NCBI GenBank assembly: GCA_021789555.1
Contig: JAJYJK010000017.1
Location: 1 to 46,933 of the forward strand
DNA length: 46,933 bases
Source of the DNA: Nitrospirota bacterium
GTDB lineage: Bacteria; Nitrospirota; Thermodesulfovibrionia; Thermodesulfovibrionales; JdFR-88
Reading direction: 5' to 3'
In this document: one piece after another, positions 1 to 46,933 of the stretch
Numbering within the stretch: the first letter of the stretch is position 1
How the letters are laid out: the number at the start of each line of letters is the position of its first letter
Translations under genes and position numbers: made by a program
The notes under the pieces: model-generated
Databases searched by the model: none
Told to the model about the DNA's origin: nothing
What the model saw: only the letters and a program-made list of their open reading frames with translations

Positions 1-96
1 AGCCCGGCCGGTATGCTTACGCTCACGATGAGCGCCAATTCGGCTGTCAAAAAAGGGATCTTGCATTATATTGAACGCCTCAAACAGGCTGCCTGA
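1..96 (+). CDS. 3' end of an unidentified gene (partial at window edge)
   Basis: An open frame enters from the left edge and ends at TGA 94-96. The last residues read ...MSANSAVKKGILHYIERLKQ-A-A, which looks like a helical C-terminus. I do not recognise the family. The only supports are an uninterrupted frame and plausible composition over 31 codons, so it could be chance. If real, it belongs to the accessory DNA left of the tRNA-Lys fragment. Confidence 0.3.
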   Translation, partial: SPAGMLTLTMSANSAVKKGILHYIERLKQAA

Positions 97-137
97 CCTC
101 TATTTTTATGCAACGATAGGGTTAACAAGCCCTGCTC

Positions 138-515
138 TTAAAAGTCAGCTTTTCTTGCCGTCCGATACCTTATGATATCTTCAAGCATCTCAATGAACCC
201 GTGTTTGAGCTTCTTGCTTTGGAGCCTTCTATAAAGCATGAGAAGCTTTGCCTCATCATTCAAGAGCCCGGTCATGGCCCTTTGCTCCCCGGCCCCGAAC
301 GACCCTTTCTCAACCAGGAAAAGGCTAGCAGGCACTCCCAATGCTCCCGATATCTGCTTGAGTCTCGAAAGATTGAGCTTATTTATCCCCTTTTCATATT
401 TTTGCACTTGCTGATACGACAACCCGATCTTTTCCGCAAGCTGCATCTGGGACATCCCGGAGGACTTTCTCATCTGCCTGATAAGCTCCCCGATCGCCTT
501 ATCGCTTTTAAACAT
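138..515 (-). CDS. XRE-family HTH transcriptional regulator
   Basis: A 125-residue DNA-binding regulator. Residues about 9-68 form a complete Cro/C1-type helix-turn-helix; the recognition part reads MSQMQLAEKIGLSYQQVQKY, followed by the usual E-K-G-I-N and L..I...LGVP..LF segments. The C-terminal half is a short helical tail without a recognisable sensor domain. It is divergent from the CI-like gene at 780, so the gap 516-699 probably holds operators for both. Family knowledge: such proteins are prophage or plasmid repressors or toxin-antitoxin regulators. Together with the neighbouring CI-like gene and the tRNA-Lys scar at 1381 it suggests remnant integrated-element DNA. The specific target is unknown. 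Confidence 0.8.
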   Translation of the reverse strand: MFKSDKAIGELIRQMRKSSGMSQMQLAEKIGLSYQQVQKYEKGINKLNLSRLKQISGALGVPASLFLVEKGSFGAGEQRAMTGLLNDEAKLLMLYRRLQSKKLKHGFIEMLEDIIRYRTARKADF

Positions 516-699
516 TCCAGATCCCCTTTGGTTTTCTAAAGTTGTCTGTAAATGAATCCCCGTTTATAGAAATCGAGCAGGTCCTTGGCCAGCACTTGAT
601 TTAATAAGAAAATGTGCAAATTTTTCTTTATTTTTTGTCATTGCAAAACTTGCCGGGCGGTTGTTAAAATTTGGTGTCTTTTCATTTTTGAGGAGGAAC

Positions 700-783
700 A
701 TGGATATTCAGGCCGCCTTACCCTCATTTTTGTTTTTTTATATTATACGCAATTGCGGACAAAATCAAGAGAAAAATACGTGA
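700..783 (+). CDS. candidate 27-residue leader peptide upstream of CI-like regulator
   Basis: A short ORF (ATG 700-702, TGA 781-783) is preceded by a near-perfect Shine-Dalgarno AGGAGG (691-696) at ideal spacing. The peptide begins MDIQAALPSFLFFYI and is hydrophobic in its middle. Its TGA overlaps the GTG start of the next gene (GTGA, 780-783), the classic arrangement for translational coupling. The following gene has only a weak ribosome site of its own. A role as a leader that controls initiation of the downstream repressor is inference; it may alternatively be a chance ORF. Confidence 0.4.
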   Translation: MDIQAALPSFLFFYIIRNCGQNQEKNT

Positions 784-791
784 TTGCGTAT
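745..791 (+). promoter_or_regulatory. inverted repeat over the start of the CI-like gene
   Basis: Perfect 9-bp arms ATACGCAAT (745-753) and ATTGCGTAT (783-791) enclose 29 nt. The left arm overlaps a 10-bp palindrome CGCAATTGCG (748-757). In DNA this could be a repressor operator. In mRNA it would form a stem covering the GTG start codon at 780 and its upstream region. Both readings are inference. Confidence 0.4.
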
Positions 792-1208
792 AGACTGAAA
801 CAGATATTAGGAGATCGATCTCAGCGAAAATTCGCCAAATCAGTTGGCATCAGCCCCTCCACGTTGTGGGAATACCTGAAAGGACGGACTCCTCCAGCCG
901 ATTTTATTGCCCGCGTTTGCGAACAAGAAAGAGTTTCATTAAAATGGCTAATGACGGGCGAGGGACCGATGAATGCGGAAGAGGCTGAGCTGAAGGGCCC
1001 TGAGATTCCGAAAGCGGCCGAGGATGAGGCAATATTCCAGATAAGCGTAAAAGGTTATATAGCGGCCCACAACCGGCCGATTATAGAGAGGATGATCCGG
1101 CAGCTTACGAATATTATTAATGAAGGAGATTACCGGAAGACTGGAGCATTACAGAGTTTCCTGGACGTTCTGTCGCCGCAAAAAAAGGGGAGAGAAAATA
1201 GATCCTAA
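780..1208 (+). CDS. phage CI-like helix-turn-helix regulator
   Basis: A 142-residue protein if started at GTG 780, chosen because it overlaps the TGA of the small upstream ORF (GTGA) and because residues encoded further upstream look untranslated. The N-terminal 60 residues resemble the bacteriophage CI-type repressor domain: RLKQILGDRSQRKFAKSVGI, then SPSTLWEYLKGRTPPADFI, then V.LKWLMTGEGPM, a hallmark of this family. The C-terminal part (about 75-142) is helical and lacks the Ser-Lys peptidase domain of LexA/CI, so RecA-triggered self-cleavage is not expected. It is divergent from another XRE regulator. It probably belonged to a mobile element integrated at the tRNA-Lys site just downstream. 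Confidence 0.75.
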   Translation: MIAYRLKQILGDRSQRKFAKSVGISPSTLWEYLKGRTPPADFIARVCEQERVSLKWLMTGEGPMNAEEAELKGPEIPKAAEDEAIFQISVKGYIAAHNRPIIERMIRQLTNIINEGDYRKTGALQSFLDVLSPQKKGRENRS

Positions 1209-1380
1209 AAAAAGGTGGAAATTCGCAAGTCACATGTTTATTTACTGTGACAAAATCGTGACAAAACAGGTCTAAAAAGACACAATTTCATATAAAACGT
1301 ATCAATAAAGATGCGTTGAAACTTGCTGATATTAAAGTTAAACTTGGTATTTTCAAGCACTTGCATACCCCCTGCAAAGC

Positions 1381-1425
1381 GTCTCTTAATCAGCGGGTCG
1401 CAGGTTCGAATCCTGCACGGCTCAC
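1381..1425 (+). other. 3' fragment of tRNA-Lys(CTT), probable attachment-site scar
   Basis: The sequence matches the anticodon loop (CTCTTAA, anticodon CTT), variable loop, T arm (GCAGG TTCGAAT CCTGC) and acceptor 3' strand of a bacterial tRNA-Lys. The 5' half is absent: upstream bases cannot form the anticodon, D or acceptor stems. Tyrosine integrases commonly recombine within the 3' half of tRNA genes and leave such copies at the far end of the island. It does not encode a functional tRNA. The spurious minus-strand ORF over it is a translation of this tRNA remnant. Confidence 0.75.
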
Positions 1426-1452
1426 TTTTCCTTTCCCTTAAAAAATCAGCGG

Positions 1453-1965
1453 TCAGGCGGACGGAGACCAAACAGTAATGTCCGGAACCGTGGAAAAATC
1501 GGAATCCTCTGTGGCCATATGGTGAATGGATTTCCTCAGCATAACGGCAAGATGCGCGGCGTCAGCGGTTATTAGACCATGATCTTTCGCATAGCGTGCC
1601 GCTTGCTTCATATCAGCGGCCTTCAGGTCGATCACCAGCATGCCCGCTTCCTGAAGTTTGTCCAGGTAATTTATATATCCAATGAGAGGCGTTAAAACCT
1701 TTTCTCTGTTTTTTGGGTTCTCAAGGAGCTTCTTAACATGCTGGACTGTTACTCTTTCGAGGTAATTCGAAGCCGACTGCATCATGATTTTGCAGGAAAC
1801 CTCTTCCAGCACCAAGGCTGATGTACATGCCTTTATGTTTGAGAGCTCCACCCTATTGAGGAATTCTACTGAGACCGGGTTTGCATCGAAGGCATGGTGG
1901 AGAAAAATGGTCGCGTCTATAAAAACAGTGCTTTTGCCCTCGAAATCTCTAAGATTTTTCTGCAT
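1453..1965 (-). CDS. PIN-domain toxin (VapC-like)
   Basis: A 170-residue PIN-domain protein. Acidic residues typical of the metal site are visible: the N-terminal D in STVFIDATIFLHH, E in the SALVLEEVSCK helix, and the C-terminal D-A-A-H and T-E-D-S-D-F motifs (GLITADAAHLAV; MATEDSDF). Family knowledge: PIN proteins in such pairs are Mg-dependent RNases that cut tRNA or rRNA and are neutralised by the upstream antitoxin. The start at 1965 overlaps the end of the AbrB-like antitoxin gene by 17 bases, a typical toxin-antitoxin operon. The protein is a little longer than common VapC (about 130-140), with a helical middle insertion. The target is unknown. Confidence 0.75.
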   Translation of the reverse strand: MQKNLRDFEGKSTVFIDATIFLHHAFDANPVSVEFLNRVELSNIKACTSALVLEEVSCKIMMQSASNYLERVTVQHVKKLLENPKNREKVLTPLIGYINYLDKLQEAGMLVIDLKAADMKQAARYAKDHGLITADAAHLAVMLRKSIHHMATEDSDFSTVPDITVWSPSA

Positions 1966-2170
1966 ACAGATCTTCCAATTCCCTCATTGAAAGCCGGCCT
2001 TTGACAATACCTCTAGCCTTCTCGGTATAGGTTCTCTTAATCGGGACGACCATGATACCTTTTGATGTCATTTGCACATCAACCTTATCGCCGGCGTGGA
2101 TATTGGCCTTTTCTCTTATCTCCTTGGGGATCACAATCTGTCCCTTGGCAAGAACCTTCGCCATCGGCAT
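1949..2170 (-). CDS. SpoVT/AbrB-type antitoxin (VapB-like)
   Basis: A 73-residue protein. The first 45 residues are a swapped-hairpin AbrB DNA-binding domain: MAKVLAKGQIVIPKEIREKA, then G.KV.V....GI.V.P. The C-terminal tail (about 50-73, ARGIVKGRLSMRELEDLYAE) is the expected toxin-binding segment, with the common RG...GR.S..ELE pattern. I chose ATG 2170 because a strong Shine-Dalgarno (GGGAGGTGG) lies just before it; a longer TTG start would swallow that site. The gene overlaps the PIN toxin gene by 17 bases. It probably represses its own operon through the palindromes at 2206-2247. Confidence 0.8.
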   Translation of the reverse strand: MPMAKVLAKGQIVIPKEIREKANIHAGDKVDVQMTSKGIMVVPIKRTYTEKARGIVKGRLSMRELEDLYAEKS

Positions 2171-2205
2171 AACGCCACCTCCCAATTTAAGTATAACTAA
2201 AAATC

Positions 2206-2252
2206 AAGTTTAACTTTAATTTCAGTATTACAAAATTAAATTTAATTGTCAA
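2206..2252 (-). promoter_or_regulatory. toxin-antitoxin promoter with palindromic operators
   Basis: On the minus strand a perfect -35 TTGACA (2252-2247) is followed by the 14-bp perfect palindrome AATTAAATTTAATT (2234-2247) in the spacer, a weak extended -10 (TGTAATACT), and an AAGTT-T-AACTT palindrome (2206-2216). This fits autorepression by the AbrB-type antitoxin. The promoter assignment is inference from motifs. Confidence 0.45.
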
Positions 2253-2304
2253 CCGGATCGCTCATTAAACCGGCAAAGCAATATTTTCCGGGAAATTTCG
2301 AGTT

Positions 2305-3339
2305 TTAAGGCAAATTTTTGAATGGCGTTTTGGCGAAAAAGCGGGCCAATCCGTGCCGTTTTAAAATGGATGTGAGCCGCCGGGACCGGAACAACTCCAT
2401 GAGTCTCTCCGTTGCGTACCGCTGCCTTCGGGACCAATCGCCTTTTATCCGGACCGCGTAAAGGGTTTCACTATGGTTGCCGGGCAGCGGGGCCGGCTCC
2501 TCCGCCGTCCCTCCCAGGGGGACGACATCAAAAAGGTCCGGAAAGACGGCCTTCGCGTGCCTCGCCAGATGATAAAAAATGACGCCTGCATCGGCCTTCC
2601 CGTAAGCGATGGACCACGGTATCTCCCGATGATGGATGCGCCTGCCGCAAAGCCATTTCCGCGGGCCGCCGCCTGCCCCGTTGAAGATGGCGTCAAAAAG
2701 ACTTTTAGCTGTCAGATCTTTAGCTGTCATACCTTGCGGGCGAGAAACCTTATCGCACAGGGCGATGTGATAAATGGAGCTTGCGTAGAGCCTGAACGAG
2801 CCCGCCTCCGTGGCGGGGTTGGGCGTCATCAGCCGGACGCCCCTCCGGCCCAGGTCCCAGGGCGTGAAGATGCCCTTCGGGTTTCCTTTCCCGACCAGTA
2901 TCACGTTGCCCCTGCTTCGGCAGATTCTAAGGACGCCGCCCGTGGTGAAACCGGCGGCGGCGAGGGAATCGATGAGCCCCTCCGGGCCGACGGCGACCTG
3001 GGGGCGGCAGGACGCCAAAAAATTCCCGAACCGGACTAGACCGTTTGTTATCTGGAGTTTCGCAATCGGGGGGCTGGTCGTATAGAGCCAGTTTCGAAGG
3101 GGGGCATCCGCCGGAAACCCCTTCAAATAAAGGTCCCAGAGCTCGCCGAGCGCCATATGGTAGTTGCCCGAGGTGCTGAGGACCATGTCGCATTGGCTTA
3201 TCCCGGCATGGAGGTCGTTTACAAGGTTGGCGGTGGGCTCGCCAAGCGAAGGCTCCTGCCCGCCCCGCTCCGATGGCCAGTCCAGTATTTTCGGCCCGTC
3301 TACGACAGGCCTTCCGGTTATGGCGGGTATCGTGTCCAT
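2305..3339 (-). CDS. periplasmic-binding-protein-like protein without signal peptide
   Basis: A 344-residue protein resembling the ModA/PBP type II substrate-binding fold: an N-terminal segment ending in DMVLSTSGNYHMALGELW, a conserved region GVRLMTPNPATEAGSFRLYA typical of molybdate/tungstate-type binding proteins, and a later AYGKADAGVIFYHLARHA segment. These families usually begin with a secretion signal. None is visible here, and the start MDTIPAITGRPVVDG appears cytoplasmic, so the protein may be an intracellular sensor-like member or be missing its 5' end. No ABC permease or ATPase gene is adjacent. The ligand is unknown. It is divergent from the thioredoxin-fold gene at 3470. Confidence 0.6.
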   Translation of the reverse strand: MDTIPAITGRPVVDGPKILDWPSERGGQEPSLGEPTANLVNDLHAGISQCDMVLSTSGNYHMALGELWDLYLKGFPADAPLRNWLYTTSPPIAKLQITNGLVRFGNFLASCRPQVAVGPEGLIDSLAAAGFTTGGVLRICRSRGNVILVGKGNPKGIFTPWDLGRRGVRLMTPNPATEAGSFRLYASSIYHIALCDKVSRPQGMTAKDLTAKSLFDAIFNGAGGGPRKWLCGRRIHHREIPWSIAYGKADAGVIFYHLARHAKAVFPDLFDVVPLGGTAEEPAPLPGNHSETLYAVRIKGDWSRRQRYATERLMELFRSRRLTSILKRHGLARFFAKTPFKNLP

Positions 3340-3469
3340 AATGGGTTTTCCCCGTTAAGTCTATCACACCTCTTCGACAGGTTCGTGCGGCTCTTCGAAA
3401 ACAAACGGCGTTGCGCCTGAAAATCCCCAATTTGAAAACCCCGGCCCCTGGTGTTAGCCTTAAAGCAGG

Positions 3470-3793
3470 ATGCTGAAGATTGACTGCTATCTTTCGATAA
3501 CTTGCGCCTCCGAAGAGGCCCTCCGGCGCAATATTGAAGAGGCCCTCCGGATGGAGCGCCTCGAGGCCGCACTCGATATGCGCAGGATAGACGAAAAAGA
3601 GGCCGGAAGGCTCGGGCTGCGCGGCTCGCCCTCCATATTCATAAACGGCGTCGAGGTCCAGCCGGTCTCACAGCCCGGTTTCACCTGAAGGTTGTTCTCC
3701 GACAGGGCCGGGAAGCTCTCGAACGTGCCGTCAGTCGATACCGTCAGGCAGACCATCAGGGAAGTCTCGGGCAGGGAAGTCCCGGGAAAGTAA
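3470..3793 (+). CDS. thioredoxin-fold protein with in-frame TGA (candidate selenoprotein)
   Basis: Reading from ATG 3470 gives 72 residues, then TGA (3686-3688), then 34 more codons in the same frame to TAA 3791-3793. The total is 107 residues with the TGA at position 73. Both halves match a widespread small thioredoxin-like family: N-terminal CYLSITCASEEALRRNI, then RLGLRGSPSIFINGVEVQP, then the signature usually written G-[FL]-[ST]-C-R-[VL]-[YF]. Here that signature reads GFT-(TGA)-RLF, so the stop sits exactly at the conserved Cys. The last part (V.SVDTVRQTIREVSG) is the expected terminal helix, and its codons keep the G/C-ending bias of neighbours. A stem-loop can be drawn just downstream (TTC-CC 3695-3700 with GG-GAA 3710-3714, loop GACAGGGCC). 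Selenocysteine is the favoured reading; a nonsense mutation is the alternative. Confidence 0.65.
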
Positions 3794-3829
3794 TTAGTGC
3801 TCATTTAGCTTATATGCGATAATAGATAG

Positions 3830-4732
3830 ATGTCCGGGGGGCATGTCCATAACGGCGCCGAAAAGCGGCTTGCCCTGAGCCTGATAATCACTCTTGCCGT
3901 GGTGCTCGGGGAGGCGGTCGGGGGGTACTTCGCAAACAGCCTTGCCCTTTTAAGCGACGCGGGGCACAACTTTACGGATTCCTTTGCCCTGGGCCTGAGC
4001 CTGATTGCGGCCCGCATAAGCACTTGGTCCCCCGACCGCAGGGCCACCTTCGGATACCAGCGTGTGGGCCTGCTGGCCGCGGTCATAAACGGCGGACTGC
4101 TCTTCATCATAGCGTTCGTGATATCCGGGGAGGCCATCAGACGTCTCTCCGCCCCACCCGCAATTGATAGCCGGCTCATGCTGGTCTTTGGCGCGCTCGC
4201 TTTCGCGGCCAATACCACCATAGTGCTCATACTCAGGCACGGGCACAGGGACCTGAATATCAAAAGCGCCTGGCTGCACATGTTGGGTGATGCCTTTGCC
4301 TCATTCGGCGTAATTATTTCTGCGGCAATCATAATCTTTACCGGCTGGCGCCTTGTGGACCCGCTGGCAAGCCTGGCGATCGCCCTCATAATATTGGTGG
4401 GCGGCCTGAGGGTCGTAAGCGAGGCCGTGCACGTTTTTCTGGAGCTTGCGCCCAGGGACCTCAATGTCGAGGCCGTGGCAAAAAATATCTGCTCCTTCCC
4501 GGACGTCATGGGCGTGCACGACGTGCACCTCTGGGCCCTCACTAAAGGCCATGTCATGTTCACCGCCCATATCTGGGTGAAGGACGAAAAACTAAGCCAC
4601 GTGCAGCAGTTGAGCGATAAGCTAAAGGCGATGCTCGCCACTGCCGGCATAGACCACGCCACCCTCGAATTCCAGTGCGGCGAATGCCAGGACAAGGGGA
4701 TATTCTGCGAGATAAAGAAAGAGGCTGAATAA
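3830..4732 (+). CDS. CDF-family cation efflux transporter (CzcD/ZitB-like)
   Basis: A 300-residue cation diffusion facilitator that exports Zn2+ or similar divalent ions in exchange for protons. About six membrane segments are visible. The family signature lies in the second: SLALLSDAGHNFTDSFALG, with the metal-binding H and D of the HxxxD motif. A second HMLGD motif follows (WLHMLGDAFASFGV). The cytoplasmic C-terminal domain (about residues 205-300) has the ferredoxin-like fold pattern VHDVHLWALTKGHVMFTAH. A Cys/His tail (CGECQDKGIFC) could add metal binding. The start ATG 3830 has only a weak ribosome site. A Fur-type regulator lies two genes downstream, consistent with metal homeostasis, but a regulatory link is unproven. 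Confidence 0.9.
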   Translation: MSGGHVHNGAEKRLALSLIITLAVVLGEAVGGYFANSLALLSDAGHNFTDSFALGLSLIAARISTWSPDRRATFGYQRVGLLAAVINGGLLFIIAFVISGEAIRRLSAPPAIDSRLMLVFGALAFAANTTIVLILRHGHRDLNIKSAWLHMLGDAFASFGVIISAAIIIFTGWRLVDPLASLAIALIILVGGLRVVSEAVHVFLELAPRDLNVEAVAKNICSFPDVMGVHDVHLWALTKGHVMFTAHIWVKDEKLSHVQQLSDKLKAMLATAGIDHATLEFQCGECQDKGIFCEIKKEAE

Positions 4733-4764
4733 CGTGCAAAGGGGTTTAGGGGAGGAGGTTTAGG

Positions 4765-5232
4765 GTGCTGATACCGCTTCTCATCGCGCTGCATGTCGCA
4801 ACCATCGTGCTGTGGATCGGCGGGGTGGCATTCGTCACGATCATCGTCTTCCCCCTCATAGCCAGGATGACGGATTCCTTCGACGCGGTCATGCTCTTCC
4901 AGGGCGTGGAGCACCGCTTCGCAAAACATGCGCGGCTCTACGTGGCAATATCGGGGATCACCGGGTTTCTGGTGCTCTACCTGGAGGGGCTCCAGGGCCT
5001 GCTCTTTACCGCCAGGGGACTTGGCATTACCATCATGCTCATAGCCTGGGCCTTCTATCTGCTGGTGCTCGTCTTTGAAAAGCGGATCTTCAAAAAAATC
5101 TTCGGAAAACCGGAGAAGTTTGACGTGAAGAAGGTCTTCACGGGCCTGGGCGTCTTCCACTGGTTCGTGCTCGGCCTGAGCATGCTCGCCGTGCTGGCCG
5201 GGGTCTGGCAGGGCCATGTGGAACATTTTTGA
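4765..5232 (+). CDS. small integral membrane protein, function unknown
   Basis: A 155-residue hydrophobic protein with four predicted membrane helices, at roughly residues 2-32, 60-80, 85-105 and 125-150. The first helix contains H9 in LIALHVATIVLWIGGVAFVT and the last contains FHWFVLGLSMLAVLAGVW. Histidines facing the membrane resemble small haem- or copper-related proteins of the CopD/DUF2269 type, but no diagnostic motif allows assignment. Start is GTG 4765, supported by GGAGGAGG at 4751-4758. It follows the CDF exporter by 32 bases, so the two are probably co-transcribed. Confidence 0.7.
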   Translation: MLIPLLIALHVATIVLWIGGVAFVTIIVFPLIARMTDSFDAVMLFQGVEHRFAKHARLYVAISGITGFLVLYLEGLQGLLFTARGLGITIMLIAWAFYLLVLVFEKRIFKKIFGKPEKFDVKKVFTGLGVFHWFVLGLSMLAVLAGVWQGHVEHF

Positions 5233-5242
5233 TGCTAAAGGT

Positions 5243-5285
5243 CCACCCTCTCCAAACCCTCTCCCTTCCAGGGAGAGGGTTTCAC
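5243..5285. repeat. palindromic intergenic repeat, single unit
   Basis: One half-element of the dispersed family: CACCCTCTCC, then the stem AACCCTCTCCCT...AGGGAGAGGGTT. It sits in the gap behind the membrane-protein gene and ahead of the Fur-family gene. It may act as a hairpin at the transcript end. Confidence 0.75.
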
Positions 5286-5362
5286 CTGAAAAAAGGGGAG
5301 AATCATTCACCCTAAACAATTGACAGATACAAACCGGGTCTTTTAAAATTTCCTTTACAATA

Positions 5363-5818
5363 ATGAAAACCGCGGGCGCGAAAAGTGAGAGGCGGATTTT
5401 CGAGGAGCACATAGCCGAGCGGGGTTTCAGGATGACCCGCCAGAGGGCCCTCATCCTCGATATCTTCCTGAAAAAGGAGGGGCACCTGAGCCCCGAGGAG
5501 CTCTACGACCTGGTCAAGGCCAAGGACCCGACGGTAGGCAGGGCCACCGTTTACAGGATGCTCAGGCTCATGAGAGAGGCCGATCTGGCCAGGAAGGTGG
5601 ACTTGGGCGACGGCCTTTCAAGATATGAGCACAAATACGGGCACGCCCACCATGACCACCTTATCTGCCTGCGCTGCGGCAAGGCGATCGAGGTGGTGGA
5701 CGAGGAGATCGAGGCCCTCCAGGAAAAACTCGCCAGGAAACACGGCTACAAACTGACGGCCCACGAGATGGACCTCTTTGGCCTCTGCCCATCCTGCAAA
5801 AAGAAAGAGAGAAAATAG
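5363..5818 (+). CDS. Fur-family metal-responsive regulator
   Basis: A 151-residue Fur superfamily repressor. The winged-helix DNA-binding domain (about 15-90) includes GFRMTRQRALILDIF, HLSPEELYDLV and GRATVYRMLRLMREADL. The dimerisation/metal domain has the regulatory site motif HAHHDHLICLRCG (about 92-106) and a C-terminal C-P-S-C, giving two CxxC pairs for a structural zinc. Family knowledge allows Fur (iron), Zur (zinc) or PerR (peroxide); the HHDH motif and Cys4 zinc site fit Fur, Zur and PerR, so I leave it at family level. Its TAG (5816-5818) is directly followed by the ATG of the PfkB kinase, indicating an operon. Confidence 0.92.
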   Translation: MKTAGAKSERRIFEEHIAERGFRMTRQRALILDIFLKKEGHLSPEELYDLVKAKDPTVGRATVYRMLRLMREADLARKVDLGDGLSRYEHKYGHAHHDHLICLRCGKAIEVVDEEIEALQEKLARKHGYKLTAHEMDLFGLCPSCKKKERK

Positions 5819-6730
5819 ATGTCTATACTGGTTGTGGGCTCGGTTGCCCTGGATACGGTCAAGACCCCTTTCGGCCGGGTGGAGGAGGCCCTTGGCGGCT
5901 CGGCGACCTATTTTTCGACATCGGCAAGCTATTTCACCGACGTGCAGGTCGTCGCCGTGGTGGGCCAGGACTTTCCCGAACGGCATGTGAACTTCCTGAA
6001 AACCAGACGGGTGGATTTAAAGGGGCTTGAGCGCGTGCCAGGTGGCAGGACCTTCCGATGGGAGGGTTTTTACGATTACGACCTCAACAAGGCCCACACG
6101 CTAAAAACGGAGCTTGGCGTCTTCGAGACCTTTCACCCGGAAATCCCGCAGGAATACCGGGACGCCCAGGTCGTGTTCCTCGCAAATATAGACCCCGTCC
6201 TCCAGAAAAACATCCTGGCGCAGGTCAAGGCCCCCAGGCTGGTAGCGGCCGACACCATGAATTTCTGGATAGCAAGCAAGCGCGCCGAGCTGCTGGAGAC
6301 CCTGAAACTGGTGGACATCCTCACCATAAACGACGCGGAAACAAGGGAGCTCGCCGGCGAGCCCAACCTCGTAAAGGCCGCAAGAAAGATAATCGGCATG
6401 GGGCCAAAAACGCTCATCATCAAAAGGGGCGAGTACGGCGTCCTCATGTTCAACGGGGGCAGCACCTTCTCCGCGCCGGCCTATCCGCTGGAGTCCGTCT
6501 TCGACCCCACCGGCGCGGGCGACACCTTCGCCGGCGGCTTCATGGGTTACATCGCAAGCATCATGGACTGGAAGGACGGCAACCTCCGAAAGGCCCTCGT
6601 CATGGGAAGCGTCATGGCATCCTTCGCGGTCGAGGATTTCAGCCTGGGCGGCATCTCGTCCCTCGATTACCCGGAGATAGAAAAACGTTTCCGGGAATTC
6701 AAAAGACTCTCCCACTTCGAAGACATCTAA
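5819..6730 (+). CDS. PfkB-family carbohydrate/nucleoside kinase
   Basis: A 303-residue ribokinase-fold enzyme that phosphorylates a sugar, nucleoside or related alcohol with ATP. The N-terminal GSVALDTVKTPFG and GGSATYFSTSASYF segments are the substrate-binding glycine regions. TINDAETRELAG is the hinge motif, and DPTGAGDTFAGGF (about 229-241) carries the anion hole and catalytic base D235. The substrate cannot be read from the sequence; the substitution pattern around GGSATYFS resembles uncharacterised adenosine/ribokinase-like members common in anaerobes. The start codon abuts the Fur-family stop codon. Transcription ends in a paired palindromic repeat. Confidence 0.88.
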   Translation: MSILVVGSVALDTVKTPFGRVEEALGGSATYFSTSASYFTDVQVVAVVGQDFPERHVNFLKTRRVDLKGLERVPGGRTFRWEGFYDYDLNKAHTLKTELGVFETFHPEIPQEYRDAQVVFLANIDPVLQKNILAQVKAPRLVAADTMNFWIASKRAELLETLKLVDILTINDAETRELAGEPNLVKAARKIIGMGPKTLIIKRGEYGVLMFNGGSTFSAPAYPLESVFDPTGAGDTFAGGFMGYIASIMDWKDGNLRKALVMGSVMASFAVEDFSLGGISSLDYPEIEKRFREFKRLSHFEDI

Positions 6731-6734
6731 AGAC

Positions 6735-6848
6735 ACACCCTCTCCTAATCCTCTCCCTTAAAGGGAGAGGATTTCACAAAAGGATGGCTTTAAAAGATAG
6801 CTTTATGCGAAACCCTCTCCCTCGAGGGAGAGGGTTGGGTGAGGGTGT
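6735..6848. repeat. paired palindromic intergenic repeat (REPIN-like)
   Basis: Two hairpin units lie in inverted orientation. The outer ends are ACACCCTCTCC (6735) and GAGGGTGT (ending 6848), so the whole unit is itself an imperfect inverted repeat of about 114 bp. Inner stems are CCTCTCCCTT-AAAGGGAGAGG and CCCTCTCCCTCGAGGGAGAGGG. It lies between the convergent PfkB and coiled-coil genes and may serve as a bidirectional terminator. Confidence 0.85.
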
Positions 6849-7496
6849 TTACTGGCCGCCTTCGCTTTCCAGCTCCTGTTTTTCCTGCAGGAGCCTTGCT
6901 TTTTCCTGCATGAGGGGTGGCAGGACATTGGTCTCCATGTCTTTTATCTTCGCCTCAAGTTGTTGTTTGGAAATAAAATTGGCCTGTAACATCTGTTGCT
7001 GCTGAGGGTTCAGCGCCTGATTATAATTCTTGTCGCTGCGTGTCACCGCCCGCCCCATATTAAACAGGTTTTGTATGCGGAGCATGACCTCCTGATACTG
7101 CTCTTTCAATTGCTGGTATTCGTCTTCCTTCGCCTTTATCCCGGCGAGCCGCCTGTCTATCTCCGCAAGCCTGCCCGCATTTGCTGCAGGCCGGGCCGGG
7201 GACTTCGCCTGGGGCTGTTTTGCCGGAGCGGTATATTCGGGCAGGACGACGGTCGGCTCCACGCTGGATTTTTCTATCCGCAGCACATCGCTTTTCGGGA
7301 TGCCTATCGTGCCCCCTCCGTACTGGAACCTGACCTCCCCTTTCACGCACTCATAGGAGCCGATCCCCTCCAGGACCGAACCGTTTTTTAGTATCAGCCT
7401 GTAGGCCGCCAGCGCCGGGGAAAAGGCAATGAAAACGGCCAGAAGCGAAGACGAAAACAAAAATAATATGAGTTTTAACCGGGCCATCGGTGTCAT
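6849..7496 (-). CDS. exported coiled-coil protein of unknown function
   Basis: A 215-residue protein with a clear N-terminal export signal: basic start, then LILFLFSSSLLAVFIAFSPALA with an A-x-A cleavage site near residue 30. The mature part begins with a small beta domain (YRLILKNGSVLEGIGSYE, ...GGGTIGIPKSDVLRIEK). A Pro/Ala-rich linker (about 85-105) and a long coiled coil follow (about 107-215; many E, K, Q and heptad leucines). The beta domain resembles the small SH3-like segment seen in other envelope proteins of this kind. Its ATG overlaps the uvrC stop codon by four bases (ATGA), so the two are co-transcribed. Function unknown; an envelope structural or stress role is inference. Confidence 0.75.
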   Translation of the reverse strand: MTPMARLKLILFLFSSSLLAVFIAFSPALAAYRLILKNGSVLEGIGSYECVKGEVRFQYGGGTIGIPKSDVLRIEKSSVEPTVVLPEYTAPAKQPQAKSPARPAANAGRLAEIDRRLAGIKAKEDEYQQLKEQYQEVMLRIQNLFNMGRAVTRSDKNYNQALNPQQQQMLQANFISKQQLEAKIKDMETNVLPPLMQEKARLLQEKQELESEGGQ

Positions 7497-9310
7497 TCTA
7501 ACACATTTTCCTTTTTATCAAGAGTGCTTTTGATCACCTGGGCCAGCTCCATGCCGATGCCCTCCACGCGGCTTATCTCTTCTGCTTTCGCCTCTCTGAT
7601 GGCCTCGAGGCTTCCGAAGCGTTTCAAAAGGGCCAGCCGTCTCTGCCTGCCTATTCCTTTCACCGACTCCAGCGGCGAGGAAAGGAGGTTTTTGCCGCGG
7701 AGCCGCTTATGGAAACCGATTGCAAAACGGTGGACCTCGTCGCGCATCCGTCTGAGAAGCAGCGACGAGGGGCTTCCGTCCTCGATATTCACCGGCAGCT
7801 CCGAGGCGGTCGTAAATACTCTGTCCGGGTCTTTGGCGACGGCAATGACCCCTGCCGGGGGGGGCTCCGGGAGCGTATAGACGGCCCTCATCGCGGCCTC
7901 GAGCTGCCCTTTGCCGCCGTCTATCACCACAAGCTCCGGCCTGTCGGCGCCCAGGTCCGCCAGGACCCTCGAGACGGTCTCCTCCATCATCCGGTAATCG
8001 TCCATCTTGCCGGCCGGGACGCTCTTTATCTTCACATGACGGTAAAATTCCTTCCTGAATTCGCCCCCCGCCCAGTAAATGAACCCCCCGACGGGCTGTG
8101 CCCCGAAGGTCGTGGATATGTCGAACGCCCCGATGCTCTCGGGTGCTTTTCTGAGGTAAAACCTCTCCTTAAGCGATTCGAGCGTCTTTTCGCCGGGCGC
8201 GGCCTTCCTCGCCCTGATGAGCTCGGCCGCGTTGCGCTCGGCCATCTTCAGGAGGTCGTTTTTCTTTCCTCGCGCGGGGACGCGGATTATCACCTTGCCG
8301 CGCCTTCTGGCGGACAGCCATGCCTCGATGGAAGCGGCATCCTGCGGCTTTTTTCTCAAGAGGACCTCATCCGGCGGGATAATCTCCTTGGAGTAAAACT
8401 GCTCCAGGAAACCGGCTAGAAACTCCTCCAGGGGCATCGGGGCCTGATTTGGAAGGTAAAAATCCTTGCTCCCTATCATCAATCCCTTGCGTATGAAGAA
8501 GACCTGGACGGCCTGCGGGGCCATGCCGTCTTCGCTCGCATGGCCGATGACATCGATGTCTCCAAGTTCCGGGGAGATGACTTTCTGCTGTTCGAGGGCC
8601 CTTTTAAGCGCCTCGATCCTGTCCCTGAGCCTTGCCGCGTCCTCATAAAGCTGCTCCGCGGCAAGCCTGTACATCGTGCCTTCGAGTTCCTTCAGGAGCT
8701 TTTTCTTGTCGCCTTCGAGGAAAAGCCGGACCTCTTCCACCGCCTTTGCGTATTGCTCCTTGCTTATGCTGCCGTCGCAGGGCGCGGGGCATCTGCCCAT
8801 CTGGCGCTGGATGCAGGGGCGCATCTTTTTGTCGAGGCGGTAACGGCAGGGCCTTATATTGAAATGCCTTCGGATGAAGGCGAGGGTCTCCCACATGGCG
8901 CCAGCCGGCACGAAGGGGCCGTAATAGAGCGCCCCGTCACTGAGGATGCGCCTCGTCACTTCCAGCCGGGGCCACTCCTCGTTCACCGTGAGTTTCAGAT
9001 AGGGGTAGTTCTTGTCGTCCCGGAATATGACGTTGAAGGGGGGCCGGTGCTCCTTTATGAGATTGGCTTCGAGGGCAAAGGCCTCCAGCTCGCTGTCGGT
9101 CACGATGTAGGAGAAATCGCGCACCCGCCTCACCATGCCCTGCTTCCGCTCGTCGAGGGCCGCGCCCCTCTGGAAATAGCTCCTCAAACGGTCCCGGAGG
9201 CTCTTCGCCTTCCCCACATAGAGCACCTTGTCTTTTTCGTCCCTGAAGATGTAGACGCCCTGCTGACGGGGGACCCTGGAGAGTTTTACTTTTAAATCAA
9301 TCTCGGGCAT
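7493..9310 (-). CDS. uvrC: excinuclease ABC subunit C
   Basis: A 605-residue nuclease of nucleotide-excision repair. It makes the 3' and 5' incisions around UvrB-bound lesions. Domains in order: GIY-YIG nuclease (about 12-95; GVYIFRDEKDKVLYVGKAK), a cysteine cluster (PCRYRLDKKMRPCIQRQMGRC), the UVR UvrB-binding motif (about 200-235), the RNase H-like endonuclease (from about 395; SIGAFDISTTFGAQPVGG, and the ELVVIDGGKGQLEAA acidic motif), and C-terminal helix-hairpin-helix pairs (VKGIGRQRRLALLKRFGS). Length and order are normal for UvrC. It is preceded by a paired palindromic repeat and followed with a 4-base overlap by the coiled-coil gene. Confidence 0.97.
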   Translation of the reverse strand: MPEIDLKVKLSRVPRQQGVYIFRDEKDKVLYVGKAKSLRDRLRSYFQRGAALDERKQGMVRRVRDFSYIVTDSELEAFALEANLIKEHRPPFNVIFRDDKNYPYLKLTVNEEWPRLEVTRRILSDGALYYGPFVPAGAMWETLAFIRRHFNIRPCRYRLDKKMRPCIQRQMGRCPAPCDGSISKEQYAKAVEEVRLFLEGDKKKLLKELEGTMYRLAAEQLYEDAARLRDRIEALKRALEQQKVISPELGDIDVIGHASEDGMAPQAVQVFFIRKGLMIGSKDFYLPNQAPMPLEEFLAGFLEQFYSKEIIPPDEVLLRKKPQDAASIEAWLSARRRGKVIIRVPARGKKNDLLKMAERNAAELIRARKAAPGEKTLESLKERFYLRKAPESIGAFDISTTFGAQPVGGFIYWAGGEFRKEFYRHVKIKSVPAGKMDDYRMMEETVSRVLADLGADRPELVVIDGGKGQLEAAMRAVYTLPEPPPAGVIAVAKDPDRVFTTASELPVNIEDGSPSSLLLRRMRDEVHRFAIGFHKRLRGKNLLSSPLESVKGIGRQRRLALLKRFGSLEAIREAKAEEISRVEGIGMELAQVIKSTLDKKENVLE

Positions 9311-9326
9311 AAAGAATTAACTTCTA

Positions 9327-9438
9327 ACACCCTCTCCCAACCCTCTCCCTTTTTAGGGAGAGGGTTTAACTTTTAAAAACGGGAGCCTCGCCTTTTGCTA
9401 AATCCTCTCCCTTGAGGGAGAGGATCAGGAGAGGGTGT
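9327..9438. repeat. paired palindromic intergenic repeat (REPIN-like)
   Basis: The outer ends ACACCCTCTCC (9327) and GAGGGTGT (ending 9438) enclose two inverted hairpin units, separated by an A/T- and G-containing middle. It lies between murA (ending 9450) and uvrC (starting 9310), both on the minus strand. Confidence 0.85.
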
Positions 9439-9449
9439 ATATGTTTCTC

Positions 9450-10700
9450 CTATTTTATCCTCTCGGCCTGTGCCCCGAGCGCCACGAGTTTTTTCTCCAT
9501 CTGCTCGTAGCCCCTGTCCAGGTGATAAATCCTGTGCACGACGCTTTCGCCCTCCGCCGCGAGGGCGGCCAGCACCAGGGAGGCGGAGGCCCTCAGATCG
9601 GTTGCCATGACCTGGGCCCCCTTCAGCGCGGGGACCCCTTTGACTGTCGCCACGCCGCCTTGAAACTCTATGTCCGCGCCCATGCGCTTCAGTTCCGGGA
9701 CGTGCATGAAACGGTTCTCGAAGACGGTCTCGTTTATCATGCTGTTGCCGTCGGCCATGCACATCAGGGCCATGAACTGGGCCTGCACGTCCGTAGGAAA
9801 CCCCGGATAGGGCATGGTGGTGATGTTCACGGAGCGGGGCCTGCCGTCCCCCTTCACTCTGAGCCCCGCGGGCGTTTTTTTCACCTCGGCCCCGGTCTCC
9901 CGGAGTTTTATGGAGACTGCGTCGAGGTGTTCCGGGCGGGCGTTTTTAATCAGTATATCCCCCCCGGTAATGGCCGCGGCGACCGCGAAGGTCGCGGCCT
10001 CTATCCTGTCAGGAACGGCCTGATGGCTGTAGGGCTTAAGCTCGTCGACGCCTTCTATCTCTATGAGACTGCCGCCTGCGCCCTCTATCTTTGCGCCCAT
10101 CGCCTGGAGGGTCTCGGCGAGGTCGACTATCTCGGGCTCGCGGGCGGCGTTTTCGAGAATGGTCACGCCCTTTGCGAGCGCGGCGGCCATCATCAGGTTT
10201 TCGGTGCCGGTGACGGTGGGCAGGTCGAAATAGAGCGATGCGCCCTTCAGCCTCCTGGCCTTTGCGATTACGTATCCGCCTTCAAGCTCGATCTTCGCCC
10301 CCATCTTCTCAAGCCCCATCAGGTGAAAATTTATGGGCCTTGCCCCTATGGCGCAGCCGCCGGGAAGCGATACCTTCGCCCTGCCGTATCTCGCGGCGAG
10401 CGGCCCCAGGACGAGGACCGAGGCCCTCATCGTCTTTACAAGCTCGTAAGGGGCAACAGGGTTTTTAAGCCCTGCCGTATCTATCTCCGCCAGGGAGTCC
10501 TCGAGGGAAAAACGGGCCCCCATCTGCTCGAGGAGCGTCCCCATCGTAAGCACGTCCCTCAACGCGGGCACGCCCCGCAGGACGCTCTTGCCCCCGGCCA
10601 GTATCGCGGCGGCTATGGCGGGGAGACTCGCGTTCTTGGAGCCGCTTATCGTCACAGTCCCCTTCAGCGGCACGCCGCCCTTTATAAGCAGTTTTTCCAT
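9450..10700 (-). CDS. murA: UDP-N-acetylglucosamine 1-carboxyvinyltransferase
   Basis: A 416-residue EPSP-synthase-fold enzyme that transfers enolpyruvate from PEP to UDP-GlcNAc, the first committed step of peptidoglycan synthesis. The N-terminal motif [20 protein letters not shown] holds the substrate lysine and asparagine. C116 in the flexible loop [17 protein letters not shown] is the catalytic residue and the fosfomycin target. Also present are [17 protein letters not shown] and the C-terminal [17 protein letters not shown] motif. Length is typical. Start at ATG 10700. It stands alone on the minus strand, upstream of uvrC and a repeat. Confidence 0.97.
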
Positions 10701-10818
10701 GCGATCATTTTAGGATAACACAAAAAAGGGAGGCGTCATAAAGCGCGCGGGCCATGGCAAAGGCATATGCAAGCCAATGGGAAGCCCCCCAAGCGATGGG
10801 GCGCCGGGGGCGCCCGGC

Positions 10819-10986
10819 CTATGACTTTTTGCTCGTCACCGCGAAGAAACGCGTGATCTTGCGCTCTATGTGGTCGCTGCCGCAATAATCACATTTTATC
10901 TTCGGACCGGCTTCATATTCTTTTATCGTGATAAAGACGGTAAAGTCCTTTCCGCAATCCTTGCAGGTGTATACATATGCAGGCAT
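10819..10986 (-). CDS. FmdB-family zinc-ribbon protein
   Basis: A 55-residue protein MPAYVYTCKDCGKDFTVFIT..., with paired knuckles CKDCG and CDYCG typical of the FmdB/CxxC_CXXC_SSSS zinc-ribbon family. I used ATG 10986 because an AGGAGG lies just upstream and the family begins MP.Y.Y.C..CG; the longer upstream frame is not conserved-looking. Function in the family is unclear; members were named after formamidase-operon regulators. A GC-rich hairpin follows the stop (about 10782-10820). Confidence 0.85.
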   Translation of the reverse strand: MPAYVYTCKDCGKDFTVFITIKEYEAGPKIKCDYCGSDHIERKITRFFAVTSKKS

Positions 10987-11198
10987 CCGGACCTCCTTTT
11001 TTCGGCATAAGAAAATTCTACCGCATATCGCATTTTTGGCAATTGCCCCGCCACACCTTTTTGCATTCGCAGCCGATATGCAGTGACTTTTTATTAGGGA
11101 ATGCCCGATTTTCATCGCGGGGTTCGGGGGCCGGGCTTCCGATGGCTTTCCTGGGGATAAGGGCCTGCGACCTGTGCAAAAGATTTATAATTGAAGAA

Positions 11199-11233
11199 CC
11201 CCGCGGCTTAAGGGGACTAGTCCCCCCGCGGGG
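11199..11233. other. nested strong intergenic hairpin
   Basis: Outer arms CCCCGCGG (11199-11206) and CCGCGGGG (11226-11233) enclose a perfect 14-bp palindrome GGGGACTAGTCCCC (11212-11225). No T-tract follows, so it is not a standard terminator. It lies about 24 bp upstream of the peptidase-like gene at 11257, in a gap (10987-11256) where I see no gene. Confidence 0.6.
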
Positions 11234-11256
11234 AACACGCTCGCTATCCATTTAAC

Positions 11257-11826
11257 ATGAAACTGGAAAAAACCGGCTTTACGGAAAACCTCATCCGGCT
11301 AAACGGGCTCGATTTCGGCAGATGGGTTTTTTTGCCCGGCATGCGCCTTGGCGACCGCGTGAAATGGTGGGCGGAGGGGGAAACCCTTCGCCCCGGCGGA
11401 CAAAAACACAACGGGCTTGACCTCAGATTATACGAAACCGCCAGTGGGCAAGTCGCAGCGCTTTCGGAGGGGACTAAAATCCCCCTGCTTTATCCGGGAA
11501 GAATCGTAAGCATCAGCCCTGACTTCCTCGCACAGAGCATTTTTGTGGAAAACGAAGTCAATAAGGCCGGAAGGGGAAAGAGACTTTTTACCGTATACGG
11601 CCACCTGCTCGCCGATGCCCGCCTCGAGGGCCGGCGGCTGGATGCCTGCCTCGATGAAGGTCTCGTAATCGGCAGCCTGGGCAGGCTGAAAAAAAGCGCG
11701 GCCCCCGCTCACCTGCATATCTCCATTTTGTATGCGCCCGAAGATGTCCCGGTAAAAAAGCTCTCCTGGAAGCTTCTCGATGAAACGCCGGGTGTTGTCT
11801 TTCTGGATCCGGAGGGGATTTTGTAA
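11257..11826 (+). CDS. M23-like peptidase-fold protein, cytoplasmic-looking
   Basis: A 189-residue protein with the zinc-site pattern of LytM/M23 endopeptidases: H51 and D55 in the HNGLDLRLYE motif, H115 in VYGHL, and H152-L-H154 in the APAHLHISI motif. Family members cut peptidoglycan cross-links or are inactive activators. Unusually, there is no signal peptide or membrane anchor, so access to peptidoglycan is unclear. The D in HxxxD is kept, which argues that metal binding survives. It stands alone on the plus strand, convergent with hppA. A cytoplasmic or non-classical role is inference. Confidence 0.65.
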   Translation: MKLEKTGFTENLIRLNGLDFGRWVFLPGMRLGDRVKWWAEGETLRPGGQKHNGLDLRLYETASGQVAALSEGTKIPLLYPGRIVSISPDFLAQSIFVENEVNKAGRGKRLFTVYGHLLADARLEGRRLDACLDEGLVIGSLGRLKKSAAPAHLHISILYAPEDVPVKKLSWKLLDETPGVVFLDPEGIL

Positions 11827-11839
11827 AAGAAAAAAAGAA

Positions 11840-11881
11840 ACACCCTCTCCCAACCCTCTCCCTCAAGGGAGAGGGTTTCAC
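11840..11881. repeat. palindromic intergenic repeat, single unit
   Basis: Half-element of the same family: ACACCCTCTCCC then AACCCTCTCCCT-CAAGGGAGAGGGTT. It lies between the convergent M23-like gene and the hppA terminator. Confidence 0.75.
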
Positions 11882-11891
11882 ACAAATAAAT

Positions 11892-11921
11892 AAAAAGGGG
11901 GCCGGAAAAAATCCGGCCCCC
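11892..11921 (-). terminator. intrinsic terminator of hppA
   Basis: On the minus strand, stem GGGGGCCGGA (from 11921) pairs with TCCGGCCCCC through a short T-rich loop and runs into TTTTTATTTATTT. It is a textbook rho-independent terminator 65 bases beyond the hppA stop. Confidence 0.88.
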
Positions 11922-11985
11922 TTCGCGTCTCTGGCAAAGCCCTCTTCCAGTGCAGAAGCGCACTGTCAGAAGGTAAAACCCTTTT

Positions 11986-14058
11986 TTAGTGCAGAAGCGG
12001 CACTATCAGAAGGGCGACGATATTGACGACCTTTATCATCGGGTTTATGGCCGGGCCCGCCGTGTCCTTATACGGGTCGCCGACGGTGTCACCGGTGACG
12101 GCCGCCTTATGGGCATCGGACTTCTTGCCGCCGTAAGCGCCGTCCTCGATGTATTTCTTCGCGTTGTCCCATGCGCCGCCGCCGCTGGTCATCGCGATTG
12201 CCTGGAAGAGCCCGGTGATGATTGCGCCTATGAGCAGGCCGCCAAGGGCCTGCGTGCCCAGGATGAAACCAACCGCCACGGGGGCGGCAACGGGGATGAG
12301 CGCGGGCAACATCATCTGCCTGATGGCGGACTTGGTGACGATGTCGACGCACTTCCCGTACTCGGGTCTGCCCGTGCCTTCCATGATCCCCTTTATCTCG
12401 CGGAACTGACGCCTCACCTCATCGACAACGCCGCCGGCCGCCTTGCCCACGGCCTCCATCAGGAGGGAGCCGAAGTAGTAAGGAAGCAGGCCGCCGATGA
12501 AGAGGCCCACGATGACTTTCGGGTTTGAAAGGTCAAAGGCCAGGCTGCCCGTGGCGCCGGCTCCCGCGGCCGTCCTTGAATACTCCGCGAAGAGCACCAG
12601 GGCGGCAAGGGCCGCCGAGCCGATAGCATATCCCTTGGTAACGGCTTTAGTCGTGTTGCCGACCGAGTCCAGCGGGTCGGTGATGTTTCTGACCTCTTCG
12701 GGAAGCTCGGCCATCTCGGCGATGCCGCCCGCGTTGTCCGTTATAGGACCGTAGGAGTCGATGGCCACGACAATACCGGTCATGGAGAGCATGGCCACGG
12801 CGGCAAGGGCGATGGCGAAGAGGCCCGCGACCGTCTGCGTTGACGAGAGATCCGTGAATCCGCCCGCGCCTATCTTAAACGACCAGAGGATGGCCACGAC
12901 TATGGCCAGGACGGGAAGCGCCGTGGACTTCATGCTCACGGCGAGACCCGCTATGACGTTTGTGCCATGGCCGGTCTGGCTGGCCGAGGCGATGTGCTTG
13001 ACCGGGCTAAAGCTTTTCGAGGTGAAGTACTCGGTTATGAGGACTATCGCTCCGGTAAGCAGAAGCCCTATTACGGCAATCGTAAAGACACCCATCTGCG
13101 TAAAGGCCTGCTCCACACCCGGCTGCCCCAGGAACCAGCCCGAGGCGAGGTAGAAAGCGATGGCCGCGAGGATGCCCGATACCGCGAGGCCCTTGTAGAG
13201 GGCGCCCATGATGTAATTGTTCTTGCCGAGCCTCACGAAGAACGTGCCTATTATCGAGGCGATTATCGAGATGCCGCCAAGAATCAGCGGGAACTGGACC
13301 CAGAGGCTGTCCGGCCCGAAGGCCGTCTTCGCCAGCAGCATTCCCGCGACCAGCGTGACGGTGTAGGTCTCGTAAAGGTCGGCCGCCATGCCCGCGCAGT
13401 CGCCCACGTTGTCGCCCACGTTGTCGGCGATAACGGCGGGGTTCCTGGGGTCGTCCTCGGGGATGCCCGCCTCGACCTTGCCCACGAGGTCCGCGCCTAC
13501 GTCAGCGGCCTTCGTGTAGATGCCGCCCGCGATACGAGCGAAGACGCTCATCAGCGAGCAGCCAAAGCCAAGCCCGATGATCGCGTGGAAGACATCCGGC
13601 CCAATCATGCCTTTGACGATACTGAAAAAGGCCGACAGGACGAGAAGGCCAAGACCCACGACCATGAGCCCCGTCACCGAGCCGCCCCTGAAGGCAAGCC
13701 CGAGGGCGGCCTGAAGGCCCCGGCTCGCGGCCTGGGCCGTCCTTACGTTGGCCCTGACCGACACCATCATGCCTATGTAGCCCGCGAGCGCCGAGCCTAT
13801 GGCGCCGATAAGGAAGCCCACGGCGGTCATTGTGCCCAGTCCAAAGGCCCAAATGAGAACGAAGATTACGATGCCAACGATAGCGACCGTCTTGTATTCC
13901 CTTTTCAAGAAGGCCTCGGCGCCTTCCTTGACGGCAGCCGATATTGCCTGCATCCTGTCGCTGCCGGCATCCTGCTTCACGACCCAGGCTGCGGAGACAA
14001 GGGCGTATACCACGCCCGCCACACCGCACAGAAACGCAAATAATTCTATACCGCTCAT
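11986..14058 (-). CDS. hppA: K+-independent H+-translocating membrane pyrophosphatase
   Basis: A 690-residue protein with about 16 membrane helices that hydrolyses PPi and pumps protons out. The substrate signature is [20 protein letters not shown], followed by [20 protein letters not shown]. Acidic motifs repeat near the C-terminus ([19 protein letters not shown]). The [12 protein letters not shown] segment has Lys where K+-dependent enzymes have Ala, which marks the K+-independent, proton-pumping class. It lies downstream of qmoC on the same strand. This makes metabolic sense: PPi from ATP sulfurylase is pulled away and its energy conserved. Start ATG 14058 is preceded by a GGAGGA site. A strong terminator follows. 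Confidence 0.97.
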
Positions 14059-14417
14059 TTCCTCCTCCTAAAAAATTTGATAAAAACCTCAGATTCAAAG
14101 AATCTTTTTGGCATCCTGTGCCTTTCCCTTGACGAAAACACGAACCAAAATTCTTATCCCTGCCGTCCGCTCAACGTCCGCGCTGTCCTTCTCCCGAATC
14201 GATCGGCCCCCCTCCGTCCTCGAATCGGTCCCTCAATCGATCCGCCCCGAAAACCGCATCTACCGCCTGGGCTGCCCCCGGTTCCCCTCCCCGTCAGACC
14301 CTCTTGCCCCCTGCCCCCTTGCCAGACGCGCCGCGATTACAGCCCGCGGCCCGTCGTTGTCTTGCCCTTGCCAGCCCTTTCAACCCTTTCAGGCCCCTGG
14401 ACGCCGGACGGCTTTGG
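14059..14417. other. gene-free gap between qmoC and hppA with strand-biased composition
   Basis: No convincing gene. The plus strand is strongly pyrimidine-rich between about 14140 and 14410, with many CCC and CTTGCCC runs; equivalently, the minus-strand transcript of the qmo-hppA direction is purine-rich. Two short GATCGATC-like copies (CGAATCGATCGG, TCAATCGATCCG) occur near 14195-14245. It may be an untranslated leader of hppA or decayed sequence. Confidence 0.5.
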
Positions 14418-15587
14418 CTATATCCTGCCCGTCATCTTGCCGAAGACCATCGCGGTGCCCCGGTAGAACATATGGGCCATCTTTGAAAACGGCGCATACG
14501 CAAACAGGAAGAAGACGAAGCTAAGGTGAACAATGTAAATCGGATATGCAACGGGCGTATTGGCGAGCCTCAGGAGCTCCGCCAGCAGGCCCGTTATCCC
14601 CAATCCGGCCACGATAGAGATAAAGAGCCAGTCATAATAGCTGCCCAATCCCGCCTTCTTCGCGTTATTCATCCTGTTTGCCATCACAAGCAGGATACCC
14701 GCAATCAGGGCGACCGCGCTTATGTTTCCGATGATCTTGTAAACGATGATAAGCCCCGTAAGCAGCGATTCGCTTATTTCCACAGGATGTCCGAGATATG
14801 CGAGATATCCCGTTTGGGGTTCCAGGATTACTTTTCCGAAGGCAAGTATTGTCGTTATGAACAGCCCGATGAAACTGTAGAACACCAGCATGTGCGCGGT
14901 GGACCTTGCCTTGGTGACCTCGCATTTTTTAAACCGGTTGTGCGCGAGGATGTCCTTGATAGTGTCCGTTATGGCCGCGCCAAGCCCCATCTTGGGGGTG
15001 GAGCCCGCAGGCAGGCCGGAGTACATTGCCTTCCAGTACTTGCTTATGCCTATGCCCAGGCTGGCAAGCGCCAACAGGGCCACGATGCTGAACAGCGGAT
15101 CTATGTATTTGAGCGAGAAAAGGAATTTCCCGTATTCGATCTTTCCGTCCTGCAGCGGGATATTGCCGCCCAGGAAACCCTGGCCCGCGACAAACGCCAG
15201 GAGGATGGCCACGGGCACCGCGAAGAGCAGCAGAAGAAATACCGGCTGGTTGACTATCCTGGCCATGAACCGGGAAACCGAAAACTCCTCTATGCTCATC
15301 TTCCGGATCGCGTTGAGGACCTCTCCGGGCTTCGCCCCGCGCGGGCAGTTGGCCGTGCAATCGCTACACTGGTGGCAGAGCCAGATGTCGGGGTTCCTGA
15401 AGAGCTCGTCCTTCAGTCCCCACTGCGCCTGCACCATCTCCTTCCGGGGGAAGGGACTGTCATCCGGCGAGACGTTGCAGACCACAGAGCAGGTCGCGCA
15501 CTGGTAGCACTTCTTCAGCGACTCCCCGCCCGCGTTTATTACGTCTTTTACAAACCCGAGGTCCGGATTCAATATCCTTTCACTCAT
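14418..15587 (-). CDS. qmoC: quinone-interacting oxidoreductase subunit QmoC
   Basis: A 389-residue membrane subunit of the Qmo complex. The N-terminal domain is HdrC-like with two [4Fe-4S] motifs (C27-x2-C30-x2-C33-x3-C37; C71-x2-C74-x2-C77-x3-C81). The C-terminal half is a cytochrome-b/NarI-like membrane domain with about six helices and several histidines for haem b. It takes electrons from menaquinol and passes them via QmoAB to AprAB for APS reduction. Gene order qmoA-qmoB-qmoC is as in known sulfate reducers; the gap to qmoB is about 70 bases. Stop at 14418, followed by a 359-base gap to hppA. Confidence 0.95.
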   Translation of the reverse strand: MSERILNPDLGFVKDVINAGGESLKKCYQCATCSVVCNVSPDDSPFPRKEMVQAQWGLKDELFRNPDIWLCHQCSDCTANCPRGAKPGEVLNAIRKMSIEEFSVSRFMARIVNQPVFLLLLFAVPVAILLAFVAGQGFLGGNIPLQDGKIEYGKFLFSLKYIDPLFSIVALLALASLGIGISKYWKAMYSGLPAGSTPKMGLGAAITDTIKDILAHNRFKKCEVTKARSTAHMLVFYSFIGLFITTILAFGKVILEPQTGYLAYLGHPVEISESLLTGLIIVYKIIGNISAVALIAGILLVMANRMNNAKKAGLGSYYDWLFISIVAGLGITGLLAELLRLANTPVAYPIYIVHLSFVFFLFAYAPFSKMAHMFYRGTAMVFGKMTGRI

Positions 15588-15657
15588 CTATTGCCTTCCT
15601 CCTTGCCGATCTTTATCTAAAAAATCCGATCAAATCCAAAGGCCAATTTAAACCGGT

Positions 15658-17898
15658 CTAGAAACCCTTAAACGGATTGGGGCCAAGCTTGTCCTCTATG
15701 TTCTTGACGAAGTCATCGATTATCTCCGGCAGCCTGGAGTAATCGTCTATGCCCACCTGCACCATCTTGCACCTGTCGGCCTCGAGCTGGAGCCGGTCAA
15801 GCGTCTCCTGGACCTTGCTGAAGCGGTAATTGGCCAGTTCGCTGCCCTTTATGAAATGGCACTGGTAGTCCTCGCCGTACTTGCACCCGAGCAGCATCAG
15901 CCCGTCGATGCCCCTGGAGAAGGCGTCCGCCACCCAGACCAGGTTGGTCGAGCCCAGGCACCTCACGGGCAGGATCCTCACGGCCGGGTTTAACTTTTGT
16001 TTTCTCCTTATGCCGACGGTGTCCAGGGCCGCGTAGGCGTCGTTTTCGCAGGCAAGGCAGATTATCCTCATGCCCTCTTCGGGGACATCAACGGACTTTA
16101 TCATGGAACCTACCATGTCCACGTGGTAGTCCTTGAAGGAGACGATCCTCTCAGGGCAGGCGCCCATGCAGGTGCCGCACCTTCTGCAGCGGTTTATCTT
16201 GTAGAAGGGCGTGCCCTTTGCGTCCTCGTCGATTGCGCCAAACGGGCACTCCTCCGTGCAGCGCTTGCAGGAGGTGCAACGCGTCATCATCGGGTCGGGG
16301 TAAGTTATGTCCCATGCCCTCGGATGGACGGCAATCCCCTTTGCGACGTGCTCTATCACCTGGATGGCCTTCATGGACGCGCCGGCCGCGTCTTCCTGCG
16401 CCTCGGCCATCGTCATGGGCTGCCTCACGCAGCCCGCGGCGTATATGCCCGTCCTTCTGGTCTCGTACTGGAAGCACAGGAAGTTCGAGTCCGCGAACCC
16501 GAAGGCGCCTTCCATCGAGGGGATTTCCGGCCCCTGTTTATAGCCCAGGTTGAGGAGGAAGTCCGGTTTCGGGGTCTCCTCGATATATTTCGCTTTCGCC
16601 TCGTCGCCTTTGCCGGCGGCGGCCGCAAGCCCGTCAAGGTACTGCTGCGGGCCGGCCGTCGCGGGCACGATCCCGACAGCAAGCACAACCAGGTCCGCAA
16701 GCGCTTTCACCTTTTCGCCAAGCAGGGTGTTTTCGGCCTCGACGTAGAGATTGCCCTGCGGGGCCTCCGTAATCGCCTTCACCTCGGACTTCGTGAGCAT
16801 GACCCCGGGGTCGTTTTGCATGTTTTTATAGAAGAGCTCCGTCTGGCCGGGCGTCCTTATGTCCTTGTAGAAGATCATCGCGAGGGCGTCGGGATTGGCG
16901 TCCCTCACGTATTTTGCCTGTTTCAGGGAGGTGGAGCAGCAGAAATGCGAGCAATACGGCAGGTGCTCCGGGTCCCTTGAGCCGGCGCACTGGATGAAGG
17001 CCACCTTGCCTGCCTCCTTGCCGTCGGAGGGCCTGGTGATCCTGCCGTTATTTTTTTTGGCCATCTCCTCGAATTCCACGCTCGTAACGACATTCGGCAA
17101 CCCGTAGCCAAGGTGGGTGAGCCTGGCGGCGTCGTAGGGCTTCCAGCCGGCCGCAAGCACGATGGCGCCCGCCTTTACGGCCTCCTCGCCCCCCGCGGTC
17201 TTCAGCGTCACGTCATAGAGCCCCGGCTGCCCGTCGATCTTCTGGATGGTTGTGGACTTATATATCTTGATCTTCGGGTTCGCCCCGGCCTCTTTTATCT
17301 TTGCAAACACGGGGGAGTCCACAAGCCCCTCGAAGGGGTAACTCATGGGGGAGGCCTTGAATATCTTTGCCGCCCAGCCCCCAAGCTCCGCCTCTTTTTC
17401 GACGAGCACCACGTCATAGCCCGCCTTCGCCGCCTCGATTGCCGAAGAAAGGCCCGTGAATCCGCCCCCGATGACGAGAACCGTCTTGTTGAGGTCTTCG
17501 AGAATGCCCGGCTCCGGCAGGTCGCCCTTCTGGGTCTTTATTATCCCCATGATGGCGTAGTCCGTCGCAAGCTGGCTGGTGGAGTCTTCCATCGGGGGCT
17601 GGCTCCAGGCCACAAGCTCCCTGATGTTCGTCCGCGCAACGACACAGCCGGGGAAGTCGAATTCCTCCACCTTCGCCCTCTGGGAGCAGGCCACGATATT
17701 GAAGGCGTTTACGCCCTCGTTTTTTATGCCTGCATTTATCATGGCCACGCCCTCGGGAGAGCAGAGGGCGTCATGGACCTTGAATTGCTCCTTGGGGAGC
17801 TTGCCGCCCGAGGATGCGCCCGCGATGACCTTCTCCACATCCACGGCCTCTCCGATGCCGCAGCCCTTGCAGATATATACGCCGTATTTCTTTTCCAT
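15658..17898 (-). CDS. qmoB: quinone-interacting oxidoreductase subunit QmoB (HdrA-MvhD fusion-like)
   Basis: A 746-residue soluble flavoprotein. HdrA-like part: dinucleotide fold GGGFTG at 144-149, the AFIQCAGSRD-type motif near 300-309, and HLPYCSHFCC. Two [4Fe-4S] ferredoxin motifs follow at C541-x2-C544-x2-C547-x3-C551 and C571-x2-C574-x2-C577-x3-C581. The C-terminal MvhD-like domain (about 610-700) has conserved cysteines C614, C617, C647, C672 and C680. It works with QmoA and QmoC to feed AprAB; an electron-confurcating role has been proposed for this family. Its ATG overlaps the qmoA stop by one base (TAATG), indicating tight coupling. Confidence 0.95.
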   Translation of the reverse strand: MEKKYGVYICKGCGIGEAVDVEKVIAGASSGGKLPKEQFKVHDALCSPEGVAMINAGIKNEGVNAFNIVACSQRAKVEEFDFPGCVVARTNIRELVAWSQPPMEDSTSQLATDYAIMGIIKTQKGDLPEPGILEDLNKTVLVIGGGFTGLSSAIEAAKAGYDVVLVEKEAELGGWAAKIFKASPMSYPFEGLVDSPVFAKIKEAGANPKIKIYKSTTIQKIDGQPGLYDVTLKTAGGEEAVKAGAIVLAAGWKPYDAARLTHLGYGLPNVVTSVEFEEMAKKNNGRITRPSDGKEAGKVAFIQCAGSRDPEHLPYCSHFCCSTSLKQAKYVRDANPDALAMIFYKDIRTPGQTELFYKNMQNDPGVMLTKSEVKAITEAPQGNLYVEAENTLLGEKVKALADLVVLAVGIVPATAGPQQYLDGLAAAAGKGDEAKAKYIEETPKPDFLLNLGYKQGPEIPSMEGAFGFADSNFLCFQYETRRTGIYAAGCVRQPMTMAEAQEDAAGASMKAIQVIEHVAKGIAVHPRAWDITYPDPMMTRCTSCKRCTEECPFGAIDEDAKGTPFYKINRCRRCGTCMGACPERIVSFKDYHVDMVGSMIKSVDVPEEGMRIICLACENDAYAALDTVGIRRKQKLNPAVRILPVRCLGSTNLVWVADAFSRGIDGLMLLGCKYGEDYQCHFIKGSELANYRFSKVQETLDRLQLEADRCKMVQVGIDDYSRLPEIIDDFVKNIEDKLGPNPFKGF

Positions 17899-19163
17899 TA
17901 TTTTCTTCCTCCCGCCGAAAGCAGAGAACTCTGGATGGATTTCAGGGCCGCGCCCGTGGCGTCCTGGACCGACTTGGCCACATCCACCGGGCTCTTCGCC
18001 GAACCGACGGCGTATATGCCCGGTTTGAGCGAAGAGGGAATTATCATCCCCTCGTCCGTGTAGTTTATATCGAGGGGCAGGGGGGTTTGCCTCGTGGCGG
18101 CCTCCATGCCCGCCGCCAGCACGACCATATCGAAGGTCCTCTGCACCCGTTTGCCGCCCATCACGTCCTCAAGTGTCACCGTCACGTCGTCATTGGGCGC
18201 GTTTTCCACCCTGGCGACCTTGCCCTTGGTGAAGCTGACCCCCTCCATGTCTCTCACTTTCCAGTAAAATTTCTCGTACCTGCCGGGGGTCCTCATGTCT
18301 ATGTAGAAGATGTCCGAAGTGGCCTCAGGATACTGCTCCTTTAGATAGGTGGTCTGCTTCAAGGAGGCCATGCAGCAGATATACGAGCAGTAGGGGAGGT
18401 GGTTTTCGTCTCTGGAGCCGGCGCACTGGACGAAGGCCACCTTTTTGGGCTCCTTGCCGTCGGAGGGGCGAAGTATCTTGCCGCCGGTGGGGCCGTTGGG
18501 GGCCGCCAGCCTCTCCATCATCATGTTCGTAATGACGTTTTTGACCCTGCCCATGCCCAGGTTCTGGGCCTTCGAGATGTCGTAGGGGTTCCACCCCGTG
18601 GCCACCACAATGGCCGATGTGTTTATCTTGAGGGTTTCGGGCTTCATGCCAAGCTCGACGGCGCCGTACTTGCAGGCCTCCTTGCATTTTTGCCCGCAGC
18701 CCTCTTTACAGCTTGCCGCGTCTATTACATACTGCATCGGATACGCCTGCTCGAAGGGCAGATAGGCCGCCTTTGTCTTGCTCATCCCGAAATTGAAATC
18801 GTCCGGGCGGTACGAGGGGCAGGCCTGGGCGCAGGCGTCGCATGCCACACAGCGGTCGTTTATGTAGCGGGGGGCCAAAGAGACCGTCACGTCAAAGGAG
18901 CCGTCCCTCGCCGCCACCGACTCCACTTTGGCCATGGTATGGAAGGCGACCTTCGCGTTCTCCTTTACCCTGCGGTAGTTTATCTCCAGACCGCATACGG
19001 GGGGACAGAGTTTCGGAAAATATTTATTGAGCTGCGCAACCCTGCCTCCCAGGTACGGGTTTTTCTCCACGATCGTAACATCGTGGCCAGCCTCCGCGGC
19101 CTCAAGTGCGACCGTCAGCCCGCTTATGCCTCCCCCTATAACGAGGATACTTTGTTCAGCCAT
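17898..19163 (-). CDS. qmoA: quinone-interacting oxidoreductase subunit QmoA
   Basis: A 421-residue HdrA-like flavoprotein. The FAD fold is at the N-terminus (GGGISG, residues 10-15; NPYLGGRVAQL). A cysteine-rich insertion, CVACDACAQACPSYRP, resembles an iron-sulfur site. The VAFVQCAGSRDENHLPYCS motif shared with QmoB is present, and the C-terminal FAD-binding segment reads GIYAVGSAKSPVDVAKSVQDA. Length and motifs match QmoA of sulfate reducers. It is separated from aprA by a terminator and a 269-base gap, so it probably has its own promoter upstream of 19163. An AAGGAGG ribosome site precedes the ATG. Confidence 0.95.
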   Translation of the reverse strand: MAEQSILVIGGGISGLTVALEAAEAGHDVTIVEKNPYLGGRVAQLNKYFPKLCPPVCGLEINYRRVKENAKVAFHTMAKVESVAARDGSFDVTVSLAPRYINDRCVACDACAQACPSYRPDDFNFGMSKTKAAYLPFEQAYPMQYVIDAASCKEGCGQKCKEACKYGAVELGMKPETLKINTSAIVVATGWNPYDISKAQNLGMGRVKNVITNMMMERLAAPNGPTGGKILRPSDGKEPKKVAFVQCAGSRDENHLPYCSYICCMASLKQTTYLKEQYPEATSDIFYIDMRTPGRYEKFYWKVRDMEGVSFTKGKVARVENAPNDDVTVTLEDVMGGKRVQRTFDMVVLAAGMEAATRQTPLPLDINYTDEGMIIPSSLKPGIYAVGSAKSPVDVAKSVQDATGAALKSIQSSLLSAGGRK

Positions 19164-19350
19164 TTACGAACCTCCTTAGGCTTGGTCGGTAATCTATAAG
19201 CCAAAACATCTTGTTTCTTAATGTTATTTTTATGTAACTCCCCCTCCGGGGACAACAGGCCAAGAGGATAACTTTCCAATATAACCTATTTGCCGGCATT
19301 TAGGGAAATTGCAATATCTTATAACCATATAAAGGGCATGCGGCCCACTA

Positions 19351-19385
19351 TAAAAAAGGGGGGCATACCCGGTTGGGCATGCCCC
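19351..19385 (-). terminator. intrinsic terminator of aprA
   Basis: On the minus strand, stem GGGGCATGCCC pairs with GGGTATGCCCC (one G-U) across a 4-base loop (plus-strand arms 19360-19370 and 19375-19385), followed by a run of T. It lies 48 bases after the aprA stop and separates aprBA from qmoABC. Confidence 0.85.
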
Positions 19386-19432
19386 TTTTCTTTACTCAAG
19401 CTTTCCAAAAGCCCGGCCGCCTGATATCGATA

Positions 19433-21391
19433 TCAGTCGACAAGCTGTACGTAATCCCTCTTGAAGACGTTCCACTGGCCGGTCTTCGGGTCGAACCTGG
19501 AGTTGACGAAGCACTTCCAGTTCTTGTCGTCGATGGCCAGGTGGTCACCCCTGTAGTAATAGCCGGGGTACCTGGACTCTTCCCTGAAGAGGATGTGCCT
19601 GGCATGGGTCTCGATGGCCCATATCCTGTGGTAATTCTCCCAGGCCCGAAGCAACTCGTGGAGGTCCTTGGCCGCGGTCTTGGAGGCGTCTTCCTTGAGC
19701 ATCATGAGCTGCCGGAGGCCGTCCTCAAGCATGGTCTTGCTGGTCATGTACCAGGTGGAAATACCGCCGAAGTACTCGTCGGCGATCTTCTGGAGCCTCG
19801 CCTGGATCATCCTGGGCTTTATGTAGTTAGGGTTTATCTCAGGCGCGGTGGAGTGGTTCTTGTATTTCTCATAGATCTCAAACGGCAGGTACATCTCGGC
19901 CGTTATCTCCTCCGCCGGCTTGTTGATAGTGGGTTTGAAACCCTTGTTGTCCAGAATAAACGCTATGCCGGATTTCGCTGCTATGCGGCCCTCGGCATGG
20001 GAGCCGGAGGAGAACTTGTGGCCGGAGGCGCCGCAGATGTCGCCCATCATGAAGAGGCCCTTGACGGTGGACATCCTGTTATAGCCCCAGTGCCAGTCGG
20101 CGGGGGCGCCGAGGTCGTCCGGACCGCTTACCCAGAAGCCCGCGCAGCCCGCGTGCGAACCAAGCAGGTAGGGCTCTGTGGGCATGATCTCGGAAGGAAA
20201 CTTGTCGGGCTCGACATCCATACCGGCCCAGAGACCGGCCTGGCCGATGCACATGTCAAGGAAGTCTTCCCAGGCCTCGGCCTCGAGGTGCTTTATCTGC
20301 TTGGCGTCCATCGTCTTCGCCAGCTCGGCCATGGCCTTGTCGGTGTTCATGAGGATGGGGCCCTTGCCCTTCTTCATGTCCATCATCATCATGTGGTTGC
20401 GGATGCAGGTGCCCAGCTTCTCGGCGTAGGGGCTGTAGAGCTTTTTGGTCTCCTCGAAGTTCTCGCCCGTGCAGTAGTCCTCACCATAGGAGTTGGTGGC
20501 TTTGGCCTTGAAGAAGAGGAACCACGCGCCGACCGGGCCGTAGCCGTCCTTGAACCTGGCCGGCACGAACCTGTTTTCCATCATGGTCATCTCCGCGCCG
20601 ACCATTGCGCCGGTGGCGTATCCGGAGCCGGAGTTCCAGACGGGGTACCACGCCCTGCCCTGGCCCTCCGCGACCGAACGGGGCCTGAAGACGTTGACCG
20701 CGCCGCCGCAGCCGGAGAGTATCACGCTTGTCTTGAAGAGGTAGACCTTGTTTTCCCTCACTGAAAAGCCGATGGCGCCGGCTATCCGGTTGTCCTCTTT
20801 TTCATCGAGGAGGTATTTCGTGATGAACACCCTTTCGTAGATGTTCTCGAGGCCCAGGGCCTTCTTGGCGGCCTCGGCCACGATGACCTTGTAGGACTCG
20901 CCGTTTATCATTATCTGCCACTTGCCGGACCTTACCGGCTTGCCGCCGTCCTTGAGCTTCTTGCCGCCGCCGGCGCCGTCAAGGGTGTGGCCGGAGTCGT
21001 CCTTCTTCCAGATCGGCAGCCCCCAGTCCTCAAAAGTCTCGACCGTGTCGTCGACGTGCCTGCCGAGGTCATAGACGATGTCTTCCCTGATTATGCCCAT
21101 CAGGTCGCCCCTGACCATTCTGACGTAATCGGCGGGGTCGTTTTCGCCCATGTAGGTGTTGATGGCCGAAAGGCCCATCGCCACGGCGCCGGAACGGTCC
21201 ATGGCGGCCTTGTCGACCAGGGTTATCTTGAGTTTGCCCTTGCCGGCCTTCTCGGCCGCGTTGGCCCATCTCACGGCCTCGAACGCCGCGCCGCAGGCGG
21301 ACATGCCGCCGCCGACGATGAGCAGGTCGCTCTCAACGGTCACGACTTCCGGCCTCTGACAATATGAAAACGTGCAGGTCTCTTTTTCCAT
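19433..21391 (-). CDS. aprA: adenylylsulfate (APS) reductase alpha subunit
   Basis: A 652-residue flavoprotein that reduces APS to sulfite and AMP in the cytoplasm. The FAD-binding fold starts with VESDLLIVGGGMSACGAAFE (glycine motif about 27-35). Later segments GDICGASGHKFSSGSHAEGR and YYYRGDHLAIDD are characteristic of dissimilatory AprA. Length equals known AprA (about 650-660). It follows aprB by 14 bases and is itself followed by a strong hairpin terminator. In this gene order and with qmoABC downstream, it runs in the reductive direction. Phylogenetic placement of the protein would help identify the host lineage. Confidence 0.97.
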   Translation of the reverse strand: MEKETCTFSYCQRPEVVTVESDLLIVGGGMSACGAAFEAVRWANAAEKAGKGKLKITLVDKAAMDRSGAVAMGLSAINTYMGENDPADYVRMVRGDLMGIIREDIVYDLGRHVDDTVETFEDWGLPIWKKDDSGHTLDGAGGGKKLKDGGKPVRSGKWQIMINGESYKVIVAEAAKKALGLENIYERVFITKYLLDEKEDNRIAGAIGFSVRENKVYLFKTSVILSGCGGAVNVFRPRSVAEGQGRAWYPVWNSGSGYATGAMVGAEMTMMENRFVPARFKDGYGPVGAWFLFFKAKATNSYGEDYCTGENFEETKKLYSPYAEKLGTCIRNHMMMMDMKKGKGPILMNTDKAMAELAKTMDAKQIKHLEAEAWEDFLDMCIGQAGLWAGMDVEPDKFPSEIMPTEPYLLGSHAGCAGFWVSGPDDLGAPADWHWGYNRMSTVKGLFMMGDICGASGHKFSSGSHAEGRIAAKSGIAFILDNKGFKPTINKPAEEITAEMYLPFEIYEKYKNHSTAPEINPNYIKPRMIQARLQKIADEYFGGISTWYMTSKTMLEDGLRQLMMLKEDASKTAAKDLHELLRAWENYHRIWAIETHARHILFREESRYPGYYYRGDHLAIDDKNWKCFVNSRFDPKTGQWNVFKRDYVQLVD

Positions 21392-21405
21392 TGTTGGCTC
21401 CTTTC

Positions 21406-21846
21406 CTACTTCTTAATCGAGGGCAACGCCTTGCCCGCGCCCTGGTGTGTGAAGTAGCCCGGCTTCTTTATGTTGTCGATATTGGCCTCGGGCTTGCCGG
21501 CGTACGGGTCGATCGAACCCTCGGGGGTCGTCCTTATCGGGAACTTGAACCTCTTTAATTTCCCATTGCGGAATTTGACCGTCCACATGATCGAGTCGGA
21601 ACCCCTCATCGGGATGACGCTGCCGCCAAGCGGGACAAAGTCGGCATAACCCCTCACCTCGATCGCCTGCTGGGGGCATATCTTGACGCAGTTGTAGCAC
21701 TCCCAGCACTGTTCGGGCTCCTGGTTGAACGCTTTCATCTTGTCCCGATCCAGCTTCATGAGGTCGTTGGGGCAGATGTACTGGCAAGCGGTCTTGTCCT
21801 GCGCCTTGCAGCCATCGCACTTTTCTGTAATCACAAAACTAGGCAT
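21406..21846 (-). CDS. aprB: adenylylsulfate (APS) reductase beta subunit
   Basis: A 146-residue ferredoxin-like partner of AprA. Two [4Fe-4S] clusters are visible: C10-x2-C13-x7-C21-x3-C25 and C47-x2-C50-x2-C53-x3-C57. The longer spacing in the first motif is typical of AprB. The C-terminal tail (about 105-146), which wraps around AprA in known structures, is present and ends KALPSIKK. I chose ATG 21846 because AAGGAGG lies just upstream and homologs begin MPSFV. It lies 105 bases downstream of sat. A perfect 7-bp hairpin (TTCCTGC-AAT-GCAGGAA, 21869-21885) is in that gap. Confidence 0.97.
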   Translation of the reverse strand: MPSFVITEKCDGCKAQDKTACQYICPNDLMKLDRDKMKAFNQEPEQCWECYNCVKICPQQAIEVRGYADFVPLGGSVIPMRGSDSIMWTVKFRNGKLKRFKFPIRTTPEGSIDPYAGKPEANIDNIKKPGYFTHQGAGKALPSIKK

Positions 21847-21951
21847 ATCGGACCTCCTTTTCAAGGTATTCCTGCAATGCAGGAAAACTAAAAACTAAAT
21901 TTTTTTAAGACTCGAAAAGCAGAATATGGTGAAACTTCACCCCCCTTCCCT

Positions 21952-23166
21952 TTATGCACCCTCCGAGTACTTGTGCGTCTTTATCTCGACTTTTTCAGTG
22001 AGGCCGGCATAGTAGGCGCGAAGGATATCGAGGACCTCCGGCCTGGAGAAGTGGTCCGGCACCTCGTCGCCCTCGGAGAGCATCTTCCGGAGCTTGGTGC
22101 CGCTTAGGATGAGCCTGTCTTCCTTGCCGTGGGGGCAGGTCTTCATCGAGGCCATCCCGTCGCACTTCTTGCAGTAGAACGTCCAGTCTATCTTCAGGGG
22201 TTTCGTTTCGAGAGCGCCCGCGGGTATCTGGTCGAATATCTTCTGGGCGTCAAAGGGGCCGTAGTAGTCGCCCACGCCCGCATGGTCCCTGCCCACGATC
22301 AGGTGGCTGCAGCCGTAGTTCTGCCTGAAGAGGGCGTGCAGCAGCGCCTCCCTGGGCCCTGCGTACCTCATGTCAAGCGGGTAGCCGCCGACTGTCACGG
22401 TGTCCTTCACGTAGTATTTATCTATGAGCGTGTCGATCGCCTTCTGCCTGGTGTCCGAGGGTATATCGCCCGGTTTGAGCTTCCCCAGGAGCATGTGGAT
22501 GAAGACGCCGTCGCAGGTCTCGATGGCTATCTTCGTCAGGTACTCGTGGGAGCGGTGCATCGGGTTTCTCGTCTGGAAGGCGGCCACGGTGGACCAGCCC
22601 TTGTCCTCGAACATCTTCCTCGATTCGGCCGGCCTCACGAAGAGGGTGGGGTATTCCTTCGGGAAGCTGCCCTCGGAGAGCACCTTGACGGGACCGGCCA
22701 GGTTCACCTCGTGCTGCTTCATGACCATGCTGACGCCGGGGTGCTCCATGTCGGTCGTGCCGAAGACGCACTTGCACTCATGCTCCTTGTCTATCTTGTA
22801 CTTCTCCGTGATCTTCATGGTGGCCATTATCTCGCCGGTCTCCTCGGAGACGAGGGCCACCTCCTCGCCGGTCTTCAGGCTGTCGGCCTGGCCGGGGGTG
22901 GTGGAGACGGTTATCGGGATCGGCCAGAATGTGCCGTCCGCCATCTTGTAGTGGTCGCAAACTCCCTTCCAGTCAGCCTGGGTCATAAAACCCGTAAGCG
23001 GCGTGAAACCGCCTATTCCCATCATGATCAGGTCGCCCGTCTCGCGGGAGCTTATCCTCACCTGGTTTAGCTTCTTGGCCTTCTGCTTCTCGGCTTCCAG
23101 GGCCGCGCCTTCCAGCAGCAGCGGTTTCAGCTTTTTTTCTTTGCCGTGGGGGTTTACAAGTGCCAT
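21952..23166 (-). CDS. sat: ATP sulfurylase (sulfate adenylyltransferase)
   Basis: A 404-residue enzyme that activates sulfate with ATP to APS and PPi. Active-site motifs are [13 protein letters not shown] (198-210) and GRDHAGVGD (292-300). A zinc-binding set C332-x2-C335-x8-C344-x-H346 is visible, a feature of dissimilatory Sat. No APS-kinase domain is fused, so the enzyme serves respiration. It is transcribed after adk with a 14-base gap and before aprBA. PPi release makes the reaction unfavourable unless PPi is removed, which explains the hppA gene in the same cluster. Confidence 0.97.
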
Positions 23167-23180
23167 ATCGGAAAACCTCC

Positions 23181-23831
23181 TTATTTTATTTTCTCAAGCT
23201 CGGTCTTTATCTTGCCGTAGATGCCGGGGATCGTGCCCGTGCCGTCTATCTTCCTTACAAGCCCCTTCTTCGAGTAGTAGTCTATGAGCGGCGCCGTCTG
23301 GGACTCATACACCTGGAGCCTCTTTTTAATCGTCTCTTCCTTGTCGTCGTCCCTCTGGAAAAGCTCCCCGCCGTCCTTGTCGCATACGCCCTCTTTCTTG
23401 GGAGGGGTGAAATAAACGTTATACATCTGCCCGCAGCTGCGGCACGTCCTCCTGCCGGTGAGCCTCTTCATGAGATCCTCAAAGGGCACATCGACGCTTA
23501 TCGCGAGTTTTAGCGGCATGCCTATGCCGGCCAGCATCTTGTCCAGGGTCTCGGCCTGCGCCGTGTTTCTGGGGAAGCCGTCCAGTATGAAACCCTGCTT
23601 GCAGTCGGGCTGCTTGAGCCTGTCCTCCACAAGCCCCAGCACCACCTTGTCGGGCACAAGTTCCCCGCGGTCCATAAAACCCTTCGCCTCTTTGCCAAGC
23701 GGCGTGCCTTGCGCTATATTCTGCCGCAGGATGTCGCCCGTCGAAATCTGTGGTATCCCGTAATCCTCAATAAGCTTCTTCGCCTGAGTGCCCTTTCCGG
23801 CACCGGGCGCACCGAGCATAACAATACGCAT
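23181..23831 (-). CDS. adk: adenylate kinase (zinc-lid type)
   Basis: A 216-residue kinase that interconverts ATP + AMP and 2 ADP. The P-loop GAPGAGKGT is at 7-15, the AMP-binding STGD/LRQNIA segment follows, and DGFPRN is near 84-89. The long lid holds a zinc site C130-x2-C133-x16-C150-x2-D153, found in many Gram-positive and some other bacteria. Position directly before sat is informative: AprAB releases AMP for every sulfate activated, and adenylate kinase is needed to recycle it. It is probably the first gene of the sat-aprBA transcript (promoter at 23885-23914). Confidence 0.96.
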
Positions 23832-23884
23832 AATTGCCCCCTTCTAGTTTGCCTCTTTTCAGACGGCAGGTTCTCCAAAGCTAA

Positions 23885-23914
23885 ATAATATGAGTGAGCC
23901 CTCAGATTTTTCAA
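23885..23914 (-). promoter_or_regulatory. candidate sigma70 promoter of adk-sat-aprBA
   Basis: On the minus strand, -35 TTGAAA (23914-23909), an 18-bp spacer and -10 TATTAT (23890-23885), in an AT-rich gap just upstream of adk. Motif match only. Confidence 0.5.
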
Positions 23915-23946
23915 GTTAAATAATAAAATCGTAAGATTAAATTTTC

Positions 23947-24570
23947 TTATAATTTCAATAAGGATGGTATTTCAGACGCCAGGAACGCCTTTAACAATCT
24001 CAGCGCCTCCGCCCTGTGGCTTATGGCGTCTTTCCGGGCGGGGCCCATCTGGGCGAAGGTCATCTCCTCTCCCGCGGGATAAAAAACCGGGTCGTACCCG
24101 AAGCCGCTCTTGCCCATCGGGCGAGACCCGATAGTCCCCTCGACCTTGCCGTGAAAGCTCCTGATGATATGCCCATCCGGCGCGGCCAGGGCGATGGCCG
24201 TCCTGAAGCGGGCCGTCCTCTTGCCTTCGGGCACGCCTTCGAGCTTCCGGAGGAGTTTTTCCAGGTTTTTCCTGTCGTTTGCCCCTGCACCGGCATAACG
24301 GGCCGACAGCACCCCGGGGGCGCCCCCCAAGGCGTCCGCCTCCAGGCCGGAGTCGTCCGCAAGGGCATGCAGGCCGGTGAATTCGGCCACCTGAGAGGCC
24401 TTCAAACAGGCGTTCTCCTCGAAACTGCTGCCCGTCTCCTCCACCTCCGGGCATCCGGGATGTTCATCAAGCCCCTCCAGCCTGACCGGCACATCGGCCA
24501 AAATCCTCTTTAGTTCCGCGAGCTTGTTTTTGTTCCGGGTCGCAATCACAACCCTCAGGGTCTTTTCCAT
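23947..24570 (-). CDS. rdgB: RdgB/HAM1-family non-canonical purine NTP pyrophosphatase
   Basis: A 207-residue house-cleaning enzyme that hydrolyses dITP, ITP and XTP to monophosphates. The start motif VVIATRNKNKLAELKRIL is the nucleotide-binding T-x-N-x-x-K signature. The conserved SSFEENACLKA, ADDSGLEADALGGAPG and GFGYDPVFYP blocks follow, then S.RAEA near the end. I used ATG 24570 (MEKTLRVVIATRN), matching family starts; an in-frame upstream ATG would add ten unconserved residues. It is divergent from coaX, with a multi-unit palindromic repeat between them. Confidence 0.93.
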   Translation of the reverse strand: MEKTLRVVIATRNKNKLAELKRILADVPVRLEGLDEHPGCPEVEETGSSFEENACLKASQVAEFTGLHALADDSGLEADALGGAPGVLSARYAGAGANDRKNLEKLLRKLEGVPEGKRTARFRTAIALAAPDGHIIRSFHGKVEGTIGSRPMGKSGFGYDPVFYPAGEEMTFAQMGPARKDAISHRAEALRLLKAFLASEIPSLLKL

Positions 24571-24616
24571 GAACCCATAGGATAAAATATCCGGCCCCAA
24601 ACAGCAACGGCTAACA

Positions 24617-24779
24617 ACACCCTCTCCATTTTAGGCACCCTCCCTCTCCCTCAAGGGAGAGGGTTTAACTTATCCGCACCTGCGCCTTTTTTGAAACCCC
24701 CTACATCGAGGGAGGGGGAGACGAAGTTGCCTTTTATGAAATCCTCTCCCTAAAAAGGGAGAGGGTTGGGAGAGGGTGT
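24617..24779. repeat. palindromic intergenic repeat, three-unit variant
   Basis: The outer ends ACACCCTCTCC (24617) and GAGGGTGT (ending 24779) enclose three hairpin-like units, one of them diverged (CCCCCTACATCGAGGGAGGGGG). It lies between divergent rdgB and coaX. Confidence 0.8.
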
Positions 24780-24790
24780 ATTTTATCGCC

Positions 24791-24804
24791 TGTCAAAATT
24801 GACA
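24791..24804. promoter_or_regulatory. 14-bp palindrome upstream of coaX
   Basis: Perfect palindrome TGTCAAAATTGACA, 31 bp ahead of the coaX start. It could be an operator, or debris from an insertion-sequence end (TGTCAATTTTGACA-like). Function unknown. Confidence 0.35.
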
Positions 24805-24835
24805 CCCCATCTTCATGATGTTACATTGAAACTGG

Positions 24836-25609
24836 ATGCTGCTGGCGATAAACATAGGAAACACCAATACTTATATGGCTTTTTTCGCGGGGGAGGAGCC
24901 CTTCATCCACCGTGTGCCGACCCATCCGCTCAAAAGCGCGGCCGACTACATCCAGGAGCTAGAGCGGCAACTGGAGAAATACGGTTTCGAGGAGCGCCCG
25001 GACGCGGCCGCCCTCTGTTCGGTTGTGCCCTCCCATAATGGGGTCTTTCTGGAGGCGCTTGAGCTTATACTGGGGGGGAAAAAGGCCAGAAAGCCGCTTG
25101 TAATCAGTCATCTGGTCGTGCCGGAGATGAAATTCGACGTGGAAAACCCGGCCGGCGTGGGGGCCGACCGGATTGCGGCCGCTTACGGGGCATGGAGACT
25201 CTATGGCGGGCCTGTATGCTGCGTGGACATGGGCACGGCCACCACCTTGAATTTCGTCACGTCTGGCGGGCTGTTTTTGGGTGGTTCAATATTGGCCGGG
25301 GCCGGCCTCATGCGCGACAGCCTGCAGAGCGCGACTGCCGGACTCCCATACGTCGAAATAGAGCGTACGCAGCCCTCCGGCCCCATCGGCACCAATACTA
25401 CCGGCGCAATACTTTCTGGTATTATATATGGTACGGCCGGGGCCATATCCAGGATAATGGAAGAGGCCGAGTTGGAGAGGCTCATGAAATTCAAGGTCGC
25501 CCTGACCGGGGGGTGCGCCGGCCTTGTTGCGCCGTATCTGAAAAGACTGGACTTTCACGAACCGGCGCTGGCGCTCAAAGGCATCAGGCTCATCCATTTG
25601 AGAGCTTAG
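24836..25609 (+). CDS. coaX: type III pantothenate kinase
   Basis: A 257-residue ASKHA-fold kinase that phosphorylates pantothenate in coenzyme A synthesis. Motifs: LLAINIGNTNTYMAFF (phosphate 1 region), ALCSVVPSHNG, NPAGVGADRIAAAYGAW (substrate region), VDMGTATTLNFV (phosphate 2) and GGSILAGAGLMRDSL. The C-terminal ALTGGCAGLVAPYL is the adenosine region. Start ATG 24836. It is followed 11 bases later by the GalT-like gene, so an operon is likely. Confidence 0.95.
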   Translation: MLLAINIGNTNTYMAFFAGEEPFIHRVPTHPLKSAADYIQELERQLEKYGFEERPDAAALCSVVPSHNGVFLEALELILGGKKARKPLVISHLVVPEMKFDVENPAGVGADRIAAAYGAWRLYGGPVCCVDMGTATTLNFVTSGGLFLGGSILAGAGLMRDSLQSATAGLPYVEIERTQPSGPIGTNTTGAILSGIIYGTAGAISRIMEEAELERLMKFKVALTGGCAGLVAPYLKRLDFHEPALALKGIRLIHLRA

Positions 25610-25620
25610 AACATAAAAAA

Positions 25621-26628
25621 ATGCATGAGTTGAGGAAAGACCCGCTTCTGTCCAGATGGGCGGCCATACTGGAGAATTCCCTGAAACCCGAGGAGTACGG
25701 GACTTTTCCGGCCCCGAGGGAGGGCTTGGGGCTGCCGGCTGCCGGCGCGCAGGGACACATAACCGTGGAGCGCGGCACGGACGGCATAAGGGTCGTGAAG
25801 GGCCTGCGGCTCCTGGATGAAAAAGGGGAGCTTGGCAGAAAGGGCGAGGGCATCTACGACAAGATGAACCCGATCGGGGTGCATGAGGTCGTCATGGAGG
25901 AACAGGCCGGACGAAGTGACTCCGGGGGCGGCCAACCCGAAGCCGGCAATTTCAGGGCCGTCCTGGACATCTATCTCAGAAGGATCACCGCCCTCGTAAA
26001 GGACGCCAGGCTCCGTTATGTCTTCATATTCAGGAACATGGAAGGGTGCGCCGGCGGCCGGCCCGCCCCCCATGGCCCCCAGGGAAGTACTGAGCGCCTC
26101 CATTCCGAGATACTGGCCACCCCCGTCATACCCGATTTCATAAAGAGGGAGCTTGACGGGGCAAAGCAGTACTACCAGTACAAGGAGCGCTGCATATTCT
26201 GCGACATAATGAACGAAGAGAGCAGGGTGGAGAGCCGCGTGATAGCCAGGACGGAGCATTTTATCGCCTTCTGCCCCTATGCCCCGAGGCTGTCCTTCGA
26301 GTTCTGGATAGTCCCCCGGAGGCACTCCTGCGCCTTTGAGGAGACGAGCGGGCCGGAGCTTGACGACCTGGCGCGGCTCCTGCCGGAGCTTCTGGGGCGG
26401 ATGGGCCGGGCCCTCAATCACCCCCCTTGCTACTACATACACACGGCGCCAAACCGGATACCGCGGAAAAACCTCTGGCATACCCTGGGGGATGATTACC
26501 ACTGGCATATTGAGGTCCTGCCGGCAGGGGGCCTCATCGGGGGAGGCTCGGCCGTGGACCTGGGCTCCGGTTTCGCGCTGCTGGCGACCTCGCCCGAGGA
26601 CGCGGCCAGATATATCCGGGAGGCATAA
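25621..26628 (+). CDS. GalT-like nucleotidyltransferase of the HIT superfamily
   Basis: A 335-residue protein related to galactose-1-phosphate uridylyltransferases. It begins with MHELRKDPLLSRWAAI, typical of GalT starts (R.DP....W..I). It has a second-half zinc/HIT region: CIFCDIMNEE, then FIAFCPYAPRLSFEFWIVP, H-S-C-A-F-E, and the HIT-type HWHIEVLP near the end. The canonical GalT catalytic HPH triad is not visible in that form, so the substrate may differ (ATP adenylyltransferase or another sugar phosphate). The middle (about 95-165) has a Gly-rich variable linker. It lies between coaX and a JAMM protein, without galactose genes, so the pathway is uncertain. Confidence 0.75.
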   Translation: MHELRKDPLLSRWAAILENSLKPEEYGTFPAPREGLGLPAAGAQGHITVERGTDGIRVVKGLRLLDEKGELGRKGEGIYDKMNPIGVHEVVMEEQAGRSDSGGGQPEAGNFRAVLDIYLRRITALVKDARLRYVFIFRNMEGCAGGRPAPHGPQGSTERLHSEILATPVIPDFIKRELDGAKQYYQYKERCIFCDIMNEESRVESRVIARTEHFIAFCPYAPRLSFEFWIVPRRHSCAFEETSGPELDDLARLLPELLGRMGRALNHPPCYYIHTAPNRIPRKNLWHTLGDDYHWHIEVLPAGGLIGGGSAVDLGSGFALLATSPEDAARYIREA

Positions 26629-26670
26629 AAAGGTTTTTAAAGTAAAAATAAAAGAGATATTTTTGGGCTT

Positions 26671-27201
26671 ATGGGAAAAGCGGGCAAGGGACTAAGGGTT
26701 TATCTTTCAGAGGCGGCCTTCATGGATCTGCTTTTAAGCTCCGCGGAGGTCTACAAGAAGGAGTGCCTGGGTTATCTGCTCGGCTACAAACTTGATGACC
26801 GCTTCATAGTGGAGCACGCCTTCAACCTGCAGAGCGCAAACCGGAGGCACCGCGCCGTCGACCTGCGCCGGAGCTATCAGAAAAAAATAGAGCCGATACT
26901 GGAGAAATTCCATAAGCTGCGGATAGTGGGCGATTATCACTCCCATACGCAATACGGAGATTTCAAGGGCAGGCCGGTGCCGAGCAAGGAAGACATCGAG
27001 AGCATGAAGACCAATCACGTCTATCTGATAATCGCCATCAACAACAACTCCAAGACGGTGCTCTGGGGCGAAAACAAGGACGGCTCCATCTCGGGCAGCG
27101 TCGGGCGTTACTTCTTCAAGATAGCGGGCTATTACCTAAACGGCATCGCGGAGCCCAGAAAGGCACGGGTGCACTGTCCCTTCCCGCCCGCCCTCGAATA
27201 A
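26671..27201 (+). CDS. JAB1/MPN (JAMM) domain protein
   Basis: A 176-residue protein with a JAMM metalloprotease signature: E31 in KKECLGYLLG, then H90-S-H92 in GDYHSHTQYG, then S105 and D108 in PVPSKEDIE. The distance between HxH and SxxD is a few residues longer than in the standard H-x-H-x(10)-D form, a visible insertion (YGDFKGRP). Family members are zinc isopeptidases or small-modifier peptidases; stand-alone bacterial ones often process sulfur-carrier proteins. No sulfur-carrier or E1-like gene is seen nearby, so substrate is unknown. The gap from the GalT-like gene is about 40 bases. Confidence 0.75.
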   Translation: MGKAGKGLRVYLSEAAFMDLLLSSAEVYKKECLGYLLGYKLDDRFIVEHAFNLQSANRRHRAVDLRRSYQKKIEPILEKFHKLRIVGDYHSHTQYGDFKGRPVPSKEDIESMKTNHVYLIIAINNNSKTVLWGENKDGSISGSVGRYFFKIAGYYLNGIAEPRKARVHCPFPPALE

Positions 27202-27275
27202 AAGAAATAAAAGATACGGAAAGAATCAGTAACAATGGACCATCATAAAACGGACGTGTCCGGCCGGGCGGCGGG

Positions 27276-28394
27276 ATGAGACTGGAGACAAAGGTGCTGA
27301 TAGTCGGGGGCGGCCCCGCCGGGGCGACCGCCGGCAGGGTGCTGGCCGCCAGCGGCGTGGACTGCATAATACTGGAGAAAAACCCCCAGGGGGCAAAACC
27401 CTGCGGCGGCGGCATACCGTTTGGCGCCTTCGAGGTCTTTCAGCTCCCTTTAAGCGTAATAAAGCGCCGGGTAAACGTCATTCGGGTCAGCCCGCCCAAG
27501 AGCAGCCCCTTCGAGATACGCTTCGAAAACGGCTACATAGGGATGGTGGAGAGGCGGGAGTTCGACTCGGTTCTCCGGGACATGGCAAGGGCCGAGGGGG
27601 CCGCGGTCATGAAGGGCGCGTTCGTAAAAATCCGGGAGTGCGGAAAGACGGCCGTCCTTTCGGAGGCCGAAATCGAGGGGCAAACGATGGAGGTCCGCTC
27701 CGAATATCTCCTGGCGGCGGACGGTGTGAATTCCAGGGTAAGGTCCTCGCTGGGCATGAAGCACATCAATTCGCTCTATACCCTGGGCGTGAAGCTGCCG
27801 CTTGATGGGAACCCCTTCAGGGGCAATTGCTGCGAGTTCTACTTCGATGCCTCCGCGCGGGGGGGATACTCCTGGATCTTCCCGGGGGCCTCAAACGTGT
27901 CGGCCGGCACCGGCAGCACCAACCCGAAGAAGCTTAAGGCCGGGCTCCAAAGGCTCCTGCTCCAAAAAGGTTTCCCCCCCGATTTCCAGACAAACAGTTT
28001 GCGGGGTTACAGGATACCGCTTTGGGAGCAGCAGTCCCTTGTCCGGGGCAATGTGCTGTTTGCCGGGGATTCGGCCTCGCACGTCATGCCTTTTACCTTT
28101 GAGGGCATCTACTATGCCATGCGGGCCGCCCAATTTGCCGCGGAAGCGCTCATTCAGGGCAACCCGGGGCTCTACCGGAAGCTCTGGCGGCAGCGGTTCC
28201 GCGCCAGGTTCCTCCTCATGAAGACCCTCTGGACGGCCTTCCTCAGGAATGAAAGAGGAATGGAAACGCTGCTTTCAGCCTTCAGGGACGAGCGGGTGCA
28301 GCAGCGGGGGATACGGCTGTGGCTGGATAAGACCGAGGGCAGGGGAAGTTTCGTCTCATTCGTAAATGCGTTGAGGAAATACGTGCTGTTTTGA
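27276..28394 (+). CDS. geranylgeranyl-reductase-like FAD oxidoreductase
   Basis: A 372-residue flavoprotein. The FAD fold is at the N-terminus (VLIVGGGPAGATAGRVLAAS), followed by LEKNPQGAKPCGGGIP; the CGGG motif is diagnostic for the geranylgeranyl reductase/digeranylgeranylglycerophospholipid reductase group. VERREFDSVLRDMA and the second FAD motif NVLFAGDSASHVMPFTFEGI follow. Likely role: saturation of isoprenoid double bonds, for example on menaquinone side chains or lipids; this is inference from family. Its TGA overlaps the TTG start of the TonB-like gene by four bases (TTGA). Confidence 0.85.
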   Translation: MRLETKVLIVGGGPAGATAGRVLAASGVDCIILEKNPQGAKPCGGGIPFGAFEVFQLPLSVIKRRVNVIRVSPPKSSPFEIRFENGYIGMVERREFDSVLRDMARAEGAAVMKGAFVKIRECGKTAVLSEAEIEGQTMEVRSEYLLAADGVNSRVRSSLGMKHINSLYTLGVKLPLDGNPFRGNCCEFYFDASARGGYSWIFPGASNVSAGTGSTNPKKLKAGLQRLLLQKGFPPDFQTNSLRGYRIPLWEQQSLVRGNVLFAGDSASHVMPFTFEGIYYAMRAAQFAAEALIQGNPGLYRKLWRQRFRARFLLMKTLWTAFLRNERGMETLLSAFRDERVQQRGIRLWLDKTEGRGSFVSFVNALRKYVLF

Positions 28395-29335
28395 GATCAT
28401 CGTTTCGAAATTTTCTGTTAATTTCAATCCTTCTTCATGTGCTGGTCCTCCTGGCCTTGTACTTTGGCATCAAGAACCGCAGGCAGGCGCCAAGGGCCCC
28501 CATGATAGCTACGCTCATAACCCCTGAAAATATGATGAAGCCTCCGCCGCCCCCGCCGCCCCCAAAGCCGGCGACAAGAAAGACGCCCAAGCCCGCCCGA
28601 CAATCACCCCACAGACGGCCGTCACCCCCCCTGCGGCCGTCCAGGATGAGGCCCCTGCCGCCCCCCACCAGGGAGGAGCTTGAACACATGCCCGTCTACG
28701 GCGTGCCCAAGACGGCGGGCCGGAAAGGGCCTGAATCCCTGAAACAGGCCGCCAGGAAAGTGAAACCCGCAGCCAGACCGCCAAGGCCGGCAGCGGCGGG
28801 CAATATCCAAGGTGCCGGCAATATCCAGGGTCCGGGCGGCAAGAGGCAAGCGGCAGGCGCAGGCCTGCAGGCCGCAACCCCCGGGGCGGGTGAAAAGGGC
28901 ACAAGGACCATCGGGCGAAAAGAGCTCTTCGACCCGAACGTCATAAACCGGATGGTCGCCAAAAACGATCGGGCCGGCGGGGCCGGGCGAGCCGACTCGA
29001 CGGGCGCTATCACCTTCAGCACGCGTGATTTCCGGTACTATGGATACATGCAGCGCCTGAAGGAGAAGATCGAGAGCATATGGGTCTATCCGCAGGCGGC
29101 CGTCCGGAGGCGGCTTTACGGCGAGCTGGAGATCCGCTTCGCGATAATGAAGAACGGCTCTCTGGGTGACGTGAAGATAGTGCGCACCTCCGGTTATCCG
29201 CTCCTGGATGAGGCGGCCCTGAAGGCGCTCAGGGACGGCCAGCCCTACTGGCCCCTGCCCGATGAATGGGGCATGAAGAATTTCACCGTGGACGGCCATT
29301 TCCTCTACACGTTTTCCGGCTACGGGCTGGAGTAA
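28391..29335 (+). CDS. TonB-family energy-transducing protein
   Basis: A 314-residue protein with TonB layout: an N-terminal membrane anchor (LLISILLHVLVLLALYFGI), a long proline-rich periplasmic region (PPPPPPPPKPATRKTPKPA and similar up to about 160), and a C-terminal TonB domain (about 220-314) with the LYGELEIRFAIMKNGSLGDV and YPLLDEAALKALRDGQPYWP motifs. TonB uses the proton gradient via ExbBD to drive outer-membrane receptors. No exbB/exbD is in the window. Start is TTG 28391 overlapping the preceding stop, implying translational coupling to the flavoprotein gene, an unusual partner. The short 12-residue repeats NIQGAGNIQGPG are low-complexity. Confidence 0.85.
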   Translation: MRSSFRNFLLISILLHVLVLLALYFGIKNRRQAPRAPMIATLITPENMMKPPPPPPPPKPATRKTPKPARQSPHRRPSPPLRPSRMRPLPPPTREELEHMPVYGVPKTAGRKGPESLKQAARKVKPAARPPRPAAAGNIQGAGNIQGPGGKRQAAGAGLQAATPGAGEKGTRTIGRKELFDPNVINRMVAKNDRAGGAGRADSTGAITFSTRDFRYYGYMQRLKEKIESIWVYPQAAVRRRLYGELEIRFAIMKNGSLGDVKIVRTSGYPLLDEAALKALRDGQPYWPLPDEWGMKNFTVDGHFLYTFSGYGLE

Positions 29336-29386
29336 ACAGAGGCGGGGTTACATGAAAAAAGTGCGCGGATTCTTTAAAATAAGAAG

Positions 29387-29459
29387 TGGCCAGTGAGAGA
29401 ATCGAACTCCCGACACGAGGATTTTCAGTCCTCTGCTCTACCTACTGAGCTAACTGGCC
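29387..29459 (-). tRNA. tRNA-Phe (GAA)
   Basis: The minus strand forms a complete 73-base cloverleaf. The acceptor GGCCAGT pairs with ACTGGCC plus discriminator A, the D arm includes AGCTCAGTAGGTAGAGC, and the anticodon loop CTGAAAA gives GAA. The T arm is GGGAG TTCGATT CTCTC (one mismatch allowed). The 3' CCA is not encoded. It lies between the TonB-like gene and lnt. Confidence 0.96.
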
Positions 29460-29508
29460 TTGAAGATAAATTTTTACTAAAAGAGGGCTCTGTTGTCAAC
29501 TGGCGGGG

Positions 29509-31035
29509 ATGAGAGGTAACGGCGCAAGATACCTGATGTCCGGATTTTCCGGGCTCTTGCTGGTCTTTACGTTTGCGCCCTACGACGTCTATGGCCTGGC
29601 GTGGGTGGCGCTGGCGCCCTTTTTCCTCTCCATAGAGGGCCTGCCGTTAAAGGCCGCCTTCAAGGCCGGCTTTACGATGGGCCTCGTTTATTTCTTCGGC
29701 ACCACATACTGGATATACCGCTCGATGCACGATTTCGGGGGGATTTCGCTTGTGCCCTCGCTCCTCATAGTCGCCGCCCTTGCCGCCTACCTGGGCCTTT
29801 ATACGGCGGTCTTTGCCGCGCTCTATTCGGCCAGGATACGGCACACGCGGCTGCCGGCGCTGCTGGTCGCCCCGGTGCTGTGGGTCACGCTGGAGTACAT
29901 ACGCTCATACCTTTTTACCGGGTTCCCGTGGGCCACCCTCGGGTACAGCCAGTGGAATTTCCCCGCCGTCATACAGATAGCCGATGTGACCGGGGTCTAC
30001 GGGGTGTCCTTTCTGATCGTCTCGGTGAACGCCGCATTCGCGGATTTCTTCCTGCTCAGGCGAAGGACAAGGCGGATGCCCCTCTATCCCGTCTCATATA
30101 CCGCCGCAGGTTATGTATGTCTTGCGGGATTGGTTGCCGCCACCTTCCTCTACGGCAACTACAGGCTTGACGAGGCCCGTCCGGGCCGTCCGCTAAAAGT
30201 CAGCATCGCGCAGGGAGACATAGAGCAATCCGAGAAATGGGACCGGAAATACCAGGACCAGGTCTTCCGGATTTACAGGAATCTCACGGCGGGGGCGGCC
30301 ATACAGACCCCAAACCTGATAGTGTGGCCCGAAAGCGCGCTGCCCTTCGCCTTCGACGAGCAGGACCCCCGCGTAAAGGCGCTCGAACAGACCGAAAACA
30401 CCATGCGCATACCGCTTCTGATAGGCGCGGTAAGGCAAAAGACCGACGGCCGGTACTCCAACAGCGCCGTACTCATCGACGGCGGAAGACCGGCCTACAT
30501 TTATGATAAAATACATTTGGTGCCCTTTGGGGAGTATGTTCCTCTCAAAAGGGTCTTGTTTTTTGTCAACAAGCTATCGGACGCCATAGGCGATTACTCC
30601 GGCGGGGACGAGTACCTGGAGGGTGGAATCGGCAAAGACAGGTTCGCCACGCTCATCTGCTACGAGATGGCCTTCCCCGGCCTTGTGCGAAAATTCTTCA
30701 TAAACGGCGGGGATTTCATGGTGACCATCACCAATGACGCCTGGTTCGGCAGAAGCACGGGGCCGTATCAGAACTGGAGCATGTCGGCCCTGCGGGCGGT
30801 GGAAAACAGAAAACCGGTCATCAGGGCGGCAAACTCCGGCATCTCGGGCTTCTTCACGAGCACGGGCCTCGTCATAAAAAGGACGTCGCTTTTCGAACGC
30901 AGAACGATCACCGCCACCGTCATGACGGACCCAACGGTGACCTTCTACACCCGCTACGGCGACCTCTTCGCCTATCTGTGCATCCTGACGGCCTTGTTTA
31001 TTTTGATCTTCTCGAATGAGAAGGAGAGTTTCTAA
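29509..31035 (+). CDS. lnt: apolipoprotein N-acyltransferase
   Basis: A 508-residue inner-membrane enzyme that adds the third acyl chain to lipoproteins. About six N-terminal membrane helices (to about residue 215) precede a nitrilase-fold domain. The catalytic triad is E275 in VWPESALPF, K334 in YDKIHLVPFGEYVP, and C384 in ATLICYEMAFP. The motif NDAWFGRSTGPYQN is present, and one C-terminal helix ends the protein. Presence of Lnt implies a two-membrane cell envelope. Its stop codon overlaps the ribosome site of prfB (TAAGGAGGG), so the two are co-transcribed. Confidence 0.96.
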   Translation: MRGNGARYLMSGFSGLLLVFTFAPYDVYGLAWVALAPFFLSIEGLPLKAAFKAGFTMGLVYFFGTTYWIYRSMHDFGGISLVPSLLIVAALAAYLGLYTAVFAALYSARIRHTRLPALLVAPVLWVTLEYIRSYLFTGFPWATLGYSQWNFPAVIQIADVTGVYGVSFLIVSVNAAFADFFLLRRRTRRMPLYPVSYTAAGYVCLAGLVAATFLYGNYRLDEARPGRPLKVSIAQGDIEQSEKWDRKYQDQVFRIYRNLTAGAAIQTPNLIVWPESALPFAFDEQDPRVKALEQTENTMRIPLLIGAVRQKTDGRYSNSAVLIDGGRPAYIYDKIHLVPFGEYVPLKRVLFFVNKLSDAIGDYSGGDEYLEGGIGKDRFATLICYEMAFPGLVRKFFINGGDFMVTITNDAWFGRSTGPYQNWSMSALRAVENRKPVIRAANSGISGFFTSTGLVIKRTSLFERRTITATVMTDPTVTFYTRYGDLFAYLCILTALFILIFSNEKESF

Positions 31036-31044
31036 GGAGGGTAA

Positions 31045-32170
31045 ATGATAGAGATGAATGAGCAACTGAGGGAAGAAATCCTGGGGCTTAGGACAAAGGT
31101 GGACGCCCTTCGAGGTTATCTTTGATGTAGTCGGCCTGAAAACAAAGATAGCGGAGCTTGACGGCGAGCTCGCCAAGGAGGCCTCCTGGGCCCCGGAGCG
31201 CCAGAGAGAACTGAGAAAACAAAAATCCCGCCTGGAGGCCACACTTGTGCCCTTCGAGCGCATCGCGGCGGGGGTGGACTATCTGGAAGAGGCCGCCGGG
31301 CTGCTGGAGGAAGAAGGCGGAGAGGTCTTTCTAAGCGAGATAAGACAGGGGGTCTCGGAGGCCGACAGGCAGATACGGGAGCTTGAGCTGAGGCACCTGC
31401 TTGCGGGCGAGCTGGACCCCGGAAACGCCATCGTCACCATCCATCCAGGGGCGGGAGGGACGGAGTCCCAGGACTGGGCGCAGATGTTGCTTCGGATGTA
31501 TCTCAGATGGGCCGAGCGCAGGGGATTCGATGCCAGGATGCTCGACCTCCAGCCGGGCGACGAGGCAGGCATAAAAAGCGCCACGTTCACCGTAAGCGGC
31601 AGCTATGCCTACGGGTACCTGAAGAGCGAGGCGGGCGTGCACAGGCTTGTGCGGATATCTCCCTTCGACGCCAACAAAAGAAGACACACTTCCTTCACCG
31701 CCGTGCTCATAAGCCCCGAGATAGAAGACGAGACAGAGGTAGACATAAGGGAGGAAGACCTGAAGATAGATACCTTCCGGGCCTCCGGGGCGGGCGGCCA
31801 GCACGTGAACAAGACCTCCTCGGCCGTGCGGATGACCCATCTGCCGACGGGAATTGTGGTCTCCTGCCAGAACGAGCGCTCTCAGCACCGCAACCGGGAG
31901 TCCGCCATGAAGATACTCCGCTCCAGACTCTATGAGCTTCAGATAAGCAAGCAGGAGCAGAAACTCGAAAACATCATCGGACTGAAAAGGGACATCGCCT
32001 GGGGCAGCCAGATACGCTCATACGTCCTTCAGCCCTACCGGCTGGTCAAGGACCACCGCACCGGCCTGGAGGCGGGCAACGTGGATGCCGTGCTAGACGG
32101 AGACATAGATGCTTTCATCGAGGCGGCCTTGAAGGCCTCTTCTACTAAAAATAATATCTTAAAGAAATAG
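31045..32170 (+). CDS. prfB: peptide chain release factor 2, programmed +1 frameshift
   Basis: The gene starts at ATG 31045, 26 codons long to an in-frame TGA (31123-31125), and continues in the +1 frame from GAT 31124 to TAG 32168-32170. The total is about 374 residues. The shift site reads TAT-CTT-TGA with an upstream GAGG (31112-31115), matching the RF2 autoregulatory frameshift known from E. coli (slippery CTT-T, stop UGA). The body shows the GGQ catalytic motif ([17 protein letters not shown]) and RF2-type SPF recognition motif ([15 protein letters not shown]). When RF2 is scarce, UGA termination is slow and the shift makes more RF2. Functional RF2 also means UGA is normally a stop in this organism. 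Confidence 0.95.
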
Positions 32171-32331
32171 AAGAAGTAGAAAGCCCTGTTGGCATGTTGA
32201 AATCGTTTTTTTACCCTTTAATATCGAGGGGTTTTACCTTTTAAAACCCTGTGGGCGGCGGGGTGTTTAAAGACGGTCTGCGGGCGGGCGCAAGGGGTCC
32301 CCGGGGTTGCTGACAACCCGCCAAGGGTTTC

Positions 32332-32360
32332 TTGCCAACCTTACCCATATGAGCTATAAT
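32332..32360 (+). promoter_or_regulatory. sigma70 promoter of dnaA
   Basis: -35 TTGCCA (32332-32337), 17-bp spacer, perfect -10 TATAAT (32355-32360). Predicted start near 32367 gives a leader of roughly 108 bases containing the palindrome at 32382-32402. Confidence 0.7.
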
Positions 32361-32381
32361 AGGACGCCTTCCGGGGGGAAG

Positions 32382-32402
32382 TTACTGACATATTGTCAGT
32401 AA
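32382..32402. promoter_or_regulatory. 21-bp palindrome in the dnaA leader
   Basis: Perfect arms TTACTGACA and TGTCAGTAA around TAT. It lies about 15 bases downstream of the predicted start of transcription, a position where a bound repressor would block elongation. It could alternatively form an RNA hairpin. Confidence 0.55.
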
Positions 32403-32474
32403 ATTGTTTATAACTATATCAGGCAAAGAAAAAAGCAAAGGCACAGGAACGCAGGGAGTTTCGTTTTCATCTGA

Positions 32475-33800
32475 ATGAAGATAATCTGGGAAAAGACACA
32501 GAAATTGATATCCGAGAGGGTCGGGACCCAATTTTACGAGCTTTGGTTCAAGCCCGTTGAGCTGGCCCAGATAAAAGACGGGCAGGCGGTGCTGGAGATA
32601 CCGAACCGGTTCTTCAAGGAATGGATCGAGGACGGTTATCCAGGGCTGATACCGGAGGCGCTCAAGGAGGTGACCGGCGAGACCCTCAAGGTGAAGTTCA
32701 GGATGTCCGAGAAGCTGGACGCAGAGTCCAGGAAGATGGACAACCTGCTTGAAAACAGGAAGACGAGGCTTGCCTCCAGGGGGATTTACCTTAACCCCAA
32801 GTACATCTTCCAGAATTTCGTGGTCGGGGATTCCAACCGGTTTGCAAGCGCGGCGGCGGAGGCCGTGGCCGCCAATCCCGGCAGGGCCTATAACCCGCTT
32901 TTCATATACGGCGGCGTGGGGCTGGGGAAGACCCACCTCGTCAGCGCCGTCGGAAACGCCGTGGTCGACAGGATAAAGAACTTCCGCGTCCTTTACGTCT
33001 CGTCGGAGCAGTTCACCAACGAGGTCGTGCACGCGGTGCGCCACGGGAAGACGGACGAGCTGAAGGCCAAGTACAGGAACCTGGACCTTCTTCTCCTGGA
33101 CGACGTCCAGTTCATAGAGAACAAGGCCGCCACCCAGGAGGAGCTGTTCCACACCCTGAACGCCCTTTATGAGGGGCAAAGGCAGATCGTGATATCGAGC
33201 GACCGGCCCCCGAAGGACATAAAAAACGTGACCGACAGGCTCCGCTCGCGCTTCAACATGGGGCTCATCGCGGACATACAGTCCCCGGAGTTCGAGACCA
33301 AGCTGGCGATAATCCAGAAGAAGGCGGAGATGGAGAGGATAGCGCTTCCGCCGGCGGTGGTGGAGTTTCTGGCGAAGAAGGTAAAGAGCAATATAAGGGA
33401 GCTCGAGGGCTGTCTTATCCGGCTGGCCGCCCATTCCTCCCTGACCGGCAGCCCCATAGACGTGGAGATGACGAAGACCATCCTGAAGGACATCATAACC
33501 GACGATGATAAACCCCTTACGGTAGAGGTTATAATGAAGGCCGTGTCGGAGCATTTCGGCATCAAGCTGGCGGACATGAAGACGAAGAAGAGGACGAAGG
33601 AGATCGCCCTGCCCAGGCAGGTGGCCATGTACCTGGCCAGGGAGCTTACGGAGGCCAGCCTGAGCGATATAGGCAAGGCCGCCGGGGGGAAGGACCACGC
33701 CACTGTCATATACGCCTGCAAGCAGGTGGCCGACAGGAGGGCCTCGAACAGCGATTTCGACCACATGATCGGCTCCCTTGCCGGGAAGCTTAAGCCATGA
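32475..33800 (+). CDS. dnaA: chromosomal replication initiator protein DnaA
   Basis: A 441-residue AAA+ initiator. Domain I is N-terminal (about 1-75). A short linker (about 80-105) precedes domain III. Domain III has Walker A GGVGLGKT (146-153), Walker B LLLLDDVQF and the sensor segment VISSDRPPKDI. C-terminal domain IV carries the DnaA signature GGKDHATVIYACKQV for box binding. The linker domain II is short compared with enterobacteria. Order dnaA-dnaN-gyrB is the conserved origin-proximal arrangement; recF is missing between dnaN and gyrB. Start ATG 32475 has a poorly placed ribosome site. Confidence 0.97.
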   Translation: MKIIWEKTQKLISERVGTQFYELWFKPVELAQIKDGQAVLEIPNRFFKEWIEDGYPGLIPEALKEVTGETLKVKFRMSEKLDAESRKMDNLLENRKTRLASRGIYLNPKYIFQNFVVGDSNRFASAAAEAVAANPGRAYNPLFIYGGVGLGKTHLVSAVGNAVVDRIKNFRVLYVSSEQFTNEVVHAVRHGKTDELKAKYRNLDLLLLDDVQFIENKAATQEELFHTLNALYEGQRQIVISSDRPPKDIKNVTDRLRSRFNMGLIADIQSPEFETKLAIIQKKAEMERIALPPAVVEFLAKKVKSNIRELEGCLIRLAAHSSLTGSPIDVEMTKTILKDIITDDDKPLTVEVIMKAVSEHFGIKLADMKTKKRTKEIALPRQVAMYLARELTEASLSDIGKAAGGKDHATVIYACKQVADRRASNSDFDHMIGSLAGKLKP

Positions 33801-33877
33801 AGGAGAAAAGATATTTTAATCTTGATGTTTGAAAGAAAAAGTTTTGAAAGAAAAAGTCTCGAAGGAGGGTTTGAAGC

Positions 33878-34993
33878 ATGAAGATCACCATCGCCAAAGC
33901 CGAGTTCCAGCAAAAACTCTCAGACATCCAGTCCGTAGTCGAGAAAAAAAGCACGATGCCCATCCTGAGCCATTTTCTCCTGAAGACAAGCAAGTCCGGC
34001 TCCACGATAACGGCGACGGACCTAGAGACCGCCATCCGGGAGCCGATAACGGCGGAGGTCGCGGCGGAGGGGGCCCTCTCGGTCCCGGCCAGAAAGCTCT
34101 TCGAGATAGTGCGGGAGGTCGAGGGGGACATACAGATAGAGACGGAGGACTCCCAGTGGATAAGAGTGAAGGCGGGCCCGGCCTCCTTCAGGATAGCCTG
34201 CCTGCCGGCGGAAGATTACCCGCTATGGCCCGATATGGGCTCTTCGGAGCAGATAGAGGTCAAGGCGAAGGAGCTGGCCAGGATGATAGAAAAGACGGCC
34301 TATGCGGCCGGGGAGAGCGACACCCGCTACACGTTGAACGGCATACTGTTCCACCTGAAACCCTCCGAGCGGGAACTGACGATCGTGGGCACCGACGGCC
34401 ACAGGATGGCCGTTATATCGATGCCGCTTGAGGGTGTTTCGCTCTCGGAGGAGAAGAAACTCATAGTCCAGCGCAAGGCCGCCACCGAGCTGGGAAAATT
34501 CCTTGAGGGGGCGGAAAGGGTGAAGATGTTCCTCGGCAAAAACCATATCCTTTTCGAGGTGGGGGATATCCTTTTTCTCACCAGGCTCATAGAGGGCTCT
34601 TATCCCAACTACGGCCAGGTCATCCCCTCCGGCAACGAGAAAAAAGTATCCGTCTCGAGGGAGGCCTTTATCAGGGCCCTCCGGCGCGTCTCCGTGATGA
34701 GCCGGGAGAGGAGCAACGCCGTGCGCATGGACGCAGGCCAGGACCTGCTTACCCTGAACTCCTCGAACCCGGACCTGGGCGAGGCGAAGGACGAGGTGCC
34801 AGCCCGCTACGGCGGGGACCCCTTGTCGCTGGGATTTAACGCGAGATATCTGATAGAGGCCCTGGGCGCCATGGAGGGCGAAAACGTGACCCTGGAGCTT
34901 CAGGACCCCCTCTCTCCCACGCTCCTGAAACCCGAGGGCGAACCCGCCGGCGGCGGGACATACAGGTGCGTCATCATGCCGATGAGGATCTAG
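33878..34993 (+). CDS. dnaN: DNA polymerase III beta subunit (sliding clamp)
   Basis: A 371-residue clamp made of three similar domains. N-terminal motif KSTMPILSHFLLKTSKSGSTITATDLE and DTRYTLNGILFHL, VGTDGHRM in domain 2, and the C-terminal YRCVIMPMRI end are diagnostic. It encircles DNA and tethers polymerase and repair factors. Start ATG 33878 follows GGAGGG at 33863-33868; gap to dnaA is 77 bases. Two copies of the motif TTTGAAAGAAAAAG lie in that gap (33828 and 33843), a small direct repeat. Confidence 0.97.
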   Translation: MKITIAKAEFQQKLSDIQSVVEKKSTMPILSHFLLKTSKSGSTITATDLETAIREPITAEVAAEGALSVPARKLFEIVREVEGDIQIETEDSQWIRVKAGPASFRIACLPAEDYPLWPDMGSSEQIEVKAKELARMIEKTAYAAGESDTRYTLNGILFHLKPSERELTIVGTDGHRMAVISMPLEGVSLSEEKKLIVQRKAATELGKFLEGAERVKMFLGKNHILFEVGDILFLTRLIEGSYPNYGQVIPSGNEKKVSVSREAFIRALRRVSVMSRERSNAVRMDAGQDLLTLNSSNPDLGEAKDEVPARYGGDPLSLGFNARYLIEALGAMEGENVTLELQDPLSPTLLKPEGEPAGGGTYRCVIMPMRI

Positions 34994-35001
34994 ATTAAAA
35001 G

Positions 35002-35091
35002 ATCACCCTCTCCTAATCCTCTTCCTGACAGGGAGAGGATTTTGCAAAAAGATTCATGTGAAACCCTCTCCCCAGGGAGAGAGAGATTTAT
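35002..35091. repeat. decayed paired palindromic repeat
   Basis: The left unit is CACCCTCTCCTAATCCTC-TTCCTGACAGGGAGAGG. The right unit CCCTCTCCCCAGGGAGAG has lost its terminal GGGTTGGG...GGGTGT part. It lies in the dnaN-gyrB gap and is an older member of the dispersed family. Confidence 0.75.
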
Positions 35092-35157
35092 TTAGGCCAA
35101 AAAAGTTATAATATATAAATACTTACGTTAAAAAAATCATTAAAAAAGGACGCCTGA

Positions 35158-37560
<2,403 letters not shown>

Positions 37561-37570
37561 GGGGATAGAT

Positions 37571-37624
37571 GTTGTCGGATTGCACATAAGCTGCAATGCG
37601 CATAAACTGCAATTTTCCGACAAC
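37571..37624. repeat. 54-bp element with 9-bp inverted ends, left of the CRISPR array
   Basis: Perfect ends GTTGTCGGA (37571-37579) and TCCGACAAC (37616-37624). Inside are two direct copies, GCACATAAGCTGCAAT and GCGCATAAACTGCAAT (14 of 16 identical). The segments CGGATTGCACATA (37576-37588) and TGCAATTTTCCG (37608-37619) recur reverse-complemented right of the tracrRNA gene (43992-44019). The layout resembles multiple-repeat ends of IS21-type elements. Confidence 0.65.
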
Positions 37625-37708
37625 TAGGAGACGGAACGTCCAGGTTTCTTGCTTCAAGAGAGATGGGAATCTGGAAAAATGCCGAATCCTAAAGAGAGAC
37701 TGAACTCT

Positions 37709-39258
37709 GCTGGGGTTGGAAAACAGACGCCGCTCAAGTACAATCGATATCTCCGTTGGTATCAACGCAGACGCGCTGGGGTTGGAAAACAGACGCCGCT
37801 CAAGTACAATTGAATTCGCGGCTTCATCTTCCTCCCACAAGCTGGGGTTGGAAAACAGACGCCGCTCAAGTACAATAGGAGCGTGGTTTTCGCCCAGTCC
37901 ACGCGGCTGGGGTTGGAAAACAGACGCCGCTCAAGTACAATTAACCATCGAGTATTAAGCACCTGCCATCCGCTGGGGTTGGAAAACAGACGCCGCTCAA
38001 GTACAATGCAGCAGGAATATTTCCCGCAGGGCTCCCCGCTGGGGTTGGAAAACAGACGCCGCTCAAGTACAATCACTACGGACTGCGACTGCGCCACAAC
38101 GCTGCTGGGGTTGGAAAACAGACGCCGCTCAAGTACAATGGACTTATGGGTTGGACCTGGCCCGTCACCGCTGGGGTTGGAAAACAGACGCCGCTCAAGT
38201 ACAATCAGGCCGCGTGGGAAGTCCTTGCTCCCCGGCTGGGGTTGGAAAACAGACGCCGCTCAAGTACAATGGCCTGGGCTCAGTGCTCTACTGGCTGGTC
38301 GCTGGGGTTGGAAAACAGACGCCGCTCAAGTACAATCGGCAATCCCGGCTTGAGCAGCCAACTTCCGCTGGGGTTGGAAAACAGACGCCGCTCAAGTACA
38401 ATGTGCATGATTATATTGCCAGCCGGATTGAGGCTGGGGTTGGAAAACAGACGCCGCTCAAGTACAATCAACTCCCAACGATGAGAGCTGCATGAAAGGC
38501 TGGGGTTGGAAAACAGACGCCGCTCAAGTACAATTGTTTTTCGATAGCGCATTCACCCTGGAAGGCTGGGGTTGGAAAACAGACGCCGCTCAAGTACAAT
38601 GGCTTTAGGAAAGGGCATACGCAGGAAACGGCTGGGGTTGGAAAACAGACGCCGCTCAAGTACAATCGTGAAATACGTGTTCGCGTAGTAGCGCGGGCTG
38701 GGGTTGGAAAACAGACGCCGCTCAAGTACAATCGGCCAGACCAGCGCCACGCTTGACGTCCAGCTGGGGTTGGAAAACAGACGCCGCTCAAGTACAATCG
38801 GCCAGCGGGACCCTGGCGGTGACGGAGAGCTGGGGTTGGAAAACAGACGCCGCTCAAGTACAATGGGGGGGAGCGGGTTCATTTCTTCAGTTCCGCTGGG
38901 GTTGGAAAACAGACGCCGCTCAAGTACAATACAGTCAGGAGCGGGCAGCCGATGAACGTCGCTGGGGTTGGAAAACAGACGCCGCTCAAGTACAATCGGC
39001 CGCGGCCGTTGTAAGGACCTCGTCGGCTGGGGTTGGAAAACAGACGCCGCTCAAGTACAATCGATATGCTGGGGAAAAGCAGCGAGGAGTGCTGGGGTTG
39101 GAAAACAGACGCCGCTCAAGTACAATTGCGCGCCGCCTCTGGTCTGCTGTACATAGGCTGGGGTTGGAAAACAGACGCCGCTCAAGTACAATATCTATGA
39201 TAGTCTTGCCGCTCGCATTTATGCTGGGGTTGGAAAACAGACGCCGCTCAAGTACAAT
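37709..39258 (+). CRISPR. type II-C CRISPR array, 24 repeats and 23 spacers
   Basis: Twenty-four copies of a 36-bp repeat, which begins GCTGGGGTTGG and ends CAAGTACAAT, are separated by 29-30-bp spacers. By eye all copies are identical, including both terminal ones. The crRNA sense is the plus strand: this strand pairs with the tracrRNA anti-repeat at 43660-43695 and ends in TACAAT, as type II-C repeats of Neisseria do. Each repeat contains TTGGAA (repeat positions 8-13), 17 bp and TACAAT (31-36), a sigma70-like promoter that would start RNA about 6-8 bases into each spacer and leave about 23-24 bases of guide. No spacer visibly matches another part of the window. The array converges with the cas operon. 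Confidence 0.99.
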
Positions 39259-39261
39259 CGA

Positions 39262-39290
39262 GCCCTTGTAAGTCCTTGATTTACAAGGGC
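39262..39290. terminator. hairpin between CRISPR array and cas2
   Basis: Perfect 10-bp arms GCCCTTGTAA (39262-39271) and TTACAAGGGC (39281-39290) with a 9-base loop. It sits three bases after the last repeat and 17 before the cas2 stop, between two convergent transcripts. There is no proper T-run, so termination is only likely, not certain. The core GTAAGTCCTTGATT recurs at 43971-43984. Confidence 0.5.
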
Positions 39291-39307
39291 CCCTGCTGTC
39301 TTCCCGG

Positions 39308-39646
39308 CTAAAAAAGCATCACCTGATCCGGTGGTTTTTCGGTTGGGTGCAGATTTTTCCCTCTGTAAATCTCCATTTTTCCGAACTGATGATCGGTTAC
39401 CGCCATCAGCCGGACTTCGCCTTTGGGCGGAAGGGCCTTCTTTAATCTTCGCCTGAACGCCTCGCTCCGCTCTTCGCTGGCGCAATAACGGGCATAGACG
39501 GAAAACTGCATCATAGTGAAACCTTCTTTCAAAAGAAACCCTCTGAATTTGGTATAAAGGTGGCGGGCTTCCTTCGTGTCCACCGGAAGATCGAACATCG
39601 CAAATAGCCACATGGAGCGATACTCCGAGAGTTCCAGCTTTTGCAT
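39308..39646 (-). CDS. cas2: CRISPR-associated endonuclease Cas2
   Basis: A 112-residue ferredoxin-fold protein that forms the Cas1-Cas2 spacer integration complex. Motif MWLFAMFDLPVDTKEARHLY includes the conserved D19; the strand FTMMQFSVYARYC and the helix EAFRRRLKKALPPKGEVRLM follow. Length and the GF.MMQ.SVY pattern are typical of type II Cas2. It starts two bases after the cas1 stop (TAA-AC-ATG), the last gene of the cas9-cas1-cas2 operon. Confidence 0.97.
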   Translation of the reverse strand: MQKLELSEYRSMWLFAMFDLPVDTKEARHLYTKFRGFLLKEGFTMMQFSVYARYCASEERSEAFRRRLKKALPPKGEVRLMAVTDHQFGKMEIYRGKNLHPTEKPPDQVMLF

Positions 39647-39648
39647 GT

Positions 39649-40536
39649 TTACACGGGAAGGAGAAGTGTCTTCCTTTTGCCCGAAAAAACGGACGCAAGC
39701 GAAGACGCCGAACGGGCCAATGAATCAAAAAGTCCCCTGCTTTCTCCGTCTATCACGAACCTCTTGTCCATCAGCGACTTGATGATGAAAGCCTTTGATT
39801 CCTTGCCTAATATGCAATCCCCGCCGCTCTTTTGGCCGAGGGCTAAAACAATGTCGTCCACAGCCGGGCGGTAAGGCTCCATCAGGTCGTCAGCAAGACA
39901 GAAACCGTTATATCTGTTGTGATGATGAAGGCCCAAAGAAGGATGAAGCCCCGCCGCGCATATTGCCCGCGCCGCTGCCGCCCTTAATACTGTATAGCCG
40001 TAATTAAGGAAGATATTTGGCCCAGGAGCATCGCGGTCTCGCGTGAATTCTTTTCCAAACAGCGCGCCCCAGTACCGGCGCGCCGCCTGCGCCTCGATAT
40101 TCGTGCAATCGCCAGAACCGACCCTTTCCGCAAGCATGAGCAACCCGTTGTTCCTCCCGCATTCTTCTTGAAGCAGATTTCCCTGGGCGCGCACTTTGGC
40201 GCGGACGATCTGCCTCCATAGCTGTTTTTTAAGCGGCAGGGAGGCCCGCACCTGCGCGGAGAACCGCTCTGTCTGGACGAAGTGCCCCTCAAAGGGCATA
40301 AGCATTCCGGCTGGCAGGTGCTTTTCGCCGCAAAGCACGAACAATCCGCCATACTGGCAAAGGCCGCTCAGGACGGCATTGGTGTAAGTGACAGCCGGAT
40401 GGGAGACAAGGAGCGCAGCCACTTCTGAAAGCGGCGCGATGCCCATTATTTCTCCATCCTTTTCGATCTGAAGCTGCGAGTGTTTAACGCTCACCCTCGC
40501 TGGGCCGTCGGAAATATCTATAATGCGCTCAGTCAT
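39649..40536 (-). CDS. cas1: CRISPR-associated integrase Cas1
   Basis: A 295-residue integrase. The metal-binding triad is visible: E148 in NIEAQAARRYW, H in LGLHHHNRYN (about 204-205) and E220 in LADDLMEPYRP. The N-terminal beta domain (about 1-75) and C-terminal helical domain are both complete. I chose ATG 40536, which gives the family start MTERIIDIS and overlaps the cas9 stop by eight bases (ATGACTGA); a longer upstream start would run 12 more codons into cas9. With Cas2 it inserts new spacers; in type II systems Cas9 helps choose PAM-flanked protospacers. Confidence 0.97.
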   Translation of the reverse strand: MTERIIDISDGPARVSVKHSQLQIEKDGEIMGIAPLSEVAALLVSHPAVTYTNAVLSGLCQYGGLFVLCGEKHLPAGMLMPFEGHFVQTERFSAQVRASLPLKKQLWRQIVRAKVRAQGNLLQEECGRNNGLLMLAERVGSGDCTNIEAQAARRYWGALFGKEFTRDRDAPGPNIFLNYGYTVLRAAAARAICAAGLHPSLGLHHHNRYNGFCLADDLMEPYRPAVDDIVLALGQKSGGDCILGKESKAFIIKSLMDKRFVIDGESRGLFDSLARSASSLASVFSGKRKTLLLPV

Positions 40537-43500
40537 TGGCCCGGCGCACTTTCCCAAGCGGGGTGACCACAACCTTACGGCATTTCATTTTTCGTAAAGG
40601 TTCCATAAGTGCGCTGAAGAAGTCATGCGACTTTTTCATATCGTCTATTTTGCGCGAATCGTTAAGCCGCGCATAAAAAATCCGCCCGTTCGATGCACGT
40701 GTTATTGTCCTCACTACATAAAGCTCTCTTTTGTCTTTTCCATCAAGTTCAATCACCTCTCCGCCAGCAAGCGAAAAAACGAACTCCTTACCTTCTCCAT
40801 GGTCGCGCTTAATTATCGGTTCCTCTTCGCGTTTCCTCCTGTAAGCTTTCAGCATGTCCACAACATAGCTTTTCCATTTCTCGTTTCCGTTTTTGTCCTT
40901 TGTCTTAACGATTTCGATATGATGATTGGAATCGGCCTGCACATAGCGCGCGTTGTCGCCGTCGCCTACCGGGAATACATCTAGCGATTTTCTGATCCTT
41001 ATTCTGTGGATGGGGATTTCTCTTCCATCTTTTGTTCTTATAACCGGATGGTTTTCCGGATGCGCAAAGACCTTTTTGGGCTCGCCTCCGCCAAGATTTT
41101 TCATTATGCTGTCCCGGACCAGCGGGTCCAGATAGTCCAGATTATTTTCGATGTCTTTCTTGCTCAATTGCACCAGCCCTTTGCGGACAAGGACGTATTT
41201 TTTGCCTTTCTCATCAGTTTTAGGTGGCGAATAAAAAGTCTCCTCATGGAGAGCGCCACGCACCCTTTTCGCTATGCGCTTTGAAACGGTGATGCCCAGG
41301 ATGCCTTCGCGCACGTCCTCAAAGAAACTATCCCATGGCTTCTGGACTGGCGCAAAGAGTTTTCTGCCCTTTTTGTTTTTTGCCGCCTCCGAAAGCTGTT
41401 TCACCATCGCGGTATCCGCAAGGGCGATGGCCACGGCGTCAACCGCATGGTGGCGGTGGTCGTCCCTGGATTTCCGCGGCCCGTCGCTCAGGACGGCATT
41501 CAGGCCAAGGGCGTTCCTGATATGGGCGGTCACCTGGCCCGTTGCCGCCTGAACCCTGCGCTTGCCTTCAGCGTCCTTACCATCATCGCTTAGTCCGCCG
41601 TATAGAAGGCCGAGATAACTCTTCGCGAGCCGGGTGGCGTATCTGGTGTCGTTAAGCTGTCTGGATGAAAAGGACTCCAATATCTCTTCAAGCTCCGCTT
41701 CCGTCAGCTTGAACCGCCTGTATTTTTCCCTTGCTGCGTCCCCTTTGAAATTTTTTACCCTTTCGAGTATCTGATCCCATGCCGGCATTTGGCCGTAAGC
41801 TTCAAAAGGCGTTTTATCGCCTTTTATACTGTTTTCTTCCGCATAGCACAGTGTTTTATTAAAAAAAGAGTTGTCCAGTGAGCGGTCAAAGGGGATGATA
41901 TGCTCAATATCAAACTGCGGGTTATCGCCAAGAAGCGCATTTATACTTATCGACTTGCCCGTATATGGGCACTTGCCATTGCATTCTTCCCACAAGAGCA
42001 CCTTAAGAATATCGTTCCGGCTGGGGTTGCCGTTGCCGGTTTCGTTAAGTATTTTGCGCGCCGCCTCTTCTCTTTTTCTTTCATTTGCGCGCATGTTCTT
42101 CCATGCAAGCTCCCTTTCTTTCGCGGGGCGCTTGAGATCGCGGGCCAGTTCTATGCGCATTATGCCGGGCTTGCCGTATTCGTCCGAAACAGCGTTCACA
42201 ACGCGCCGCAATTCGGTAAGTGCGCGCTCCACTAGCGGGTTTCTGATCTCGGCAAGACCTTCGGACCTTACGGGCGGAAGTTCATCCATTGGATTGCCAG
42301 TTTTATCGCGCCTGTCAGGATAAGTCTCATCTATAGCTGTTGCAAGCGGTTTGCCTTTTTCCAGCAACGGAACAAGCCGCTCGATTGCCTTTTTGGAATA
42401 ATTGCAGTAGCCATCCTTAAGTTCGATGGAACCGAACTCCTCCGCCTGCTCTTCGTCCAGACCCCAGGCTTTCATTCCCCGTTTTTTTAGCGTTTCGTCC
42501 TTGACCGTGCTCCTGACCTCATCCACTACAGCGGCTTTTTCCTCTTCTGTGAATCCGTCCCAGCGCCCTTTAAAAATGTCCCTGAGCGCGCTGGCCGTGA
42601 GATTGCCTGGAAGTTTCTTTTCGCCTCCGCGTTCCAGATTGAATTCCGTCCCCTTTAGATTAAGCATTTTTCTTATAGCGGTAAATTTGATGTCGCCTTC
42701 GGTCTCCAGGGCTTTAATAAGTGTATTTCTTTCTTCCGGATTAAGCGGGCGCTCGTCAAAGCCCTTAGCCACTTTCAGGTCGTTTACTTTTTGCAGATAT
42801 CTGAAGCGCTGGGCCATAAGCAAGGCCCATGGCGCTCGTCTCTTCCCTTCTTCCAGCGTGCAAAAACCTATTAACTCCTTTTGGCTTTTAAGAGGGCGCT
42901 GGAAATAAATTGCATGGTGTATTTTCTTTTTGAGCCCATCGCTCAAAATATCAGGATGGCCGGTTTTCTGGGTCTCCCATATCCGCTCGAACTCGTCCTC
43001 GTACATTTTTCTGGCAGTATGTCTGCCCTTCACCCGCGTGCCGTCTGCATGGAGTGTATTAAAGTGCTCGCCTAGTGTTTGCGCACCCGACTCTTCAATT
43101 TCCTTCCGGAGTCCCGCAATCTCACTTTTTATTACCCCCTTATCCTCATCTTTTTTGAGGGGCGACTTGCGATTGCTCAGGAACCCTCTTTTTTGTCCCA
43201 GGTGATAAAAGACCCGGCCAAGCTCGAAAAGTTCCAGCCGCCTGCTCAGGGCATCGGCCCTCAATTGCAAAGGAGGCAAAAGCCCTTTATCGAGTGCAGT
43301 AAAAAACTCGTGCCTTTCCCCGGGGGCGCTCAAATTGCCGGAAGGCAACAGGCCAGTACGCTGGAGGAGCCGCGCAAGGTGTGCCTGTCTTCTTGATCTG
43401 CGGTCGCACTGCCGCCTTCTGAGCCTGGCCTCTCTGCGGGCTATGTTTCGTGATTTACCTTTCCCGTCCTTTTCAATCCCTTCCAGGCCCTCCTCAAATA

Positions 43501-43609
43501 CCCTCACTCCGGTATCAATCAGCCGAACTGGTCTTTGCTCTTTGGACTCGAACAACGCCCACCCTATCGAATTCGCGCCGAGATCTAAGCCCAAGATGGT
43601 GTCCCCCAT
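40529..43609 (-). CDS. cas9: compact type II-C Cas9 nuclease
   Basis: A 1026-residue RNA-guided nuclease. RuvC-I is ILGLDLGANSIGWALF with D9. The arginine-rich bridge helix covers about 51-88. The recognition lobe, about 90-470, is short. RuvC-II is MRIELARDLKRPAKERE with E487. HNH is CPYTGKSISI...FDIEHIIPFDRSLDNSFFNK with catalytic H570 and N593 downstream. RuvC-III is DDHRHHAVDAVAIA with H721 and D724. The PAM-interacting region is about 790-1026. All catalytic residues are intact. Size fits II-C (Neisseria 1082, Campylobacter 984). There is no csn2 or cas4, consistent with II-C. A GGGGG ribosome site lies just before ATG 43609. Transcription probably starts from the promoter in the anti-repeat. 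Confidence 0.98.
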   Translation of the reverse strand: MGDTILGLDLGANSIGWALFESKEQRPVRLIDTGVRVFEEGLEGIEKDGKGKSRNIARREARLRRRQCDRRSRRQAHLARLLQRTGLLPSGNLSAPGERHEFFTALDKGLLPPLQLRADALSRRLELFELGRVFYHLGQKRGFLSNRKSPLKKDEDKGVIKSEIAGLRKEIEESGAQTLGEHFNTLHADGTRVKGRHTARKMYEDEFERIWETQKTGHPDILSDGLKKKIHHAIYFQRPLKSQKELIGFCTLEEGKRRAPWALLMAQRFRYLQKVNDLKVAKGFDERPLNPEERNTLIKALETEGDIKFTAIRKMLNLKGTEFNLERGGEKKLPGNLTASALRDIFKGRWDGFTEEEKAAVVDEVRSTVKDETLKKRGMKAWGLDEEQAEEFGSIELKDGYCNYSKKAIERLVPLLEKGKPLATAIDETYPDRRDKTGNPMDELPPVRSEGLAEIRNPLVERALTELRRVVNAVSDEYGKPGIMRIELARDLKRPAKERELAWKNMRANERKREEAARKILNETGNGNPSRNDILKVLLWEECNGKCPYTGKSISINALLGDNPQFDIEHIIPFDRSLDNSFFNKTLCYAEENSIKGDKTPFEAYGQMPAWDQILERVKNFKGDAAREKYRRFKLTEAELEEILESFSSRQLNDTRYATRLAKSYLGLLYGGLSDDGKDAEGKRRVQAATGQVTAHIRNALGLNAVLSDGPRKSRDDHRHHAVDAVAIALADTAMVKQLSEAAKNKKGRKLFAPVQKPWDSFFEDVREGILGITVSKRIAKRVRGALHEETFYSPPKTDEKGKKYVLVRKGLVQLSKKDIENNLDYLDPLVRDSIMKNLGGGEPKKVFAHPENHPVIRTKDGREIPIHRIRIRKSLDVFPVGDGDNARYVQADSNHHIEIVKTKDKNGNEKWKSYVVDMLKAYRRKREEEPIIKRDHGEGKEFVFSLAGGEVIELDGKDKRELYVVRTITRASNGRIFYARLNDSRKIDDMKKSHDFFSALMEPLRKMKCRKVVVTPLGKVRRAND

Positions 43610-43622
43610 TTTTTCATCCCCC

Positions 43623-43652
43623 TTGACAAATTCAGTTTAGCTATGTTACAAA
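43623..43652 (+). promoter_or_regulatory. tracrRNA promoter
   Basis: Perfect -35 TTGACA (43623-43628), 18-bp spacer, -10 TACAAA (43647-43652). It would start RNA at about 43659-43660, the first base of the anti-repeat. It overlaps the cas9 leader on the other strand. Confidence 0.65.
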
Positions 43653-43659
43653 CCTTATA

Positions 43660-43688
43660 ATTGTACTTGAGCGGCGGTTGTTCTTCAA
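43660..43688 (-). promoter_or_regulatory. cas9 promoter embedded in the anti-repeat
   Basis: Read on the minus strand, the anti-repeat contains TTGAAG (43688-43683), 17 bp and TACAAT (43665-43660), the same layout as the promoter in each CRISPR repeat. It points at cas9 and would give a leader of about 45 bases. Thus one DNA segment would be both tracrRNA body and cas9 promoter. The motif is seen; activity is inference. Confidence 0.55.
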
Positions 43689-43768
43689 CCCTAGTAAGAG
43701 ATAACCGTCTCGAAGGTCTTGCCCCGAGGGGCAGCCAAAGCCCGTGCATCCACGGGCTTTATTTTTTT
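43660..43768 (+). ncRNA. tracrRNA
   Basis: The first 36 bases form an anti-repeat: 17 bases (43660-43676) are perfectly complementary to the 3' end of the CRISPR repeat. The rest pairs with a few mismatches, several of them G-U; the part facing the crRNA repeat start reads CTTCAACCCTAG. Three hairpins follow: GAGA-TCTC (43698-43711), TGCCC-CGAG-GGGCA (43720-43733), and a strong terminator AAAGCCCGTG-CATC-CACGGGCTTT (43737-43760) ending in A-T7. Transcribed divergently from cas9. Predicted length is about 109 bases. Confidence 0.9.
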
Positions 43769-44506
43769 GTCCTTTTCTAAAAGGTTCCTGCAGGTTGACA
43801 CTTAAAATTTCTGGGTCTTAATGTGCTCGTTCATTTCGGTAACCGGGATTTGTCAGCATTTTATGCCTCATAAACCATGGGAATTAAAGGAATTATTTTT
43901 AGATTAAATGAAAATACAGTTTATGCGCAAAAATTTGGGGTTTATAGCAGCTTATGCGCAAAAAATGGTCGTAAGTCCTTGATTATTCATCCGGAAAATT
44001 GCAATATATGTGCAATCCGTCAGGCGGGTAGTAGAGCTGCCGGAAGAGAAGAAAAGTTTTGGACGTTTCAGTGAAAGGCTGGTAAGGACCGATAAGAAAA
44101 AAACCGGCCAGGAAAAAAGGGCGCAGGACGTCAGTGCCCGAGACATCAGAGCCAAAGAAATCAGGGATTGGGAAGACGAAAAAACTGCTCTTCCTGGCAG
44201 TGGTTCTCGCCGTCGCAGTTGTGATGGCCCTCCGGGGCTGTCCAAGGTCCCGGGGGAGCTGGCATGGCGCATCGAGCCATCCGGACCGTAAGGCCACGGC
44301 CCGTCTGCTTATCCAAGCCCCTGCCTGTCAATACAACTCCTGACCCGGGCAATTCATGCGAAGGCAGCCATCCAAAGCGGCATCGCGCCTTGTCCCTGGT
44401 AGTGTCAAATATTTTTCCAACATTTGATCCGGCCGGCAGTTTGAAGAAAACGGGTTTTAGAGCAAAAAGGCAAAAAGGCGGACCAGTCCGCGGACCAGCC
44501 CGCGTG
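43769..44506. other. gene-poor remnant region right of the CRISPR-Cas locus
   Basis: No convincing complete gene. It contains insertion-sequence-like motifs: CAGTTTATGCGCA (43917-43929), GCAGCTTATGCGCA (43947-43960), and CGGAAAATTGCA...TATGTGCAATCCG (43992-44019). These are reverse-complement relatives of the 37571-37624 element. A copy of GTAAGTCCTTGATT lies at 43971-43984. The part before 44020 is AT-rich and the part after is GC-rich, marking a junction. A possible small membrane protein (44134-44343) lies inside. Confidence 0.5.
44134..44343 (+). CDS. possible small membrane or lipoprotein
   Basis: A 69-codon frame from GTG 44134: basic start PETSEPKKSGIGKTKK, then one strongly hydrophobic helix LLFLAVVLAVAVVMALRG-C, then a polar tail. 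A clean transmembrane helix behind a Lys-rich segment is unlikely by chance but not proof. The Cys after the helix is lipobox-like, but R in position -2 is unusual. No ribosome site is clear. Unrecognised family; may be a fragment. Confidence 0.3.
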   Translation: MPETSEPKKSGIGKTKKLLFLAVVLAVAVVMALRGCPRSRGSWHGASSHPDRKATARLLIQAPACQYNS

Positions 44507-44845
44507 TCAATCCGGGGGGCCGTACTGGAATATGTCCATCTCGGGGCCGAGATTGGGCAGGCCGGCTATCTTCCATGCGGTTGCCGGATCGATGAAGCCC
44601 TGGGTTATGCAGTCTTTCGGCCGGTGCACGTTTCTGCATACGGCGCGGATTATGGGGAAAAAGTGATACCGCGTGTAATAGCCGCGCATGAATTTCAGGG
44701 CGTCGAGCATATCGGGGGGCAGCTCCTTTATGCCCTCTTTTTTTGCGAGCGCGCGGGCGACCTCCTCGTCCCAGTCCTCGAACCGGAGCAGATATCCCTG
44801 CTCGTCAACGGCGATCCTGCGCCCGCCAAGCTCAACCTCCGGCAT
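44507..44845 (-). CDS. DsrC/TusE-family protein lacking the redox cysteines
   Basis: A 112-residue DsrC-like protein. The N-terminal pattern (DEQGYLLRFEDWDEEVARAL, KKEGI.ELP) and helical middle (MLDALKFMRGYYTRYHFFPIIR) match DsrC/TusE. The C-terminal arm normally reads A-C-K-I-A-G-L-P followed by Cys ten residues after the first. Here W91 replaces the first and E102 lies where the second is expected, with an extended tail MDIFQYGPPD. Two other cysteines occur at C70 and C79. DsrC carries sulfur as a trisulfide between sulfite reductase and the membrane. Members without these cysteines have been proposed to be regulatory. It lies 20 kb from the sulfate-activation genes. Confidence 0.85.
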   Translation of the reverse strand: MPEVELGGRRIAVDEQGYLLRFEDWDEEVARALAKKEGIKELPPDMLDALKFMRGYYTRYHFFPIIRAVCRNVHRPKDCITQGFIDPATAWKIAGLPNLGPEMDIFQYGPPD

Positions 44846-44919
44846 GGCCTTATTGTATCACACCGGATGGCCTCCGGCATCCCTGCGCTTTTTTACACGG
44901 GCAGGAGGCGGGGATAAGC

Positions 44920-45123
44920 ATGGCTCGCATCATTCTCGCCGGACATCCTGTCCGGCTCCGAGGCTTTTGCCGTCGAGCGACGGACAAAGAACATTTATCA
45001 TATACATGTCCGGACTGCCGGCAAAAAAATCCGCTCGCATGCCATCCCCCCCTCCTGCCTGACCCGGCCCAAGTAGACTTCCACTTTTTTTGGCGGTATC
45101 AGTTTCTTAGGAAGCCGATGTGA
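44920..45123 (+). CDS. possible small protein coupled to the YihY-family gene
   Basis: A 67-codon frame from ATG 44920, with AGGAGG 11 bases upstream (44903-44908). Contains one Cys pair, TCPDCRQKN. Its TGA (45121-45123) overlaps the GTG start of the next gene (GTGA), so coupling is possible. Composition is not strongly protein-like and no family is recognised. GGACATCCTGTCC-type inverted repeats (44940-44953) lie within it, so the segment may instead be regulatory. Confidence 0.3.
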   Translation: MARIILAGHPVRLRGFCRRATDKEHLSYTCPDCRQKNPLACHPPLLPDPAQVDFHFFWRYQFLRKPM

Positions 45124-45986
45124 AAACAAAAAATTTCCTAAACTTTCTCTTCCGGGTGCTCGCCGGTTTCAGGCGAAACCAGGGCCTGCTGCTGTCGGGC
45201 GCCCTCGCGTACTATACGCTTTTGTCGATAGTGCCGATGTCGATTCTGGCCCTGTTGGGGCTCTCCCACATCGTGGGCGAGCGGCAGCTCTATCAGACGC
45301 TCTCCGTCTATCTGGATATGCTGATTCCGGGTTACGGGGCGACGCTGAGCGCGGAAGTCAGGGTGTTTCTGGCGCACGGAAAGACGGTGGGCATCGCGGG
45401 TTTTCTCATCATGATTTTTTTCAGCTCCGTGGCCTTTACGGTGCTGGAAAACGCCATGTCGGTGATATTCTACCACCGGGTGAAGGTCCGGCGCCGCCAC
45501 TTCCTGGTTTCGGTCATCATCCCCTATGTGTATATTTTCCTGCTGGGGCTTGGCATAGTGATCGTCACCTTTATCGCCGGGGCGATACAGGCGCTGCAGC
45601 TCAGAAATCTAATGCTCTTCGGCTGGGCACTGGATTTCAGGGGCGCCTACGGGGTCGTCCTGTACGGCCTTGGGGTAATCGGGGAGATATTCATGCTCAC
45701 CTCCGTATATATGGTGATGCCGGTGGGGCGGATGACCTTCCGCCACGCCCTTATCGGGGGGATGACCGCGACCGTCCTGTGGGAGATGACCCGCCGCGTG
45801 ATCGTCTGGTATTACTCCACCCTCTCCATGGTGAACCTGATCTACGGCTCATTCGCCGGAGCGGTCGTGGCGCTGCTGGGCATAGAAGCCGCATCGCTTA
45901 TTCTGCTGCTGGGGGCGCAGGTTATTGCGGAGCTTGAAAGGGACAGGCGCGCGCATAAAGACAAGGAGTCGGGGTTCGGGACGTAA
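45120..45986 (+). CDS. YihY/BrkB-family inner-membrane protein
   Basis: A 288-residue protein with about six membrane helices. The family signature lies near the N-terminus: GALAYYTLLSIVPMSILALLG, where A-Y-Y-T-L-L-S-I-V-P is diagnostic. Further segments are LIMIFFSSVAFTVLENAMS, VIIPYVYIFLLGLGIVIVT and YYSTLSMVNLIYGSFAGAVV. Once called RNase BN, the family is now regarded as integral membrane proteins of unclear function, possibly transport. Start is GTG 45120, overlapping the preceding small ORF. Confidence 0.9.
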   Translation: MKTKNFLNFLFRVLAGFRRNQGLLLSGALAYYTLLSIVPMSILALLGLSHIVGERQLYQTLSVYLDMLIPGYGATLSAEVRVFLAHGKTVGIAGFLIMIFFSSVAFTVLENAMSVIFYHRVKVRRRHFLVSVIIPYVYIFLLGLGIVIVTFIAGAIQALQLRNLMLFGWALDFRGAYGVVLYGLGVIGEIFMLTSVYMVMPVGRMTFRHALIGGMTATVLWEMTRRVIVWYYSTLSMVNLIYGSFAGAVVALLGIEAASLILLLGAQVIAELERDRRAHKDKESGFGT

Positions 45987-46439
45987 GGGGAGTAAGGAGG
46001 GGGCGGCCTTTGACGGATTGAGGCAACGGACATATGCGTCTCCTTTCAGACAGGTTTTAGCCGTGAGGTTAATCCTGTTAAGATATTAGCCCTCGTCCGC
46101 CTGTCCGTGAAGTCCCCTCTTGGGAGGGGATAAAGAGGTGGGTCTTCCACGGCAGTTTCAACCCGGATGACCGTTTAGTTTCCCCTTCGACTCCTTACAA
46201 TGCAGGTTCAGTTGCCGGACGCGAAGTACTTCCTGAAGTCCTGCTTTGAAAACGATGCCGAAACGTGCATAGTACAAGCAGAATTAAATCTAATGTAGGT
46301 TGAGCCTGAGGTGCCAGAACGGCATTCAAAGCCAGCAATTCTATCGTCCCAATTTTTTATTTTTTTGAGTAATCTTGAAATATTTTGATATAAGTTGTAG
46401 TTTTATATAACGTTTTACACATTTGGGAGGCTGCTCATT
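45987..46439. other. gene-free gap with composition change
   Basis: No gene seen. A hairpin CCCCTCTTGGGAGGGG lies near 46115-46130. From about 46270 onward the DNA becomes clearly AT-rich, with runs of A/T up to the next gene. This marks entry into DNA of different origin. Confidence 0.5.
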
Positions 46440-46895
46440 ATGAAAATGAAAGATTTCTTCCCCTCGCGTATTTTGGAAAAATATAAGGTTAAACTAACTG
46501 ATGAGAATATCCAAAAATTATTTGGAAGTGAAGCCGCTGAAGATGAATCATTTGACAGGCTAAAGCAGTATTATTTTAAAACTAGCGTTTATGAGCGAAT
46601 TACCGCCGATTTACCCCTACGCATTATGGTCGGACATAAGGGCATAGGTAAATCTGCTTTATTTAAAATAGCAGCTGCGGAAGATGCTGAAGGTAATAAT
46701 TTGGCGTTATTTATTCGGCCTGATGATATTTCGGGTCTGGCAAAAGAAGAGCGCGATTTTTTAGAAATTATCAGAGAATGGAAAAAAGGACTAAATGAAA
46801 TAATTTTTGGGTCTTCTCCAAATCGAGTGGGTAAAAAATGGGTACACGAGGGCAGAAAAGCCAATAATGGCAAGGGGATAGAAGGATTCTTTTAA
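46440..46895 (+). pseudogene. truncated P-loop ATPase (Sll1717-like)
   Basis: A 151-residue frame, start ATG 46440 with GGGAGG at 46424-46429. Walker A is VGHKGIGKSALFK (about 63-75), preceded by YYFKTSVYERI and followed by LALFIRPDDISGLAKEERDF. This pattern resembles the N-terminus of bacterial P-loop ATPases of the Sll1717 type, which are usually about 500 residues. Here the frame ends soon after with an unrelated-looking Lys/Gly/Asn-rich tail (EGRKANNGKGIEGFF). There is no Walker B. Codons are A/T-rich, unlike the rest of the window. A broken, horizontally acquired defence-type gene is likely; the missing part may lie outside or be lost. Confidence 0.55.
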
Positions 46896-46933
46896 GGGGA
46901 AAATCTGTCATGATAGGCGGATGCCAAAAAAGA

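Follow-up and report, generated by a model that had tools for sequence, protein, structure and literature searches.

The tracrRNA gene of this Nitrospirota CRISPR-Cas locus lies directly upstream of cas9 on the opposite strand, and the reverse complement of its anti-repeat spells a sigma70-like promoter aimed at cas9. This raises the question of whether the anti-repeat starts the cas9 mRNA, or whether its promoter-like letters simply reflect the repeat with which it has to pair. We addressed this in the 46,933-nt stretch of DNA that holds the locus (hereafter the window) and in a survey of related type II-C loci.

A complete type II-C locus with tracrRNA beside cas9

By its sequence, the locus is a complete type II-C system in which tracrRNA and cas9 stand back to back (Table 1). 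The genes cas9, cas1 and cas2 are consecutive, csn2 and cas4 are absent, and the array comes directly after cas2. The array is on the plus strand and the cas genes are on the minus strand, and every repeat (24/24) carries TTGGAA-N17-TACAAT on the crRNA strand, with TACAAT at its 3′ end; this agrees with the description of II-C repeats as ending in a sigma70 -10 within an array convergent with the cas genes (PMC4607530). The predicted tracrRNA comprises an anti-repeat with a promoter and a terminator, and its duplex with the repeat is predicted at -55.8 kcal/mol; comparison of the predicted tracrRNA with Rfam gave no match.

Inverted repeats (84%; 37573-37597 and 43998-44022) bracket the entire CRISPR-cas locus. 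The left copy resembles a small palindromic element, and the motif recurs elsewhere in the genome; on contig C86, for instance, two copies in inverted orientation are separated by about 80 bp. The bracketing copies are possibly the ends of a mobile element. Going upstream from cas9, the first recognised gene on its strand is DsrC-like (PF04358; 44507-44845, minus strand).

Table 1 Features of the CRISPR-cas locus and of the region between cas9 and tracrRNA
Feature	Coordinates	Strand	Basis or remark
CRISPR array, 24 x 36-nt repeat GCTGGGGTTGGAAAACAGACGCCGCTCAAGTACAAT	37709..39258	+	convergent with cas genes
cas2	39308..39646	-	TIGR01573, E 1.8e-19
cas1, type II, NMENI type	39649..40572	-	TIGR03639, E 1.2e-73
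cas9, 1026 aa, type II	40529..43609	-	TIGR01865, 708.7 bits (cut-off 100); HNH_4, RuvC_III and Cas9_a domains
cas9 ATG	43609-43607	-	sequence
Predicted cas9 5′ leader, 44 nt, over tracrRNA promoter	43610..43653	-	inferred from -10 position
cas9 Shine-Dalgarno AAGGGGG	43618..43624	-	sequence; 2 bp common to tracrRNA -35
tracrRNA promoter -35, TTGACA	43623..43628	+	best plus-strand site within 43501-43720
tracrRNA promoter -10, TACAAA	43647..43652	+	18 bp from -35; predicted start ~43659
Possible second tracrRNA -10, TATAAT (TTCAGT-N19)	43656..43661	+	8.0 bits; consensus hexamer overlapping anti-repeat start
Predicted tracrRNA, start to T-run past terminator	43659..43768	+	promoter upstream; fold z-score -3.9
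Anti-repeat, 5′ part of tracrRNA	43660..43694	+	86% complementary to all 24 repeats
Proposed cas9 promoter -10, TACAAT, within anti-repeat	43660..43665	-	17 bp from -35; predicted start ~43653
Proposed cas9 promoter -35, TTGAAG, within anti-repeat	43683..43688	-	sequence
Intrinsic terminator of tracrRNA	43737..43760	+	10-bp stem, then ATTTTTTTG

Two predicted promoters facing each other

Promoters were scored with a textbook sigma70 matrix, and starts were predicted 7 nt past each -10. Both sites proposed in a first-pass annotation of this DNA are present with the letters and positions given there: TTGAAG-N17-TACAAT on the minus strand of the anti-repeat (43688-43660), aimed at cas9 and 50 nt upstream of it, and TTGACA-N18-TACAAA on the plus strand just before the tracrRNA (43623-43652). 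The latter scores 9.6 bits, or 10.6 when the TG one base upstream of TACAAA (in TGT) is counted as an extended -10. If TATAAT at 43656-43661 served as the tracrRNA -10 instead, the tracrRNA and cas9 starts would lie 15 bp apart.

At 10.5 bits, the anti-repeat site is the top sigma70-like site on the minus strand across 1.4 kb (43608-45000), where the runner-up reaches 7.9; in the rest of the window, sites of at least 10.4 bits occur at about 0.13 per kb per strand. The window's 50-nt cas9 leader held no other significant promoter (p=0.45). Such a score is nevertheless unsurprising, because an anti-repeat that must pair with repeats bearing a 10.2-bit promoter is expected to have a promoter-like reverse complement; these letters by themselves are no evidence of function.

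The two -10s face each other across 7 bp, and the predicted starts (~43659 rightward for tracrRNA, ~43653 leftward for cas9) diverge with about 6 bp between them. What overlaps in the window is thus promoter DNA and the melted region. The first-pass annotation had described facing promoters whose early transcripts overlap; the facing pair stands, and the transcripts are instead predicted to run back to back.

Layout and strength among II-C loci

The survey took in 80 loci from genome contigs together with relatives from the window's phylum, all of them relatives of this Cas9; viral contigs held four distant Cas9 relatives only. We analysed 89 II-C loci, 69 with an intact stem and 20 without the distal stem; in all of them the anti-repeat is found on the upstream side of cas9, and its repeat-like strand reads in the same sense as cas9. 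Their record titles include Zixiibacteriota, Nitrospirae, Ignavibacterium, Krumholzibacteriota, Acidobacteria, Hydrogenedentes, Synergistaceae, Planctomycetota, Lentisphaerota and Verrucomicrobia, among others. Cultured organisms that share the layout include Blastopirellula marina DSM 3645 (L097), whose long leader has a candidate promoter of its own, Terriglobus albidus DSM 26559 (L084) and Geomobilimonas luticola JCM 17780 (L057). The -10 retains T1, A2 and T6 in register in 67/89 loci, where the median leader is 50 nt. The tracrRNA -10 begins 7-9 nt beyond the anti-repeat end in 59 of the 69 intact-stem loci, which sets the two -10s 6-8 bp apart, although this fixed spacing could be a mere consequence of the tracrRNA starting at the first anti-repeat base. 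The cas9 Shine-Dalgarno and the tracrRNA -35 have bases in common in the window (43618-43628), and TGTCAA leads directly into a purine-rich Shine-Dalgarno in 21/69 loci.

The two promoters differ in strength. tracrRNA promoters scored better than shuffles at p<=0.05 in 56/69 loci, and across all 69 their median is 10.6 bits, against 4.9 for the cas9-facing site, which by these scores is weak outside the group of the window's close relatives. Of the short-leader loci that retain the -10 (54), 21 have no cas9-facing site within 300 nt that scores above the anti-repeat site, and in 32 it ranks among the top three. The cas9-facing site is weak in most loci because its -35 is degraded relative to the repeats: TTG at proper spacing is found in 32/41 repeats versus 12/41 anti-repeats (Wilcoxon p=1e-5), and a bulge-like AAAAG or ACAAG often takes its place in the latter. 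The idea that the anti-repeat shares the layout of the repeats is therefore true of the window and the loci nearest to it and fails for II-C loci generally. Besides the window, 17 loci retain the -35 TTG at the same position, and most of these are its nearest relatives by Cas9. In a related set of loci (L113, L114, L138, L139 and L140) the anti-repeat -10 is out of register, and TTCCCA in the anti-repeat with TAnnnT 16-17 bp downstream scores as a cas9 promoter.

Leader promoters and losses of the -10

A leader promoter scoring at least 9 is present in 10/20 loci without the distal stem versus 9/69 others (p=0.001), examples being TTGACA-17-TATATT in L078 and TTGAAA-17-TATATT in L076. We drew this contrast, which compares loci by loss of the entire distal stem, once the alignments had been seen, and clustering at 70, 60 and 50% Cas9 identity gives p=0.01, 0.10 and 0.075, respectively; it lends weak support to a promoter role for the anti-repeat. 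Loss of T1A2T6 is weakly linked to a leader promoter (Mann-Whitney p 0.02-0.03; Fisher 0.09), and anti-repeat and leader promoter scores show no anticorrelation (rho -0.05). The 15 short-leader loci without an in-register -10 mostly have no clear replacement promoter, and none was clear by sigma70 scoring in alpha- and betaproteobacterial and Pasteurella loci with a lost or broken -10. A first impression of clear promoter replacement in Lentisphaeria proved true of some independent lineages only.

Of the leaders longer than 75 nt, 14/20 have their own promoter, compared with 5/69 shorter ones. Some loci place these elements differently. In Ilyobacter (L148) the tracrRNA is oriented as cas9 and the -10 copy is absent; L085 has a 437-nt leader and has lost the last T of the -10, and Pasteurella (L153) has a 105-nt leader and has lost the first T. 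The tracrRNA of C. jejuni is encoded downstream of the array, and because its pairing is confined to repeat nt 2-25, the -10 is not copied (PMC4607530). These placements are compatible with the promoter idea, but there are few of them and they stand far from the main set.

Conservation of the anti-repeat

The first-pass annotation had also held that mutations in the anti-repeat must satisfy both RNA pairing and promoter function. Across the 39 distinct loci whose distal stem is paired, the -10 hexamer shows 3/234 changes and the six adjoining positions also 3/234; because the two change equally, conservation in these alignments does not point to selection for a promoter on top of that for pairing. 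A wobble test for such additional constraint (T->C 1/78 vs 3/94, p=0.38) had too few events. Dual constraint thus finds no backing in a -10 conserved no better than its non-promoter stem neighbours, nor in the long-leader loci with their own promoter, 9/14 of which retain the anti-repeat -10 as pairing alone predicts. Intact anti-repeats that had lost the motif were named in advance as evidence against the proposal, and these were found in part: most intact anti-repeats have a degraded -35, and the -10 is broken in several that are otherwise paired (L042, L044, L063, L082, L085, L090, L111, L112 and Pasteurella L153).

Repeat and anti-repeat match exactly over their distal 12 bp, where G:U wobble affects 4/210 G/T sites compared with 32/199 in the proximal half (Fisher 1.5e-7). 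At positions -7 to -12, promoter function offers no explanation for the low distal wobble.

Origin of the cas9 transcript

Given no competing site nearby, a leader free of other significant promoters and the same position in 18 loci that also keep the -35 TTG, the best available reading is that the back strand of the anti-repeat is a cas9 promoter, which we consider probable, if well short of assured, in this clade. II-C repeats bear a sigma70 promoter from which each can start its own crRNA; the anti-repeat has to pair with the repeat, so that its reverse complement holds the same promoter. Since the tracrRNA gene is divergent and just upstream of cas9, the copied promoter points at cas9, whose mRNA would start about 44 nt before the ATG, and the tracrRNA promoter would then lie inside the cas9 leader in opposite orientation. 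With the -10s facing each other 7 bp apart, the open complexes would melt nearly the same DNA, leaving room for one polymerase at a time; it is possible that at these facing promoters one RNA polymerase excludes the other, at the step of binding.

The main alternative is that the site is a by-product of pairing with little or no promoter function, cas9 being expressed from elsewhere, for example by upstream read-through. The equal conservation of hexamer and distal-stem flank, the mostly lost -35, the -10s retained beside leader promoters, and the intact anti-repeats whose broken -10 has no visible replacement all speak for it. Against it, no other strong minus-strand site occurs in the window up to 45000, the window's relatives also retain a scoring -35, neither the position of the site nor the length of the leader varies across phyla, and read-through would place antisense tracrRNA within the cas9 mRNA. 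We regard this account as somewhat unlikely.

The remaining alternatives concern how the two promoters interact. It is very improbable that convergent promoters set the tracrRNA:cas9 balance through interference between overlapping early transcripts, as first proposed. Although both promoters are present and facing, the plus start is predicted further right (43659) than the minus start (43653), which is not a collision-type convergent layout, and predicted starts likewise diverge, by a median of 7 bp, in almost all of the 69 loci; moreover, in a study of five bidirectional promoters of E. coli, basal transcription did not reach levels at which they would compete (PMC12825309). A classical pseudo-symmetric bidirectional promoter with one -10 region, formed by TATAAT (43656-43661, plus) and TACAAT (43665-43660, minus), would draw on the second plus-strand site (TTCAGT-19-TATAAT, 8.0 bits), and its starts about 15 bp apart would fall within the 7-25 bp by which bidirectional pairs are defined (PMC10268837); the main pair is predicted at 6 bp here, with a median of 7 bp in relatives. 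The TTGACA site is stronger, however, and sits at a position conserved in relatives, a start at 43668 would cost the anti-repeat its first 8 nt, and the main pair has two separate -10s rather than the single shared one of the 18-bp layout. We therefore hold the pseudo-symmetric promoter to be quite improbable.

The facing layout of the tracrRNA and proposed cas9 promoters is, as read from these loci, unusual and widely conserved, and a cas9 promoter within the anti-repeat is expected from known parts. A broader proposal, that the interlocked pair is deeply conserved in II-C, with the repeat promoter copied by complementarity and used for cas9 in a melted region that it shares with the tracrRNA promoter, polymerase choice setting how much Cas9 mRNA is made relative to the RNA cofactor, and the cas9 promoter evolving in a coupled manner with repeat and tracrRNA, seems unlikely to us. 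If cas9 does start in the anti-repeat, one DNA segment would serve RNA pairing, a crRNA-like promoter and cas9 expression; the very short, constant cas9 leader of II-C loci would be explained, changes in the repeat would be coupled to cas9 expression, and trimming or cloning of a II-C tracrRNA region may delete the native cas9 promoter.

Comparison with known systems

Promoters within II-C repeats are known from Campylobacter jejuni and Neisseria (PMC3656092, PMC4607530), and crRNA promoters within repeats are experimentally established in C. jejuni (PMC3656092). The present locus resembles these in its 36-nt repeats ending in a sigma70 -10 and in an array convergent with the cas genes; there the internal promoters are known for crRNA transcription only, whereas here the motif also occurs in the complement of the anti-repeat. 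A tracrRNA gene immediately upstream of cas9, equipped with a promoter and a terminator of its own, is likewise described for the divergent II-C locus of Bordetella pseudohinzii (PMC4624362) and for EH CRISPR-Cas9 (PMC10281378); in the portions of these papers drawn on here, the tracrRNA promoter alone is noted and the anti-repeat is not named as a cas9 promoter. Nor did we find a paper that names it so in the part of the literature covered.

Bacterial bidirectional promoters have divergent starts a few bp apart, as predicted for this locus, and mutually exclusive polymerase binding, as proposed for it. According to Warman et al. 2021, as cited in PMC10268837, most of them use a single symmetrical -10 and place their starts 18 bp apart (range 7-25), in contrast to the two separate -10s here, which face each other 6-8 bp apart with predicted starts ~6-7 bp apart. 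In type II-A systems, too, the tracrRNA locus is tied to control of the cas9 promoter: a long tracrRNA, tracr-L, whose 5′ extension matches Pcas beside a PAM, guides Cas9 to Pcas and brings about autoregulation (PMC11417352). There the link is Cas9 itself, guided to its promoter; the link proposed here is shared promoter DNA.
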